IMG/VR virus record: IMGVR_UViG_3300030687_000021
Span: 1 to 51,022 of that record
Reading direction: 5' to 3' (one strand)
Source of the DNA: a virus
Length of the DNA: 51,022 bases
Under the pieces are notes generated by a model that saw only the letters and a list, made by a program, of their open reading frames with translations, was not told the DNA's origin and made no database searches. How positions within the stretch are numbered: position 1 is the stretch's first letter; the number at the start of each line of letters is the position of its first letter. Shown one piece after another: positions 1 through 51,022 of the stretch. Made by a program: the position numbers and the translations under genes.

Positions 1-1
1 G

Positions 2-229
2 TCATTCTTCCTCCGTTAATTCATACGAAAATGTCAGGTCTGCGATAGAGTCGAGGCTGATCACCATCCCGCACTGCTTAGCCAACGCGTCAAGAAAAAC
101 GTCGCCGTCGAAAGGCTCCTGCAGGCCAGCTTCCGCCAATGCGTGATCCACGGCCGGCGCTACATACGTTGCCCGGCTGATCGCGTCGTCGAGCATGGAT
201 TTGAACGTGGGGAAAGGGCCGTGGATCAT
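2..229 (-). CDS. Small hypothetical protein, 75 aa
   Basis: I do not recognise this acidic soluble protein; no membrane segment or cysteine motif is visible. A GTG start exists at 244, but I chose the ATG at 229. It overlaps the stop of the gene upstream as ATGA and has a GGGGA ribosome site 8 bases before it. It is the last visible member of a chain of translationally coupled - strand genes that begins near 3.6 kb and may continue beyond the window edge. Confidence 0.6.
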   Translation of the reverse strand: MIHGPFPTFKSMLDDAISRATYVAPAVDHALAEAGLQEPFDGDVFLDALAKQCGMVISLDSIADLTFSYELTEEE

Positions 230-537
230 TTGAGCAATCCCCACTGCCGCGCCGTGAACGTACTCGCCTCGTCGAGCCAGATCATCGTGTCAGGGCGGCT
301 TCCTGTCGTTTTCTGCATCTGCCTCGCAAAGTGAGACTTTCCGCCAGTCCGACCTCCTGCGTAGGTCTTTCTCGTTGCCGGTATATGGAAACGCACGCCT
401 TCATGCTCCACAAGCTCCCAGGGGAAAGCCCAGGTCCAGGCGTCGCGTCCTTGATCGAAAATGCCAGCAAAGGAAGTCGGCCGCGCGCTCCGTATCCGAC
501 CCTCTTGAAGCAACCCGAGAATCACGGCGTATAGCAT
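226..537 (-). CDS. Hypothetical protein with glycine-rich GRTGGKSH segment, 103 aa
   Basis: The N-terminal half is an unrecognised domain (DAWTWAFPWELVEHEGVRF, about residues 32-50). A short stretch GGRTGGKSHFARQM follows at about residue 61, resembling a P-loop (GxTGGKS) without the rest of a NTPase fold. A WLDEAS segment near residue 87 looks like a Walker B strand. The gene overlaps its upstream neighbour by 16 bases and its downstream neighbour by an ATGA. At 103 aa it is too short for a complete NTPase, so it may be a degenerate or minimal P-loop protein. Function unknown. Confidence 0.55.
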   Translation of the reverse strand: MLYAVILGLLQEGRIRSARPTSFAGIFDQGRDAWTWAFPWELVEHEGVRFHIPATRKTYAGGRTGGKSHFARQMQKTTGSRPDTMIWLDEASTFTARQWGLLK

Positions 538-866
538 TCGAAACCCTCCATCTCACGGCCGGCCTTAAGTAAGCGAATCCGCGCGTCGTACAGATCCTGC
601 GCGCTGATACCCAGCTGCAAGCCCTTGTCTTCGATCCGTCGAAGCGTCGCTGTGGCGTTTCGGTTGATCAAGCGCGATTCCGCAGGCGTCGCCGGCATAA
701 TGCAACCGGCATAGATACGCCCTGTGCAGACGCTGCGGTCGTAGCGCTCAACGCTGTGGTAATACTCGCGCGCCAAGCACTCCGCAGCGGTTTCTGCGAA
801 GCTCGCGAAGAATTCGCTGCGCTCGACAGATCGAAACAGGGCCGTCCAATTAGCTTGGTGTGTCAT
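522..866 (-). CDS. Hypothetical protein, 114 aa
   Basis: An unrecognised, probably helical soluble protein. The start ATG overlaps the stop of the preceding gene as ATGA, so translation is likely coupled. No enzymatic motif is visible. Four cysteines are spread without CxxC spacing. It sits in a run of six small coupled genes whose only hint of function is that neighbours contain zinc-ribbon-like cysteine pairs. Confidence 0.6.
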   Translation of the reverse strand: MTHQANWTALFRSVERSEFFASFAETAAECLAREYYHSVERYDRSVCTGRIYAGCIMPATPAESRLINRNATATLRRIEDKGLQLGISAQDLYDARIRLLKAGREMEGFECYTP

Positions 867-1081
867 GCCGCCCGACCCTTGGCCAACAGCTCCGCTTCAA
901 GAGCTTTGTCCCGCTTGGGCAGCGGTGCCCAGGCTAAGAAGCTCTGGCCGACTTCTCCGGTCCAGCTGCCGACGATGGCGATACCTCCAATCGTCAGAAG
1001 TAGGGTCTTGGCGTTGCCGTGCTTGGGCTTGGCATAGACCCAGCCGGTTAAGACGGCTGCAACGTAGGTGTCGGCGGTCAT
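863..1081 (-). CDS. Hypothetical protein, 72 aa
   Basis: Unrecognised. The central stretch TLLLTIGGIAIVGSWTG (about residues 26-42) is hydrophobic enough for a single membrane strand but could equally be a buried beta hairpin. The start overlaps the upstream stop as ATGA, and the stop overlaps the next gene in the same way. Only operon position supports the call. Confidence 0.5.
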   Translation of the reverse strand: MTADTYVAAVLTGWVYAKPKHGNAKTLLLTIGGIAIVGSWTGEVGQSFLAWAPLPKRDKALEAELLAKGRAA

Positions 1082-1329
1082 TTGACTTCCTCAGTCTTGA
1101 CGCCACAGAACGGGCAAAAATTAAAGAACATGTGGATATTTTTTCCGTTTACGCTGCGGTAGCCCGGCTTGTCTGCCTTAATCGCATAGAACAAGAAGGG
1201 GCGGCTTTCTACTTTTGCGCCAAACACTATCGCCACATTCTTTGCTTCGGCACTCGCAGGGACGCCTAATTGTTTGCTGTAATGCTCCGCGAGGCGTTTT
1301 TCGTTGTCACACACACAGGTACAACTCAT
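1078..1329 (-). CDS. Putative zinc-ribbon protein, 83 aa
   Basis: The N-terminus has CTCVC (residues 3-7) and the C-terminus has CPFCG (about residues 72-76), an arrangement typical of a small treble-clef or zinc-ribbon fold with a beta-rich middle. No DNA-binding or catalytic feature beyond metal binding is evident. The start ATG is preceded by a GAAATGA junction seen at several gene boundaries in this element. It is coupled by ATGA to both neighbours. Confidence 0.55.
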   Translation of the reverse strand: MSCTCVCDNEKRLAEHYSKQLGVPASAEAKNVAIVFGAKVESRPFLFYAIKADKPGYRSVNGKNIHMFFNFCPFCGVKTEEVK

Positions 1330-1541
1330 TTCGGCACTCCAATGGCACGGACTTCGATTTCAAACACGGGCTTGCCGTCCTCAGTGACAACCTGAGTGCA
1401 TCCGACTCCCACGAATTCCTTGACGGCTTTCAAAACGTCTGAGGTCACGTCTTGGCCGCCACCACGGAATGACCAGCCATCCTTGTTTGGCGTGCCGGCG
1501 AGGATTCGCTTGATGACTCCTGAGCAAGCGACTCTGGTCAT
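1326..1541 (-). CDS. Hypothetical protein, 71 aa
   Basis: Not recognised; a small alpha/beta protein with a basic N-terminus. The start overlaps the stop of the DUF1653-like gene as ATGA. No motif is visible, and the call rests on coupled operon position and length. Confidence 0.5.
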   Translation of the reverse strand: MTRVACSGVIKRILAGTPNKDGWSFRGGGQDVTSDVLKAVKEFVGVGCTQVVTEDGKPVFEIEVRAIGVPK

Positions 1542-1981
1542 GAGGATGCCTTTACCGGGGATACGTCGCGCAGCAGGCGCGTTTCCTGCTTCCCGGAACC
1601 TCTGTCTACAAGATCCACAAAGACGCGGTAGTAATCCGCACCAACCCCGCTCAGCGCGCCGAGAAGGTGATAACCGGTTACGCTGCCTTGAGCGTCGCTG
1701 CCGTTCAGTGTCTTGACCATCACATCGCAGTCAATCGGAGGCAGTCCGTCTCCATCCCAGGTCGACTTAACGCCTCCAGGAATCAGCGTGAAGCTGCGCA
1801 TCCAGCTATCGAGCTTACGTGACCAGACGCGGCCGTCCGGCGCGCGGTAGAAGACCGTTACTGGGAACTTGTGCGCCTTCTCTTCGCTCGGCTCGTTCGT
1901 GACGCCGATAACGGTATAGACGTGGCCTTTGCGGTGCTTCCACTGCTGTCCCGCCGCCGGGCGTGGGCGGACTTCGTTCAT
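1538..1981 (-). CDS. DUF1653-like protein, 147 aa
   Basis: Residues about 10-60 follow the DUF1653 pattern: WKHRKGHVYTVIGV, then a VFYRAPDGRVWSR strand and a tryptophan/arginine-rich end (LDSWMRSFTLI). DUF1653 is a small beta-barrel fold common in phages and bacteria, with no proven role. The remaining C-terminal half (about residues 70-147) is not recognised and is unusual, since most family members are only 60-90 aa. It is ATGA-coupled to the coiled-coil protein upstream. The family call is reasonably supported; the function is unknown. Confidence 0.6.
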   Translation of the reverse strand: MNEVRPRPAAGQQWKHRKGHVYTVIGVTNEPSEEKAHKFPVTVFYRAPDGRVWSRKLDSWMRSFTLIPGGVKSTWDGDGLPPIDCDVMVKTLNGSDAQGSVTGYHLLGALSGVGADYYRVFVDLVDRGSGKQETRLLRDVSPVKASS

Positions 1982-3195
1982 GATTTGCCTCGCAAGTAGT
2001 GTGCAGCGACTGCGTTACGCCATTCTTGGAGCGCCAGCTGCCGCTGCTCCTCGTTCTCGAAATCGAGACGAATAGAGTTATTCCAGAACGGTGTACTTAC
2101 GGCTGCTCGAAACATGCGGTCTACGCGGGGCCACCGCATCAAAGCACTTGTTGCTTTCAAGGCTTCGGCGCTCCCGTACACCTGGTGATCTCTACCTATG
2201 AGCAGTGAGTTGGCTGTGCGCGCGGTGAGGTAACCCTCTCTGCGTTGCACCTTCGCGTAACGCGCGAGCAGTTCGTACACCGCCGAAACTGCTCCGGCTG
2301 TCCCGTGAACTTGCAAGCCGGGGCCAACGTCGATTCCTTGCTTGATTTTGTCGAACAACGTCTCGTATCTGCGGTTCAGTGCCTCGCTCTCGTCATACTT
2401 GATATCGAGATACTGACAGCACCGTTCCATAATGTCCTGGTAATAATCTACGTCGCGGGTCCGCTGGTCGACCCTACCCTTAAAGTCGTCGCGCTCAGCT
2501 GCCAACTCCTGCATGCGGCGGTCCTGGTCGAGATTAGCGGCTTCCAGCTGCTTTATGCGCTCGGATAACATCTCATTTTCGTTGTCGCACCCAGCCGTCA
2601 TAAACACGCGTCGACTGTACGGACTCCTCGATTTACCCTTGAAGATGGTGCGGACGCTCCAGTGATCGCCGGTACTTAAATTGGTAAGATGCCCAGTGAA
2701 ATCGATAGTCGTAGCACCGCCCTTAGCATCCAACACATTCGGCAGAGTGATATAGACCTGGGGGCGACCATCGACTCCGTCAGAGGCAAGACCGCAAATA
2801 GGTCCCAAAGCCGCGAAGTCTATAAGGTTTTCAGCGCTTGTGGTGATGTTCGTGATAGCGACAGGAGCGCCGTAGCTTGCGGGACGCTGCGAGCCGTTCA
2901 GTACTTCAAGCACTTCCTCAGCGGTCGCCGCGGAGATCACGACTACTGCATCTCCGATTTGCGCGGAATGCGTGACGGGGATCGCCGGCGAACCTAATAC
3001 AAACTCGCCTGGCGCCGGTTCGACGGAGGCATCAGCGGAATGTTGTGGAAACTCGCGGTTCAGCGTAGCGATCACCGCCTCGAAAAACTCAGGGGAGTTA
3101 GTGACTCCTGGCCTGATGACGATTCCTGCAGGTCCGGTCGCATAAGGCTCACCTGCGCCACCGATCGGGTTTCTAATGTTCCATGCTTGTGTCAT
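1978..3195 (-). CDS. Large hypothetical protein with central coiled coil, 405 aa
   Basis: The N-terminal about 200 residues are beta-rich and proline/glycine-rich. A heptad-like coiled coil follows at about residues 205-260 (LSERIKQLEAANLDQDRRMQ), then a helical C-terminal domain ending EWRNAVAAHYLRGKS. A TTG start 15 bases earlier is possible, but the ATG at 3195 has AAGGA at good spacing and lies just past the upstream stop. The two-part layout suggests a fusion of a beta domain with a coiled-coil/helical module found in accessory phage proteins. I do not recognise its function. Confidence 0.55.
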   Translation of the reverse strand: MTQAWNIRNPIGGAGEPYATGPAGIVIRPGVTNSPEFFEAVIATLNREFPQHSADASVEPAPGEFVLGSPAIPVTHSAQIGDAVVVISAATAEEVLEVLNGSQRPASYGAPVAITNITTSAENLIDFAALGPICGLASDGVDGRPQVYITLPNVLDAKGGATTIDFTGHLTNLSTGDHWSVRTIFKGKSRSPYSRRVFMTAGCDNENEMLSERIKQLEAANLDQDRRMQELAAERDDFKGRVDQRTRDVDYYQDIMERCCQYLDIKYDESEALNRRYETLFDKIKQGIDVGPGLQVHGTAGAVSAVYELLARYAKVQRREGYLTARTANSLLIGRDHQVYGSAEALKATSALMRWPRVDRMFRAAVSTPFWNNSIRLDFENEEQRQLALQEWRNAVAAHYLRGKS

Positions 3196-3196
3196 T

Positions 3197-3583
3197 TCAT
3201 TCCTTTTCAATTCTGTTCATACAACCTAGGCAGTCACCACCACAATCGAGGCTGAGCGGATCTTCGGGCTGGTCGAGTTTTCGGCTGCATATCAAGCAGT
3301 GAAAGCTCATCATAAGCACCTCATACCCAATTACCTGCCCGTCGAGCGGGTTCTTATGCGTAATCACTCTGTAGGGAATGTTCTGCTCTATGGCATGAGT
3401 AACATTCACCCACACGAGGTTGCCCTCCTTTGAGTGCTGGCTTCTCCCTGTTTTGACGAAATCGCCATTCATCTCTCGCGCGTATCCCTTCGAGATAGGC
3501 ATCGGAAATCTGATCCCTAAGGGACTGTTGGCGGGAATGACGTACTGCCCGTCACGATCACCGTCGAAGACGCTGGGGTTCAA
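3197..3583 (-). CDS. Zinc-finger protein with CxxC and CGGDCxxC, 128 aa, TTG start
   Basis: The C-terminus carries CLICSRKL, then DCGGDCLGCM (about residues 102-122). This four-cysteine ribbon is common in small phage and plasmid proteins and probably binds zinc. An open frame extends upstream to 3676 but overlaps the lipoprotein gene. I chose the TTG at 3583 because it forms a TTGA stop/start overlap with the lipoprotein stop and has GGAG about 10 bases upstream. The middle is beta-rich. Function unknown. Confidence 0.55.
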   Translation of the reverse strand: MNPSVFDGDRDGQYVIPANSPLGIRFPMPISKGYAREMNGDFVKTGRSQHSKEGNLVWVNVTHAIEQNIPYRVITHKNPLDGQVIGYEVLMMSFHCLICSRKLDQPEDPLSLDCGGDCLGCMNRIEKE

Positions 3584-4092
3584 TTGGGCAGCGCTCCGGG
3601 GAGTGGGAACAGCGACGCTTCCACGCGGTCTTCTGCGTAAAACGGTGCGATCTTCTTCGTGGTCGGATCGAGACACAGCACCCAGGTCGCATCGGCCGAT
3701 GCCGGCGAATACAGCCCGCTCGGGTCGGCTTGCGGTAGCGTAATCACGCCGACTTGACTTCCTTTATACGCAATGTACTGCGGGTTCGTGTACTGCGTCG
3801 CGGCCGGAATTGGAAAGCCAATCGAGTCGCAAATTTTATGGAAGCGGCCGTTCATGTCCTTCTGGTATGTGATGGTCGGCTTCTCCTGGTCAGCCAGTTC
3901 CAGAATCATCTTGAATTCGCGCTTCTGCGCGAAATTCGTGATCGCCGGCATGCCTACCGATTGGTTGCCTTCTGCCGACATCTGCTCTTGTTGCTGGTGC
4001 GCGACTTGGTCCGATGTAGGCAGGTCTACCGGACAACCCGCGAGCATGAGCGCGCTGAGCAGCGCGATAAGAACATAAGTAAGCTTCTTCAT
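3580..4092 (-). CDS. Putative lipoprotein, 170 aa
   Basis: The protein starts with a basic tip and a hydrophobic stretch ending in LMLAGC (cysteine about residue 19), a clear type II signal peptide. The mature protein should be lipid-anchored in the periplasm. The rest (MILELADQEKPTITYQKDM and on) is a soluble domain with two more cysteines that could form a disulfide. The start has AAGGACCAAAACC before the ATG. It lies 11 bases downstream of a one-span inner-membrane protein gene, so the two may act together at the envelope. A role in exclusion, entry or lysis is only speculation. Confidence 0.75.
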   Translation of the reverse strand: MKKLTYVLIALLSALMLAGCPVDLPTSDQVAHQQQEQMSAEGNQSVGMPAITNFAQKREFKMILELADQEKPTITYQKDMNGRFHKICDSIGFPIPAATQYTNPQYIAYKGSQVGVITLPQADPSGLYSPASADATWVLCLDPTTKKIAPFYAEDRVEASLFPLPGALPN

Positions 4093-4103
4093 GGTTTTGG
4101 TCC

Positions 4104-4436
4104 TTAGTTGTTTTTCAATTGTTGGTAAAACGCTTGTAAGTCGGGCGGCAGCTTTGAAGCTGGGTAGACCGAAAAGCGGTGGAGGGCCGTCGCACGCAAC
4201 ACTGCGCGCTGCTGGTCTGTCGTCGCCGCGACATAATCCATCTGGATATTCTCCAGATCGCGGATCATGCCGTCGTTATAAGCCCTGCTCTGCTCGAACG
4301 TGTTTTGGCGTACAGCTTCGGTCCTCGGGGCAAACGTTGCGAGCAGTGCCAAGTCCAGGGCGTTGAAGTAGAATCCGAGCGCTGCAATCGCGAGCAAACC
4401 GGCTATAACGCTTAGGACTACTTGAAATTTTGTCAT
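4104..4436 (-). CDS. Small inner-membrane protein with one N-terminal span, 110 aa
   Basis: Residues about 5-32 (VVLSVIAGLLAIAALGFYF onward) form one membrane anchor. The remaining about 75 residues are helical and rich in Q, N and R, with the N-terminus probably inside and the domain in the periplasm. AAGGAAGTAACTG precedes the ATG. It pairs with the lipoprotein downstream. That arrangement resembles a spanin pair, but the lipoprotein is larger than typical Rz1 and not proline-rich, and no holin or endolysin is adjacent. I therefore leave the function open. Confidence 0.65.
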   Translation of the reverse strand: MTKFQVVLSVIAGLLAIAALGFYFNALDLALLATFAPRTEAVRQNTFEQSRAYNDGMIRDLENIQMDYVAATTDQQRAVLRATALHRFSVYPASKLPPDLQAFYQQLKNN

Positions 4437-4484
4437 CAGTTACTTCCTTGAATTAGTGAGTCTACTTACCTGCTAAGTTGCGCT

Positions 4485-6083
4485 TTAATCCCAGCGGTCC
4501 AGGCTGTATTCAATCGCAGTGCCTTGAGTAGTTACGCGAATCCGGTTTCTGCTGAAACTGGAAATATTTTTCTGGAAAAGATATCCGCACGCCGACGCGT
4601 TAGTGAACCCGTGGACCTTCGCCGTTTTGGAAAAGGCTTCGATCACTTTCCGAGCACCGTGTAGCTCCGACTTCAGTAACTCCGGGAATAGGTTATTACC
4701 GGCACCAACGCTGCGGTCGTCCTTTGCGCCGTCCAGCACGAACAAAACGCCTTCACCTTGATGCTTGAAGCCTGCCTGCCACAGATTAGGCTGCTCACTA
4801 AGCGCCGTAACGTTGGTCCAAGTGCCCGGAATGAGGCCCCAACGAGACGCAGGAGATCCGTTGCGATAGACATACCAAGTCAGAGGATTGCGCGCTTCCT
4901 CGCTGTCCCATTGGATGATCGGAGGGGCAGCGCCGTCCACAGCGGTCAAGAACGCTGAGAAGCTGCCGACTTCGGGCACGTACAGCTCGATCTTGTCGGC
5001 CTGCGGCATGATGGTACGGGCGAACTTTGCCCAGGTCAGGGCTTGCGACGCGCGGCCGTTCACCAAGGCGCGTGCCTCGGCACCCTTCGGCTTGACAGCC
5101 GTAAATACGCCTGTACCTGAAACCGACTTGACTGCCGCAGGCTTCCAAATCGTCTGTAACTCTTCCAGGCGAGCGAACCGGCGTTCAAACGCCGCGGCTA
5201 CGCCGAGTTTTTCGACCAGCCTTTCCGCCGAAGCAGTCGCACCTGCTGTGGGATCTGACTGCGGTCGCATGTACTTTGTCGGGTTCATCTTGGCAGAAAA
5301 CTTGTTGCGCACGTCCTCGTAGGCTAGGCCGTCTGCAATGTCTTCCAGTAACGTACCGATCATTGACGACCGTGGATGCGCAAAACCGGCGGGCGCTGTG
5401 GCTACAGCGAGCCATAGCTGGTTCGCACGGCTTCGACTGTCCTTGGTAGCGTTGCGGCGCGTGATCAGCTCCTGTAGCCATTTGGCGACGCCTAGCGTCT
5501 TTTCTGAACGATACAGAGCTTCGCTTTCCAGCAGCGTTACTGCGGTCGTTACTGTCTGCAGGTCAAATTCCTTCAGCGCCTTCACCATCGTCTTGAAGTC
5601 TTCGGCGCGTTCAGCTTCGGCCTGGTGCGGTAGCAGTGCTCGGGAGTCATGCAGCAGGTGCTTGGCAGGCGTGATCGACAGGTGAGACCAAGCGCCGGTC
5701 TTCGCGGTGCCCCAGGTCTTCTCGTCGCTGTGGAATACGCCGGTCACCTTGGCACGTTCAACAAGCTTCTGCATGCGTTCGAACGACGACTGGTAGATGC
5801 CGGGAGGAACGTTATCCCACATCACCGTGCGTATCTGGCCTTGCTCGTTAATCCGAACGAGACCGCCGAACCGTTCGACGAAATTTCGGCAGCAGTTGCA
5901 GGTGTGTTCTTGACGCAGCTCTTGCGGCAGCTCGTCCAGATACGCCGTGAACAGGCCGGTTACGTCAGTGGTGAAGAGTTTCGTGCCAGGCTCTTGGGTA
6001 AGCTTTGCGAAGCTGTTCGCCACGCTTTCCAACAGTGGGCCGTAGTCCGTGTCGTGATCGAGGGTGCAAGTTGTCGATTCCAT
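4485..6083 (-). CDS. Large conserved-type phage/plasmid protein, 532 aa, function unknown
   Basis: A soluble protein with a cysteine cluster HTCNCCRNF at about residues 60-68, followed by VERFGGLV, and a long helical middle (about residues 150-260). The C-terminal region (about residues 330-530) is beta-rich, with LTWAKFARTIMPQADKIELY and WYVYRNGSPASRWGL. No nucleotide-binding or catalytic motif is certain. It is the first gene of its transcript, with a strong composite promoter just upstream and CCAAGGAAATTTGAG before the ATG. Size and prominent promoter suggest an early or maintenance function. Confidence 0.7.
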   Translation of the reverse strand: MESTTCTLDHDTDYGPLLESVANSFAKLTQEPGTKLFTTDVTGLFTAYLDELPQELRQEHTCNCCRNFVERFGGLVRINEQGQIRTVMWDNVPPGIYQSSFERMQKLVERAKVTGVFHSDEKTWGTAKTGAWSHLSITPAKHLLHDSRALLPHQAEAERAEDFKTMVKALKEFDLQTVTTAVTLLESEALYRSEKTLGVAKWLQELITRRNATKDSRSRANQLWLAVATAPAGFAHPRSSMIGTLLEDIADGLAYEDVRNKFSAKMNPTKYMRPQSDPTAGATASAERLVEKLGVAAAFERRFARLEELQTIWKPAAVKSVSGTGVFTAVKPKGAEARALVNGRASQALTWAKFARTIMPQADKIELYVPEVGSFSAFLTAVDGAAPPIIQWDSEEARNPLTWYVYRNGSPASRWGLIPGTWTNVTALSEQPNLWQAGFKHQGEGVLFVLDGAKDDRSVGAGNNLFPELLKSELHGARKVIEAFSKTAKVHGFTNASACGYLFQKNISSFSRNRIRVTTQGTAIEYSLDRWD

Positions 6084-6113
6084 CTCAAATTTCCTTGGGG
6101 TAGGGAGACGCTA

Positions 6114-6141
6114 AATATACGCGTTTTATAGTTTCCTGCAA
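6114..6141 (-). promoter_or_regulatory. Composite promoter of the 532-codon gene
   Basis: Reading the - strand: -35 TTGCAG (6136-6141), a 16-base spacer containing GAAACTATAAAACGCG, and -10 TATATT (6114-6119). It lies about 30 bases before the start codon. The spacer matches the element-wide ACTATAAA family. The 27-bp dyad at 6155-6181 lies 13 bases further upstream. Confidence 0.65.
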
Positions 6142-6154
6142 GCTATTTTTCACT

Positions 6155-6181
6155 CGAAAAGCGCTCTACAAAGCCCTTTCG
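6155..6181. promoter_or_regulatory. 27-bp dyad operator, copy 1
   Basis: CGAAAA, then GCGCTCTACAAAGCC, then CTTTCG. This is a slightly degenerate copy of the dyad that recurs at 8420, 19377, 26073, 26963 and 31545. It lies 13 bases upstream of the -35 box, about one helical turn further than copies 3 and 4, which keeps the same DNA face. Probably a regulator binding site. Confidence 0.6.
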
Positions 6182-6285
6182 TTTTAAATATACGCTCCCA
6201 CGATTGATGTTTTTGTGGCGCTAAACTCGTGACGGCGGTAGTATGCGCTGGCACTACAACCTAATCAGTACAACTAAGGAAAATC

Positions 6286-6471
6286 ATGTCCGATCCGACC
6301 GCAGCATCCAACACCACTTTGCCGACCGCCGTAGTCATCACGCCCGAAGCACATACCGAAGCCAAGGCCGTACATGCCGGCATCTTGGCCAAGCTCCAAG
6401 ACCTCGATCATGAAGTCATTACGGCCGTGGAAGCCGACCTCGAAAAGCTGAAAACCCTGCTGTACCTGTAA
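6286..6471 (+). CDS. Small hypothetical protein on the opposite strand, 61 aa
   Basis: The N-terminus is threonine/alanine-rich and the C-terminus is an acidic helix (HAGILAKLQDLDHEVITAV). TAAGGAAAATC precedes the ATG and a strong hairpin terminator follows at 6491-6520, so it looks like a real monocistronic gene although isolated on the + strand. No family is recognised. It could be a small regulator or anti-protein expressed divergently from the 532-codon gene. Confidence 0.6.
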   Translation: MSDPTAASNTTLPTAVVITPEAHTEAKAVHAGILAKLQDLDHEVITAVEADLEKLKTLLYL

Positions 6472-6490
6472 GCAATACGCCTGGTCCAAA

Positions 6491-6520
6491 AGCCCGCGCT
6501 GGTTCAGTCTAGCGCGGGCT
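6491..6520. terminator. Bidirectional Rho-independent terminator
   Basis: Arms AGCCCGCGCT (6491-6500) and AGCGCGGGCT (6511-6520) form a 10-bp stem with a 10-base loop. TTTT follows on the + strand, and the complement of AAAA gives a T-tract on the - strand. It ends both the + strand gene at 6286 and the - strand ParB operon, which stops at 6523. Confidence 0.85.
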
Positions 6521-6522
6521 TT

Positions 6523-6837
6523 TCAATGCACATGCGCTACTGCCCGCTGCGCCAACTCTCGTTCAAGGTGCCCCAGGCCGAGATGGATCTTCTGCCGCAA
6601 CCAGTCGTTCATTTCCACATCAAACTGCGCGTCTGCAAACATCTGCGCGTACTCTCCGCCGAAAGACATAGGCCTCGGAGCGTCTACTGCCTCCTGTTCG
6701 CTGACATAGCCTTTACGACGCAACATGGCGACGGTATTGGTCAGATGGCTTGTTTCCATGTCTTGAATCAGAAGCACCCGGCCGTCCTTGCAGCGCCAGG
6801 CGGGAAGCAGTAAGAAGCTGCCTCGTTTAATTTTCAT
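6523..6837 (-). CDS. Hypothetical protein, 104 aa
   Basis: The last gene of the ParB-like operon, overlapping the previous gene by 11 bases and ending directly at the terminator. It has a basic N-terminus and a central SHLTNTVAMLRRKGYVS segment that looks like a helix-turn-helix or small helical bundle. The C-terminus is rich in histidine and glutamine. DNA binding would fit an operon led by a ParB-like protein, but the sequence does not prove it. Confidence 0.55.
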   Translation of the reverse strand: MKIKRGSFLLLPAWRCKDGRVLLIQDMETSHLTNTVAMLRRKGYVSEQEAVDAPRPMSFGGEYAQMFADAQFDVEMNDWLRQKIHLGLGHLERELAQRAVAHVH

Positions 6838-7198
6838 TGAATTTCTCCATCAGATCGCGCACGGCCTGCAATTCTTTACGCGCGTGCCATCCTTCCAAAT
6901 TGGAAGGCATCTTGGGCAGCTTGTTGCACAGCTCTCTTGTCGCCTTGAGCAGATCAGCGACGACACTCAAGCTCCGGCAGAACGTAGCCATTTCACGATC
7001 TAGCTCTTGGCTGGTGATTAATCGATTCCCTTTATGCGCCTCTCGGATGCGTGCCTCTGAGTCGAGCCGGTCGAAGTGATGCAGCAACTCCTGTAGGTCC
7101 CTGACCAGAATCAGAGCTTCGTGCGGATTGCCCCGTTTCGCTGGAGAGCGCCCCACACAAGCTTCCCGCAGGCGCGTCAACTTCGCGTGAAAGGTCAT
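6827..7198 (-). CDS. Hypothetical helical protein, 123 aa
   Basis: Predominantly alpha-helical and charged, with long amphipathic stretches such as LILVRDLQELLHHFDRLDSE and a C-terminal ARKELQAVRDLMEKF. No catalytic motif is visible. The start overlaps the stop of the upstream gene as ATGA. It is part of the ParB-like operon and could be a partner or modulator of that protein, but I do not recognise the family. Confidence 0.55.
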   Translation of the reverse strand: MTFHAKLTRLREACVGRSPAKRGNPHEALILVRDLQELLHHFDRLDSEARIREAHKGNRLITSQELDREMATFCRSLSVVADLLKATRELCNKLPKMPSNLEGWHARKELQAVRDLMEKFNEN

Positions 7199-7443
7199 GC
7201 TGTTCTTGCCCTGTAAGTAGTCGAGTAAATTAGGGTGCTCTCGCCTGGTTGATCAACGCGCCGGTTATTCCAGAATCGCTGGACTTCGAGCATTTCTATA
7301 AGCTCGTCAAGTTTGCGTGAGCTGCCCATCTGGATAAAGGTCGCGTAGAAATCACGTTGGGTGGGTAGACGGGCACAGAGTTGGTCTCTATAGTCGAACG
7401 CCTTCTGCCACTGCGATGCAGTCCACCCGTAAACGCGAATCAC
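7195..7443 (-). CDS. Hypothetical protein, 82 aa
   Basis: Unrecognised; rich in aromatic and arginine residues (GWTASQWQKAFDYRDQLC at the N-terminus). It directly follows the ParB-like gene with an ATGA overlap, so the two are probably made together. No membrane segment or metal motif is visible. Confidence 0.55.
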   Translation of the reverse strand: MIRVYGWTASQWQKAFDYRDQLCARLPTQRDFYATFIQMGSSRKLDELIEMLEVQRFWNNRRVDQPGESTLIYSTTYRARTA

Positions 7444-8378
7444 GCGGGAGCTGCACTGCTGCCGGCTTTCGTGCGAACCTTGGCGATTTCTTCGTTCGCG
7501 TCCAGCAGGGCGCGGAGCTGCGCCTTGGGCATCTGCACGTTCACGAAATCCTCATCTTTTGCGTCTTGAATCGCAACGCGCGCTGCGATTTCGAACGACT
7601 GCGTGAAAATCGTTCGGATGGTGTTTTCGCAGCGGTCGGCCAGTTTGCGGGGAAGGGCTGTTCCAGAGATAGACTTCTGCGTCAGCTTACCTTTCTTCGA
7701 TCTATCGAGCAGCGACTGCAGGAACGGTCCTGCGTCGCTGCCATGCTCCTTGATCGCTTTGATTGCTACCCGGCCCGGAACCTTGCCTAGGGCTACCAGC
7801 ATATGTACGTCTGGACTGGACATGGCGAGCGTCAGCGCCTGATCGACGTGCGACTGCGACTTGTGCTCTTCGGCCGCAATCACTGCGCGCGATATACCGA
7901 TCTTAACGAGCTTGAGGTAGCCGATGCCTTGTTCCAGCGTCGATATGGGTTCCGAGCCTTCCGCGGTGCCGAGCATATGGAACACGCGGTCTGCCAAAGC
8001 TTGCGCTTCCGGCGAAAGGGGTACTGCGGTGCCGAGCTTGCGACCAGTGGCGTTGCCATTAAGCTCGCGCACGTCCACTTCGAGAATTATGTGACCCTCA
8101 GCGATCAGCTCTTGGAACGCGGTAGTGCGCCGATGGCCGTCGACGACGAACGAACCGCCTACATCGTTACGCACGTCGATTGCCGGCATGCTCGCACCGG
8201 CTAAGATGTCTAGCTTCATCTTACCGATTTTCTCGCGCGCCTCCGGCGTATCGATTCGCACATTGAAGCCCTCCTCGATCAGGAGCAGCGCTGGGTTCAG
8301 CTTGTAGTACTTTGAGTGTTTTTTGACGCCAGGTTCGTGCCCTTCGGCGCGCTGTTTCATCGAAAGTATTTGTGCCAT
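7440..8378 (-). CDS. ParB/Srx-domain protein (plasmid partition or regulator), 312 aa
   Basis: After about 30 residues comes a ParB N-terminal-type domain: EGFNVR, then a central strand and the hallmark VDGHRRTTAFQEL (about residues 80-92). A helical region follows (SRAVIAAEEHKSQSHVDQAL, about residues 165-185) that fits the ParB HTH domain. The open frame begins at 8459, but I start at the ATG at 8378 because CCAAGG precedes it and the longer version would run through the promoter and dyad. Family members bind centromere DNA and may hydrolyse CTP. The gene is not next to parA, so it may be a second segregation factor or a regulator. It could itself bind the repeated dyads or the hairpin array. 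Confidence 0.75.
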   Translation of the reverse strand: MAQILSMKQRAEGHEPGVKKHSKYYKLNPALLLIEEGFNVRIDTPEAREKIGKMKLDILAGASMPAIDVRNDVGGSFVVDGHRRTTAFQELIAEGHIILEVDVRELNGNATGRKLGTAVPLSPEAQALADRVFHMLGTAEGSEPISTLEQGIGYLKLVKIGISRAVIAAEEHKSQSHVDQALTLAMSSPDVHMLVALGKVPGRVAIKAIKEHGSDAGPFLQSLLDRSKKGKLTQKSISGTALPRKLADRCENTIRTIFTQSFEIAARVAIQDAKDEDFVNVQMPKAQLRALLDANEEIAKVRTKAGSSAAPA

Positions 8379-8407
8379 TCGGATACCTTGGGGTTGGGTG
8401 TATCCGA

Positions 8408-8446
8408 ATAATACACAAACGAAAACGCTTTGTAGAGCGCTTTTCG
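8408..8446 (-). promoter_or_regulatory. ParB-operon promoter with dyad over the -35 box
   Basis: The dyad at 8420-8446 has CGAAAA, inner CGCTTTGTAGAGCG and TTTTCG. On the - strand its centre gives a -35 TCTACA (8431-8436). A 17-base spacer follows, then -10 TATTAT (8408-8413), about 30 bases before the start codon. A protein bound here would cover the -35 box, which suggests repression or autoregulation. Confidence 0.6.
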
Positions 8447-8570
8447 TTTTATTTGTCACGCATTTCTGCTATCGATCGGTACACAGCTGCTGGGTGGATA
8501 CGTAACCGTCCGTATCGTATAATTTATTGCACCTTATAATTTTTCATAGGGTCCTCAGCGCTCTATGAAA

Positions 8571-8591
8571 AGCCCCGCTCTTGGCGGGGCT
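8571..8591 (-). terminator. Rho-independent terminator of the rep operon
   Basis: Arms AGCCCCGC (8571-8578) and GCGGGGCT (8584-8591) form the stem, followed on the - strand by TTTT (8567-8570). It lies 35 bases past the stop of the last rep-operon gene and insulates the ParB promoter. Between here and the dyad (8450-8570) I see no gene. Confidence 0.85.
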
Positions 8592-8625
8592 CTCGTATTT
8601 TACATAATCTTAATTATCGAACTTA

Positions 8626-8919
8626 TCAAGGGTTAACCTGATAACCTACAAACGACTCGGCCTCGTCCTTTGCTTCTTGGAAAGCCGCGGCGCTTAGGTA
8701 AGCTACCCACGCCTCGACCGGACGTGCGCTGTCCGCAATTTTCAGCCACAGCGCCCGATCCTGCTCTGAAAGCCCGTTGAACCAAGCAATCCCGGCGACC
8801 GGGTCTACTGTGACAGGAAACACACCGCCGCCGGCTTCGACGCCGTCCTCAAACAGCTTGAGACGCCATCCGCCTCCAAGCTCGTAGCTCGGGTCGAGCG
8901 TATAGCTACGGCGGAGCAT
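8626..8919 (-). CDS. Hypothetical protein of the rep operon, 97 aa
   Basis: The N-terminus is a beta-hairpin-like stretch (SYELGGGWRLKLFEDGVEAG) and the rest is helical (LSEQDRALWLKIADSARPVE). No known family. The start overlaps the upstream H-NS-like gene stop as TAATG, and the gene ends just before a terminator, so it is co-transcribed with trfA. A copy-control or regulatory role is possible from context only. Confidence 0.55.
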   Translation of the reverse strand: MLRRSYTLDPSYELGGGWRLKLFEDGVEAGGGVFPVTVDPVAGIAWFNGLSEQDRALWLKIADSARPVEAWVAYLSAAAFQEAKDEAESFVGYQVNP

Positions 8920-9140
8920 TATTTGCCGGCCGCGGCGTTATCCGCGTCAATCTGCTCGCGCGAGCGACGCGGACGCTTCACTCGAATCATGCCGAACACC
9001 TGCGCCACGGTGAAGCCGTACATCCGCACGTCATCACGGATTACGGCGAGCGCCTGCTGCTCCGCCTCGGGAGCTAACAGCGAAATACGTTCCTGGAGCA
9101 CCTGAAGTTCGTCCTTCAACTGCTTTAGCGTTTGAGTCAT
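8919..9140 (-). CDS. H-NS-like small protein, 73 aa
   Basis: An N-terminal coiled coil (LKQLKDELQVLQERISLL) leads to IRDDVRMYGFTVAQVFG and then a basic KRPRRSREQ stretch. This order resembles the oligomerisation domain and linker of short betaproteobacterial H-NS family proteins. The C-terminal GxGxxPxW DNA-binding loop is absent. It may be a truncated H-NS-like modulator that pairs with host H-NS, or simply a basic helical protein. It lies 17 bases after trfA and overlaps the next gene. Confidence 0.5.
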   Translation of the reverse strand: MTQTLKQLKDELQVLQERISLLAPEAEQQALAVIRDDVRMYGFTVAQVFGMIRVKRPRRSREQIDADNAAAGK

Positions 9141-9157
9141 TCCATACCTCTCGATTG

Positions 9158-10090
9158 TCAGGCTGCGATTGCGGTCTGACGCCTACGTTTAACCTGCACT
9201 AAATCCGTCCGCGGGTCTATCGAAGCCGACTCGAAGAAGCCGGACTCTTCCAGGTTCCTGAGTGCGCCCTTGAGCATGTAGCGAAACTTGGCCAGTGTGG
9301 CGCAGCTGCTGCCACAGAGCGTGTACAGCGTCGATGTCTTGTAGGCGTAAGGCTCGCGATGTGTGAAATAAAAACTGTGCAGCCACTTCTCCAGCGACGT
9401 GAGCGACAGGCGCTGCTCCCAGTCAACTAGCGTGAATTCATCCTTGCCGAACAGATTAATGATGTCGGGGTCAAGACGGAACTGCCATTTGACGTGTTTC
9501 CCCTGTTCGGACTCTTCGCCCTCTTCTCGCCATTTCAACTTAGCGATCAAGCGGCCGTTGTAACCGTTCCGTTTTCTCTTAGGCGCTGCCGCGCCGGCAG
9601 CGACGCTCGCCTCCACTTCGTCCTCGTTGGTGTACGTGACCCATATGGTGCCCTCAGAGAGTCTGCCGATGGATTCCAGGAGGCGTTTGTACTTGTCCGA
9701 CGACCTGCCCCACCCTAGCGCCGTCAGAACCATGTGGCCCGTGACGACGAACGGCTCTCCGACATCAACCATCCGACCCAAGTGGACGATCTGAAGGAAC
9801 ACGTCCTCGTCGTCCTGCCGCAGCTCCTCACCCGTGTACTGGATCACGATTCCCTGCAGCGACGCTATGACCTCTCGTGCGTACATGCGGCGCGGTTCAT
9901 TGCGGTTTCCCACAGTGAACAAGGCGCATCGAGCCAGCGAGTTAGGAAGCCCCCTCACCTTGTCAGACCAGAGCATCAACTGCTGGATCACCTTTAGTTT
10001 CAAGGCTTTCTCAGGCTTAGCTTTTACCGACTTCGAAGCCCGCTGAGCAACCTCGTGTACCCTGTCCATAAACTGCCGTGCGTCTTCCAT
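9158..10090 (-). CDS. trfA: TrfA-family plasmid replication initiator, 310 aa
   Basis: The central region matches RK2 TrfA in order and spacing: LPNSLARCALFTVGNR (about residues 46-61), then IQYTGEELRQDDEDVFLQIVH (split by a few residues). This continues as GEPFVVT...LGWGRSSDKYKRLLESI and the HSFYFTHREPYAYK segment near residue 235. TrfA proteins bind iterons as monomers through two winged-helix domains, open the origin and recruit host DnaB. The start ATG has AGAGG six bases upstream. Directly upstream lie 14 iterons, the expected binding site. The protein is the shorter, Pseudomonas-independent type, without the long N-terminal extension of RK2 TrfA-44. Confidence 0.9.
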   Translation of the reverse strand: MEDARQFMDRVHEVAQRASKSVKAKPEKALKLKVIQQLMLWSDKVRGLPNSLARCALFTVGNRNEPRRMYAREVIASLQGIVIQYTGEELRQDDEDVFLQIVHLGRMVDVGEPFVVTGHMVLTALGWGRSSDKYKRLLESIGRLSEGTIWVTYTNEDEVEASVAAGAAAPKRKRNGYNGRLIAKLKWREEGEESEQGKHVKWQFRLDPDIINLFGKDEFTLVDWEQRLSLTSLEKWLHSFYFTHREPYAYKTSTLYTLCGSSCATLAKFRYMLKGALRNLEESGFFESASIDPRTDLVQVKRRRQTAIAA

Positions 10091-10158
10091 CGCTGGCCTC
10101 TTGCGTGTTGGTTTTCAGGACTCTAGCACGGGGTCCAAATCAAATTAAAGCGGAAATG

Positions 10159-10387
10159 TTCGCCTTAAGACTGATGGCACTTGATGTTCGCCTTTTGACT
10201 GATGCACTCTTTCGCCTTATGGCTGATGTCTAGATTCGTCTTTTGACTGATCCGAGTAACCTCGCCTTTAGGCTGATCGCTGCATTCGCCCTATGACTGA
10301 CGGTTTTCGTCTGAAGACTGATCAATGTCGCCTTTAGCCTGACAAAAACTCGCCTTTAGGCGCATCCATATTCGCCTTTAGCCTGAC
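10159..10387 (+). repeat. Iterons of oriV, group 1 (ten direct copies)
   Basis: Ten copies of a 17-18 base iteron with consensus TTCGCCTTTAGGCTGAT start at 10159, 10187, 10211, 10235, 10261, 10285, 10306, 10327, 10349 and 10371. The spacing is 21-28 bases (about two helical turns). Copies vary at the central purines, and the ninth has a degenerate 3' end. They lie immediately upstream of trfA and are the probable TrfA binding sites. Confidence 0.9.
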
Positions 10388-10485
10388 AACGCATTTCCTG
10401 TAAAGCCTTATAAACAAAGGGCTTCCAGAATTTCTGAAAGCCCCCTAATCGTCTTTAATGTTTATAAATGGTTTACCCCTTGAAT
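10388..10485. other. AT-rich segment of the origin with DnaA-like boxes
   Basis: Between the two opposed iteron groups lies an AT-rich stretch with TTATAAACA (10408-10416, one mismatch to the DnaA box). It also has a hairpin-like GGGCTT...AAGCCC and TTTATAAATGG. This is the likely unwinding region. No gene is present. Confidence 0.6.
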
Positions 10486-10640
10486 CATCAGCCTAAAGGC
10501 GATATTCGCAGCGTCCGCGCCCTTCTCTCAAACCTCGAAACTACTTTAAAAGAGCCATCAGTCAAAAGACGAAAACCAGCGATTCTGCTCTTGTAAACCA
10601 TCAGTCAAAAGGCGAATATCACGATCACTCTAAAGACGAA
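10486..10640 (-). repeat. Iterons of oriV, group 2 (four inverted copies)
   Basis: Four copies of the same iteron in the opposite orientation occur at 10486-10502, 10556-10573, 10599-10616 and 10624-10640. They include two near-perfect copies reading TTCGTCTTTTGACTGATG on the - strand. Spacing is wider (about 70, 43 and 25 bases), so they may handcuff with group 1 and control copy number rather than fire initiation. Confidence 0.85.
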
Positions 10641-10684
10641 AACCGGTTTAGCAGAAAAGGGGCAAAACCTTTGTTAGTGAGCAC

Positions 10685-11065
10685 TCACTTTAGCTCTATG
10701 CCCCGTTCTGCCATCATCCGCCGGATTTCCGTCTCGATTCCACGCGCAGCTATCTTAGTCATGCTTTCGCCTGGCGTGTATGTCGCCAGCTCGTTCAAAA
10801 CTTCGTGCAGATCAGAGCGAATGCGAACGTTGAACTGCGTCGTCGGCACCTTCTTCGGCAACACGCGCCAATCAGTTGCCGGTGCTGCGGTTTCTGCTTC
10901 AAGAGCCGCGGCCGGCGGCGCTTCCTGCTGTTGCGTGGCTGCTACAGGTGCGGGGGCTGGCAGCGCCTCAGCTGCCGGCGGGACCTCGTTGATAATCCCC
11001 TGGACTTTGGCCAAGGTCTCTTCCGGCGTTGCGGCCCTGGGGCGCGCGGTCATGGGCTTACTCAT
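10685..11065 (-). CDS. RHH-type partition partner of ParA, 126 aa
   Basis: The first about 70 residues are disordered and proline/alanine/glutamine-rich. The C-terminal about 50 residues (FNVRIRSDLHEVLNELATYT, then a second helix IAARGIETEIRRMM) look like a ribbon-helix-helix domain with a beta strand at FNVRI. I start at the ATG at 11065, which overlaps the parA stop, rather than the longer frame. A small RHH protein after a short ParA is the type Ib arrangement (as in ParF/ParG). The mobile N-terminal tail would contact ParA, and the RHH would bind the centromere. Confidence 0.75.
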   Translation of the reverse strand: MSKPMTARPRAATPEETLAKVQGIINEVPPAAEALPAPAPVAATQQQEAPPAAALEAETAAPATDWRVLPKKVPTTQFNVRIRSDLHEVLNELATYTPGESMTKIAARGIETEIRRMMAERGIELK

Positions 11066-11708
11066 TTCCGAAAATCTCCAGATAAAGGCTCTCAATTTCA
11101 GCTGCGGCTTTGGGGTCATACTCGCTACGAGACAGCTCACGAACGCCCTTCCCTGCCTCATATGCGTTCTGATACGCGACGCGCTCGCAAACACGCGAAT
11201 CCAGCAGCTTCATACAGTCGCTGAACTCCGCGAATCCGTCCGTGAACCGTTTGAACTGGTTGCTCGACCCGTTGACCATGTTGAGCACCACGCACACGTC
11301 TTTGGGCGTCTCAATCTCAGCGTTGATGCGCCGGATAAAGTCTGCGAAGTCCGGGAACGTGCGTAGGTCTGCCGGCGACGGCTTGATCGGTACGATGGTC
11401 TTGTCTGCAATGACAATAGCCTCGCGCAAGTCCCGTGTGTCTTTACCGCCAATATCCACGATCACTGTGTCGAACGCCTCGCGCATCTTGATAAGCTCTT
11501 TCGTAAGGCTCTTACCCTTCGACACACACACGATCTGTGGAACCACCTCGTTATAGACTCGCGCGGCGGCCCACTCAGTTGTCGTGCGCTGCGGGTCTAG
11601 GTCGACCAGTAGGGTCTCAAATCCCCTACTCGCACGCTCCACGGCCATCTCTTCCGCGAGCGTGGACTTACCCACTCCACCCTTCTCTGCACCAAACGTA
11701 TATAGCAT
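11058..11708 (-). CDS. parA: ParA-family partition ATPase, 216 aa
   Basis: The N-terminus is a deviant Walker A, AEKGGVGKSTLAEE (about residues 7-20), followed by LLVDLDPQRTTTEW (Walker A') and TVIVDIGGKD (Walker B). At 216 aa it lacks the N-terminal HTH of type Ia ParA, so it is type Ib. It forms ATP-dependent patterns on the nucleoid and segregates the plasmid form. The ATG at 11708 has GGAG 5 bases upstream; a GTG at 11711 is an alternative. The downstream gene is its RHH partner, and the upstream region holds repeated TATAGCAC sites. Confidence 0.92.
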   Translation of the reverse strand: MLYTFGAEKGGVGKSTLAEEMAVERASRGFETLLVDLDPQRTTTEWAAARVYNEVVPQIVCVSKGKSLTKELIKMREAFDTVIVDIGGKDTRDLREAIVIADKTIVPIKPSPADLRTFPDFADFIRRINAEIETPKDVCVVLNMVNGSSNQFKRFTDGFAEFSDCMKLLDSRVCERVAYQNAYEAGKGVRELSRSEYDPKAAAEIESLYLEIFGNE

Positions 11709-11778
11709 CACCGCTCCATGTGATTAACCCATCTACCAGATTAGCGGCGTCAGTTCGGCGAGTCAAACGTTTAAGTGA

Positions 11779-11806
11779 TAAATGCCGTATTTATAGTTTT
11801 GTGTTG
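11779..11806 (-). promoter_or_regulatory. parA promoter-like element of the ACTATAAA family
   Basis: On the - strand, CAACAC, then a 16-17 base spacer with AAAACTATAAATACGG, then CATTTA. The spacer matches the promoter family exactly, but the -35 and -10 hexamers are weak. It may need an activator, or may only be an operator. Confidence 0.4.
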
Positions 11807-11830
11807 GCATTCCACTACGCTGATACATCA

Positions 11831-11897
11831 TGCTATATAGCACCGTGTATGTGTAGCATTGCATATAGCACGCTATATAGCACTGACGCTATATGTG
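11831..11897. repeat. Candidate partition centromere: repeated TATAGCAC
   Basis: The 12-mer GCTATATAGCAC occurs at 11832 and 11872 (40 bases apart). A third TATAGCAC lies at 11864 and a related CGCTATAT at 11887. TGCTATATAGCA (11831-11842) is a perfect palindrome. Small palindromic repeats upstream of parA are typical binding sites for an RHH partner. No gene lies in 11709-11901. Confidence 0.65.
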
Positions 11898-11901
11898 TTG
11901 A

Positions 11902-12162
11902 TTAAAACAGTTGATCAGTCGGCGGAGTGGGGCGCGGTACGGGTGCGTCATCAGGCCAATGGTCGGTCCAATAGATAGTTGCTCGGATGTTTGCGGGCTT
12001 GCTCGCTGCTTCGGCTGCTTCCTTGCGTGTGCAGTCGGAGGGTGCTGGGCTTGACCACTCATAGCCATTCCACCAGCGCCACGCAGATAGGTTATTGAAG
12101 CGCGACGCAATCCACCAGCCAATGAACGGGGGAGGGCCTTCGTGCCATACAGGTTTAGTCAT
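11902..12162 (-). CDS. Hypothetical tryptophan-rich phage protein, 86 aa
   Basis: The protein is tryptophan-rich (GPPPFIGWWIAS and WRWWNGYEWS), like small phage proteins that resemble DUF551, with a proline-rich tail. I start at the ATG at 12162, not the longer frame that begins inside a terminator stem. The only ribosome site, GAAGGGG, lies in the 3' arm of that terminator hairpin, so folding would hide it. Role unknown. Confidence 0.6.
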   Translation of the reverse strand: MTKPVWHEGPPPFIGWWIASRFNNLSAWRWWNGYEWSSPAPSDCTRKEAAEAASKPANIRATIYWTDHWPDDAPVPRPTPPTDQLF

Positions 12163-12166
12163 AAAT

Positions 12167-12193
12167 AAAAGCCCCTTCGGCAAGGAAGGGGCT
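12167..12193 (-). terminator. Terminator whose stem holds the next gene's ribosome site
   Basis: Arms AGCCCCTTC (12170-12178) and GAAGGGGCT (12185-12193) form a 9-bp stem, followed on the - strand by TTTTATTTAT. It ends the long accessory operon. The arm GAAGGGG lies nine bases from the ATG at 12162 and could double as its Shine-Dalgarno sequence. Confidence 0.8.
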
Positions 12194-12249
12194 ATTTGAG
12201 CATAGGTGAGGGGAGGGCGATCAGCAGGACACTACCACGGCGGCCATCT

Positions 12250-12810
12250 TCATTTTACAGATCCCAGCACATCAGTAACGATAGCCCACAGAGCCTCAGG
12301 TGCCCATTGCTTGCGATCAAAGTCCACATCGGGGTCTACACCCAACGCACATAGGGAATGGGCACCGCGGGTGCCTTCGTCGGTCTTCTTCATGATGGTC
12401 GCCACCTTGCCGTCGCCGCCCGGTTGCGTCGAGTGGTAGCAATATGCCATAAACCGGTATTCCTGGCCGGCTTCGATCACATCTGCAGCTTGCTGGTGCA
12501 CTGCCAGCGTAAAGTCCGGTTTCCAGGGCCTATTGCCGCGTTTGGTGCGTTTCCCTTCGTGCAGGTAGGCCATATGCGTAGAAAGGTCGGAAACCTGCCT
12601 GGTGGCCGTATAGCGCACGTTTATCTGCTGGCCAACCAGGACACGGGACGTAAAGCTGAACCGATGGTCATGGATCGCTGAATGCTCAAAACAGGAGCGG
12701 CGCGGCAGCTCCGGGTGCCAAACATGCATCCGTTGATTGCCGGCGAGCTTGACCTGGACAAATCCAAGGCCGTGAAGGGTGATATTTTCTTCTGTTGGTT
12801 CGAATTTCAT
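12250..12810 (-). CDS. Cupin-like phage protein, 186 aa
   Basis: A single-domain beta-rich protein with the phage motif MHVWHPELPRR, then SAIHDHRFSFTSRVLVGQ (about residues 45-62). Its histidines (HPE, HDH and YCYHSTQ near residue 124) could bind a metal as in cupins. Such proteins are common in tailed phages of proteobacteria, without a known substrate. It ends the operon just before the 12167 terminator and overlaps the upstream gene by an ATGA. Confidence 0.65.
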   Translation of the reverse strand: MKFEPTEENITLHGLGFVQVKLAGNQRMHVWHPELPRRSCFEHSAIHDHRFSFTSRVLVGQQINVRYTATRQVSDLSTHMAYLHEGKRTKRGNRPWKPDFTLAVHQQAADVIEAGQEYRFMAYCYHSTQPGGDGKVATIMKKTDEGTRGAHSLCALGVDPDVDFDRKQWAPEALWAIVTDVLGSVK

Positions 12811-13253
12811 GCTTCTAGTCCTTTTACTATCTGAATCGCAGCGTACTCAGCGCGGATCTGCGCTGCCTGCTTTTTAACGCTGCCCATGTCCTGACTATCC
12901 ACCGTGAGCCGACGCAGGGCGTTGATCCGCTCGCAAGGCCAGGGAACGTCGGTGTGTCTGCATTGGTGCTGCTTCATGGCGTCGGCCAGGGTGTATCGGT
13001 GCGCCTTCTCTAAACTCGTTGTGTAGCCGTTTCCGCCTGCTTTCCACCACAGAGGGCAGTTGCCTGTGAAGCTGCGAGAGTCCTGCAGGTAGTACAGCGG
13101 CTCCGCAGGAGCTTCTACCTCCAACGCAGCGTCGATCCGACTTAGTAGCTCCACAGGAACTGTAAGAACTAGACTTTTAGGAACCAAATGCGGTCGCGCC
13201 GCATTCGCATTGTGCCGTTTCAAGCCTGCAATTTCCGTCAGCAGCTCTTTCAT
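12807..13253 (-). CDS. Hypothetical protein, 148 aa
   Basis: I start at the ATG at 13253 (MKELLTEIAGLKRH), which overlaps the upstream stop as ATGA. An earlier in-frame start would run inside the previous gene. The N-terminus is helical and basic; the middle has PLYYLQDSRSFTGNCPLWW, and the C-terminus is helical. The layout resembles small accessory phage proteins (YYLQDxRxxxGNCxxWW). No enzymatic motif is visible. Confidence 0.6.
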   Translation of the reverse strand: MKELLTEIAGLKRHNANAARPHLVPKSLVLTVPVELLSRIDAALEVEAPAEPLYYLQDSRSFTGNCPLWWKAGGNGYTTSLEKAHRYTLADAMKQHQCRHTDVPWPCERINALRRLTVDSQDMGSVKKQAAQIRAEYAAIQIVKGLEA

Positions 13254-13615
13254 CCCGTTGCTCCGTTCCGCGCGCAGGTGTCCATTCCGCAGTGGCCTGG
13301 GTAATCGCCCCCTCTGATATATTCCCGCCACTCGTCCATCCCCACAAATGGGCTGTGCGGATCGTGTTCGAAGACCGGAGTAGAGGCCTTCGGCTCAAGT
13401 GCAGCCTGCACGGACTCCTGGAACGCGCCAGGCCGAGACGCTTTCGGACGGCACCTGTCACTCGCCCAGGCCGCGCTATGCCGTGCGTGCGACTTGTGTC
13501 TGTTGTCCGCATTCAAGCAATTCCTGCCTCGCCTGCTCCTGCGGTGCTTAGTATGCCTTATCTTCCGTGACGCGCCGACACGCTCGTAGCCGTAATCGCG
13601 GCGTTGGGCTTTCAT
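13250..13615 (-). CDS. Hypothetical basic protein, 121 aa
   Basis: The first 60 residues are very rich in arginine, histidine and lysine. The C-terminal half has VFEHDPHSPFVGMDEWREY and CGMDTCARNG. ATGA overlaps on both ends support translation in this frame, although a competing + strand frame is open over much of it. The basic half suggests nucleic-acid binding or disorder. Confidence 0.5.
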   Translation of the reverse strand: MKAQRRDYGYERVGASRKIRHTKHRRSRRGRNCLNADNRHKSHARHSAAWASDRCRPKASRPGAFQESVQAALEPKASTPVFEHDPHSPFVGMDEWREYIRGGDYPGHCGMDTCARNGATG

Positions 13616-14400
13616 ACTGGGGTCTCCCCATGAAACTGATCAGCGCCGATGTAGATGCTTTCTGGCGCTTCCGGCCACTCGCGGCGCGTTACGTCGAAAT
13701 CTCCTTGATTCCAGCGTCTCAGGAACTGCAATCCGTCATCGGTTTCGAGCGCGAACTGGATGGCATCTAATGCCGGGTTAGGCGCGACTGAGGTTTCGGC
13801 CGGCTGTTCAATCTTGCGCGCAATCATGCCGAGAACGGAAAACAGGCAACCCATCAGCTCACTATCGCCCTTCGGCACTGCGTCATTCAACCCCAGTAGA
13901 TTGACGATCCGGCGTAAGCGAAGGGCAGAGTGATCGTCAACCGGCTCAGCTTCCTTGGCCGCGTAGACCCTCGCTGCCCAGTCCGCGAACTTCTCGCCGT
14001 CGCGGCGTGCGGGAATCGGGGCCACACGCTGCGCCGTCATTTCAACGTCATGACATCGGCGTGCCCAGTACGCGGTCTTGGCGCGTTCTTCAAGTAATGC
14101 CGAGTCAATGGTTTCTTTCGAGCGCCTCAGGCCTGACCGTACTCCGGCGTCGAAAACCTCCTGGCTCGTAGGCGTGCGACGGCGCATAGCATAAAAAATG
14201 TCTTCGAATCCGGTCAGGGTATCCGGAGTTATTTCGACAGGGTTACCGGGTTTTGCAGTCACTGCGCACCTCCTTTTAAGCGTCCTTCGATTTGATGCTG
14301 CTGAATAGCCGTCCCGACAGATGAATACCGCGCCCACGGGTGCGCTCTCCATAGCCCTCGTCGTGCGGCCGGTGCCTCTATCGGAGTCGGCGGTTATCAT
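13612..14400 (-). CDS. P-loop-like N-terminus plus unknown domain, 262 aa; possible internal start
   Basis: I start at the ATG at 14400, which overlaps the upstream stop as ATGA. The N-terminus has RGTGRTTRAM (about residue 8), a P-loop-like sequence, followed by GAVFICRDG. The frame then runs without a stop into a helical domain rich in charged residues (LLEERAKTAYWARRCHD). At 14262 there is an in-frame GTG preceded by AAAAGGAGG, a near-perfect ribosome site. The region may therefore encode two products, a short P-loop piece and a 216-aa downstream protein. Function is not recognised. Confidence 0.55.
   Translation of the reverse strand: MITADSDRGTGRTTRAMESAPVGAVFICRDGYSAASNRRTLKRRCAVTAKPGNPVEITPDTLTGFEDIFYAMRRRTPTSQEVFDAGVRSGLRRSKETIDSALLEERAKTAYWARRCHDVEMTAQRVAPIPARRDGEKFADWAARVYAAKEAEPVDDHSALRLRRIVNLLGLNDAVPKGDSELMGCLFSVLGMIARKIEQPAETSVAPNPALDAIQFALETDDGLQFLRRWNQGDFDVTRREWPEAPESIYIGADQFHGETPV
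14260..14276 (-). promoter_or_regulatory. Strong internal ribosome site and GTG start
   Basis: On the - strand, AAAAGGAGG is followed six bases later by GTG (14260-14262), inside an open frame that starts at 14400. Another frame has a TGA overlapping this GTG as GTGA, as at other gene junctions here. It suggests the upstream gene once ended at this point. Confidence 0.6.
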
Positions 14401-14831
14401 GAGGATTTCCGCCCGCTCACGAGCCACGTCAGGATCTCGGCCAGGTGCTCGTCGTTACCTGTCTTGTGGTGCGCCATCGCGTAGGTCACAATCTGGTCCG
14501 TTTTCAGGGAGTCGAGACTGCTCCCCTCAGCGATTCCTAGTTTTTCCAGCTCTGCGAGAGCGGGGTAGTAGCCCGCTGAGGTTCCCGCCGGGATGTCGTT
14601 AATGTAATCGACCATCTTCCCCGTAAAAACGACCGCGAGAGGGGAGTGGCCTGCGCTCAACGCTGCCACAAAGCCGCGGACTAAGTCGTCGGCCGTAACA
14701 GGTACAGGGCGCTGCGCGACGGGTACGCTTTTACCGCACCTATCGGGTTCCCCGTTAGCCGCTGCATAGCAAGTGCCGTGCTCTTCGCATCCGACGCCCA
14801 TGTCACATGCGGTGTTAGGTTGTTCGGTCAT
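14397..14831 (-). CDS. Hypothetical protein with N-terminal cysteine cluster, 144 aa
   Basis: The start ATG at 14831 overlaps the HD-hydrolase stop as ATGA. The N-terminus has ACDMGVGCEEHGTCYAA, then DRCG, a four-cysteine pattern (CxxxxxCxxxxxC...C) often seen in small phage proteins and likely metal-binding or disulfide-bonded. The C-terminus is helical (LDSLKTDQIVTYAMAHH). The function is unknown; direct coupling to the alarmone-hydrolase-like gene may hint at joint action. Confidence 0.6.
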   Translation of the reverse strand: MTEQPNTACDMGVGCEEHGTCYAAANGEPDRCGKSVPVAQRPVPVTADDLVRGFVAALSAGHSPLAVVFTGKMVDYINDIPAGTSAGYYPALAELEKLGIAEGSSLDSLKTDQIVTYAMAHHKTGNDEHLAEILTWLVSGRKSS

Positions 14832-15337
14832 AGCTGGTGTGCCAAGGTTACGGCCATATCCCGGAGTCGCGGATCTGCCTTTGTGAGAACTTCCAGTAGG
14901 AGGCGTTTTTCCTCCAAGTAAATCACAGCGAACTTGGGGTCGTGCTCCACGATGCTGCTCATGTTGCTGATCAAGTCCGCGCATTTGATCGTCTGGACCC
15001 AGGGCGGCGCAGCCACTAGGCGGGCGCGAGACTTTGCGTTTCGCACGCCGCGGTTGCCGGTCTCAAGGTCGGATAAATCCGCTACACCGAAAGCCACGAT
15101 GCTCCCGAATTTCTGCTTAAGCTCATCGAATGAGACGCCCTGGTCTTCCATGCAGTCGTGCAGCCATGCAATGGCAATCTCGGTGCCATTGGCGCAGGAA
15201 TGATCAGACGTAGCCGCCGCAACAATCCCGGCGACCTCGGCCAGATGATCGATATATGGATTGCCAGTGTACTTGCGCACCTGGCCCTTGTGCGCGGCGC
15301 GGGCGAATTGCATGGCCCGAAAGGCTAGATCAGTCAT
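14828..15337 (-). CDS. RSH/MESH1-like HD-domain phosphohydrolase, 169 aa
   Basis: A single HD domain with AHKGQVRKYTGNPYIDH (about residues 15-31), AWLHDCMEDQG (HD and ED, about residues 57-67) and KCADLISNMS (about residue 118). These follow the metal-binding motifs of RelA/SpoT hydrolase domains and MESH1 small alarmone hydrolases. No synthetase domain is attached. The likely reaction is 3'-pyrophosphate hydrolysis of (p)ppGpp or a related nucleotide, so the phage may suppress host stringent or alarmone-based defence signalling. It could act on another nucleotide. It overlaps the next gene (ATGA) and the upstream gene (8 bases). Confidence 0.85.
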   Translation of the reverse strand: MTDLAFRAMQFARAAHKGQVRKYTGNPYIDHLAEVAGIVAAATSDHSCANGTEIAIAWLHDCMEDQGVSFDELKQKFGSIVAFGVADLSDLETGNRGVRNAKSRARLVAAPPWVQTIKCADLISNMSSIVEHDPKFAVIYLEEKRLLLEVLTKADPRLRDMAVTLAHQL

Positions 15338-15947
15338 TTACTTGTTCCTTCAACGAAGGAGCAAGCAGACTTTTCCGCAGCGACGCGAGCCACTGATTAC
15401 CTGACTCTGTGCGCTCAACGCCCTTGCGGTACTCTCTGTCGAGGTACACAACGTTTTCACGCACCCTCTTGATAGTCGCGACAAGCCACTCAGCGGGCGT
15501 TACACGCTCCGGAGGGGTGTCGTATTCCGTGCTGCAATCCGAGTCCATCGACATGGATAGCTGCTCGATCATGAATTTTTTGAATGGCGCGTGCTCGTCG
15601 GTCGGCGGCGTCCAGCACTTCACGCTCTCCAGCATTGCTCGATACTTGTCGCGCAGCGCATTTTTGTCTGCCACGCGTTTTTCGTACTGCTCGGAATCCT
15701 GCTGAAAGCTGGCTTCGTACTGCTCATCGCTATCGCTCACCGACATTGCCAGATACTGCTCAAGCTTGACTCGCGACTCGGCAAGCGATCTCGCGTAATA
15801 CTCAGACGGCTCAAAACGCTCCGGGATTGGCTTGCCCATCGGTTCGTCGCGCATACTCATGCACGCACCCATTGCGCGGGCGCATCGCATCACGAACTGC
15901 TCGAAAGTAATGCCGTCCGCGATGGTGGCTGTGTAACCTGTAGGCAT
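15330..15947 (-). CDS. Hypothetical phage protein, 205 aa
   Basis: I chose the ATG at 15947 (MPTGYTATIADGITFEQFV), with GGAGC nine bases upstream, over an earlier in-frame start. The N-terminal phrase GITFEQFVMRCARAMGAC is familiar in tailed-phage accessory proteins. Next comes a long charged helical stretch (about residues 40-110), then a domain with CWTPPTDEHAPFKKFM. Function unknown. The gene leads directly into the HD hydrolase. Confidence 0.65.
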   Translation of the reverse strand: MPTGYTATIADGITFEQFVMRCARAMGACMSMRDEPMGKPIPERFEPSEYYARSLAESRVKLEQYLAMSVSDSDEQYEASFQQDSEQYEKRVADKNALRDKYRAMLESVKCWTPPTDEHAPFKKFMIEQLSMSMDSDCSTEYDTPPERVTPAEWLVATIKRVRENVVYLDREYRKGVERTESGNQWLASLRKSLLAPSLKEQVND

Positions 15948-15973
15948 TTTTAATGCTCCAATTTTCGTTAAAG

Positions 15974-16007
15974 GCAGGGATCGCCGCAACTTACGCAGGG
16001 ATCGCCG
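15974..16007. repeat. Short tandem repeat at the membrane-protein stop
   Basis: GCAGGGATCGCCG occurs twice (15974-15986 and 15995-16007), 21 bases apart. One copy lies in the last codons of the membrane protein and one lies after its stop. A duplication slip is the simplest origin. Confidence 0.55.
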
Positions 16008-16548
16008 GCAGACTGACGAACGGAAGGGGACTCAGCACTAGCTGGCATACGCCGGGCACTTGCCAGAGCTTCCAGCCCAGGTTCAAGCGCGCGCAGCGTG
16101 TGCTGCTGTAGATCCACACGCCGTAAAACTGCCACGCGTTTGAGGTCCAGGCGAAGTACCAACCGCTCTGCGTCAATGCGCCGCCGAGAGGGAGTGTGCC
16201 GAACAGTTTGGGCGTTGCCGTTACAGACACCCCTGCAACGTCGATACCGAAGCCGTAGGCGGGATTGCGCATCAACCACCATATCCGGTTGACGTAACGT
16301 CGCCAGCCGGTCTGAGGGGGCGTAAACCACGCGTGTGAGGCTTGAAACGCTGTATCGCCGTCGAGCGAGTTGTCGGGCGTCTGAAACCACCACAACCATG
16401 TCGGGAGATAGCCGGTCGACGTGGCGAAAGCGGGGAGAAGCAGGGCGGCAGGGTAGGCGATCAGTGTAAAGGCGAAGTTCAGGGTCGCCGCGAGTAGCCA
16501 GCGCGTCGTATTCACGACTATCAGCGCGAAACAGCGTAAATATTTCAT
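15991..16548 (-). CDS. DUF7338-like phage membrane protein, 185 aa
   Basis: The N-terminus has one or two membrane spans (RCFALIVVNTTRWLLAATLN and FTLIAYPAALLLPAF). The family-like phrase WLWWFQTPDNSLDGD follows near residue 51, then YVNRIWWLMRNPAYGFG near residue 84. These features fit the DUF7338-type proteins of many siphoviruses. The role is not known; it may sit in the inner membrane and modify host processes. It lies alone with a 43-base gap downstream. Confidence 0.7.
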   Translation of the reverse strand: MKYLRCFALIVVNTTRWLLAATLNFAFTLIAYPAALLLPAFATSTGYLPTWLWWFQTPDNSLDGDTAFQASHAWFTPPQTGWRRYVNRIWWLMRNPAYGFGIDVAGVSVTATPKLFGTLPLGGALTQSGWYFAWTSNAWQFYGVWIYSSTRCARLNLGWKLWQVPGVCQLVLSPLPFVSLPAIPA

Positions 16549-16620
16549 GATGGAAGACTCCGATTTGAGTAGGATAACTAATCTTTATTTTGTGATTTAT
16601 GTCGGTCGTTTATTGTGCTC

Positions 16621-17019
16621 TTACGCGGGTGTGCTCACGGGGCTATCGTCCGCTACCGCATGAATGGTGATACCGCGCCCGCCACCGCTATTTACCTTAA
16701 TCTTTTTGCTCTCGTCATGTCCCTGCCGACGCACCAATTCGGTAGTGAGGCCGACGAACGCACCGGTCAGGACTGACAGGACATCGGATGCTGCCTCTTG
16801 AGCCAGAGCCAGCTCAATCGCGGTTCCGAGATTGCTGAGTGCCTGATAGGGCTCCGCTGCAGGCGCGCTCTTCTCCAGCGCAAACCAAGCCCATGCGGCT
16901 AACCCTCCCGGGCTTGGCGGCTTAACATCGGCGTGATGCTGAGAGAGGTAGGTCTGCAACGTCGCGAATTCCGCAGCGTCTGTCCGTGCGGCTGCGTTGA
17001 TCGGTAATTTAGTCGTCAT
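16621..17019 (-). CDS. Hypothetical protein, 132 aa
   Basis: Helical, alanine-rich N-terminal two-thirds (LGTAIELALAQEAASDVLS, about residue 65), then a basic glycine-rich segment KKIKVNSGGGRGITI. No family recognised. A perfect 14-bp hairpin lies immediately before its ribosome site (AAGGAAC), which suggests translational or RNA-processing control. Confidence 0.55.
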   Translation of the reverse strand: MTTKLPINAAARTDAAEFATLQTYLSQHHADVKPPSPGGLAAWAWFALEKSAPAAEPYQALSNLGTAIELALAQEAASDVLSVLTGAFVGLTTELVRRQGHDESKKIKVNSGGGRGITIHAVADDSPVSTPA

Positions 17020-17034
17020 TTAAGTTCCTTTATC

Positions 17035-17066
17035 GCGGCCTGAGCCTCGTTTGAGGCTCAGGCCGC
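17035..17066 (-). promoter_or_regulatory. Perfect 14-bp hairpin before a ribosome site
   Basis: Arms GCGGCCTGAGCCTC (17035-17048) and GAGGCTCAGGCCGC (17053-17066) around GTTT form a very stable hairpin. On the - strand it is followed by GATAAAGGAAC and the next start codon rather than by a T-tract, so it is not a classical terminator. It may act in mRNA stability, attenuation or as a binding site. Confidence 0.7.
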
Positions 17067-17075
17067 TGGTGTGAG

Positions 17076-17507
17076 TTACGCCAGAGATTCAGACCAGACA
17101 AAATCATAAAAATCGCCGCCCCATAGCGCCTTATGCTTACGTACTGCCGCGACAACGTCCATTCCCTTAGCCGTCATCGATACCGTACCTGAACCGAATG
17201 AGATGATTTCCACGTATCCGGCGGCAGCGCAGTCCGCGAGGCAGTTCCAGTCGTCATGCCCTTCAATTTGAACCGTTTCACCAAATCCGTCACGCGCAAC
17301 TGTGTTGTCTTCTTCTTTCCAGCGTGCCAAGTGCGATTTACTCGGGTGGCGTAGCTTGTTCACGCGCATGCGCCGATTATCAATCTTTCCTTTCCCGTCC
17401 TTGCCGTCGACACAGAGCGATTCCACGTATGCCAACAATGACCAATGACCTTTGCCGAACTGCGATACCGGTACTGCCGTACATGCTTCGTGAGGTGCTG
17501 CGTTCAT
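17076..17507 (-). CDS. Hypothetical phage protein, 143 aa
   Basis: The start ATG at 17507 has GGGA seven bases upstream. The pattern KGHWSLLAYVESLCVDG, then RMRVNKLRHPSKSH near residue 48 and HDDWNCLADCAAAGYVE near residue 85, is one I associate with small tailed-phage proteins that resemble winged-helix folds. A wHTH-like role is possible because the C-terminus reads as two strands after a helix (SGTVSMTAKG). Function unknown. Confidence 0.65.
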   Translation of the reverse strand: MNAAPHEACTAVPVSQFGKGHWSLLAYVESLCVDGKDGKGKIDNRRMRVNKLRHPSKSHLARWKEEDNTVARDGFGETVQIEGHDDWNCLADCAAAGYVEIISFGSGTVSMTAKGMDVVAAVRKHKALWGGDFYDFVWSESLA

Positions 17508-17509
17508 TT

Positions 17510-17698
17510 CTATTCCCTGAGTTCTTGATTGAATCGATATTCCGAGTGACTTAACGTCACCCACTCCCCGTTTTCCCCTCTCTTTAAAATCGTCTTGCTG
17601 AAGCCCCAGTGATACAAGCGAATCACGAGGCGCGTACCGTCTGATCGATCTTTACGCCCCATACACAAAAATGGCCCTCCAGAACCTCCATTCTTCAT
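17510..17698 (-). CDS. Hypothetical protein, 62 aa
   Basis: A short basic beta-rich protein (RLVIRLYHWGFSKTILKR). Its ATG overlaps the upstream stop as ATGA, so it is probably translated. No family is recognised. Confidence 0.5.
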   Translation of the reverse strand: MKNGGSGGPFLCMGRKDRSDGTRLVIRLYHWGFSKTILKRGENGEWVTLSHSEYRFNQELRE

Positions 17699-18279
17699 TC
17701 GCCTGCTTCCTCCAACACAGCCCGCGCTATCGTTCGCAGGTCGTAGATGCTTTCGTCACCTTCGGCCGCAATCTTGCGCATCGCGGTAGTGAGTAGGTGG
17801 ATTTTCTTGTGCAGCTGCTCGAACGTGGTCGGCTGCTGGCGAGTGCCGTTCGATTTAACTGACTCTCGGAATGCTTCGAATTCGGCTTGTTGGGTAGCGT
17901 CACTACGATCTGAGCCGTAACGTCCTGTAGAGGGAGACCCGGACAGCAATGCCGCTTCCCTTGCAGCTACTTGCTCTACCTCTCGCGCCCTGTCTCTTCG
18001 CCTGCGAATTTCTGCTACGAAAGGTGGCACAATCGCCGGACGAATGCCTTGGATCTGCGCGGCAACCAGCGCGCTGGTTGCCGCATACGCCTGCTCCATG
18101 TAATTCGGCGCGCGGCGCTGCTCGCGAGAGAGGGGAGGGGCTTTCAAGCACGGACCGCTCAGCTCTGACTCAGCCTTTCCGCAGTGCCTGCACATATCCA
18201 AAGCTACTTCGCCGTTACGGCCGAGAAGCTGTTCCGGGATACCTTCGTCGCCGTCCATATAGACGCTATGACGGCTCAT
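17695..18279 (-). CDS. Hypothetical protein with N-terminal CxxC motif, 194 aa
   Basis: CRHCGKAESELSGPC at about residues 30-44 gives three spaced cysteines, with a histidine available as fourth ligand. The middle is a basic helix (EIRRRRDRAREVEQVAARE) and the C-terminus is helical. It overlaps genes on both sides by ATGA. Possibly a nucleic-acid-binding accessory protein; no family named. Confidence 0.6.
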   Translation of the reverse strand: MSRHSVYMDGDEGIPEQLLGRNGEVALDMCRHCGKAESELSGPCLKAPPLSREQRRAPNYMEQAYAATSALVAAQIQGIRPAIVPPFVAEIRRRRDRAREVEQVAAREAALLSGSPSTGRYGSDRSDATQQAEFEAFRESVKSNGTRQQPTTFEQLHKKIHLLTTAMRKIAAEGDESIYDLRTIARAVLEEAGE

Positions 18280-18740
18280 GGCTTCGCGCGCTTGTCGAGT
18301 TCTGCTATCAGCTCGGGGTCGGTTAACCAGTTCGCGGGTGTGAGCGAGTCTCTGTTAGCCAGTAACGCCAATACGGGTTTGCGGTAATCTCGGCTCGCCA
18401 AAAACTCATCTATTGGCACGCCGTCCACGTAAAAGGCCAGCACCCTCTGCTCAGCCCGAGCGAAATCGAACTCAGACATATAGCCGGCAAACCCGCGGTC
18501 GCTATCGGTAATCTTCGCATCCCAGGAGGTAGGGCGGGGCGGTTGAGTGCGGCCGGTAGGACTGGCAGCGGTTTGCGTACCCGTTAGGGCAGCTGCTTGT
18601 GCGTAGCGCTCTCTGTCCTCGTAATATGCTTGATCAATCTCAGGCGCGCGGGCCAGCATGTCAGCTGTGGACTCGTGCCTCGTCGGCATCCAGAGCGCGC
18701 GCCACGCAGATTTGATACGGGTGAGGAATTCGGAAAACAT
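18276..18740 (-). CDS. Hypothetical protein, 154 aa
   Basis: I start at the ATG at 18740 (MFSEFLTRIKSAWRALW), with AGGA upstream; the open frame extends further but into the next gene. The N-terminus is an amphipathic helix, the middle is low-complexity, and the C-terminus (LLANRDSLTPANWLTDPELI) is helical. Unrecognised. Confidence 0.55.
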   Translation of the reverse strand: MFSEFLTRIKSAWRALWMPTRHESTADMLARAPEIDQAYYEDRERYAQAAALTGTQTAASPTGRTQPPRPTSWDAKITDSDRGFAGYMSEFDFARAEQRVLAFYVDGVPIDEFLASRDYRKPVLALLANRDSLTPANWLTDPELIAELDKRAKP

Positions 18741-18762
18741 TGTCGATCCTGAGATAAGGGGA

Positions 18763-19005
18763 TTACCAAGCGCCAGCGCCGAGCTGGCAGTAAGTCGAAC
18801 TGGACGCGATGATGTGTTTTTGGCGGTCGCGGGTGCTGCCGCGATCCGAATAATCGTCACCGTCCATCGCGTGAAACGTCCCATCAGCTTCGAAGAAAAT
18901 GTTTGCCTGATCGCCGTACTCCTCCTTGAGGTTTGCATCCAGGCCATTGATCAGCGATGTGATTTCGTTAAGGCGAGAGACTATCTGTTTCTTTGACATT
19001 GCCAT
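18763..19005 (-). CDS. Hypothetical protein, 80 aa
   Basis: The best start is the ATG at 19005, two codons before a second ATG, close after the upstream stop. The N-terminus is helical (KKQIVSRLNEITSLINGLD), followed by a beta section with IFFEADGTFHAMDGDDY. Unrecognised. Confidence 0.5.
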   Translation of the reverse strand: MAMSKKQIVSRLNEITSLINGLDANLKEEYGDQANIFFEADGTFHAMDGDDYSDRGSTRDRQKHIIASSSTYCQLGAGAW

Positions 19006-19007
19006 GC

Positions 19008-19181
19008 TCAGCGCCCCAGCACGAATTGACGCAGTTGCTGCCGGGCTTCGTGACGCACTGCGCGGCGCTGTGCCCGTGCAGATGCTTTCGCCCAAGTACG
19101 CGGTGCGTCAGCCGCGCTATGGCGGCTATCGTCTCGGGTGTCCACTTTGTTTTCGTTCTCTGTGAAAGTCTGCGTTTTCAT
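19008..19181 (-). CDS. Hypothetical basic protein, 57 aa
   Basis: A short, very basic sequence (RTWAKASARAQRRAVRHEAR), probably helical and possibly nucleic-acid-binding. A TTG start nine bases earlier is possible. No clear ribosome site is present, so confidence is modest. It is the first gene after the 19.2-19.4 kb control region. Confidence 0.4.
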   Translation of the reverse strand: MKTQTFTENENKVDTRDDSRHSAADAPRTWAKASARAQRRAVRHEARQQLRQFVLGR

Positions 19182-19221
19182 GGTAGTCAAATTGCTAGGG
19201 AACTTCGCAATCTCACAACTG

Positions 19222-19239
19222 TCGTTTCGAAAAGAAACG
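19222..19239. other. Short hairpin in the 19.2-19.4 kb non-coding region
   Basis: CGTTTC and GAAACG with a five-base loop. The region 19182-19411 is otherwise non-coding and also holds the promoter and dyad at 19347-19403. Confidence 0.4.
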
Positions 19240-19346
19240 CGATTATGAGGCCGATACAGAAAGGTCTGTTAGGAAAATTTTAGAGTCACGCGCTGTGCGT
19301 TGCGCGCCCGCATCAAGCAATTTTAAGGACTGCTTACTGCGGACTA

Positions 19347-19374
19347 ACTATACCAGTTTTATAGTTTTGTACAA
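19347..19374 (-). promoter_or_regulatory. Composite promoter of the 12.2-19.2 kb operon
   Basis: On the - strand: -35 TTGTAC (19369-19374), a 16-base spacer AAAACTATAAAACTGG, and -10 TATAGT (19347-19352). The 27-bp dyad lies only two bases upstream. It probably drives the genes from 19181 down to 12250. Confidence 0.7.
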
Positions 19375-19376
19375 AA

Positions 19377-19403
19377 CGAAATGCGCTTTACAGAGCGTTT
19401 TCG
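19377..19403. promoter_or_regulatory. 27-bp dyad operator, copy 3
   Basis: CGAAAT, GCGCTTTACAGAGCG, TTTTCG. It abuts the -35 box of the promoter at 19347-19374 on its upstream side, a position typical of activator sites. Confidence 0.65.
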
Positions 19404-19411
19404 TTGAAATT

Positions 19412-19666
19412 CTATTTATAACCATTCCGGCCGTAAACCGCTGGACTCGGCACTGATTTGCGGTATGCAACATAACCGCGCGCCTGCCGATCGATGCGCA
19501 GTCCTTGCGCATTGCATACAGAAAGTAGTTCGGCCCAAGCTACGCCCATTTGCTCGGCACGCGCCTTGGTGCAAACGACCGCGCTACGCGTACCTGCTAC
19601 GCACTCAGCGACCTCGGTCTTGAAGTCGTCGAGTGTCGGGATTCCTGGTTGGTATTTCGTATTCAT
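19412..19666 (-). CDS. Hypothetical protein, 84 aa
   Basis: The last gene of the 19.4-26.0 kb operon. It is helical with two cysteines (AECVAGTRSAVVCTKARAEQ), and the C-terminus is basic with RQARGYVAYRKS. Its ATG overlaps a micro-ORF stop as TAATG. Unrecognised. Confidence 0.55.
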   Translation of the reverse strand: MNTKYQPGIPTLDDFKTEVAECVAGTRSAVVCTKARAEQMGVAWAELLSVCNAQGLRIDRQARGYVAYRKSVPSPAVYGRNGYK

Positions 19667-19698
19667 TATTCAATCCAGAGGGCGACGTGGTGTTTCAT
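19666..19698 (-). CDS. Micro-ORF of 10 codons (MKHHVALWIE)
   Basis: An ATG at 19698 overlaps the preceding micro-ORF stop as ATGA, and its TAA overlaps the next gene start as TAATG. It may act only as a coupling linker. No product function can be claimed. Confidence 0.3.
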   Translation of the reverse strand: MKHHVALWIE

Positions 19699-19754
19699 CC
19701 GAGCATTCCCATCTCTTCCTGCACTGCCGTAAGGAACTCGTGAGCTTGCGTCAC
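19695..19754 (-). CDS. Micro-ORF of 19 codons, GTG start
   Basis: The predicted peptide is VTQAHEFLTAVQEEMGMLG. Its GTG overlaps the stop of the zinc-ribbon gene as GTGA, with AGAGGACAGGG upstream. Together with the next micro-ORF it fills the only gap between coupled genes. It may be a remnant of a lost gene or a real micropeptide. Confidence 0.35.
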   Translation of the reverse strand: MTQAHEFLTAVQEEMGMLG

Positions 19755-20083
19755 GTACCCTGTCCTCTAACAGGCCAAGTGTCTGCGCTGCCCTGCGTAG
19801 AAAGCGACGCGACACCCGTGGTAGCGACATCCGCCGGCCGCCACACGCACCCACACGTATGACAAAGGTGCGAACGGTGGGGCGGGTTAAGCCATTGGTC
19901 GTCCATGCCGCCTAGCGCCAGATATTTGCGATACGCCTCGTCCGACTCGGATTCGTCGATGTGCTTCCTACCGCACTCCGGACAAAACAGCAGCATGGGA
20001 ATCGGATCGACGGCTCCCGTGGTCATTTCGGAACTCTTGTCGAGCGTTGGGGTTACAAAGGGTCTGTTGAATGCCTTGGTCAT
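19751..20083 (-). CDS. Zinc-ribbon phage protein, 110 aa
   Basis: Two cysteine pairs, CPECGRKHID (about residue 34) and CHTCGCVWRPADVATTGV (about residue 75), fit a rubredoxin/zinc-ribbon fold frequent in phage accessory proteins. The ATG at 20083 has AAGGACCGAA before it. No catalytic residue is apparent; a protein- or nucleic-acid-binding role is likely. Confidence 0.65.
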   Translation of the reverse strand: MTKAFNRPFVTPTLDKSSEMTTGAVDPIPMLLFCPECGRKHIDESESDEAYRKYLALGGMDDQWLNPPHRSHLCHTCGCVWRPADVATTGVASLSTQGSADTWPVRGQGT

Positions 20084-20376
20084 TTCGGTCCTTCGATTAG
20101 GCACAGCGACCAGGCTACGGGCGGTTCTTTGCCGGCCTTTTCATAACGCTTGTCCAGCACCCCGCGTGCTTTCATCGCGGCTTGTTCGCAAGTGACAGCG
20201 CTTACCGTCACCGTGAAGCCGATGCCATATTTAAAACGCCACTTGGCGGGTACTTTGGTCAGACGCATGCCCAGCTCGGCGGCTAACATCTCAGCCATGT
20301 CGCGCTTGGTCAGCCCCTCGCATTCGTCATCGTCGCCTTCCGCCTGGTAGAGCAGGAATTTCGGTTCTGTTTTCAC
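20080..20376 (-). CDS. Hypothetical protein, 98 aa
   Basis: A small alpha/beta protein (FLLYQAEGDDDECEGLTKRD, then WRFKYGIGFTVTVSAVTCE). Its stop overlaps the zinc-ribbon gene start. No family recognised. Confidence 0.55.
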   Translation of the reverse strand: MKTEPKFLLYQAEGDDDECEGLTKRDMAEMLAAELGMRLTKVPAKWRFKYGIGFTVTVSAVTCEQAAMKARGVLDKRYEKAGKEPPVAWSLCLIEGPK

Positions 20377-20377
20377 T

Positions 20378-20515
20378 TCAATCGTCCTTCAAGCTTTCAA
20401 TAAGCAACTCGATAACGTCCAGGGCTTTCTCCAGGCCCTCCTTGGTTGCCTCTCGGCTGCGCGACGTGTCGCCATAGAAATCTTGGATGGCTTCTTTGAG
20501 TTGGGTTTCGGTCAC
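20378..20515 (-). CDS. Small acidic helical protein, 45 aa, GTG start
   Basis: The open frame starts earlier, but the GTG at 20515 overlaps the upstream stop as GTGA and fits the coupling style of this operon. The product VTETQLKEAIQDFYGD and so on is one or two acidic helices. It may be a small inhibitor or antitoxin-like peptide, but that is only suggested by size and charge. Confidence 0.5.
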   Translation of the reverse strand: MTETQLKEAIQDFYGDTSRSREATKEGLEKALDVIELLIESLKDD

Positions 20516-20895
20516 GCTGCCGCCTTCGTGAATGTCCGCACGGTCGTCATCTTTTCCTCGGCTACACAGTCCAGCGCGTAGGCCGAGGCCATCCAATCGA
20601 TAGCCTCGGGCTCACCGTGCTTACCGCCCCCATACCAGTAAGTCCAACCTATCCATGAACCGTCCGGGGCCTGCGCAGCGACTTCCTTAGCCTCGTAATA
20701 GCGCGAAGACGGCGCTGTCAAGCCTGTGGCGTGCTCGCCTTCGCGCAGTTCCGCAGCAGCTTCGCCGATGTCCTCCTCATCGGCTTCGTCATACAGGCCG
20801 TCGACGTTTTCAGCTGTGACTTCGACCAGCGGCTCACCGGAATCCGCAGATATTTTGTACAGAATCAGGTGTTTCAGTTTTTGTTCGGGTGTCAT
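20512..20895 (-). CDS. Hypothetical acidic protein, 127 aa
   Basis: Highly acidic first half (DGLYDEADEEDIGEAAAEL), then WIGWTYWYGGGKHGEPEAID, a phrase I associate with small phage proteins, and a helical end. Such acidic phage proteins often mimic DNA or bind host factors, but that cannot be shown here. Overlaps neighbours on both sides. Confidence 0.6.
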   Translation of the reverse strand: MTPEQKLKHLILYKISADSGEPLVEVTAENVDGLYDEADEEDIGEAAAELREGEHATGLTAPSSRYYEAKEVAAQAPDGSWIGWTYWYGGGKHGEPEAIDWMASAYALDCVAEEKMTTVRTFTKAAA

Positions 20896-21089
20896 TTCAA
20901 TTCTCCTTGAGTCTCACAGACGACCAGTAAAGTGCGAGTTACCTCGTGCGGCCTGAGCGTGGCGTTCCAGCTGGCCACGATCTCGACGCCCCAGGCTTTC
21001 GCCTCGTATAACGTCTTGATACGCTCGTCGTTATACGATTCCCAATGGGAACCGCCTTTGGCGCTGCCGATCAGTAGCTGGAATTTCAT
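20892..21089 (-). CDS. Hypothetical protein, 65 aa
   Basis: Start at the ATG at 21089, overlapping the upstream stop as ATGA; an earlier frame extension would lie inside that gene. The beta-rich sequence (MKFQLLIGSAKGGSHWESY) looks like a complete small domain. Unrecognised. Confidence 0.55.
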   Translation of the reverse strand: MKFQLLIGSAKGGSHWESYNDERIKTLYEAKAWGVEIVASWNATLRPHEVTRTLLVVCETQGELK

Positions 21090-21595
21090 GGTGTCGACCG
21101 GTTCATCGCTTCGACGAATGCGACCGCCAGCTTGTAAGCGAGCTGCCTGGTGAAGTCGTCGGTATAGGGGAAATGCGCAACTTCGCAATCCTCGCCCGTG
21201 AGCGGGTTGACCGCGACCACGAAGTAATAGCGGCCAGTTTCCCAATCGCCTGGCGGGTTGAATCCCGTGTACTGCATCGTCAATTCCTCCACAGCTTCGG
21301 CTTCGTCAGGCATCGTTTCAATCCTCTTTTTGTTGGGTTCAAACATCAGTACGGGAAACAGCTTGCGCAACGATTCCAAGTCCATGCTGCGACCTTCTTG
21401 CACTGCGCGATCACCTACCGATACGCCCGCAACTCGAAACCGCTTGCCGCCGTCTGAGTAGCTGCGCACTTGCACGTTCAAAATCAAAAACATCTGGTCA
21501 GGCGCTTCGGCCTTGTCCTGCCAAGCCTGCCCGCGATGAATATCTGTGCCGTCACTTGCTTGAGCTTCGGCAATGGGTTCGGAAGAGGTAATCAT
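21086..21595 (-). CDS. Hypothetical protein, 169 aa
   Basis: The ATG at 21595 has AAGGACCGAC before it. The middle reads LILNVQVRSYSDGGKRFRVAG, then strands FPVLMFEPNKKRIETM and YYFVVAVNPLTGEDCEVAHF. Beta-rich, cytoplasmic, no known motif. Confidence 0.55.
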   Translation of the reverse strand: MITSSEPIAEAQASDGTDIHRGQAWQDKAEAPDQMFLILNVQVRSYSDGGKRFRVAGVSVGDRAVQEGRSMDLESLRKLFPVLMFEPNKKRIETMPDEAEAVEELTMQYTGFNPPGDWETGRYYFVVAVNPLTGEDCEVAHFPYTDDFTRQLAYKLAVAFVEAMNRSTP

Positions 21596-21611
21596 GTCGG
21601 TCCTTATCGGG

Positions 21612-21890
21612 TTACACAGGTGTTTCGAGCATCCAATCAATCCAGGCGATACGGTCACGATGCGTTTGCGATCCATCAACATACCGCCCGCAGCGATCCT
21701 GCCAAACTGCTAGGCAATAAGTCGGAGAGAGTGCCGCTTGAATCCAGGCGCAAAGACGTTTTTTAGCGACACGGTCCTCAGCGGTCCTCACGGCGTCGCC
21801 CAGCGCTGTACAGATGAATGGAGTTGCACCCGCTACAATGGCTTCTCGCGCTCGCATTAACAAATCACGCTCGGTGTAGGTGAGGGCCAT
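21612..21890 (-). CDS. Hypothetical protein, 92 aa
   Basis: The ATG overlaps the previous stop as TAATG. Helical with three cysteines (ATPFICTALGDAVR, KKRLCAWIQAAL, WQDRCGRY). Its closing RIAWIDWMLETPV is reminiscent of small phage proteins, but no family is assigned. Confidence 0.55.
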   Translation of the reverse strand: MALTYTERDLLMRAREAIVAGATPFICTALGDAVRTAEDRVAKKRLCAWIQAALSPTYCLAVWQDRCGRYVDGSQTHRDRIAWIDWMLETPV

Positions 21891-22273
21891 TATTCTTCGA
21901 TCTCGACGGGTGCGGCGGTTGCGATATACGTACTGCCTTCCTGCATGAAGCCGTCGAGCGCTACTCGGTGCGCTTCGGCTTCTTTCTCGCGCACTTCCGC
22001 AATCAGCTCTCCACGGGCTGAGCGGATCACGTTCACGTAGACGGTGCGCTTGACAGTCGCCATGTACAGGTCGTCAGGGTGCTTGACCTTGTCTGTTCTG
22101 TAGGTGCCGTCCTCGCCGGTAAACAAGACATTGGTTCTGCCTTTGACCACGGTAAGGACGCGGCTCGTGTATAAGAACGTTGGCTCGTGAGCCAGGAATC
22201 GAACGGGTAGACCCTCACGGGTTACGACCGGATCGCCGCGCTTGGCGGCTTCAAGATTGAACGGTTTGGTCAT
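21890..22273 (-). CDS. Conserved-type phage protein (KPFNLE...RDG-like), 127 aa
   Basis: MTKPFNLEAAKRGDPVVTRE at the N-terminus, then VRFLAH and a predicted beta domain. This is a frequent arrangement in phage-encoded proteins with a short repeat fold of unknown role. The ATG at 22273 has AGGA nine bases upstream. It starts a block of coupled genes. Confidence 0.65.
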   Translation of the reverse strand: MTKPFNLEAAKRGDPVVTREGLPVRFLAHEPTFLYTSRVLTVVKGRTNVLFTGEDGTYRTDKVKHPDDLYMATVKRTVYVNVIRSARGELIAEVREKEAEAHRVALDGFMQEGSTYIATAAPVEIEE

Positions 22274-22340
22274 ATTTTGGAGTCCTAAAGTGTATTTCAG
22301 CTCTATTACCGATGTGACAGTGCGTGACGGGAGGAACATT

Positions 22341-22529
22341 TCAGCTACCTTTTTCCAGATCGACCGCGTGCGGCCCGGTCATAGCTGCTGTGCAGACTGC
22401 GAACCATTTGCGCGTGCCCGCCGCTTTGTTGAACAGAAGGTCCAAGACTGCGACCCAGGCGAGCGAGATGACAGCGGCACAGACCAGGAGGAGAGCGATT
22501 GCGCAGAGCCATTCGAGAGCGTCGGTCAT
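22341..22529 (-). CDS. Small one-span membrane protein, 62 aa
   Basis: One long hydrophobic stretch, ALEWLCAIALLLVCAAVISL to about residue 33, then a short basic tail. The start overlaps the upstream stop as ATGA. The size resembles holin-like or host-interfering phage membrane peptides, but no lysis gene is adjacent. Confidence 0.55.
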   Translation of the reverse strand: MTDALEWLCAIALLLVCAAVISLAWVAVLDLLFNKAAGTRKWFAVCTAAMTGPHAVDLEKGS

Positions 22530-22870
22530 GCTGCGGCATCCTTATGAATGGCGCACCAGCGAGCGCCTACTTGCTTTAGGATGTAATCAGCTAGGCTCTG
22601 CTTGGCGCGCGTCACTGCTGCTTTAGCTGCGGCTTCCGTAGCGTAGCCGGTCATGTCCCGGCCATACATGCTGTGGCCCTTGTTTATCGCAGCGATCGCC
22701 GTACCTCCGCCGTCTATGTTGCCACGATGGATATGCACTACAGCACCCGTGACAGGGCTTCCGTCAGCGGTGAACCTGCGCAATAGCGTACAGTCGCTGG
22801 CTAGGGCTGAGACTGCGACGTGGACATAACCGCCGCGTATCGTGCGGACTTTGGTAATCTCGGTAGTCAT
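22526..22870 (-). CDS. Hypothetical protein, 114 aa
   Basis: The N-terminal half is beta-rich (IRGGYVHVAVSALASD); the C-terminal half is helical with many alanines and lysines and closes with GARWCAIHKDAAA. No family. Confidence 0.55.
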   Translation of the reverse strand: MTTEITKVRTIRGGYVHVAVSALASDCTLLRRFTADGSPVTGAVVHIHRGNIDGGGTAIAAINKGHSMYGRDMTGYATEAAAKAAVTRAKQSLADYILKQVGARWCAIHKDAAA

Positions 22871-22876
22871 GCTGCT

Positions 22877-23143
22877 TTACTCCCCGTTGCCGGCAGTGCG
22901 AACCGCATTCAAGTTAGTCATTTCGTGACGGCACAGGAATTCGAAATTACCGTTCACAAGGTCATTGGGCAACACGCGCATCAGCTTGTAACCGAGCGGC
23001 TTGATGCGCGTTTCGGTCGCACTGATGCGCTCGCGCGTCTCCGGTATCACCTTCTGGTAGAAGTGCGCGCCAGCTTCATCGAAAACCCAAACGAAACCGT
23101 TTGCGGTGCGTTCGCGCGGGGAGAGGGTGCGAGCGTCGGTCAT
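22877..23143 (-). CDS. Hypothetical protein, 88 aa
   Basis: A small basic alpha/beta protein (NGFVWVFDEAGAHFYQKVIP). Its start follows the CGAAATGA junction that recurs between genes. Unrecognised. Confidence 0.55.
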   Translation of the reverse strand: MTDARTLSPRERTANGFVWVFDEAGAHFYQKVIPETRERISATETRIKPLGYKLMRVLPNDLVNGNFEFLCRHEMTNLNAVRTAGNGE

Positions 23144-23379
23144 TTCGGTTCACTCCGCACCAAAACTGCCTCTCCGTCGCCAGCCTTGTAGGTGAAAACG
23201 TCCCAGTTTTCAGCGCCTGCCTCTGTCATCCAGATTTCGCCATTGAGATTGCGACGGTCCATCGTCATCATTACGTCGCGGAACTCGATATACTTGGTGA
23301 TGCTGCCTACGCCGCTTACCCTGATAGCCACCACCCCGTCGACCATGACCGTGATGCGGAATTCCGTTGCGCGGCTCAT
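23140..23379 (-). CDS. Hypothetical protein, 79 aa
   Basis: Beta-rich, with repeated hydrophobic strands (FRITVMVDGVVAIRVSG). ATGA overlaps at both ends. No motif. Confidence 0.55.
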   Translation of the reverse strand: MSRATEFRITVMVDGVVAIRVSGVGSITKYIEFRDVMMTMDRRNLNGEIWMTEAGAENWDVFTYKAGDGEAVLVRSEPK

Positions 23380-23786
23380 GCTGATGCCCCTCGCACCTGA
23401 GCGAGCGCTTTCCGAAGGTCGTCCAACACCTGCTGTGTGTTGTCCTTCTCGTCACGAACAAAAGCCACGGAATCGAGCAGGGTGATTGCATCGATCAATG
23501 CGCGGTCAAGCTTGGCGTGACTCGAATACGCTGCAGGCGATGCTTTGATAATTTCCCGCACGATAGTCTTACCGCCTGGGTTCTGTGCGTCATACCCTTG
23601 TTCTTTGGCGATGCGAAGCGGGGAGGGGCCTGCGATGACTTGCGCAGCCAGTTCGGTATCGACGTTTGCAAATTCCAGCTTATACGACAGCATATCGATG
23701 GCTTGCGTGTCGGACATAACGAAACCGTCTGCGACCCATACGGGGTCAATGTCGAAACGGACAATCCAGGTGAGGGGCGTTTGCAT
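23376..23786 (-). CDS. Hypothetical ankyrin-like protein, 136 aa
   Basis: The middle (AAQVIAGPSPLRIAKEQGYD, then AQNPGG) resembles one weak ankyrin-type repeat, followed by a helical C-terminus (LDRALIDAITLLDSVAFV). Its ribosome site lies in a 30-base leader that is duplicated exactly at the next upstream junction (24193-24222). Function unknown. Confidence 0.5.
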   Translation of the reverse strand: MQTPLTWIVRFDIDPVWVADGFVMSDTQAIDMLSYKLEFANVDTELAAQVIAGPSPLRIAKEQGYDAQNPGGKTIVREIIKASPAAYSSHAKLDRALIDAITLLDSVAFVRDEKDNTQQVLDDLRKALAQVRGASA

Positions 23787-23813
23787 GGTCTTTATTCCTG
23801 TGCGGTAGCGGTT
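23784..23813. repeat. Duplicated 30-bp junction, copy A
   Basis: Identical to 24193-24222. It contains the start codon and ribosome site of the 23376-23786 gene. In copy B the same bases encode the end (TATAQE) of the gene at 24201-24428 and the next start. Confidence 0.9.
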
Positions 23814-23833
23814 TGGTATGCGCAGCGGCTCAT
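23792..23833 (-). pseudogene. 13-codon remnant ORF (MSRCAYQTATAQE)
   Basis: A short frame beginning at an ATGA overlap with the previous stop and ending in TATAQE, the same end as the 75-aa protein at 24201-24428. It looks like the tail of a lost or swapped gene, kept because it holds the ribosome site of the next gene. Confidence 0.45.
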
Positions 23834-24195
23834 GCTGATTCCTTTATTGCGTCTAGTGCCTTTTCCAACTCGCCGCGTCCGTATTCAGCCGCGCTCGTCT
23901 CCTTCGTTTCCACGTCCCGAAGTTCCTCAATGATCTCCAGCATTTCGGCTTTGGTGCCGCCGCGCATACGCTTTGCCAGGGCGTCGAGACGCTTAAGGAT
24001 ATCGCTCAAGAAATCCTCTTCGGGAAACTGGCTCATGCCCTCGCTGATCCACGGGCCAATCGAGCAAACGTCATCCAGAATCATTTCTTTATCCAGCACA
24101 CTCTCAATCCGTGCGCCGGTCAGCGAACCGAACATGCGGAAAAATTCCTTGTTCGTAAGCGAAGGGATATCTGCTATTTCGTGTTGGGTGTTCAT
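23830..24195 (-). CDS. Hypothetical acidic helical protein, 121 aa
   Basis: Helical and acidic (FFRMFGSLTGARIESVLD, then DFLSDILKRLDALAKRMR). The C-terminus is a charged coil (EMLEIIEELRDVETKE). The start lies in the duplicated leader. No family. Confidence 0.55.
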   Translation of the reverse strand: MNTQHEIADIPSLTNKEFFRMFGSLTGARIESVLDKEMILDDVCSIGPWISEGMSQFPEEDFLSDILKRLDALAKRMRGGTKAEMLEIIEELRDVETKETSAAEYGRGELEKALDAIKESA

Positions 24196-24222
24196 GGTCT
24201 TTATTCCTGTGCGGTAGCGGTT
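24193..24222. repeat. Duplicated 30-bp junction, copy B
   Basis: The second copy of the junction at 23784-23813. A third, weaker copy (CATTTACTCCTGTGCGG-like) begins at 24427. Confidence 0.9.
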
Positions 24223-24428
24223 GTCAATGATTGCATCCGCACTTCACGAATGCCGATGACCGTTTCGTAGTTACCCATAGCGAGCATCTTGAGCGGGCGC
24301 TGTTTTACGGTAACGACGAAGCCGTCGGCTTCGGCTGCATCGAGCAAATCGGCAAGCTTAAGTTGCCACTCGACTGCGCGATCCAGCGTAGGTCTTGGCA
24401 AGCCTGATTCTTCTATGACGACTGACAT
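24201..24428 (-). CDS. Hypothetical protein, 75 aa
   Basis: Helical first half (RAVEWQLKLADLLDAAEADG), then a beta half (FVVTVKQRPLKMLAMGNYET). Its last codons form the duplicated junction. Unrecognised. Confidence 0.55.
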   Translation of the reverse strand: MSVVIEESGLPRPTLDRAVEWQLKLADLLDAAEADGFVVTVKQRPLKMLAMGNYETVIGIREVRMQSLTTATAQE

Positions 24429-24433
24429 GGCAT

Positions 24434-24628
24434 TTACTCCTGTGCGGCTTTGTTTATACCGTCCGCGTAAGCACGGGCAGAATCGCGGGTAGAAAACGCA
24501 CGGACTAACGGCACGATCCCAACGCCTTCATGAACGTGATTGCGTTGCCCTTTGTCGTTCACGGAGGAAACAGCCCAAAGTCCGCTGTTGAATGGATGTG
24601 GCGTTGCTTTCCATTCTGCGTTGTTCAT
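24434..24628 (-). CDS. Hypothetical protein, 64 aa
   Basis: I prefer the ATG at 24628 (MNNAEWKATPHPFNSG), with AGAGGA six bases upstream, over the ATG at 24649, which has no ribosome site. A small beta/alpha fold resembling SPOR-like or DUF-type small phage domains (WAVSSVNDKG). Ends in KAAQE, like its neighbour. Confidence 0.55.
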   Translation of the reverse strand: MNNAEWKATPHPFNSGLWAVSSVNDKGQRNHVHEGVGIVPLVRAFSTRDSARAYADGINKAAQE

Positions 24629-24651
24629 TTTGTTCCTCTGTGTTTTCATGC

Positions 24652-24876
24652 TCAGGCGCTCAGCAGTTCAAACAATTCGTCATCGCTGATTTCAGCGGCC
24701 ATATTGATATGGGCTGGCAAGCCCAAGAATTCGTACTCGTCAGCCATCTCGCGCTCGATTTGACGCACCCATACTTCGCGGTGCTCTGTTTCCAGCGGTG
24801 ACTTCGACGCGGCTAAGGCGGCCAATTCGCGGCCAAGACGCTCACTCAGGGCCACCAGGTGTGAGGTATCTTTCAT
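24652..24876 (-). CDS. Hypothetical acidic protein, 74 aa
   Basis: Helical, acidic C-terminus (EISDDELFELLSA). The start ATG overlaps the stop of a 54-aa gene as ATGA. No motif. Confidence 0.55.
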   Translation of the reverse strand: MKDTSHLVALSERLGRELAALAASKSPLETEHREVWVRQIEREMADEYEFLGLPAHINMAAEISDDELFELLSA

Positions 24877-25037
24877 GCTGCGTTACTCCGGCGGGCAAGT
24901 GGCAAACTGGTGTAGTCGGTGTAGCCGTCGACATACGCGCGGTACATCAGATCGTTTGAGAACTCCGCAGCGGTGCGGGAAACTCGACCGCGGGCTTTGT
25001 CGTTCCAGCCTTGGGCGTAGATTTGGGTGGCGGTCAT
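24873..25037 (-). CDS. Small hypothetical protein, 54 aa
   Basis: This short frame sits exactly between two ATGA overlaps (24873-24876 and 25034-25037). It encodes MTATQIYAQGWNDKARGR, then a helical YRAYVDGYTDY segment. The tight fit on both sides supports a real gene. Unrecognised. Confidence 0.65.
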   Translation of the reverse strand: MTATQIYAQGWNDKARGRVSRTAAEFSNDLMYRAYVDGYTDYTSLPLARRSNAA

Positions 25038-25255
25038 GGCCGAAACGCCCATTGCGTAAATTCATGAGCTTCATTAACCAATGCGTCGGGATCGTCACCC
25101 ACAATCGAGTAAGCATCTTCTTTGTCGTCATCCAAGAGGTCAATGACCATCCACGCGCCCGCAAACAACGGCTTTACCTCCGGATCGCGCGCCATAAGCT
25201 TGTAACCCGACTTCTCAAGCGCCTTGAGTTTTTGCTCTTTAGTTAAGGTTCTCAT
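25034..25255 (-). CDS. Hypothetical protein, 73 aa
   Basis: Start at the ATG at 25255, three bases past the upstream stop. KEQKLKALEKSGYKLMARDP gives a helix and strand, then an acidic second half (DLLDDDKEDAYSIVGDD). No family. Confidence 0.55.
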   Translation of the reverse strand: MRTLTKEQKLKALEKSGYKLMARDPEVKPLFAGAWMVIDLLDDDKEDAYSIVGDDPDALVNEAHEFTQWAFRP

Positions 25256-25257
25256 GC

Positions 25258-25524
25258 TCACTCGCACTGGTAGATGGCAATTGCAATTGCCATCGCTGCG
25301 TTATCGGTCACGCCCCGGCTGTCCGATTTTTCCGTTAAGTCAGCTTGGAGTGCGAAAAGGGAAACTTCGTGATTGCGCAGACTCCGTAAATAAATCTGCA
25401 TCTTGCGTTCCACGACATCTTTAACGATCTGTTCGCCGGATTTCGCAGGGTGGGCCTGTGCGAAAAAGTCGACTTGGTTGCGGGTCGCGGCGGCTGCTAA
25501 GGCAATTCGATGAAGTACGCTCAT
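25258..25524 (-). CDS. Hypothetical helical protein, 88 aa
   Basis: Almost entirely alpha-helical (RIALAAAATRNQVDFFAQAH). The start follows the CGAAATGA junction. No recognised domain. Confidence 0.5.
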   Translation of the reverse strand: MSVLHRIALAAAATRNQVDFFAQAHPAKSGEQIVKDVVERKMQIYLRSLRNHEVSLFALQADLTEKSDSRGVTDNAAMAIAIAIYQCE

Positions 25525-25757
25525 TTCGATTCACCCGCAGCGGTCACGTCAGAGGTGACGAACTGGACAAGGCCAGCGAAACTTTTACCTGCTACGGCAT
25601 GCGCAGCGTTATAGGTACGCTCCGCGGCCCGCTCACCCGCCCGGAACAAGATCACCTTACGCGCCGACAGCAGGGCGTAGTCGAAACCGTAAATAACCGC
25701 TTCGTAGCTCGGAGGCACAACCATTGTTCCGGCGGGGTGGCGCTGAAGGTTGCTCAT
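25521..25757 (-). CDS. Hypothetical protein, 78 aa
   Basis: A small alpha/beta protein (VIYGFDYALLSARKVILF). It ends TAAGESK; the gene upstream ends TAAGGSK, and the start/stop junctions around both are near-identical, so the joints, rather than the genes, appear duplicated. Confidence 0.55.
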   Translation of the reverse strand: MSNLQRHPAGTMVVPPSYEAVIYGFDYALLSARKVILFRAGERAAERTYNAAHAVAGKSFAGLVQFVTSDVTAAGESK

Positions 25758-25990
25758 TTCGATCCACCTGCAGCGGTCCAGGCGTGCGCAGCGATAACAG
25801 CGTTCACGTCAGAGATGCGGTTCTTCATTTCCCGGCGGTCCGCTGACGTGTAGTGACTGCGTTCGCTGCCTTCCATGTTGAGCAAGTCCTGCTCCAGCGT
25901 GGCGGCAATCTCAGACTGGATATAGTCAATAACCTCTTGAGGGCTGGAGAACATACGCAATTTCAGACTGGTTAGCTGCTTGGTGGACAT
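25754..25990 (-). CDS. Hypothetical protein, first gene of its operon, 78 aa
   Basis: Helical (SSPQEVIDYIQSEIAATLEQ) with basic ends. As the first gene behind the 26042-26069 promoter it should be the best expressed of this operon, which makes it an early host-interaction candidate. No family recognised. Confidence 0.6.
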   Translation of the reverse strand: MSTKQLTSLKLRMFSSPQEVIDYIQSEIAATLEQDLLNMEGSERSHYTSADRREMKNRISDVNAVIAAHAWTAAGGSK

Positions 25991-26041
25991 TTCGTTCCGC
26001 TCCGTTAGGACTACTTAAGGTGACTGCCTTGCACAAAACTA

Positions 26042-26069
26042 ATAATACAGCATTTATAGTTTTGTGCAA
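26042..26069 (-). promoter_or_regulatory. Composite promoter of the 19.4-26.0 kb operon
   Basis: On the - strand: -35 TTGCAC (26064-26069), a 16-base spacer AAAACTATAAATGCTG, and -10 TATTAT (26042-26047). The dyad begins four bases upstream of the -35 box. This is the best-matching member of the family. Confidence 0.75.
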
Positions 26070-26072
26070 CAT

Positions 26073-26099
26073 CGAAAAGCGCTTTACAGAGCGTTTTCG
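26073..26099. promoter_or_regulatory. 27-bp dyad operator, copy 4
   Basis: CGAAAA, GCGCTTTACAGAGCG, TTTTCG. It also covers the last codons and stop of the upstream BRO-like gene (NENAL and TAA), so operator and coding end share the same bases. Confidence 0.7.
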
Positions 26100-26377
26100 T
26101 TAAAAAGTTGTAACGTAGCGGAAACAGCATGTGCTGCAGGGGCTTTCGAACGGTAGAGCGCTACGGCGGCCTGGTCCGCGTCAACAAAGCGCCACTGTTT
26201 GCCAGTCTCGGTCAACTGGACTAGCGAGCCGGTCCAGGTGCTAGTCGCTGCGGCCGGGGTTTTGTATCCGGCTTCGCGTGCAACGTCTGAGGCGACGAAT
26301 AGCGGCTTACCGCCGTGGGTGATGTAGCGAATCCGCGTGCCAGGCACGGTTTCGAGGACTAGACGGCGTCTAGGCAC
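26084..26377 (-). CDS. BRO-N-like protein, 97 aa
   Basis: GGKPLFVASDVAREAGYKTP at about residues 22-41 matches the core of BRO-N domains (phage and baculovirus DNA-binding or antirepressor proteins). At 97 aa it is a BRO-N-like domain alone, without a C-terminal partner domain. The start overlaps the next BRO-like gene by 8 bases. It may act as an antirepressor or transcription modulator. Confidence 0.6.
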   Translation of the reverse strand: MPRRRLVLETVPGTRIRYITHGGKPLFVASDVAREAGYKTPAAATSTWTGSLVQLTETGKQWRFVDADQAAVALYRSKAPAAHAVSATLQLFNENAL

Positions 26378-26918
26378 GTTTCACGCCGAAAGCGACATCA
26401 AGCAAAGCATTGACGCGCTCGGGGGATTGCGGATCGCTTGGCGGCTCCTGGGCGGCTTCGGCGTCAGTGTGCGGCGCGTAGGCTGCTATGACGCTGCGAG
26501 CGGCTTCTGCGCGGTTCTGCAGCTGTTCCAGCTGGGTGTTGATATAGGCCAGCTGGAACTTGGCCACATGGCTGTCGTTTTCCGGGAACTCGGGCAGGTC
26601 AAGCACAGGGAATACAACAGCGCGCATCCAGTCGGCGAAGTGCACAGCGGTTGCACTTCGCGGTGTGCAGGTTAGAACACCTGCCAGGGTGACGGCCTTT
26701 ACCGGCCGCTCGCGGCGCTGCATCTTGACGATACGCGCATGCTCGGACTCGTGCGGTGACATGCGGCCGGTATGTGCATAGCCAAGAGCCGCAGCGATCT
26801 CGGCAAAAGCGAAGACGATTTCCGCGTTTGCGACCTCTGCGACAATGAAATGATCGCGGCTATTGGGGTCGGTGTAAGTGAACACATAATCAATGCCGTC
26901 TGAGTGGTAAGGCTGCAT
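26370..26918 (-). CDS. BRO-N-like protein with coiled C-terminus, 182 aa
   Basis: YVFTYTDPNSRDHFIVAEVA leads into FAEIAAALGYAHTGRM, and later FADWMRAVVFPVLDLPE (about residues 93-109), the closing helix-strand pattern of BRO-N domains. A coiled stretch follows (LAYINTQLEQLQNRAEAARS). It is first in its two-gene operon, directly behind a dyad that overlaps the -35 box. BRO-type proteins commonly regulate lysogeny switches; here it is the best candidate for binding the dyads, or for countering the protein that does. Confidence 0.6.
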   Translation of the reverse strand: MQPYHSDGIDYVFTYTDPNSRDHFIVAEVANAEIVFAFAEIAAALGYAHTGRMSPHESEHARIVKMQRRERPVKAVTLAGVLTCTPRSATAVHFADWMRAVVFPVLDLPEFPENDSHVAKFQLAYINTQLEQLQNRAEAARSVIAAYAPHTDAEAAQEPPSDPQSPERVNALLDVAFGVKRA

Positions 26919-26950
26919 ATTTTGGGTGCAAGAAGATTGGGCAGGTTTGG

Positions 26951-26989
26951 ACTGTAAATTAACGAAAACGCTTTGTAAAGCGCTTTTCG
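26951..26989 (-). promoter_or_regulatory. BRO-operon promoter with dyad over the -35 box
   Basis: The dyad at 26963-26989 is the most symmetric copy (CGAAAA, CGCTTTGTAAAGCG, C, TTTTCG). On the - strand its centre gives -35 TTTACA (26974-26979), a 17-base spacer, and a weak -10 TACAGT (26951-26956). The same geometry as the ParB promoter suggests repression. Confidence 0.6.
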
Positions 26990-27203
26990 TTTCTTACAGT
27001 TTGTAAGCTTGCCGGGGAGTTCGCAGCGGTCGGAAAGGTACGTAAAGGGGGTGGCCGTCCTAGAAAAGACGATTAGAGACAAAAATAGGTGATTTAGAAA
27101 CCTCTTTTTGTGTATTTTTCCAGGGTATCCATAAAAGTGTACCTTTAAATAAGTAACAGAAAAGCTCACTTTCTATATGGGGTAAGGCTTTGCGGGCTAT
27201 TTG

Positions 27204-27698
27204 AACTGGTAGGAAAACCGATCAGTACCATAAATAGCGTATATATCGCTGCGAACTGGTAGGAAAACCGATCAGTTGGTGCTTAAAATTTAGGCAGATG
27301 ACGCTAACTGGTAGGAAAACCGATCAGTTAGGAGGGCGAAACGAGCTAACTGGTAGGAAAACCGATCAGTTGGTGCCCTAAAATTAGCTAACTGGTAGGA
27401 AAACCGATCAGTTAGGAGGCCGAATTAACGAACTGGTAGGAAAACCGATCAGTTGGGAGGGAGGGGAAAAGTGCTGCGAACTGGTAGGAAAACCGATCAG
27501 TTAGTGTTTTCTGCCTAAAATTTAAGCACCAACTGGTAGGAAAACCGATCAGTTAGGAGAAATCGAGTGTCTAACTGGTAGGAAAACCTACCAGTTGGTG
27601 TTTTGTGCTCAAATATTAGGCACCAACTGGTAGGAAAACCGATCAGTTAGGGCCTATAAATAGGGTGTTTATCGTACTGGTAGGAAAACCGATCAGTT
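27204..27698. repeat. Array of 11 hairpin repeats (non-coding)
   Basis: Eleven 24-base units start at 27204, 27254, 27306, 27348, 27390, 27431, 27479, 27531, 27573, 27625 and 27675. Each has arm AACTGGTAGG, loop AAAA and arm CCGATCAGTT. The ninth has arm CCTACCAGTT and is a perfect 10-bp stem, while the others carry one wobble and one mismatch. Start-to-start distances are 41-42 or 48-52 bases, about four or five helical turns. Spacers are of two kinds: 17-18 bases, mostly beginning AGGAG, or 24-28 bases, several reading GGTG...TAAAATTT. I see no gene from 26990 to 27762. A centromere, replication control or packaging site are all possible. Confidence 0.95.
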
Positions 27699-27762
27699 AA
27701 ACGGCCGTAATACGCTGTAAGCTTAATGTAATGTTGGTGCGGTCCGATTTGGGTATCTTTTG

Positions 27763-27954
27763 TCACTTCGAAGCGGCGAGCGCTGCGACTGCGGCCCGCA
27801 GAGTTGGGGCACTGATCGATGTAGTGGATTGGGTGCGCAAAGCGGCGCGCATATCCTTGACGCACAGTTTTAGCGCTCGCCGCACCTCAGCCAAGGTGTC
27901 AGGCATCGCTGCGAGTTTCCGGCCGTTTTCGCGTATTTCGGCATTGCTTGGCAT
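27763..27954 (-). CDS. Small basic helical protein beside the hairpin array, 63 aa
   Basis: I start at the ATG at 27954 (MPSNAEIRENGRKLAAMP); the longer frame would include the promoter. It is basic and helical (LAEVRRALKLCVKDMRAAL), compatible with a small DNA-binding protein. It is transcribed toward the hairpin array, which begins 65 bases after its stop, and has its own promoter. A role in binding the array is plausible from position only. Confidence 0.55.
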   Translation of the reverse strand: MPSNAEIRENGRKLAAMPDTLAEVRRALKLCVKDMRAALRTQSTTSISAPTLRAAVAALAASK

Positions 27955-28019
27955 TTGTTCTCGCTCAGGTGGGTGTGCGTAGAAAAATCTTCTAGATTTA
28001 AGGCAAAACGTGTACACTA

Positions 28020-28048
28020 ACAATACCGTATTTATAGTTTTACAGCAA
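28020..28048 (-). promoter_or_regulatory. Promoter of the 63-aa gene (ACTATAAA family)
   Basis: On the - strand: -35 TTGCTG (28043-28048), a 17-base spacer TAAAACTATAAATACGG, and -10 TATTGT (28020-28025). No dyad is present upstream. Leader about 58 bases. Confidence 0.65.
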
Positions 28049-28149
28049 CCTTTCAAATCTATAAACTTGGTGCCCTTTAGAAACGAAACCGGCACAATAG
28101 AGGGCTTTCAATGCTACAATCCGGGAAATTAGGCTTAGGGAGTTTAGCA

Positions 28150-28419
28150 ATGATCACATCACCGCCGCGCAGACTTATTGACAAGATAGTCCAGGAAACG
28201 GGCGCTGACGAAGAGCTGATTAAGCGGGCTTTAACGATTGCGTTTGAGACAATCAAAGAGGAAGCCGCAGAAGGTACTGTAATGATTCGCGGCTTCGGTA
28301 CTTTTTACACGCTTGAGCGTAAGGGCTGTGTGCGTCCGCTTCCGTCCAACACGTCGCGCACCATCGAAGTACCTGCGACCCGGCGCTTGTCGCTGCGCAG
28401 TGTTCCTGACCGGTTCTAG
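28150..28419 (+). CDS. HU/IHF-family DNA-binding protein, 89 aa
   Basis: LIDKIVQETGADEELIKRAL gives the N-terminal helices. VMIRGFGTFYTLERKG is the hallmark GFGxF turn before the beta arms, and the end IEVPATRRLSLRSVPDRF matches the C-terminal part (usual ending KxxxxPxxSF). At 89 aa it is full length. The start ATG has GGGAG eight bases upstream. Such proteins bend DNA and help replication, recombination or packaging. It is one of the few + strand genes in this half and is followed by a perfect palindrome. Confidence 0.8.
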   Translation: MITSPPRRLIDKIVQETGADEELIKRALTIAFETIKEEAAEGTVMIRGFGTFYTLERKGCVRPLPSNTSRTIEVPATRRLSLRSVPDRF

Positions 28420-28428
28420 CAGGACTGA

Positions 28429-28450
28429 GGTAACGCGTGCACGCGTTACC
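28429..28450. repeat. Perfect 22-bp palindrome between convergent genes
   Basis: Half-site GGTAACGCGTG followed by its exact complement. No T-tract follows on either strand, so a classical terminator is unlikely; it may be a protein binding site or a factor-dependent end for the HU-like gene. Confidence 0.8.
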
Positions 28451-28461
28451 CTTCGGTGTGC

Positions 28462-28797
28462 CTACTTCGCCAAGTGCAACAGAAGCCCGGTAATGACGGA
28501 TAGCTGCACAGCCGCTGCGCTTAACACGATCCCCACAACCCACTTAATCGTCTCGTTTTTGCTTTCGGCAATCGCGAGTTTCAGAGCGCCTTCGCTTGCG
28601 GATAGGGCGAGTTTAAGGGTTCCCTCGGTCGATGCAAGGTCGGACTTGCTCGCAATCTGATCCTCAATCAGAACCTTCATTGCGTGCGCTTGGCCCTTGG
28701 CCTGTTGCGGGGTAAATCCCGACTCCTCCAGGGCGTCAGCGTAGCTCAGGGTATCAAAAACCATTGTAGACATAGTAAATCTCAGGTTAGGGTTCAT
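28462..28797 (-). CDS. DUF1640-like coiled-coil membrane protein, 111 aa
   Basis: FDTLSYADALEESGFTPQQA, then a coiled coil with SKSDLASTEGTLKLALSASE, and a C-terminal membrane span (WVVGIVLSAAAVQLSVITGL). This order (FDTxxYxxxLxxxG...QA, coil, span) is typical of DUF1640/CCDC90-like proteins, which many phages and bacteria carry with unknown function. The ATG at 28797 has AGGA seven bases upstream; an ATG at 28773 is an alternative. Confidence 0.7.
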   Translation of the reverse strand: MNPNLRFTMSTMVFDTLSYADALEESGFTPQQAKGQAHAMKVLIEDQIASKSDLASTEGTLKLALSASEGALKLAIAESKNETIKWVVGIVLSAAAVQLSVITGLLLHLAK

Positions 28798-28860
28798 TGC
28801 CATGTCCTAAAAGGCACGGGCTTATCATAGCGCGCTTACGTGTGCGGGACTATAAAACTA

Positions 28861-28889
28861 ATAATGCCGTATTTATAGTTTACTAGCAA
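28861..28889 (-). promoter_or_regulatory. Promoter of the DUF1640-like gene within a repeated unit
   Basis: On the - strand: -35 TTGCTA (28884-28889), a 17-base spacer GTAAACTATAAATACGG, -10 CATTAT (28861-28866). About 45 bases here (28857-28901) are nearly identical to 30322-30370. Confidence 0.6.
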
Positions 28890-28908
28890 GTAAGTATAAA
28901 CCCTTACA

Positions 28909-29214
28909 TTAAACTCCGCGCACTATCGAAATAGTCGCCACCGGGCTGTCGAACTGCTTAATCAATTCGGGATCACGTGCGCCCCACACAATCACGGCAC
29001 CTTTAGGGAGCGTCGTATCGCCTTTAACCTGCCACCAAGATGAGTACATGTCGGATTCGTCGGGTTCGATCAGTGCGGAAACTTTACCGCGCGCACCGAT
29101 ATCGACCAGGGCGCGCAGATACCTCTCGCCATGCTGGAATGTCACAGGATGCACGCCGATTGTCAGGCCCGCATCAAACTTAATACGTTCTTCCAAGGTG
29201 CGGTACATGGTCAT
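28909..29214 (-). CDS. Hypothetical protein, 101 aa
   Basis: Beta-rich (FQHGERYLRALVDIGARG, then KGAVIVWGARDPELIKQFD). No known motif. Its start overlaps the previous stop as ATGA. Confidence 0.6.
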   Translation of the reverse strand: MTMYRTLEERIKFDAGLTIGVHPVTFQHGERYLRALVDIGARGKVSALIEPDESDMYSSWWQVKGDTTLPKGAVIVWGARDPELIKQFDSPVATISIVRGV

Positions 29215-29507
29215 GACGACGCAGCCAAGACGCTGCGGACTTTCTGAGCGCCGACCTTATCAACCAGGGCGTCGATAGCCTGACGCGCCGCAGTGAGTTC
29301 ATCGGTTCTAGAATAATTGACGATAGCGCCGATTTTAGACAGACAAACGCGTTTCCCGGATTCGAAGTGAGAGACTGTAGGCACAGCATCGCCTCTTTCC
29401 TGATGTAGCGCGAACCAGTACCGGTATGCGCCTACGTAATGCGAGAATCTGCGGCACTCGGTCTTAACCTTGGTTCCGTCTATAAGGTGCATTTGAAAGG
29501 TCTGCAT
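29211..29507 (-). CDS. Hypothetical protein, 98 aa
   Basis: MQTFQMHLIDGTKVKTECRR gives a strand-turn-strand, then a helix YVGAYRYWFALHQERGD. A helical C-terminus (LTAARQAIDALVDKVG) could be a small helix-turn-helix. No family. A hairpin repeat lies before it. Confidence 0.55.
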   Translation of the reverse strand: MQTFQMHLIDGTKVKTECRRFSHYVGAYRYWFALHQERGDAVPTVSHFESGKRVCLSKIGAIVNYSRTDELTAARQAIDALVDKVGAQKVRSVLAASS

Positions 29508-29530
29508 TTTCTCTGTTCCTGTTCGGTGAC

Positions 29531-29564
29531 TTCCTAATGCCCTAAGCCCGCGTATAGCGGGCTT
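29531..29564. repeat. Repeated hairpin unit, copy 1
   Basis: TTCCTAATGCCCTAAGCCCG (29531-29550) is identical to 29937-29956. It opens a stem AAGCCCGC/GCGGGCTT (29544-29551/29557-29564). The run after the stem is T-rich only on the + strand (TTGGTTTG), although the flanking genes are on the - strand. Confidence 0.75.
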
Positions 29565-29583
29565 GGTTTGAGCGGGTAGGGCG

Positions 29584-29910
29584 CTAGTCGCGGTCTATTT
29601 TCACATCACCGGCCAAGTCTGCCGCGACTTCATGCCAATCGACGGATTGCAATGCCGCTGTCAGTAGATCAGAGTAGACGCCCGTTACTTCCGGCATTTC
29701 TTCCGTATGCGCGTCTTTCAACTCGTCGGCGAGCGTGCTAATAGCTGCTGTGCGTGCTAACTCGTCGTTAGTTTCGGTAAGCGCGCTTTCCTTTACCAAC
29801 GTCTCGGCGCGATCCGTCCAGCGCCGATACGAACTTTCCTCATTCGCAATCCACAGGTTCACATTCCACGTTTCGTAATTTTTGAATCCGTTATATCGTG
29901 AATCGGTCAT
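29584..29910 (-). CDS. DUF7249-like phage protein, 108 aa
   Basis: YNGFKNYETWNVNLWIANEE (about residues 5-24), then ELKDAHTEEMPEVTGVYSDL and LLTAALQSVDWHEVAADL, a series typical of DUF7249-type proteins found across many phages. Predicted helical and cytoplasmic; no enzyme motif. Function unknown. Confidence 0.75.
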   Translation of the reverse strand: MTDSRYNGFKNYETWNVNLWIANEESSYRRWTDRAETLVKESALTETNDELARTAAISTLADELKDAHTEEMPEVTGVYSDLLTAALQSVDWHEVAADLAGDVKIDRD

Positions 29911-29936
29911 TTCGTAGCATCCAGTAATTTAGGGGT

Positions 29937-29970
29937 TTCCTAATGCCCTAAGCCCGGATATACCGGGCTT
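29937..29970. repeat. Repeated hairpin unit, copy 2
   Basis: The same 20-base opening as copy 1, then stem AAGCCCGG/CCGGGCTT (29950-29957/29963-29970). Copies 1 and 2 flank the 29584-29910 gene, so that gene is a cassette bounded by direct repeats. Confidence 0.75.
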
Positions 29971-29987
29971 GGTTTTAGTTCTGACGC

Positions 29988-30290
29988 TCACAGGTCTTTT
30001 TTGCGCGATACGTCTGATACATGATACGCAATCCCAGCTTCTTCCCGCGCCCAAAGGGTCGATTGAGTGCTACCTGACTTGGGCGCTGCAACAAGACCTT
30101 GACTAACTAACCAATCGCCAGCGGTGCCAAGCGCCTGATCGCCGTACCCGTACTCAAACGGGATATGCGCTATTTCCTTGTTTTCCGCGTCGTAAATTCG
30201 AACCGAATGATACGTGTTGCCGTAGGTCGGTTGGAACCAGCGGCGTGCGACTACGGTAAATTTGATTCCGGGGGCGGTGCTGGTTGTCAT
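29988..30290 (-). CDS. Conserved-type phage protein (GNTYHSV), 100 aa
   Basis: FTVVARRWFQPTYGNTYHSV (about residues 11-30), then PFEYGYGDQ, matches a small phage protein family I recognise by this pattern but cannot name. Beta-rich with a helical close. It has its own promoter of the ACTATAAA family on the far side of the HTH genes. Confidence 0.65.
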   Translation of the reverse strand: MTTSTAPGIKFTVVARRWFQPTYGNTYHSVRIYDAENKEIAHIPFEYGYGDQALGTAGDWLVSQGLVAAPKSGSTQSTLWAREEAGIAYHVSDVSRKKDL

Positions 30291-30325
30291 TTTCGGGTCT
30301 CAGGGGTTGGTTGCTAACAGAACTA

Positions 30326-30355
30326 ATAATACCGTATTTATAGTTTTACTAGCAA
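30326..30355 (-). promoter_or_regulatory. Promoter of the GNTYHSV gene within a repeated unit
   Basis: On the - strand: -35 TTGCTA (30350-30355), an 18-base spacer GTAAAACTATAAATACGG, -10 TATTAT (30326-30331). The repeated unit continues as AAGTAAGTATAAACCCT to 30370. A partial copy ends near 30917. Confidence 0.65.
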
Positions 30356-30368
30356 GTAAGTATAAACC

Positions 30369-30566
30369 CTAGTCTTTCTGTGCCGCGTGCGTCATGTAAG
30401 GCAAAATCTGATCGCACGTCAGGCAGCGCAGGTGCGCGGTATCCCGACGCACCTTTAGAGCCGTGTAGATCACTCGCTTAGAGATTTTTAATTGGTCTGC
30501 GACAGATGCGACGGACCTATCCGGCTCGCTCTTGAGGATTGCGAGTGCCTGTTTAGTTTTGCTCAT
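30369..30566 (-). CDS. Small HTH protein B with CxxC tail, 65 aa
   Basis: ALAILKSEPDRSVASVADQL then KISKRVIYTALKVRRD gives a helix-turn-helix of the resolvase/MarR-like type. A C-terminal CLTCDQI pair may bind metal. It is a paralogue of the next HTH gene (same MSxxKxKTQxAL layout) and overlaps it by 14 bases. Probably a transcription regulator; the two could form a heterodimer. Confidence 0.65.
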   Translation of the reverse strand: MSKTKQALAILKSEPDRSVASVADQLKISKRVIYTALKVRRDTAHLRCLTCDQILPYMTHAAQKD

Positions 30567-30738
30567 TCTTTGAATCCTCGTCTTTTGATTTCAATTTCTC
30601 AGCTTCGCGCCTTACAGCGCGGGACACTACGGATTCGTGAATGCCAATAGCCTTAGCCGCTGCGTATTGCGAAACTCCGGGGTTAGCCCTTAGCAGGTCT
30701 AGTGCCCGCTGAGTTTTGCTTCTTTCCTTTCCACTCAT
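30553..30738 (-). CDS. Small HTH protein A, 61 aa
   Basis: KTQRALDLLRANPGVSQYAA then AKAIGIHESVVSRAVRRE is a clear helix-turn-helix. The tail is charged (KLKSKDEDSKNEQ). With the adjacent paralogue it is a good candidate for the regulator of the spacer-type promoters. The upstream region 30872-30917 carries a TATAGAAT-like -10 and a partial repeat unit. Confidence 0.65.
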   Translation of the reverse strand: MSGKERSKTQRALDLLRANPGVSQYAAAKAIGIHESVVSRAVRREAEKLKSKDEDSKNEQN

Positions 30739-30912
30739 TTTTAGGATTCCAAAAGATGAAAAAATCGTTAAAAACCGTGTCTCGCGAGGCCAGTAAAATC
30801 CTGGCCTGTCGCAAGTAGCCGGTATTAGTGAGCTGCAAGGGAGCGTACAAATCCAGGAAATCGCCCAAATTTGACCATAATTCTATACTTGCTAACAAGT
30901 AAGTATAAACCC

Positions 30913-31401
30913 CTAAATGTGTTTCCACGTGACGCGGGTTTTGATGTGGTGGATCGACACCTGCGACACGCCGTAGCGCGCTGCAAGGTCACGGCCGCTG
31001 TCCGTCGATATGCGGATGTCTCGAACGTCCTGTTCGGCAAGCTTGGCGCGGGGTGACGTTTCGCCAGCATCGCGAGCCGTGCGAATTCCCCAATGCAAAT
31101 TACTGATTTTGCAGTCGGTCACATCGCCGGATTTGAATAAGCCCTCGTAACCCTCAGGACAAGGCCCGGCAAACGCTGCGAGCACCAGACGATGCAGCAG
31201 AAACCGCCTGGTGACGCCTAGCTTGCATAGCGTTACCTGCAATCGTCCTTTGTTGTTTGATCCAATCTTCAATAGGTGTTTAGTAGTCCTGATACCTTCC
31301 GCGGTCGCTGCATTACTCAATCGCTTGAGACTGCGCACATTGCCATCGTCGCTTACTTGATACAGGCCGATGTAGTCGGGAACGTCGCGCCAGATTTCCA
31401 T
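30913..31401 (-). CDS. NUMOD4/HNH-like homing endonuclease with altered active site, 162 aa
   Basis: WRDVPDYIGLYQVSDDGNVR (about residues 4-23) is a NUMOD4 motif. GRLQVTLCKLGVTRRFLLHR and LVLAAFAGPCPEGYEG follow, then SNLHWGIRTARD, the HNH frame. A C-terminal HTH (LAARYGVSQVSIHHI) completes it. The usual second histidine and NN pair (NHxDGDxxNN) read LFKSGDVTDC here, so the nuclease may be inactive. It is preceded by a non-coding stretch to 31630. Confidence 0.75.
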   Translation of the reverse strand: MEIWRDVPDYIGLYQVSDDGNVRSLKRLSNAATAEGIRTTKHLLKIGSNNKGRLQVTLCKLGVTRRFLLHRLVLAAFAGPCPEGYEGLFKSGDVTDCKISNLHWGIRTARDAGETSPRAKLAEQDVRDIRISTDSGRDLAARYGVSQVSIHHIKTRVTWKHI

Positions 31402-31544
31402 GATTGATAACCTTGTATGTGTAAGTTTTGCAGTGAATTACTTGTTAAGAATGACACTATATAACACATAACACATTGATTAATAACGTTTATATGCTCG
31501 ATAAGTGTGTGTAAAATATCGTTTACATAATGAAAGTTATCGAA

Positions 31545-31571
31545 CAAATAGTGCTGTACAAAGCGTTTTCG
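31545..31571. promoter_or_regulatory. 27-bp dyad operator, copy 6 (half degenerate)
   Basis: The right half GTACAAAGCGTTTTCG matches the dyad and the left half is degenerate (CAAATAGTGCT). It ends one or two bases before the weak -35 region of the 31574-31601 promoter. Confidence 0.55.
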
Positions 31572-31573
31572 TG

Positions 31574-31601
31574 CAACAAAAAACTATAAATATGCTATTC
31601 T
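31574..31601 (+). promoter_or_regulatory. Composite promoter directed to the right
   Basis: A spacer AAAAACTATAAATATGC precedes -10 TATTCT (31596-31601); the -35 hexamer is poor (GCAACA). It is the only + strand member of the family and is placed to drive the small secreted peptide. Confidence 0.55.
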
Positions 31602-31630
31602 GTGTTTTCACCCACAAAGGAACAAAGGCC

Positions 31631-31783
31631 ATGCGATACCTCATAGCTGCATTGCTGATAGTGTATGCCACACAAGCATATCCACGAGGTCACAGCTCGG
31701 GTGATAGCTCGTCATACAGTCGTGCTGATAAGCTAAAGAGTGACACGAAAGACCACTATGGTACAGACGATCGAAAGAAATAA
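31631..31783 (+). CDS. Small secreted or periplasmic peptide, 50 aa
   Basis: MRYLIAALLIVYATQAYPRG is a typical signal peptide, leaving a hydrophilic tail rich in serine, aspartate and lysine (SSGDSSSYSRADKLKSDT). AAAGGAACAAAGGCC precedes the ATG. It carries its own dyad-linked promoter. Such genes in phages may act in superinfection exclusion or envelope changes, but no homologue is recognised. Confidence 0.65.
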   Translation: MRYLIAALLIVYATQAYPRGHSSGDSSSYSRADKLKSDTKDHYGTDDRKK

Positions 31784-31889
31784 AATAAATAAACAAAATG
31801 CTTACACGGCTGGAATGCTGGCTTGGATGGTGACCGTGTAGCTGTCCTCGCCGTTCCGGCACCCCCTACACCCCCTTTTTGTTCTGGCT

Positions 31890-31934
31890 GGCGCGTGATA
31901 CCGTCGCGCCTGTATTAGTTCGGAGTCCGAACTA
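31890..31934. repeat. Two inverted repeats upstream of terS (possible packaging site)
   Basis: GGCGCG (31890-31895) pairs with CGCGCC (31905-31910). Then TAGTTCGGA, G, TCCGAACTA (31916-31934) is a perfect 9-bp dyad. A position directly before terS is usual for cos or pac sites or a late-operon operator. The region 31784-31969 has no gene. Confidence 0.6.
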
Positions 31935-31969
31935 TGTGACTAGCAAGTATACACAAAGGGACGTGCAGA

Positions 31970-32695
31970 GTGGGCTACGATTTTAGACTGTTCACGGGGA
32001 AGCAGCGGAAGTTTGCCGAGGAATACGTCCTCGACCTGAACATGACCGCCGCGGCGCGCCGCGCCGGCTACGCGGACCCGTCTTCGGCCGCCTGCACGAC
32101 GATTGTTCTGGAGCATGTCCAGAGCTACATCAACCACCTGGTCGAGAAGCGCGCCAAGCGTCTTGAGCCTACGCAGGACGAGGTTGTAGCCCGGCTGTGG
32201 GCCATCGCCACCACTGATGTCAATGAGGTCGTACAGTACCGCCGCACCGCGTGCCGGTACTGCTACGGCACCAATTATCGCTACCAATGGACTGACGCCG
32301 AGTACGAGCGCGCCTGCGAAGAGGCGGCGAAGCGCAGCTGGCCGCAGCCGGTGCAATCGGGCGGCGTCGGTTACAGCAGGGACCGAGACCCCAATCCCGC
32401 GTGCCCGGAGTGCAAAGGCGAGGGTAAGGGCGAGATCCACGCGCAAGACACCCGCAAGATGGGGGAGGGCGCGAAAATGCTCTATGCCGGCGTCAAGGCC
32501 GGGCGCGATGGCCTGGAGATGAAGACCCACGACCAGGTCAAGGTGTTGGAGCTGTTGGGCCGTCATCTCGGCATGTTCAAGGATAAGGTCGAGCATTCAG
32601 GCGAGATCGCCAGCAACGGACCGACGCTGAACGTGACGCTGGCCGGCGCGACGGCTACTCCGCAGCAGGTCGTGCAGGACCCACAAGGTGCGTAA
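31970..32695 (+). CDS. terS: Terminase small subunit with zinc-finger insertion, 241 aa
   Basis: The N-terminus GKQRKFAEEYVLDLNMTAAA then RRAGYADPSS is the terminase_2-type DNA-binding domain. Between about residues 94 and 150, CRYCYGTNYRYQW and CPECKGEGKG form a zinc ribbon inserted before the oligomerisation helices, as in a subset of Burkholderiales phages. The GTG start at 31970 has AAAGGGACG upstream. TerS recognises the packaging site and recruits TerL; the inverted repeats just upstream may be that site. Confidence 0.9.
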   Translation: MGYDFRLFTGKQRKFAEEYVLDLNMTAAARRAGYADPSSAACTTIVLEHVQSYINHLVEKRAKRLEPTQDEVVARLWAIATTDVNEVVQYRRTACRYCYGTNYRYQWTDAEYERACEEAAKRSWPQPVQSGGVGYSRDRDPNPACPECKGEGKGEIHAQDTRKMGEGAKMLYAGVKAGRDGLEMKTHDQVKVLELLGRHLGMFKDKVEHSGEIASNGPTLNVTLAGATATPQQVVQDPQGA

Positions 32696-32915
32696 TCTCG
32701 CCACGTCCGAAGCTATTTCACAAACACTTATCAAAGCGCTCGGCTTGCCGCCCCTGGTCTCCAAGTTGGAGATCGTCCTGGAGGCAGGCGAGCCGGCGCG
32801 CGTCAAGTGCGACTTCATGCTGCTCGACAAGGAAACCGGCAACTTCGCCGCGGCGTTCGAAGAGTTCGAGTTGCAGCCGAAAACCAAGCCTGTCAACGCT
32901 CCAGGAGATTTTTGA
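32688..32915 (+). CDS. Hypothetical protein, 75 aa
   Basis: The GTG start overlaps the terS stop by eight bases. A small alpha/beta protein with VSKLEIVLEAGEPARVKCDF. Located between terS and terL, so it may be part of packaging or just a cargo gene. Confidence 0.55.
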   Translation: MRNLATSEAISQTLIKALGLPPLVSKLEIVLEAGEPARVKCDFMLLDKETGNFAAAFEEFELQPKTKPVNAPGDF

Positions 32916-33166
32916 TGTCCGTTCATGCTATCCGCGACAAGCCGCCCGTAACAGACGTGCCGGGGCAGCTGCGCAAGCTGGCCGACGATATCGAGGCAGA
33001 GAACTATGGCGAGGTCGCTGCCGCAGTCGTTGTGCTCGAAGCAATGACGCTACCGATTTTCGGCTTTGGTGGCGCAGATCCCAAGAATGCGAGCGAACTA
33101 CTGGCGTGCGCGCAGCAGAAATTGCTGCTGATTCGGATGAACTACATGCAGGCCATACCGACTTAA
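32915..33166 (+). CDS. Hypothetical protein, 83 aa
   Basis: The ATG overlaps the preceding stop as TGATG with CCAGGAG upstream. The helical LRKLADDIEAENYGEVAAAV is followed by a short hydrophobic region (VVVLEAMTLPIFGFGG). Small phage proteins of this kind (DIxxGxYGxVxxxxxVxE) are common near terminase genes. Function unknown. Confidence 0.6.
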   Translation: MSVHAIRDKPPVTDVPGQLRKLADDIEAENYGEVAAAVVVLEAMTLPIFGFGGADPKNASELLACAQQKLLLIRMNYMQAIPT

Positions 33167-33193
33167 CAAACACTTAATCACCCAGGAACCCAA

Positions 33194-33610
33194 ATGATCA
33201 AACCGACCCCAGGCCGTGTCGTCCTCTACACTCCGCACGAGGGCGATGCTGACTTGTTTCGTCACGACGCTACCCAACCGCTCGCAGCCATTGTCACGTA
33301 CGTGTGGAGCGACAACATGGTCAATCTCAGCGTCTTCAACCAGAACGGACGCCAGCACGAGCGGACCAGCGTATTGCTACTGCAAGACGACGCTATCGCT
33401 CCCTGCGGCCCATACGCAGAGTGGATGTCGTTCCAAAAAGGTCAGGCGGAAAAACAAGAAACAAAATCCGAAGTTAGCCGCTTAGCTCGCAATCAAGCGC
33501 TGTCCATCCTGAGTCCGACAGGCCGCGCCCTTCAGGACTACATGGTCAGCGTCAACAAGCTCGCCAAGTACATCGAGACCGGTGAGCTGCCGGCCGGAGC
33601 CGAAGCATGA
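33194..33610 (+). CDS. Conserved-type phage protein, 138 aa
   Basis: PGRVVLYTPHEGD, then LAAIVTYVWSDNMVNLSVFN and a helical end. This beta-barrel-like PGRVVxY protein is common near terminase genes in siphoviruses of proteobacteria. Role unknown. Overlaps the next gene by an ATGA. Confidence 0.65.
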   Translation: MIKPTPGRVVLYTPHEGDADLFRHDATQPLAAIVTYVWSDNMVNLSVFNQNGRQHERTSVLLLQDDAIAPCGPYAEWMSFQKGQAEKQETKSEVSRLARNQALSILSPTGRALQDYMVSVNKLAKYIETGELPAGAEA

Positions 33611-34032
33611 ACATGGTCGCCACCACGTCGCGCACCGGTGAGCAGCTGACCGAAGCCGCAATCGTACAAGCAGGGAAGATTGCGCCGCGCGTTACGCCGG
33701 CCCATATCGATGCGGTGATTTTCAGCGAGCATTTCTTCACGGCTGAGCACGGTGTTGAAGGTGCAATGGCGAGACTCGAATTGCACCAGAGGTATTCTGA
33801 CGTGGACACGCTTGCCGGTCACGCGTGTCCAGCAAGCCCACTGCACTTGCTCACCTTCTGCGTCATCGTGCTCCGCAACGGGTTCACCGTGACCGGGGAG
33901 AGCGCCTGTGCGAGTCCGGAGAACTTCGACCCGCAGATTGGCCGCGACATCGCTCGCAAGAATGCGCGCGAAAAGATTTGGGCGTTGGAAGGTTATTTGC
34001 TCAAGCAAAAAATTCACGATAAAAATAATTAG
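33607..34032 (+). CDS. Phage_gp49_66-like protein, 141 aa
   Basis: RVTPAHIDAVIFSEHFFTAE, then LTFCVIVLRNGFTVTGESA and NFDPQIGRDIARKNAREKIW near the end, closing on LEGYLLK. This is the Gp49 family pattern in order and spacing, with full length. Family role is unknown, probably a conserved accessory protein. It overlaps the previous gene by an ATGA. Confidence 0.85.
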   Translation: MNMVATTSRTGEQLTEAAIVQAGKIAPRVTPAHIDAVIFSEHFFTAEHGVEGAMARLELHQRYSDVDTLAGHACPASPLHLLTFCVIVLRNGFTVTGESACASPENFDPQIGRDIARKNAREKIWALEGYLLKQKIHDKNN

Positions 34033-34045
34033 GATCACGAACAAA

Positions 34046-34103
34046 TAGGATTACTGAAAAGTAGCACTACTATTCATCAGGAATGCTAAACATAGTAATC
34101 CTA
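34046..34103. repeat. Nested inverted repeats before terL
   Basis: TAGGATTACT (34046-34055) pairs with AGTAATCCTA (34094-34103), enclosing a small AGTAG/CTACT hairpin. The region 34033-34131 is AT-rich and non-coding. Confidence 0.6.
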
Positions 34104-34131
34104 AACATATTTAACAAATACTTAAGGAACT

Positions 34132-35541
34132 TTGGACTTAAATCTCCACAAGCGGCAGACAGACGCGTTTCTCAGCATCGCCACGGAGATTCTTTACGGT
34201 GGAGCGGCCGGAGGTGGAAAGTCGCACCTGATGCGCTGCGCCGCGATCATCTGGTGCTTCGGCATTCCGGGCTTGCAGGTCTACATCTTCCGCAGGCTGT
34301 CGGACGACTTGGCTAAGAACCACATGGAAGGCGTGACCGGCTTTCCGATGCTGCTCAAAGAGCTGGTGGATAGCAAGCACTGCAAGATCAACTACGGCAA
34401 GAACTACATCGAGTTTTGGAACGGCGCGAAGATTTTCCTATGTCACTGCCAGTACGAGAAAGACAAATACAAGTACCAAGGTGCGGAAATACACGTCCTC
34501 ATGATTGACGAGCTGACTCACTTTACCGAGTCGATCTATCGCTACCTGCGCGGCCGGATGCGGCTCGGAGCGCTGCGCGTGCCGGACGAGTACAAGGGCA
34601 GGTTCCCTCGCGTGATTAGTGGCTCGAACCCAGGCGGCATGGGCCACAACTGGGTAAAGGCGGCATTCGTCGACATGGCTTCGCCCATGACAATCCGCAA
34701 GCAGACAAAGAAGGAGGGCGGCCTGCTGCGCCAGTACATCCCCGCGAAACTGTCAGATAACCCGACGCTGGCTGAGACCGATCCGGATTACATAGAGCGT
34801 TTGGAAGGGCTGGGCAACGAATCGCTGATCCGCGCCATGCGCGACGGCGACTGGGACATCGTAGCAGGTGGGATGTTTGATGACGTGTGGGAGCGGGCAA
34901 AGCACGTTCTGGAGCCATTCACCATACCTCAGAGCTGGCGTATCGACCGCGGCTTTGACTGGGGCACGTCCAAGCCATTCGCTGTCCTTTGGTTCGCGGA
35001 GTCGGACGGCACACCTGCTGTGTTGGCTGACGGCACAATGCGTCACTTCCCGCGCGGCTCCATCTTCGTTATCTCGGAATGGTACGGCTGGAACGGGAAG
35101 CCGAACGAGGGTTGCCGCATGATCAACACCGAGATTGCTCGCGGTGTTCGGCAGCGGGACGTGGAGATGCGTCGCATCGTGCATCCGGGGCCGGCCGACA
35201 ACGCGATCAGCGACGTGATCAACAACACGAGCATTGCGGACGACATGGCGCGTGCGCCGAACTATATCCGTTGGACGAAATCGGACAAGTCGCCCGGCAG
35301 TCGCAAGAATGGTTGGGAAGTACTCCGAAAGATGTTGCAGCAAGGTAAAGGAAATGAACTGCCAGGACTCTATGTTTTTGCTACGTGCGGGCATACAATC
35401 CGCACGTTGCCAGTCCTGCCCCGGAACGAAGCAAAAGATGGTGACCTCGACACAGAAGCCGAGGACCACATCGCTGATGTGCTGCGATATCGCTGCAGCA
35501 CCAAGCGCAAAACAATGGTTGTCACAGGACTGAATATCTAA
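34132..35541 (+). CDS. terL: Terminase large subunit, 469 aa, TTG start
   Basis: Walker A in ILYGGAAGGGKSHLMRCAAI (about residues 18-37), Walker B VLMIDELTHF (about residues 123-132), coupling motif SGSNPGGMGHNW (about residue 162). The nuclease domain begins near IDRGFDWGTSKPFAVLWF (about residue 265), whose aspartate is a likely metal ligand. Full length for the terminase_6 type. A TTG start has AAGG four to five bases upstream and is the only reasonable start. It translocates DNA into the prohead and cuts at the headful or cos. Confidence 0.93.
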   Translation: MDLNLHKRQTDAFLSIATEILYGGAAGGGKSHLMRCAAIIWCFGIPGLQVYIFRRLSDDLAKNHMEGVTGFPMLLKELVDSKHCKINYGKNYIEFWNGAKIFLCHCQYEKDKYKYQGAEIHVLMIDELTHFTESIYRYLRGRMRLGALRVPDEYKGRFPRVISGSNPGGMGHNWVKAAFVDMASPMTIRKQTKKEGGLLRQYIPAKLSDNPTLAETDPDYIERLEGLGNESLIRAMRDGDWDIVAGGMFDDVWERAKHVLEPFTIPQSWRIDRGFDWGTSKPFAVLWFAESDGTPAVLADGTMRHFPRGSIFVISEWYGWNGKPNEGCRMINTEIARGVRQRDVEMRRIVHPGPADNAISDVINNTSIADDMARAPNYIRWTKSDKSPGSRKNGWEVLRKMLQQGKGNELPGLYVFATCGHTIRTLPVLPRNEAKDGDLDTEAEDHIADVLRYRCSTKRKTMVVTGLNI

Positions 35542-37049
35542 TGCCGTTGATCGGACCCACAAGCGCGGAAGGCGTAACTCCAGAGATTCAGGGGCAGCTG
35601 GAGAGCAATGTCAACGACGTGCGTACACCGTCGCAAGCCGTCATGGACATGCGGACCAATTGGCACAAGGTCACCACGCTGCTCGGCGGCACGAATGCCA
35701 TGCGGAATGCGGGCGTGACGTATTTGCCGAAATGGCGGCTGGAAGAGCCGGACGATTACCAGTATCGGGTAAAGACCTCGGTGCTGTTCAATGCGTTTGC
35801 TCATACGGTGTCTGGCCTCGGCGGAAAGCCGTTCACGCGGCCTGTGTCCTGGTCGAATGATATGCCGGCGGAGATTGTCGAGTGGTTCGAGAACATCGAC
35901 TTAACCGGCCGCAGTATGCACGTTTTCGCGCAGGAGCTTTTCACCACGGCGCTCGGGTATGGCCTGACTCACGTATTGACTGACTACCCGACAACGGAAG
36001 GTATCCAGACGCTCGCGCAGGAAAAAGCGATCAACGCTCGGCCGTACTTGATTCATGTCCATCCGGAAATGATTCTGGGGTGGCGCTCGGACAAGAGCAA
36101 CGGAGTCGAGACGCTGACCCAGTTGCGGATCTTGGAGCACGTCGAAGTCAATGTAGGTCCGTTTGCCGTAAAGACGATTGAACAGGTGCGAGTGCTTGAA
36201 CCAGGGAAATGGTCAATCTGGCAGTTCGACACCGAGAACGAAGTCTGGAAGCAGGTGAATTCGGGCGTAACTTCGATGAAGGCGATTCCGATCATCACGT
36301 TCTACACGGGGCGCACGGGGTTTATGACCGCCGAGTCGCCGCTGATCGATATAGCCGACATCAACATCCAACACTGGCAAGTTTCGTCTGATCTTTATTC
36401 AGTACTCCATACGGCTTCCGTGCCGATCCTCACAGTTACTGGGGTTGAGAAAAACGATGACGGAACGGCTCCCCTCACGGTAGCGGCGAAGTCTGCGTTA
36501 ATGCTGCCGTCAGGAGCGGAAGCCAAGTTTGTTGAGCACTCAGGCAAGGCGGTCGGATCTGGCCAGACGCAGATAGATCACCTTGAAGAGCAAATGCGCT
36601 TACTCGGTGCAGAGATGCTCGTGAAGAAGCCAGGGCAGGCTACGGCCACGCAGGCCACGCTCGATACGAGCCAGCAGCGCTCGGAGCTGCAGTCGCTGAC
36701 GGGCGTTTTCGAGGACACGCTGAATCAGGTCATTGGAGTCATGGCCCGTTGGGGAACGGTCGCAGGAAAGCCGGGTACGATGATCGTCTACAAGGACTTC
36801 TTGCTGGCGGCCGACGACGCAGTCCAGGAAGCGCTGCTGTTCCAGATCACGACGACAGGCATGCTGTCCCAGCAGTCGTTCTACGAAGCAATGCAGCGCC
36901 GCGACGTGTACGACACCAACGTGACGTGGGAAATGGAGCAGGAACGGATCAAATCGCAGCCGCTACCGCAAGCGGCACTCATGCCACCTCCGCAAGTGAA
37001 CCCGCCAAGGACGCCACCAAGCTCGGTAGCGGCGCAGCTGAATGACTAA
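35541..37049 (+). CDS. Portal protein (DUF4055-like), 502 aa
   Basis: Motifs NWHKVTTLLGGTNAMRNAGV and YLPKWRLEEPDDYQYRVKTS at the N-terminus, then the long helical stem and crown with AEMLVKKPGQATATQATLDT near residue 355. DUF4055 proteins occupy the portal slot of P22-like-capsid siphoviruses. It starts on the terL stop and precedes a MuF gene. The last about 40 residues are proline/glutamine-rich. The portal is the dodecameric DNA entry ring. Confidence 0.85.
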   Translation: MPLIGPTSAEGVTPEIQGQLESNVNDVRTPSQAVMDMRTNWHKVTTLLGGTNAMRNAGVTYLPKWRLEEPDDYQYRVKTSVLFNAFAHTVSGLGGKPFTRPVSWSNDMPAEIVEWFENIDLTGRSMHVFAQELFTTALGYGLTHVLTDYPTTEGIQTLAQEKAINARPYLIHVHPEMILGWRSDKSNGVETLTQLRILEHVEVNVGPFAVKTIEQVRVLEPGKWSIWQFDTENEVWKQVNSGVTSMKAIPIITFYTGRTGFMTAESPLIDIADINIQHWQVSSDLYSVLHTASVPILTVTGVEKNDDGTAPLTVAAKSALMLPSGAEAKFVEHSGKAVGSGQTQIDHLEEQMRLLGAEMLVKKPGQATATQATLDTSQQRSELQSLTGVFEDTLNQVIGVMARWGTVAGKPGTMIVYKDFLLAADDAVQEALLFQITTTGMLSQQSFYEAMQRRDVYDTNVTWEMEQERIKSQPLPQAALMPPPQVNPPRTPPSSVAAQLND

Positions 37050-38040
37050 CGCATCAGACGCGCTCGCCGCGCTGTTTGTTGACCACGGAGTTCGTCTGGT
37101 CCAGACCGCGGACGGCCTGTCGGACGACGCCAAAGACCGGCTGCGCCGACTGGCGGCTTTCGTAGTGGCACTGATCACGGCCACGAACTTAACCAGTAAA
37201 GCCGAGTACGCAAAGATGATAGCCGCCGCACGAGCGGAGATAGACGCCACGTATGCCGAGCTGGCGGCAGCATCGAAAGACGCGACGCAGGAGCTGGCGC
37301 AGATCGAGGCCAAATTCGTGGTCACCACCATCAACGAAGAGATGGGGTCTCAGTTGGTCCGCACGCCGCGGTTGACGGTGACCGACCCGGAGATCGGCGG
37401 CCACGCTGTGCCTGATTGGTGGGCTGCTCAGGCGGCCGACACTTCGGCTAAGGTGGTTGCAACGGTTCGCGCCGGCATGACCGCTGGCGAGGATGTGGAG
37501 CAGCTGGTGGCCAGGTTGTTAGCGCCAACAAGCCCGTTCACCGCGGCGCTGAATAATGCAGAGTCGCTGGTCCACTCGGGCGCGCAACGCACCGCGATGG
37601 ATGCGCGCAACGCTGTGCTCAAGGCCAACAGCGCAGTCGTGTTCGGGCTGGAGATAGTGGCCACGCTCGATTCAGGGACGTGTGCGCAGTGCCTGGCTTA
37701 CGACGGGTCAACGTATGATGTGGACGGCACGCCAATGGGCGCAACGACCCTGCCGTTCAATGGCGGAGCGCCGTTTCACTTCGGATGCAGGTGCGCAACT
37801 GTTCCGATCATGCGGCACTATTCCGAAGTGGGTCTAGAAGAAAACAGCATGGACGGAAAACCATCGAGCGGCCTTAGCGCCGAGAAGTGGTTGGATGGTA
37901 AGAGCAAAACTGAGCAGGACGAGATCCTGGGAGTGGGGCGCGCGGCGCTGTACAGAGCAGGGAAAATAACGCTGCGTGACCTCGTGTCACGAACCGGAAA
38001 ACAAATATCGTTAGGAAAGCTGAACGATATTTACACCTGA
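37042..38040 (+). CDS. MuF-like head morphogenesis protein, 332 aa
   Basis: The MuF domain covers residues about 170-260: LVHSGAQRTAMDARN, then TLDSGTCAQCLAYDGSTYD, closing HFGCRCATVP. The C-terminus (about residues 270-332) is an extension ending SLGKLNDIYT that includes DEILGVGRAALYRAGK, a common appended motif. It overlaps the portal stop by eight bases. MuF proteins are minor head proteins ejected or placed near the portal. Confidence 0.88.
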   Translation: MTNASDALAALFVDHGVRLVQTADGLSDDAKDRLRRLAAFVVALITATNLTSKAEYAKMIAAARAEIDATYAELAAASKDATQELAQIEAKFVVTTINEEMGSQLVRTPRLTVTDPEIGGHAVPDWWAAQAADTSAKVVATVRAGMTAGEDVEQLVARLLAPTSPFTAALNNAESLVHSGAQRTAMDARNAVLKANSAVVFGLEIVATLDSGTCAQCLAYDGSTYDVDGTPMGATTLPFNGGAPFHFGCRCATVPIMRHYSEVGLEENSMDGKPSSGLSAEKWLDGKSKTEQDEILGVGRAALYRAGKITLRDLVSRTGKQISLGKLNDIYT

Positions 38041-38152
38041 TCGTGCAATAGCTGGTATATGATGCGGGCGAACGCATTATGTCAAATTGCTGGAGCGCGG
38101 ATGCGCAACAGTGCCTGGGCAGGACTGCCCGAACAATAGTAAGGATTCCAAA

Positions 38153-38965
38153 ATGATTTTGAAACTCGATGCAGATGGTCATGTGGTTGTTGAGAACGGC
38201 AAGCCGGTTTATGTGGACGAGCACGGCAAGGACATCGCATTCGATGCGCCGGGCACCGCCGCGACCATTGCCCGTCTCAACGCAGAAGCCAAGACGCATC
38301 GGGAAGGTAAGCAGACCGCTGAGCAGAGTCTGAAGGCCACAGCGGAACAGCTGGCAGCTTTCGAGGGTATCGACCCAGTAGCGAGCCGCAAAGCCTTGGC
38401 AACGTTGAAGGATATCGACGCTGGCAAGCTGATCGACGCCGGCCGCGTGGACGAAGTCCGCGCAGCGGTGGCGAAAGAATACGAAGGACGTTTGACCACG
38501 GCGCAGACCGGCTACACCACTGAGCTGGCGGCCATGAAAGCGGCGAATGAGCAGCTGACCGGCACGCTGCACAACGAAATGATTGGCGGTAGTTTCGCCC
38601 GCTCGAAGTACGCAGCTGAGTCGCTGGCGATTCCGGCCGACATGGTTCAAGCGAAGTTTGGGCAGCATTTCAAGCTGGATGGCGGAAAGGTTGTGGCCAC
38701 CGACGCCAGCGGCAACATGATTTATTCGCGCGCCCGGCCAGGCGAAGTGGCTAATTTCGATGAAGCACTGTCGGAGCTGGTCGGCAACTACGCGAACAAG
38801 GATCACATTTTGAAACCCTCGGGTGCGAACGGCTCTGGCGCAAATGCCTCTGCCGCTCGGATTGCGGCAGAGGCAGGCAAAGGTCTTTCCCGCGCAGATT
38901 TCGATGCACTTGCACCGAAGGCGAAGATGGCGCATGTACAGGCCGGACTCGCGATCACTGAATAA
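38153..38965 (+). CDS. Scaffold-like protein (DUF6651-like), 270 aa
   Basis: Long charged helical body with RLNAEAKTHREGKQTAEQSL and LAAMKAANEQLTGTLHNEM. The C-terminal ARPGEVANFDEALSELVGNY is typical of proteins that precede P22-like capsids. The ATG at 38153 has AAGGA upstream. It probably guides capsid assembly and is lost on maturation. Confidence 0.8.
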   Translation: MILKLDADGHVVVENGKPVYVDEHGKDIAFDAPGTAATIARLNAEAKTHREGKQTAEQSLKATAEQLAAFEGIDPVASRKALATLKDIDAGKLIDAGRVDEVRAAVAKEYEGRLTTAQTGYTTELAAMKAANEQLTGTLHNEMIGGSFARSKYAAESLAIPADMVQAKFGQHFKLDGGKVVATDASGNMIYSRARPGEVANFDEALSELVGNYANKDHILKPSGANGSGANASAARIAAEAGKGLSRADFDALAPKAKMAHVQAGLAITE

Positions 38966-38989
38966 AAACTTTAAAAGGATATACCCACC

Positions 38990-40123
38990 GTGGCAAACTC
39001 TCTCATCGGTCTTCTCCCGACTCTGTACGAGGCGATGGACACCGTCTCTCGTGAAATGGTGGGTTTTATCCCCTCGGTCGCGATGGACGCCAGCGCTGAA
39101 CGGGCAGCGCTGAATCAACAAATCTTGGTGCCGATCACGCCCGCGTCGCAGGCCGTGAACATCACCCCTGGTGTGACCGCTCCGAATACGGGCGATCAGA
39201 TCATCGGCAATACGGCAATCACCATCACCAATTCGATGGGCGTTCCGTTCCGTTGGACCGGTGAAGATCAAAAGGGTTTGAATACCGGCCCTGGCTACAG
39301 CAAGATCAAGTCCGACCAGGTGACCCAGGCGTTTCGTACCCTGTGTAACTTGGTGGAAGCAACTACCGCGCAAACGGCGCAGCTGGGTGCATCTCGCGCT
39401 ACCGGCGCAGCAGGTACGACCCCGTTCGCGACCAACCTCGGCGCGTCCGCCCAAGCCCGCAAGGTTCTGTCGGATAACGGCGCTCCGCTGTCGGATATCC
39501 ATCTGACGATGAACACCACGGCCGGCGCGGCCATGCGTACGTTGCTGCAACTGACCGCAGTGAATGAAGCAGGTGACGACTCGCTGTTGCGTCAAGGCGT
39601 GTTGATGGATGTTCACGGTTTCGAACTCCGCGAATCTGCGCAGATCCTGGAAACGACCAAGGGCCTCGGCGCAGGTTACGTAACCAGCGGTGCTCCAGCA
39701 GGTTCGACGACCATTCCGTTGACGACCGGTACCGGCACCGTTGTTCCGGGCGATGTTGTATCGTTCGCAGGCGACCCGAACTTGTATATCGTGAATACCG
39801 GCATCGCAGCGCCGGGCAGCATCTCGATCAACAAGCCGGGCTTGCTGACCACGCTGGCACCCAACTCGGTGATGTCCATCGGCGCGGATTACGCACCGAA
39901 CTTGGCTTACCACCGTAACGCGATTGCCCTTGTTACCCGCGCGCCGGCACTGCCGATTGAAGGCGACATGGCGGTGGATCGTACCACCATCATCGATCCG
40001 CGTTCGGGCTTGGCCTTCGACGTGAGCATGTATGCTCAGTACCGTCAGGTCTACTACGAGGTGTCGCTGGCATGGGGCGCTGCCGCAGTCAAACCGGAGC
40101 ACATCACCACTGTGCTTGGCTAA
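38990..40123 (+). CDS. Major capsid protein, P22 coat-like, 377 aa
   Basis: MANSLIGLLPTLYEAMDTVS at the start and EMVGFIPSVAMDASAERAAL, then the ITPASQAVNITPGVTAPNTG loop, agree with the P22 gp5 family. The order after a scaffold gene also fits. The GTG start has AAAAGGA with rather long spacing (11). Forms the HK97-fold shell; a telokin-like insertion may correspond to about residues 235-290 (AGSTTIPLTTGTGTVVPGD). Confidence 0.9.
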   Translation: MANSLIGLLPTLYEAMDTVSREMVGFIPSVAMDASAERAALNQQILVPITPASQAVNITPGVTAPNTGDQIIGNTAITITNSMGVPFRWTGEDQKGLNTGPGYSKIKSDQVTQAFRTLCNLVEATTAQTAQLGASRATGAAGTTPFATNLGASAQARKVLSDNGAPLSDIHLTMNTTAGAAMRTLLQLTAVNEAGDDSLLRQGVLMDVHGFELRESAQILETTKGLGAGYVTSGAPAGSTTIPLTTGTGTVVPGDVVSFAGDPNLYIVNTGIAAPGSISINKPGLLTTLAPNSVMSIGADYAPNLAYHRNAIALVTRAPALPIEGDMAVDRTTIIDPRSGLAFDVSMYAQYRQVYYEVSLAWGAAAVKPEHITTVLG

Positions 40124-40146
40124 TTTAATTAGGATGACTGATTAAA

Positions 40147-40186
40147 GTACATAATTCGGAGCGGGTAAATCTGCTCCGAATTGTAC
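40147..40186. other. Stable hairpin after the capsid gene
   Basis: ATTCGGAGC and GCTCCGAAT pair around GGGTAAATCT, with outer GTAC/GTAC arms. No T-tract follows, so it may be an mRNA stabiliser or partial attenuator limiting expression after the capsid gene. Confidence 0.65.
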
Positions 40187-40215
40187 GAAACAGCCTCACA
40201 AATTTTGAGAGCGAC

Positions 40216-40377
40216 ATGGCAACTGCAATGAAAAAAGTGTCAGCCAAGCCTGCGGTAAAAGCGTCAGCCAAGCCGGCGGTGAAGGCAGTTGGAAAAAAGG
40301 CCGCTTCCGCGCCGAAGTCAACCGCCAGTATGCCCGCAGGTCTGAAGGCATATTGGGACAAAAAAGGTAAAAAATAA
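40216..40377 (+). CDS. Lysine/alanine-rich small protein, 53 aa
   Basis: MATAMKKVSAKPAVKASAKP gives two KxSAKPAVKA repeats, then more lysines and a closing LKAYWDKKGKK. The composition resembles histone H1-like tails. The start and stop fit the operon (TAATG overlap with the next gene). It may bind DNA in the head or decorate the capsid. Not long enough for a domain. Confidence 0.65.
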   Translation: MATAMKKVSAKPAVKASAKPAVKAVGKKAASAPKSTASMPAGLKAYWDKKGKK

Positions 40378-40565
40378 TGAGCATCGCAAAAGTGAAGTCC
40401 CTGCCGACCCTCACCATCCAGCACGCTACCGCGCCGGATGGCTTCGCCGTTATCAACGCCGACGAGCTTACCGACGAGCACATTCTGTTCGACGAAAAGG
40501 CCGAGGCCGCGCGCCGCAAGGTCTCAAAGTTGAAAGCTGGTGACGATACCAAGAACGTGAAGTAA
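40377..40565 (+). CDS. Hypothetical protein, 62 aa
   Basis: A short mixed alpha/beta protein (LTIQHATAPDGFAVINADEL) between capsid and connector genes. Possibly a head decoration or stabilising protein. Confidence 0.6.
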   Translation: MSIAKVKSLPTLTIQHATAPDGFAVINADELTDEHILFDEKAEAARRKVSKLKAGDDTKNVK

Positions 40566-40574
40566 GGCGCTGCC

Positions 40575-41114
40575 GTGACACTGATCGTTGAAGATGGCTC
40601 TATTGTTCCTGGTGCGAATTCGTACATCAGCGTCGCTGACGCTACGACGTATCACGCGAATCTGGCCAACATGGCTTGGGCTAACCTGGCCGAGCCGGTT
40701 CAGGAGGGCTGTCTTCAAAAAGCGACGCAGTACATGGTTGGTGTCTATCGGCAACGGTGGCTGGGCATGCGGGTAGAACCTGCGCCTGGCCAGCTTCTCG
40801 ACTGGCCGCGGATCGGGGTCATCCTGAGAGACACGGCGTCTTATTTCGTCGACCAGCGTATGTCTTACACCGTGCCGGCCAACATCGTCCCGGCCGAGGT
40901 AATGAACGCGTGCGCCGAGCTGGCGCTGCGAGCATCGTTTCAGGATCTGTGGCCCGACCTGGATCAGCGGACGCTCAAGGAAAAGATTGGACAGATCGAG
41001 ATTGACTACGACCGGATGTCGCCGCAATTCCGTCGCTTCCGCCAGGTAGACCTAATGCTGAATCCGTATCTAGACGCAACTAACGGTCTAACTACAAAGC
41101 TGGTGCGAGGATGA
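40575..41114 (+). CDS. Head-tail connector, DnaT-like/gp6-like, 179 aa
   Basis: MTLIVEDGSIVPGANSYISV then ADATTYHANL is the typical start of the phage DnaT_2-type proteins that occupy the HK97 gp6-like adaptor position. The C-terminal part is helical with MNACAELALRASFQDLW. It fits between capsid and neck genes. Probably an adaptor ring under the portal. Confidence 0.8.
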   Translation: MTLIVEDGSIVPGANSYISVADATTYHANLANMAWANLAEPVQEGCLQKATQYMVGVYRQRWLGMRVEPAPGQLLDWPRIGVILRDTASYFVDQRMSYTVPANIVPAEVMNACAELALRASFQDLWPDLDQRTLKEKIGQIEIDYDRMSPQFRRFRQVDLMLNPYLDATNGLTTKLVRG

Positions 41115-41506
41115 AAGCCGTCTGGACCGACCCGGCCCTCGTCATCAGCCCGTACAGGGTGGCGCTGTGCCTGACTGAGAAGCAGTACGTGGAGGAGCTA
41201 CGTGCGCTGGAGATCCCCAAGAAACTGCGGTCTCCGTTCGTGCTCGAAGGTTGCGGCGCGACGACGCACACGTTCGACAACCTGAGCGGAAATCCATCGG
41301 TGATTCTTGTTTGCTTGAAGGGCGATCCGCGCCAGACGCTGAACCAGGTGCATGCTCTTATCGTCCACGAGGCGACTCACGTATGGCAGTGGGTCAAGAA
41401 GATGCTTGGCGAGGATGAGCCGAGTAAGGAATTCGAAGCGTATTCGCTTCAGTCAATCACCCGCGGGTTGTTTGATGCCTACGACGAGATGACCGAGAAT
41501 AAATGA
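41111..41506 (+). CDS. Putative zinc metalloprotease-like protein, 131 aa
   Basis: IVHEATHVWQWV (about residues 88-99) is an HExxH zincin motif, followed by a downstream glutamate in KEFEAYSLQSI (about residue 113). Together these would complete a gluzincin-like active site. It sits inside the head-tail connector operon, coupled by ATGA overlaps on both sides. It may act on a structural protein during maturation, or on host peptides after entry. Confidence 0.75.
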   Translation: MKAVWTDPALVISPYRVALCLTEKQYVEELRALEIPKKLRSPFVLEGCGATTHTFDNLSGNPSVILVCLKGDPRQTLNQVHALIVHEATHVWQWVKKMLGEDEPSKEFEAYSLQSITRGLFDAYDEMTENK

Positions 41507-41919
41507 ACATCTACCATCGAATGCAAGCCAGTGTGTTGGCGATGCTAACCCGGTACGGACAGCCGATGGAGCTGATTCAGGCCGGCGTGCCGACCTATGA
41601 CGTTGCGACATCGTCGAACGTGTCCGTGTCGCCGGGAACCTACACAGGAACCGGTTTGTTGCTGGATTTCTCTGAAGCCGATCCGAGCATATCGACCATC
41701 AAAGGAACGGAGATTCAGCAAGGCGACAAGATGCTGTATCTCGCCGTTCAAGGTCGATTGGGTGGGAATTGCGTGATGATGCCGCAACCCAACACCAATG
41801 ACACTGTCGTATGGAGCAACACGCCGTACAACGTGATGGCGTCCACGACACTAGACCCGTCCGGCCGTAAGCCCGTAATGCACGCTGCGCATGTGCGCGG
41901 CATACCGAGTTCATCGTGA
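41503..41919 (+). CDS. Head completion/stopper-like protein, 138 aa
   Basis: A beta-rich protein (YTGTGLLLDFSEADPSISTI) with the layout of head-tail stopper proteins in this position. No catalytic motif. Coupled by ATGA to the protease-like gene. Confidence 0.65.
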   Translation: MNIYHRMQASVLAMLTRYGQPMELIQAGVPTYDVATSSNVSVSPGTYTGTGLLLDFSEADPSISTIKGTEIQQGDKMLYLAVQGRLGGNCVMMPQPNTNDTVVWSNTPYNVMASTTLDPSGRKPVMHAAHVRGIPSSS

Positions 41920-41920
41920 G

Positions 41921-42367
41921 ATGGCAGATAACTTTGCACAGCAGGTAAAGGCATTTCGCGATAAGGCGCTCTCGAACGTCGACGCAGTTGTGCAAGACAT
42001 CACGGTAAGCGTCGCGACGAGTCTGGTAGAGAAGTCGCCAGTCGACACCGGGCAGCTGCGCGCTAATTGGCAGTTTGGGGCCGGTGTTATACCTGATGGA
42101 GAGTTTCCAGATACGGACCCGGAAGGCGAAGAAACGATAGAGGCGCTGACCGAAGCGATCAAGGACACGCCTGCCGGCGGCGTCACTTATCTCGTGAATA
42201 ATTTGCCGTATGCCCCTGTGATCGAGTACGGGCTTTATCCCAACCCGCCGAAACGGCCAACGGGAAAAACAGAAAACGGCTTTTCAACTCAGGCCCCAGC
42301 GGGTATGCGAGACATCACGGTCATGGAGGCAAGCAGCTACCAAGGCGCTGCGATACAGAACCTATGA
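41921..42367 (+). CDS. HK97 gp10-like neck/tail completion protein, 148 aa
   Basis: FAQQVKAFRDKALSNVDAVV then LVEKSPVDTGQLRANW (about residues 36-51) is the classical gp10 signature. The C-terminal EYGLYPNPPKRPTGKT continues it. Located in the correct order after the stopper and before the terminator gene. Confidence 0.85.
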   Translation: MADNFAQQVKAFRDKALSNVDAVVQDITVSVATSLVEKSPVDTGQLRANWQFGAGVIPDGEFPDTDPEGEETIEALTEAIKDTPAGGVTYLVNNLPYAPVIEYGLYPNPPKRPTGKTENGFSTQAPAGMRDITVMEASSYQGAAIQNL

Positions 42368-42783
42368 GCAATTTGGATATCAGGCAGGCGTTTGAATCAC
42401 GCATCGCTGCGTTCGCGGCCACGATGTCTCCGCCGGCTCTTCTGTCGTGGGAGAATTTTAACTTTGTGCCCAATTCAACGAGGGTCTATTTTCGATGCGC
42501 GATGGCACCGGCTCGGACTTCGAACCCGGCTTTTGGAGTGGATTTTGATCGGCTCCAAGGGTTCTATCAGATCAGCGTTTACGGTATCCAAGACAGAGGT
42601 CCAGGACCCGCTGAGGAGATAGCCGATGCTATAATCGCGCTGTTTCCGCGGGGCAGCATTACGCAGAACGGCGTTGTGGTCAACATCGACACGAAAGGGT
42701 CCCGCACTCAAGGGCTGAACGACGACAATGGATTCTACTTTATCCCCGTGCGGGTGCGTTACCGTCAAGATGTTATTTCGTAG
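42364..42783 (+). CDS. Tail terminator-like protein (DUF4128-like), 139 aa
   Basis: IRQAFESRIAAFAATMSPPA at the N-terminus and VYFRCAMAPARTSNPAFGVD in the middle agree with DUF4128 proteins, which take the lambda gpU-like tail terminator slot. ATGA-coupled to the gp10-like gene. Confidence 0.82.
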   Translation: MSNLDIRQAFESRIAAFAATMSPPALLSWENFNFVPNSTRVYFRCAMAPARTSNPAFGVDFDRLQGFYQISVYGIQDRGPGPAEEIADAIIALFPRGSITQNGVVVNIDTKGSRTQGLNDDNGFYFIPVRVRYRQDVIS

Positions 42784-42806
42784 AACTAATTAATTAAGGA
42801 AGGTCA

Positions 42807-44015
42807 ATGACCCAAATCGCCGTTGGCGTAGCGAAGCTACTCACCATTGCAAAAGAAACGCAGTTCGCTGTGGCCGCGCTGGCGACGAGTGGACAGCTGA
42901 TGCGCCGTACCAGCAGCAACGTCGATCTGTCAAAGAAGACTTACAAGTCGACTGAAATTCGGCCTGACTACCAGCGTTCGGATTTCCGCCACGGCACGCG
43001 GTCCATCACCGGTTCGATTTCCGATGAGTTGTCGATCGGTACTTTTCAGCTGCCGATGGCATCGGTGTTGCGCCAGGCGTTTCAAGTCGCACCCACGACA
43101 GCTGCAACAGCTGTTACGGCCCAAGTCGCTGCTCCGCAGATCCAGCGCACTGCTGGTTCGTGGCTTGCAGACGGCTACAACATTGGCGATGTGGTGCGAT
43201 TCCTCGGCTTCACGGAATCTCCGACCAATAACAGCTCGAATTTCTTCATCACGGGTATCACAGCGCTGGGCCTCACCGGGATCTTCCTGAATTCGGCGGC
43301 TGTCGTACCGGACACGACCAGTACGGAAGTATCCTGTGCGTTGGTAGGCAAGAAGAGCTGGATTCCTCTTACCGGACAAACTCGGGATTCCTACACAATT
43401 GAGCACTTTTTCTCGGACATCGGACAGAGTGAGTTGTTCGTCGGGAATAGATTCACGCAGATGGCGATCAAGTTGCCGTCGACAGGGATGGCGACCATTG
43501 ACTTAACGGTCATGGGCATCAACGCCACGGAAGGCACGGCGCAGTATTTCCAGAACCCGGCACCGGTATCGACTGGCGCGATCTTGGCGGCGGTCAACGG
43601 CGCTGTGTTTATGGGCGGCGTTCAGGTCGCTGTGATCACGGCGATGGACTTCACGCTCAACGGAAACATGACCTCTGGCGACGTGGTCGGATCGAATATC
43701 GCACCGGACATTTTCCCCGGCGCGATTGACGTGACCGGCACGATGTCGGTGTACTTCGAAGATGCGACTTTCCAAACAGCGTTCTTTAACGAAGCGGAAG
43801 TGTCGGTGATCGCTGCACTCACCACCGACTCGACGGCGACCGCCGGCTTTCAAGTGTTCGCCTTCCCGCGATGCAAGCTGAACGGCGCGACGAAAAATGA
43901 TGGCGAAGTGGGTATCGTTCAGACCGTTCCGTTCGTGGCATTGCTGAACAACAACAATCCGCTTCCGGGAACGTTGGTCACAACGATGTCGATTCAAGAC
44001 TCCGCAGCTGTCTAA
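42807..44015 (+). CDS. Major tail (tube) protein, 402 aa
   Basis: Beta-rich tail tube protein with the phage_TTP_2 layout: RRTSSNVDLSKKTYKSTEIR (residues about 29-48), RHGTRSITGSISDEL, then repeated beta motifs and a C-terminal portion with TMSVYFEDATFQTAFF. An internal Ig-like insertion may lie at about residues 100-175. The gene sits between the terminator-like gene and the chaperone pair. Confidence 0.87.
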   Translation: MTQIAVGVAKLLTIAKETQFAVAALATSGQLMRRTSSNVDLSKKTYKSTEIRPDYQRSDFRHGTRSITGSISDELSIGTFQLPMASVLRQAFQVAPTTAATAVTAQVAAPQIQRTAGSWLADGYNIGDVVRFLGFTESPTNNSSNFFITGITALGLTGIFLNSAAVVPDTTSTEVSCALVGKKSWIPLTGQTRDSYTIEHFFSDIGQSELFVGNRFTQMAIKLPSTGMATIDLTVMGINATEGTAQYFQNPAPVSTGAILAAVNGAVFMGGVQVAVITAMDFTLNGNMTSGDVVGSNIAPDIFPGAIDVTGTMSVYFEDATFQTAFFNEAEVSVIAALTTDSTATAGFQVFAFPRCKLNGATKNDGEVGIVQTVPFVALLNNNNPLPGTLVTTMSIQDSAAV

Positions 44016-44023
44016 TTAAACGA

Positions 44024-44045
44024 AAGCCCCATATAATCGGGGCTT
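44024..44045 (+). terminator. Weak terminator after the tail tube gene
   Basis: AAGCCCC and GGGGCTT arms, but followed by CAAAC instead of a T-run. It may only partly stop transcription, lowering chaperone and tape measure levels relative to the tube protein. Confidence 0.6.
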
Positions 44046-44069
44046 CAAACTACCCTCTGGAGTACTTAG

Positions 44070-44501
44070 ATGTCCGAAGTAAATAAAGGATTCAATGTTG
44101 GCCTGACCGACGACGACAATGAAGCCGTCTACGAGATCCCGCTGGGGTTCGACGAAAACGGAGAGGTGACCGAAAGCATTTCGGTCGTCGGCAAGAACTC
44201 GCAAAAGTACAAAGACGCTGATCGCCAGCTTTCGCGTGCGACCCTGAAAAAGTCGTCGGTGCGTGGCCGCGGTCTCGATCTGAAGAGAGAAGCAGATGCC
44301 GACGAGTTCCTGGATGCGCGCGAGGCGTCCAACGTTACGCTCGCCACAGCAGCTACGGTCGGCTGGAAAGGCTTGACGAGCGGCGGCGAAGTGTACGAGT
44401 TCAGCCAGGCAAATGCGAAGGCGCTCTACGCCGGCAACACGTACATCCGGGACAAGGTGATGGCCGCAGTCGAGGACGCTGCAAATTTTTTGAAACGCTG
44501 A
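44070..44501 (+). CDS. Tail assembly chaperone, short form (gpG-like), 143 aa
   Basis: An acidic start (NVGLTDDDNEAVYEIPLG), then a helical basic body. It lies in the slot of lambda gpG. The last codons GCA AAT TTT TTG hold a slippery T TTT TTG before the stop, which would make a longer gpGT-like product. The two forms bind the tape measure. Confidence 0.8.
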   Translation: MSEVNKGFNVGLTDDDNEAVYEIPLGFDENGEVTESISVVGKNSQKYKDADRQLSRATLKKSSVRGRGLDLKREADADEFLDAREASNVTLATAATVGWKGLTSGGEVYEFSQANAKALYAGNTYIRDKVMAAVEDAANFLKR

Positions 44502-44845
44502 TCCAGCAGGCTGTAGCTCACTGCGAAGCTGAATTCAAGCTTGCAAAGCCTCAGCCTGATGGTGCGTCGATGCGCAGCCACCTCGAAGCAGTCTACCGCC
44601 AGACCGGCAGAATGCCATTAAAGCTCGCGGAAGTGCCCGAACTGCCTGTCGAATTGACGTACCTCTGGCTGTGGTTTTGTGAACTTGACGTTGCAAGGGG
44701 GAACAATGGATACAGTTTTGTTCCCCTCAGCAACACCGAGATACAAGCTTGGAGTTTGCTCACGCGGAATGAGCCGCTGCCTTGGGAAATTATGGTGATC
44801 AGACGCATCGACACTGTGAGAATAAGAGTGGCAAACGAAAAATAA
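44486..44845 (+). CDS. -1 frameshift extension of the tail chaperone (gpT-like part)
   Basis: After slippage at T TTT TTG (44486-44492) the -1 frame reads ETLIQQAVAHCEAEFKLAKP and continues in-frame through an ATG at 44570 to 44845 without a stop. It contains LTYLWLWFCELDVARG, as in GT-type extensions. This part is not expected to be made alone. The fused product is about 258 aa. Confidence 0.8.
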   Translation, partial: FFETLIQQAVAHCEAEFKLAKPQPDGASMRSHLEAVYRQTGRMPLKLAEVPELPVELTYLWLWFCELDVARGNNGYSFVPLSNTEIQAWSLLTRNEPLPWEIMVIRRIDTVRIRVANEK

Positions 44846-44854
44846 AGGGTTTCC

Positions 44855-47800
44855 GTGGCGGATATTGCGACACTTGGCATTGCGGTTGATTCTACGTCTG
44901 CCGGGAAAGCTGCAGTTGAACTGGATAAACTCACCGCCAGCGCAACAAATGCCGCAGCCGCAACGGAAACACTGGCGCGTTCGGCCGCGTCCGCGGGCAG
45001 CGCACAGGCGCAGACCGCCGCTAGTACTGCCGCGTCATCGGCAGGCGTCAACACTGCGGCGGATAAGCTCACCGCATCCCTAGAAAAGCAGATCGCGCTG
45101 TTCGGCGCGTCTAAAGATGCCATCGCCAACTATACGGGTGCGATGGCCGGCATGACGGAAGTCGAGCTGGATTGGTATAAGTCGCAGACGATGGTGCTGG
45201 CCGGAATGCAGGCCCAAGCCAGCGCCACGGCCGCTGCAGCTGCCGCTCAGGAAGCCGCCACGGCATCCGCTGCACGCTTCATAGCGTCTCTCCTTACCCA
45301 ATCCGAAACGGTCGGAATGACGACCTCCCAGCTGCTTGAGTACAAAGCGGCGCAGCTCGGCGTCTCCGAGCAGGCCGCGCCGCTGATCGCATCGATTGAG
45401 GCACAGACCGCCGCGATGGTAGAAGCTTCGGCCGCCGCAACGGTGCTGGGGGAGAGCGAAGCCGACGCAGCGACGCGTGTAGCCGCGATGGTCGACGCGT
45501 CTCTTGCTCAGGTTGATGCGGCCAATGATAGCAGCGTCGCCGTGGCGAAGTACGCTGAAAGCTTGGAAGCGATGGCGGCTACGGCCAAATCGGCGGAGGG
45601 TAGTCAGGCGGCTTTGGCAGAAAGTTCGAAAGCTGTTGCGTCCGCCCAAGCAGCAGCGACGGCTTCGGTTACGGAGTCGTCGACGGCGATGAGCGCTGCG
45701 GCGTCCAAGGTGGCTGAATCCCTAGGCAGGCAGCTTACCGCGCTCACGGCCAGCAAAGAAGCAATGGTCGAGTACGACGCGCAGATGGCCGGCTTTACGG
45801 CTTCCGAGACCGCGCAGGTTTCCGCAATCGCTGCGGAGATCGCAGAGCGTAAGGAACAGATCGCCGCAGCTACGGAGATGGCGGCGGCGTACGGAGTAGA
45901 GTCGACGGCGGCGGTTGGCGCATCGATCGGCACTGCCAGGATGACGCAGGAATTGGCCGTAATGGGGCGCGAAGCGGCGAGCGGCCAGTTGACTCGGCTG
46001 GCCGGCTCATTCACGCGTTTGCTTTCTCTCAGCGGCGCGCTAAGCCTCCTGTTCAATCCGATCACCCTCGGCATTCTTGCAATCGGCGCTGCCGCCATAA
46101 AAACGTCTGAGGAACAGCAAGCCCTCAACGAAGCATTGATTTTGACGGGCGGCATTGTTGGGACCACGGCAGGCGGCATGCAGAAGTTGGCCGAAAGCGC
46201 TACCGCGTCTGGCGCGACCATAGGAACCGCGACGGAAGCGGTTGCCGCGCTCGCCAGTACGGGCAAATTCACAGCTGAGCAGATCGGCACTATTGGAACG
46301 GCTACGGCGGACGCTGCGACGTTCACCAGCATTTCCGTGAAGCAGATGGTGGACGACTTCACGAAGCTCGCTGACGACCCTGTAAAGGCGTCTGTGGCGC
46401 TGAACGATCAATACCACTACCTCACTGTTGCGGTATATGACCAAATCGCTGCACTCGAAAAAGAAGGTGACACTACGGGCGCTGTGCAGGTCGCTACGGA
46501 CGCTTTCGCTGATGCGATGGAGAAGCGAACCGCCGATATGCATGCAAATGCCGGCACGATTGAGAAGGACTGGATTGCCATCAAAGACGCGGTCACCAAT
46601 GCCATAGAAGTGGTAGGTAGTGCGGTTAATGGACCCACTCTGGAGCAGTCTGTCTCCCGCCAGCAGGACCAGAAGAAACAGCAGGGTGACCAGTGGACGC
46701 CTGACGAGCAAGCAGGCCTGGACAAGGACACCCAAGCGCTCGCCGCGCAGAAGGCAGATGCAGCGGCTAAAGCGTCGGCCGCAGCGCTCGCTACGGCAAC
46801 GATCAACGCGAAGCAGCGGCTTTCCATTCTCGAAGCCGAGTTTTTCACGCCAGCACAAAAGCGAGCGAAAGAGTTGGCCGACGCGATGAACTTGACGGAC
46901 GCAGCCGGCGCGAGTCCCGAAGAGCAGATCGACCTTCAGGCCAACATCAACAACAAGTATAAGGACAAAAAGACCCCAGGAACGGGATCTGTCGATACGA
47001 CGCAGATGGACAGTGCCGTCAAGTCGGTGGAGGACGCATCGAAACTCGAACTCGACGCCATATCGACTACGCAGAAGAGCATAGACGACGAGTACAAAGA
47101 CGGAATTATCAGTGCCTCGTCCTATTACCAGCAGCAACGTGACTTGCTCGCGCAGGCGGAGACGGATCAGATAAACGCTGCGAATAGCGAGATCGCGATT
47201 CTTCAGAAGGCACTACAGAGCAAATCACTGAACGCAGATCAGCGCGCAAAGATAAACGCACAAATTATAGCGGACCAGGACAAGGTCGCCGCGGCAACCC
47301 AAGGGTTTTTCGACGGTGTGACCTTGTCGGCGCAGAAGTCGGACGACGCGACGACGAAGAGTGCGAATGCGCTGCTGGCTTACCAAGCGGTTCTGAATGC
47401 AAAAAGCACCGAGAATCAAAAGTCGCTAAATCAGCAAACTGCACCGGGCGGTCAAGACCCGGATCAACAGAAGCTGCAAAAGCAAATCCAAGATGCTCAG
47501 GACAATTACACAAAGGCAGTAGGCGGTCTTCAAGCGGATCAGTTGAAAGATCCAAACAGTTCAACAGACTATACGGCTATGATCGCGGCCCAAAAGAATC
47601 TTTACGACACCCTGGTGCAGCAGGACACCGACGCTTATAACAAGATGAAAGCGAACGAGGGCAGCTGGGAAAATGGAGTGGAAGCCTCGTGGCAGAAATT
47701 TCAAACTCAAGCCGACAACACGTCAGGTCAAGTGGCGGGAGCGTTCTCAAATCTGTTCGACGGGCTGACGGATGCAGTCGTTAAGTTTGCAGAGACCGGA

Positions 47801-48433
47801 AAGATAAATTTCCTGAACTTAGCTATTTCGTTTTCCGAAGCCTTACTGAAGATGGAGGTACAAGCTGCGGAATCTCAAGTGTTCAAGTTAATTCAGCAAG
47901 GCTTCATTTCAGCGTTTGGCGGAGGGGTCTCGGGAACGACAGGCTCAACGTTCGGAGGAAGTACTGCAGGAGAGGCATCCAGCGGCGTTTCAACGGGCTT
48001 TTCGGGGTCTGCGATGGGGTACGCAACGGGCGGACATATCACGGGCGCGGGGTCGAGCACGAGCGACAGCATCCCGGCGATGCTCTCAAACGGAGAGTTC
48101 GTCGTGAACGCTGCGTCCACAGCAGCTAATAGACCGCTTTTGGAGGCTTTGAACGGATCAAATGGTTCGCAATCCTCAGCGGGTAGAAGCCACTTTGCAA
48201 CCGGTGGTTTTGTGTCTTCACCAACAGTTTCAGGCGGCGGTACGGCGCTGACGTTCAACATCGACAACAGCAATACCAGTTCCCTCGGTACGGGAACACA
48301 GGGTTCACAAACGCAGAGCGTGCGTAACGATGCAATGCAAAAAGAACTGGAGTCGTCAGTCATCGAAATCGTTCGTAAGCACGCGCAGCCTGGCGGTCAG
48401 GTCAACAAGATCATAAAGAGTGTGAATCAGTAA
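44855..48433 (+). CDS. Tail tape measure protein, 1192 aa
   Basis: The first about 370 residues are alanine-rich coiled coil. A membrane-like segment follows at about residues 390-415 (LFNPITLGILAIGAAAIKTS), then TMP_2-type sequence (ALILTGGIVGTTAGGMQKLA). A lambda-type C-terminal domain lies near residue 964 (FDGLTDAVVKFAETGKINFL) and later YATGGHITGAGSS...GEFVVN. The GTG start has AAAGGG upstream. By the usual 1.5 angstrom per residue, the tail would be about 180 nm. It sets tail length and may form the DNA channel in the inner membrane. Confidence 0.95.
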   Translation: MADIATLGIAVDSTSAGKAAVELDKLTASATNAAAATETLARSAASAGSAQAQTAASTAASSAGVNTAADKLTASLEKQIALFGASKDAIANYTGAMAGMTEVELDWYKSQTMVLAGMQAQASATAAAAAAQEAATASAARFIASLLTQSETVGMTTSQLLEYKAAQLGVSEQAAPLIASIEAQTAAMVEASAAATVLGESEADAATRVAAMVDASLAQVDAANDSSVAVAKYAESLEAMAATAKSAEGSQAALAESSKAVASAQAAATASVTESSTAMSAAASKVAESLGRQLTALTASKEAMVEYDAQMAGFTASETAQVSAIAAEIAERKEQIAAATEMAAAYGVESTAAVGASIGTARMTQELAVMGREAASGQLTRLAGSFTRLLSLSGALSLLFNPITLGILAIGAAAIKTSEEQQALNEALILTGGIVGTTAGGMQKLAESATASGATIGTATEAVAALASTGKFTAEQIGTIGTATADAATFTSISVKQMVDDFTKLADDPVKASVALNDQYHYLTVAVYDQIAALEKEGDTTGAVQVATDAFADAMEKRTADMHANAGTIEKDWIAIKDAVTNAIEVVGSAVNGPTLEQSVSRQQDQKKQQGDQWTPDEQAGLDKDTQALAAQKADAAAKASAAALATATINAKQRLSILEAEFFTPAQKRAKELADAMNLTDAAGASPEEQIDLQANINNKYKDKKTPGTGSVDTTQMDSAVKSVEDASKLELDAISTTQKSIDDEYKDGIISASSYYQQQRDLLAQAETDQINAANSEIAILQKALQSKSLNADQRAKINAQIIADQDKVAAATQGFFDGVTLSAQKSDDATTKSANALLAYQAVLNAKSTENQKSLNQQTAPGGQDPDQQKLQKQIQDAQDNYTKAVGGLQADQLKDPNSSTDYTAMIAAQKNLYDTLVQQDTDAYNKMKANEGSWENGVEASWQKFQTQADNTSGQVAGAFSNLFDGLTDAVVKFAETGKINFLNLAISFSEALLKMEVQAAESQVFKLIQQGFISAFGGGVSGTTGSTFGGSTAGEASSGVSTGFSGSAMGYATGGHITGAGSSTSDSIPAMLSNGEFVVNAASTAANRPLLEALNGSNGSQSSAGRSHFATGGFVSSPTVSGGGTALTFNIDNSNTSSLGTGTQGSQTQSVRNDAMQKELESSVIEIVRKHAQPGGQVNKIIKSVNQ

Positions 48434-48783
48434 TGGCGGATCTGGCGATTTTTACCTGGCAACCGGATTACGGCGCGTCGTCGTCGGTGACGCCTAACGT
48501 CCTCACCGCTGCTTACGGTGATGGCTACTCTCAAGACACTCCCGCGGGTTTGAACACTCTTCCGCAGGTGTGGACACTCGTGTTTAACCGGTGGCCAGAC
48601 GAGGCAGATGAAATTCACTGGTTCTTGATCCAACAAGCAGGGTTTCAACGATTTTGGTGGACTCCACCTCGACGCTCGAAGGCGATCAAGGTCAAGACCA
48701 CGGGAGAAATAAAGAGCGCCGAAACAGACGCAGGGCAGGTAACGATTTCCGTCACATTCACGCAGGTATTTGACCCAGACTAG
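48433..48783 (+). CDS. Minor tail protein, lambda gpM-like, 116 aa
   Basis: FTWQPDYGASSSVTPNVLTA, then AYGDGYSQDTPAGLN and FWWTPPRRSKAIKVK, follows the phage_min_tail (gpM) pattern. Starts on the tape measure stop (TAATG). Part of the distal tail tip. Confidence 0.88.
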   Translation: MADLAIFTWQPDYGASSSVTPNVLTAAYGDGYSQDTPAGLNTLPQVWTLVFNRWPDEADEIHWFLIQQAGFQRFWWTPPRRSKAIKVKTTGEIKSAETDAGQVTISVTFTQVFDPD

Positions 48784-48791
48784 GACTAGAC

Positions 48792-49487
48792 ATGAGCGAA
48801 ATTAGCGGTGAAATACAAAAACTAGCGCCTAACGCGCTGATCGAACTTTTCATACTCGATACGTCGGTGATTGGGTTTGCCACTATCGATTATTTTTATT
48901 CAGGTACTGACGAGTTTCGCCGTCCGATTGTATTTCAAGGAATCAATTACCAACCGATTCCCCTTCAAGCCGCCGGCTTTGAGTTCAGCGGGCAAGGTGC
49001 AACGCCGAATCCGACGCTGACGGTATCGAATGCTAACGGGATTATTTCCGCGACGGCTCTCCAATACGGAGACCTGGTCGGCGCGAAGATCACTCGTAAA
49101 CGCACGTTTGCAAAATTCCTTGACGATCAACCCACGGCCGATCCTACCCAGGAATTTCCGCAAGATATCTATTTTGTGAATCGTAAAGTTTCTGAAACCT
49201 CCGTTGAGGTGCAGTTTGAACTTACCACTTCATTCGACTTGGTGGGATTAATGCTGCCGTGCCGGCAAGTCCTTCAGAACAGCTGTCCTTGGATTTATGA
49301 AAGTGCGGAATGCTCCTGGGTGGCGACCCCCGGAAAGTATTTCGATATTAACGATGTTCCGCAATCGCTGGTCGGTGCGGATCAATGCGGAAAAAAACTG
49401 ACATCGTGCCAGGCGCGGTTCGGCACGAACACGTTGCTTCCCTATGGCGGGTTTCCTGGAGCACAGATATATGGCAACACCCAATGA
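48792..49487 (+). CDS. Minor tail protein, lambda gpL-like, 231 aa
   Basis: The N-terminal domain (EISGEIQKLAPNALIELFIL) and the cysteine-rich C-terminus (CRQVLQNSCPWIYESAECSW, then CGKKLTSCQARFG) agree with gpL. In lambda gpL the cysteines bind an iron-sulfur cluster, and spacing here is compatible. It lies in the canonical M-L-K-I-J order. Confidence 0.9.
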   Translation: MSEISGEIQKLAPNALIELFILDTSVIGFATIDYFYSGTDEFRRPIVFQGINYQPIPLQAAGFEFSGQGATPNPTLTVSNANGIISATALQYGDLVGAKITRKRTFAKFLDDQPTADPTQEFPQDIYFVNRKVSETSVEVQFELTTSFDLVGLMLPCRQVLQNSCPWIYESAECSWVATPGKYFDINDVPQSLVGADQCGKKLTSCQARFGTNTLLPYGGFPGAQIYGNTQ

Positions 49488-50217
49488 TTTAGTTCGACAG
49501 ATGCTGGCAATAGCGAAGCTTGAGGCGGAAACATGCAACCACCCGAAGGAACGCTGTGGAGCAATCATAAAGAACGGGGATAACCTGGCGCTTGTCGAGT
49601 GCAGGAACGTGGCAGATAACCCGTACGAGACATTCAAAATTTCGGCGCAGGAGTGGGGGTTTCTTAATGTCGATCACGAGGTCACGGCGATATGGCACAC
49701 ACACCCCAACGGTAGCGCAGCGCCGACGCAGGCTGATCTTGTCAGCATTGAGGAACACCAGGTTCCCTGGCACATCGTAAGCTGGCCGCAAGCGGGGCAC
49801 AGCTACACGGAACCAACGGGGTACGAAGCCCCTTATCTCGGCCGCGTTTTTGTGCATGGCATTATGGACTGCTACGCCCTTGTCCGTGACTGGTATAAGC
49901 GGGAGCTGGGTATCGAGCTAAGCCAGGAAGAGCGGGTAAATAACTGGTGGGATAAGGGAGAGAACCTTTACGTCAACGGTTACGAGAAGAATGGTCTTGT
50001 CTCTGTGCCAACCAAAGTTCGAGACCTGCAGAGAGGTGACATTCTGCTTATGCAGTATGTTTCTAGGGTGCCGAATCACGCCGGAATCTACATAGGCGAT
50101 GGTAAGCTTCTGCACCATGTGGATCGCCGTCTGTCGGAAATAACGACTTACGGCGGATACTGGATGAAACATACAACTCACTATTTAAGGCATAAGACAC
50201 AGCTATGCGTCTCGTAG
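49471..50217 (+). CDS. Tail assembly protein, lambda gpK-like, 248 aa
   Basis: The N-terminal half is a JAMM-type domain with WHTHPNGSAAPTQADL (about residue 75). The C-terminal half is NlpC/P60 with DCYALVRDWYKREL (catalytic cysteine about residue 133) and HAGIYIGDGKLLHH (histidine about residue 204). The start ATG at 49471 lies inside the end of the gpL gene. Such proteins process tail tip proteins or cleave peptidoglycan on entry. Confidence 0.9.
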   Translation: MATPNDLVRQMLAIAKLEAETCNHPKERCGAIIKNGDNLALVECRNVADNPYETFKISAQEWGFLNVDHEVTAIWHTHPNGSAAPTQADLVSIEEHQVPWHIVSWPQAGHSYTEPTGYEAPYLGRVFVHGIMDCYALVRDWYKRELGIELSQEERVNNWWDKGENLYVNGYEKNGLVSVPTKVRDLQRGDILLMQYVSRVPNHAGIYIGDGKLLHHVDRRLSEITTYGGYWMKHTTHYLRHKTQLCVS

Positions 50218-50828
50218 ATGCTCAGTACACCGAAGTATATTTGGCCGGCGAGCTTGGGAAACGGTTCGGACGCAAGCGCAGGCTCGTGTGTCGCGACCCA
50301 GGCGAGGCGCTGCGACTGATAGGTCTTGAGCGGCCGGACTTCAAGGCTTACATGATCGAGCGCGCCAAGGCGGGAGCTAGGTATCACGTCATCGTCGATA
50401 AGCGGAGCCGAACTGAAGAAGAGCTGGGCCTGCCGGCCGGCCGCAGGCTGATTATTTCTCCGGAAGTGGTAGGGGCCAAAGGCGATCTCGGGAGCATCCT
50501 GGAGATCGTCGTAGGCGTTGTGCTGATCGCGTTCACATGGTGGACAGGGATCGGCGGCTACACCGGCGGTGCGTTGATATCGATGGGCGCAGGATTGATC
50601 TTGTCGGGTGTCACAGGGCTGCTAACGAAGCTGCAGACAGGATCTGCGAATTCGTTGCAGTCTTACGCCTTCAACGGCCCTACGGACAATGCGCAACAGG
50701 GCAGTCCTGTCCCGGTTGTTTATGGTTTGATGATGATCGGAGGCCAAGCGATAAGTGCAACGCTGCAGGCCGTGGACATGAGCAGCGCAGCGACCGAGAC
50801 CGGTCTACTTACGTCCATCGAAGGGTAA
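50205..50828 (+). CDS. Tail assembly protein, lambda gpI-like, 207 aa
   Basis: RRLVCRDPGEALRLIGLERP and FKAYMIERAKAGARYHVIVD at the N-terminus, two hydrophobic glycine-rich segments at about residues 100-140, and a C-terminal PVPVVYGLMMIGGQAISATL, the region that often continues into gpJ. It overlaps gpK by 13 bases. Confidence 0.88.
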   Translation: MRLVDAQYTEVYLAGELGKRFGRKRRLVCRDPGEALRLIGLERPDFKAYMIERAKAGARYHVIVDKRSRTEEELGLPAGRRLIISPEVVGAKGDLGSILEIVVGVVLIAFTWWTGIGGYTGGALISMGAGLILSGVTGLLTKLQTGSANSLQSYAFNGPTDNAQQGSPVPVVYGLMMIGGQAISATLQAVDMSSAATETGLLTSIEG

Positions 50829-50832
50829 GCCA

Positions 50833-51022
50833 ATGAAGCGGCTTATATCCCCACAAGGCGCGGGCGGCGGCGGTAAATCTGGCGGAGGAAGCGGCGCAGC
50901 GTCGGATGCGCCTGACTCGCTGCAGTCGGTAGCTTTCGTCAGTGTGCTCGATTTGCTCTGCGAGGGCGAGATTAAAGGTCTCGTGAACGGGATGGAGTCG
51001 ATTTATCTCGACGGTGTTCCAG
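50833..51022 (+). CDS. Central tail fibre / host specificity protein, gpJ-like (partial)
   Basis: Starts MKRLISPQGAGGGGKSGGGS, then DSLQSVAFVSVLDLLCEGEI and KGLVNGMESIYLDGVP, the gpJ N-terminus with its low-complexity glycine stretch. The gene runs out of the window on the right, so about 63 residues are seen. GpJ binds the host receptor. Confidence 0.85.
   Translation, partial: MKRLISPQGAGGGGKSGGGSGAASDAPDSLQSVAFVSVLDLLCEGEIKGLVNGMESIYLDGVP

What the first reader, a model, noticed from the sequence alone, without database searches (positions are those of the whole stretch)
27204..27698. Eleven phased hairpin repeats in a gene-free stretch
Eleven copies of a 24-base stem-loop (arm AACTGGTAGG, loop AAAA, arm CCGATCAGTT) repeat with start distances of 50, 52, 42, 42, 41, 48, 52, 42, 52 and 50 bases. 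These fall near four or five turns of DNA, so all copies face nearly the same side. Copy 9 is a perfect stem. The spacers fall into two classes (short, mostly AGGAG-starting; long, several GGTG...TAAAATTT), so they are conserved as well. I do not know any named element with this form. A centromere, origin, packaging or RNA-based decoy are all open.
Basis: seen in the sequence. Interest (0 to 1): 0.88.

Follow-up and report, generated by a model that had tools for sequence, protein, structure and literature searches.

The report
Palindrome array in a phage-plasmid control region
A virus that also carries plasmid genes has eleven nearly identical 24-base palindromes in a gene-free stretch; they look like a multi-site docking platform for a DNA-binding protein, similar in layout to the F plasmid's centromere, but the protein and the job remain unproven.

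Summary
The array is real. Eleven copies of AACTGGTAGG-AAAA-CCGATCAGTT lie at 27204-27698, all in one orientation, with 0 expected by chance. The window is a 51-kb IMG/VR contig of a tailed phage carrying plasmid genes: trfA with its own oriV (14 iterons, 10156-10645), a ParA gene, a ribbon-helix-helix-like partner gene with repeats upstream of parA, and a ParB-like gene. The array is therefore neither the TrfA origin nor, probably, the ParA-partner centromere. The 24-mers stay identical while spacers between duplicated 94-bp units have diverged (0 of 48 versus 29 of 46 sites, Fisher 1e-12). Ten copies share the same two stem mismatches, so one oriented sequence is being kept. Copy 9's perfect stem and an inverted spacer (s2 versus s7, 24/28) fit known template switching at inverted repeats. 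Helical phasing is only partial. No relative of the array was found. The region also holds two further families of dispersed palindromes. Best reading: a sopC-like cluster of sites for a phage-encoded dimeric DNA-binding protein used in prophage maintenance or control; the ParB-like protein is the leading candidate (about 0.4). Operator array, structured RNA, second origin or packaging site, and neutral amplification remain open. New variant of a known kind.

The parts
27204..27698 (+). Array: eleven oriented 24-bp quasi-palindromes AACTGGTAGGAAAACCGATCAGTT with ten spacers of 17-28 bp
27573..27596 (+). Copy 9, AACTGGTAGGAAAACCTACCAGTT, the only perfect 10-bp stem (two changes, both repair the stem)
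27254..27347 (+). Unit 1: 24-mer + A spacer + 24-mer + B spacer (94 bp)
27479..27572 (+). Unit 3 (94 bp), tandem with unit 4; differs from unit 1 at 29 spacer sites and no 24-mer site
27573..27666 (+). Unit 4 (94 bp)
27278..27305 (+). Spacer s2 (A class), reverse complement of s7 at 24 of 28 positions
27503..27530 (+). Spacer s7 (A class, opposite orientation to s2)
27228..27253 (+). Spacer s1 (C class), weakly resembles the dispersed operator AACTATAAATACGGTATTATTAGTT
   Evidence: 13.5 bits at most; maxima of random genomes: mean 10.6, largest 14.6
27649..27674 (+). Spacer s10 (C class), weakly resembles the same operator
   Evidence: 9.6 bits
26962..26990 (.). Copy of the second dispersed palindrome ACGAAAACGCTTTGTAAAGC..., between the array and the 182-aa gene
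26370..26918 (-). 182-aa protein, weak Bro-N (antirepressor-type) match
   Evidence: 16.1 bits, E 0.018, below cut-off
26084..26377 (-). 97-aa Bro-N/antirepressor-like protein
   Evidence: E 5e-4 and 6e-5; Pfam score below its cut-off
27763..27954 (-). 63-aa ORF next to the array, no family
28111..28419 (+). HU/IHF-family protein
   Evidence: PF00216, 2e-8
7440..8459 (-). ParB-like protein, G-H-R-R box II present, no ParA-binding motif; leading candidate to bind the array
9158..10090 (-). TrfA replication initiator
   Evidence: PF07042, 1.6e-30
10156..10645 (.). TrfA-type oriV: 14 iterons TTCGCCTTTTGACTGATG in two opposed blocks
11058..11711 (-). ParA ATPase, 217 aa
   Evidence: AAA_31 56 bits
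10685..11065 (-). Small ParA partner (reading from its internal ATG) with a C-terminal ribbon-helix-helix-like region
   Evidence: weak match to omega repressor 1irq, E 0.77
11720..11900 (.). AT-rich stretch upstream of parA with GCTATATAGCA-type repeats, candidate centromere of the ParA/partner pair
   Evidence: few, weak repeats

Best explanation
The array is a double-stranded DNA recognition platform: eleven copies of one oriented quasi-palindromic site that load many dimers of a phage-encoded DNA-binding protein side by side, 4-5 helical turns apart, into one large nucleoprotein complex. In layout it is closest to the F plasmid centromere sopC. The most likely ligand is the phage's ParB-like protein, and the most likely use is maintenance or control of the extrachromosomal prophage (pairing, segregation or copy control, possibly also silencing the adjacent control region). 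Shown: the array, its boundaries, one-orientation copies, preservation of the 24-mers against diverged spacers, and the plasmid module elsewhere in the genome. Inferred: that a protein binds, that it is the ParB-like protein, and the maintenance role.
For: 0 of 48 24-mer sites differ between units 1 and 3, against 29 of 46 spacer sites (Fisher 1e-12; units 3/4 p=7e-5; units 1/4 p=1e-8). The site is confined to one cluster with sharp ends; the best match elsewhere is 16/24. Two half-sites AACTGGTAGG/AACTGATCGG flank a constant AAAA. Nine of ten spacings lie within 2.5 bp of a whole number of turns. The contig carries trfA, oriV, parA, a ParB-like gene and no integrase match, as expected of an extrachromosomal prophage. 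TrfA plasmids pyh83p and pTY921B carry clusters of short palindromes next to parA. Centromeres of the sopC/OB kind are inverted repeats within longer iterons, at one locus or scattered (PMC5016525).
Against: The ParA here is short and sits beside a ribbon-helix-helix-like partner with its own upstream repeats, as in type Ib systems, so a centromere already seems accounted for. The ParB-like protein lacks the (L/F/I)G(K/R)G(L/F/I) ParA-binding motif and its gene is about 19 kb from the array. Four phages and one contig with a related ParB-like protein show no repeated-palindrome family in the parts read. No second genome with the array was found, so conservation between genomes is untested.
Confidence: 0.4

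Rival explanations
1. Operator array of the lysogeny switch. A phage regulator binds the eleven sites to control the neighbouring Bro-N antirepressor-like genes, or the array acts as a sink that sets the free level of that regulator.
For: The array lies in a control region with two other families of dispersed palindromes: AACTATAAATACGGTATTATTAGTT at 6 strong and 2 weaker sites and ACGAAAACGCTTTGTAAAGC at 6 sites. Bro-N-like genes lie directly to the left. Spacers s1 and s10 resemble the first operator, and both 24-mer and operator have AACT...AGTT ends, 16 versus 17 bases apart.
Against: Eleven near-identical clustered sites are unusual for an operator. The operator-like scores of s1 and s10 are within the range of random genomes. 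No repressor gene was identified.
Confidence: 0.25
2. Structured noncoding RNA on the plus strand, a chain of hairpins that sequesters a protein or RNase.
For: The plus-strand hairpin is more stable than the minus-strand one (-7.3 vs -4.1 kcal/mol). The plus-strand fold is 12.8 sd below shuffles and still 7 sd below when only spacers are shuffled. Ten copies keep the same G.U and A.G, and all are in one orientation.
Against: No Rfam family. No convincing promoter before or terminator after the array. Long-range folding follows from the inverted spacer pair s2/s7, so it is not independent. No covariation beyond copy 9.
Confidence: 0.15
3. A second (lytic) origin or a packaging site.
For: Oriented iteron-like repeats beside an HU-like gene, in an intergenic stretch richer in A+T than the genome; the small terminase gene lies 4.3 kb away.
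Against: The array holds no TrfA iterons, no DnaA boxes, and no second initiator was recognised in the window. Terminase relatives read over this distance show no such array.
Confidence: 0.1
4. A functionless array made by tandem duplication of 94-bp units and kept palindromic by replication template switching.
For: Units 1, 3 and 4 have the same 94-bp layout. Copy 9's paired changes (4 of 2484 possible double changes would do this) and inversion of s2 relative to s7/s9 match known results of template switching: arm homogenisation and spacer inversion (PMC8604942).
Against: Template switching should equalise the two arms, but ten copies keep the same two mismatches while spacers diverge.
Confidence: 0.1

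Closest known systems
F plasmid sopC and OB-type (type Ia) centromeres
   Same: Many copies of one short inverted repeat inside longer iterons, clustered at one locus of a low-copy replicon (PMC5016525). From general knowledge, sopC has twelve 43-bp units, close to the 42-bp spacing seen here.
   Different: 24-bp imperfect palindrome, variable 41-52 bp spacing, spacer classes and an inverted spacer, about 19 kb from the ParB-like gene, no type Ia ParA found, different sequence.
parS loci of extrachromosomal mycobacterial prophages (RedRock, Miko)
   Same: Arrays of a repeated ParB site in phages kept as plasmids (PMC7157519).
   Different: RedRock parS loci are eight direct copies of an 8-bp motif, in phages with parABS cassettes.
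Palindrome clusters of Burkholderia TrfA plasmids pyh83p and pTY921B
   Same: Clustered palindromes in replicons with a related TrfA.
   Different: Next to parA, different sequences, 84-167 bp apart in pyh83p.
TrfA iterons / oriV
   Same: Oriented repeats in the same genome.
   Different: Different sequence, mostly 21-28 bp apart, next to trfA; none in the array.
TIGR arrays
   Same: Phage-borne arrays with short repeats and alternating intervals (PMC12045711).
   Different: TIGR repeats are 8-12 nt with 9-nt spacers and a Nop-domain protein; no Nop match here.

Membership tests
Type Ia centromere (sopC-like) | One kind of short inverted repeat within longer iterons at one locus | tested here: met
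Type Ia centromere (sopC-like) | Cognate ParB with box II and DNA-binding domain | tested here: inconclusive
   ParB-like by PHROG 1033 (1.6e-30) with GHRR; no Pfam or PDB match
Type Ia centromere (sopC-like) | Coupling to a ParA through the ParA-binding motif and a neighbouring parAB operon | tested here: not met
   Motif absent; the only ParA found is 16 kb away beside a different partner
Type Ia centromere (sopC-like) | Stabilises a low-copy replicon when bound | not testable with these tools
   needs a plasmid-loss assay
TrfA iteron origin | TrfA iterons present in the array | tested here: not met
   best score in the array region 5.9 bits versus 18-29 for the iterons at 10156-10645
CRISPR array | Identical repeats with unrelated spacers of near-constant length | tested here: not met
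   Spacers are 17-28 bp and related to each other; the 20-mer core is absent from the genome-contig collection
TIGR array | 8-12 nt dual repeats, 9-nt spacers, adjacent Nop-domain protein | tested here: not met
Described RNA family | Reaches an Rfam gathering score | tested here: not met

The most novel reading that the evidence does not exclude
A phage-plasmid carries, besides an ordinary ParA/partner module, a remote sopC-like array that loads an orphan ParB-like protein without ParA, for example to condense, pair or silence the prophage genome; the array's oriented imperfect palindrome is selected as such and evolves by template switching.
Probability: 0.2. Interest if true: 0.7.

Novelty: new variant of a known kind. 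Interest (0 to 1): 0.45.

Why it matters
Orphan ParB-like proteins are widespread, also in phages, and most have no assigned DNA target. An array of this kind beside a complete plasmid module would give one a testable site. The array is also a compact natural record of arm homogenisation and spacer inversion at inverted repeats.

Tried and rejected
TrfA origin: rejected by an iteron weight matrix. CRISPR and TIGR: rejected on architecture and the missing Nop domain. Known RNA families and tRNA: none. Relatives of the array: none in phages or plasmids by DNA, in viral contigs by exact or degenerate pattern (the eleven degenerate matches are single sites), or in genome contigs (six single sites). 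Relatives through neighbours: the 182-aa protein and the ParB-like protein gave none in viral contigs; terminase relatives have no TrfA match and no such array in the parts read; the protein at 12250-12810 led to other phages without such an array. Operator motif in viral contigs: only a fragment of the same virus. L014 and L113 carry an iteron cluster; in L014 it lies inside a replication-type gene and is not of this kind. Structure prediction was not run; it would not have decided between the readings.

Full report
What was checked. The window is one IMG/VR virus record of 51,022 bases, classed as linear. Eleven copies of AACTGGTAGGAAAACCGATCAGTT, allowing at most two differences, lie at 27204-27698 on the plus strand; dinucleotide shuffles give none. 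Eight copies are identical, copies 1 and 11 differ at one outer base, and copy 9 differs at two bases that together make the stem perfect; only 4 of 2,484 possible double changes would do that. The array sits in an 844-bp stretch without convincing genes.

The genome around it. Terminase subunits and other head and tail genes are on the right half (head and tail genes other than the terminase were judged by position and reading, not by a family search). The left part holds a plasmid module: TrfA (9158-10090), a ParB-like protein (7440-8459), a ParA ATPase of 217 aa (11058-11711) and a small partner whose C-terminal part reads as a ribbon-helix-helix protein, with only a weak match to the omega repressor. 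The order parA, small gene, iterons, trfA is the same in the Burkholderia cenocepacia plasmid pTY921B. No integrase family match was found. The contig appears to end within the tail region, so the genome is probably incomplete (inference).

What the array is not. TrfA iterons form two opposed blocks, 14 in all, at 10156-10645; a weight matrix built from them scores at most 5.9 bits in the array, against 18-29 for those iterons. Related TrfA loci carry iteron-like repeats at the same place, just upstream of trfA. Repeats of GCTATATAGCA type lie upstream of parA, where type Ib centromeres lie (PMC5016525); these repeats are few and weak, so this is a candidate only. CRISPR, TIGR and known RNA families were tested and not met.

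How the array evolved. Spacers fall in three classes in the order C A B A B B A B A C. Three 94-bp units (24-mer, A, 24-mer, B) share one layout. Between units 1 and 3 no 24-mer site differs but 29 of 46 spacer sites do (Fisher 1e-12); these are gapless comparisons, and part of the spacer difference reflects the inversion described next. Units 3 and 4, in the same orientation, still give 2 of 48 against 17 of 46 (p=7e-5). Spacer s2 is the reverse complement of s7 at 24 of 28 positions although all 24-mers keep one orientation. Inversion of a spacer between inverted arms, and repair of one arm from the other as in copy 9, are known outcomes of replication template switching (PMC8604942). Template switching alone would make both arms alike, yet ten copies keep the same two mismatches. 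This argues that one oriented sequence is preserved, by selection or by conversion between direct repeats; the data do not separate these.

Phasing. Spacings of 42 and 52 are near 4 and 5 turns, but 48 and 50 are not. At 10.5 bp/turn copies 2-6 and 7-10 form two in-phase groups about half a turn apart (R=0.33). The best period in 10.2-10.8 gives R=0.74, reached by about 2% of random spacings, and the mean distance to a whole turn has p=0.008; both are inflated because 52+42 recurs through duplication.

Control region. Two further palindrome families are dispersed near genes: AACTATAAATACGGTATTATTAGTT at 11785, 26048, 28026, 28867, 30332 and 31583, weaker at 19353 and 6104, and ACGAAAACGCTTTGTAAAGC at 6163, 8419, 19385, 26081, 26962 and 31553. 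At four places the two lie within about 60 bp of each other. The genes left of the array are Bro-N-like, one at E 5e-4 and one at E 0.018, both below the Pfam cut-off. This context supports an operator role as the main rival.

DNA or RNA. The plus-strand hairpin is the more stable one and the whole array folds far below shuffles. The long-range part of that fold follows from the inverted spacers, and no promoter, terminator or covariation supports a transcript. A DNA role is preferred, not shown.

Best reading and limits. A sopC-like cluster of sites for a phage-encoded dimeric protein, with the ParB-like protein as leading candidate, fits best at about 0.4. Against it, the ParB-like protein lacks the ParA-binding motif (motif as defined in PMC12704722), relatives of that protein have no such arrays in the sequence read, and no other genome with the array was found. 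Three other IMG/VR contigs (L009-L011) match the window at 100% between 30166 and 41063, one lacking 55 bases, but none reaches the array, so its copy number rests on one assembly.

Noticed in passing
window 11785, 26048, 28026, 28867, 30332 (-), 31583 (+); weaker 19353, 6104 (-): A dispersed 25-bp palindrome AACTATAAATACGGTATTATTAGTT upstream of genes, with a TATTAT-like -10 inside; looks like an operator-promoter regulon. Only a fragment of the same virus has it in viral contigs.
   Followed up: partly
window 6163, 8419, 19385, 26081, 26962, 31553: A second dispersed palindrome ACGAAAACGCTTTGTAAAGC..., 0 expected by chance, often just beside the first operator.
   Followed up: partly
window 10156-10645: Fourteen TrfA-type iterons in two opposed blocks next to trfA, plus one isolated strong match at 16459 (23.8 bits).
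   Followed up: partly
window 29534-29550 and 29940-29956: Identical CTAATGCCCTAAGCCCG at the start of two hairpins with the same stem layout, in gaps between small minus-strand genes; possibly terminators.
   Followed up: no
L011 4007-4008 versus window 38213-38269: 55 window bases are missing from an otherwise identical contig of the same virus.
   Followed up: no
L014 680-842: Iteron cluster inside a replication-type gene of a terminase relative, resembling an iteron cluster in a TrfA contig, L113 881-960.
   Followed up: partly
window 30913-31401: NUMOD4/HNH homing-endonuclease-like gene.
   Followed up: no
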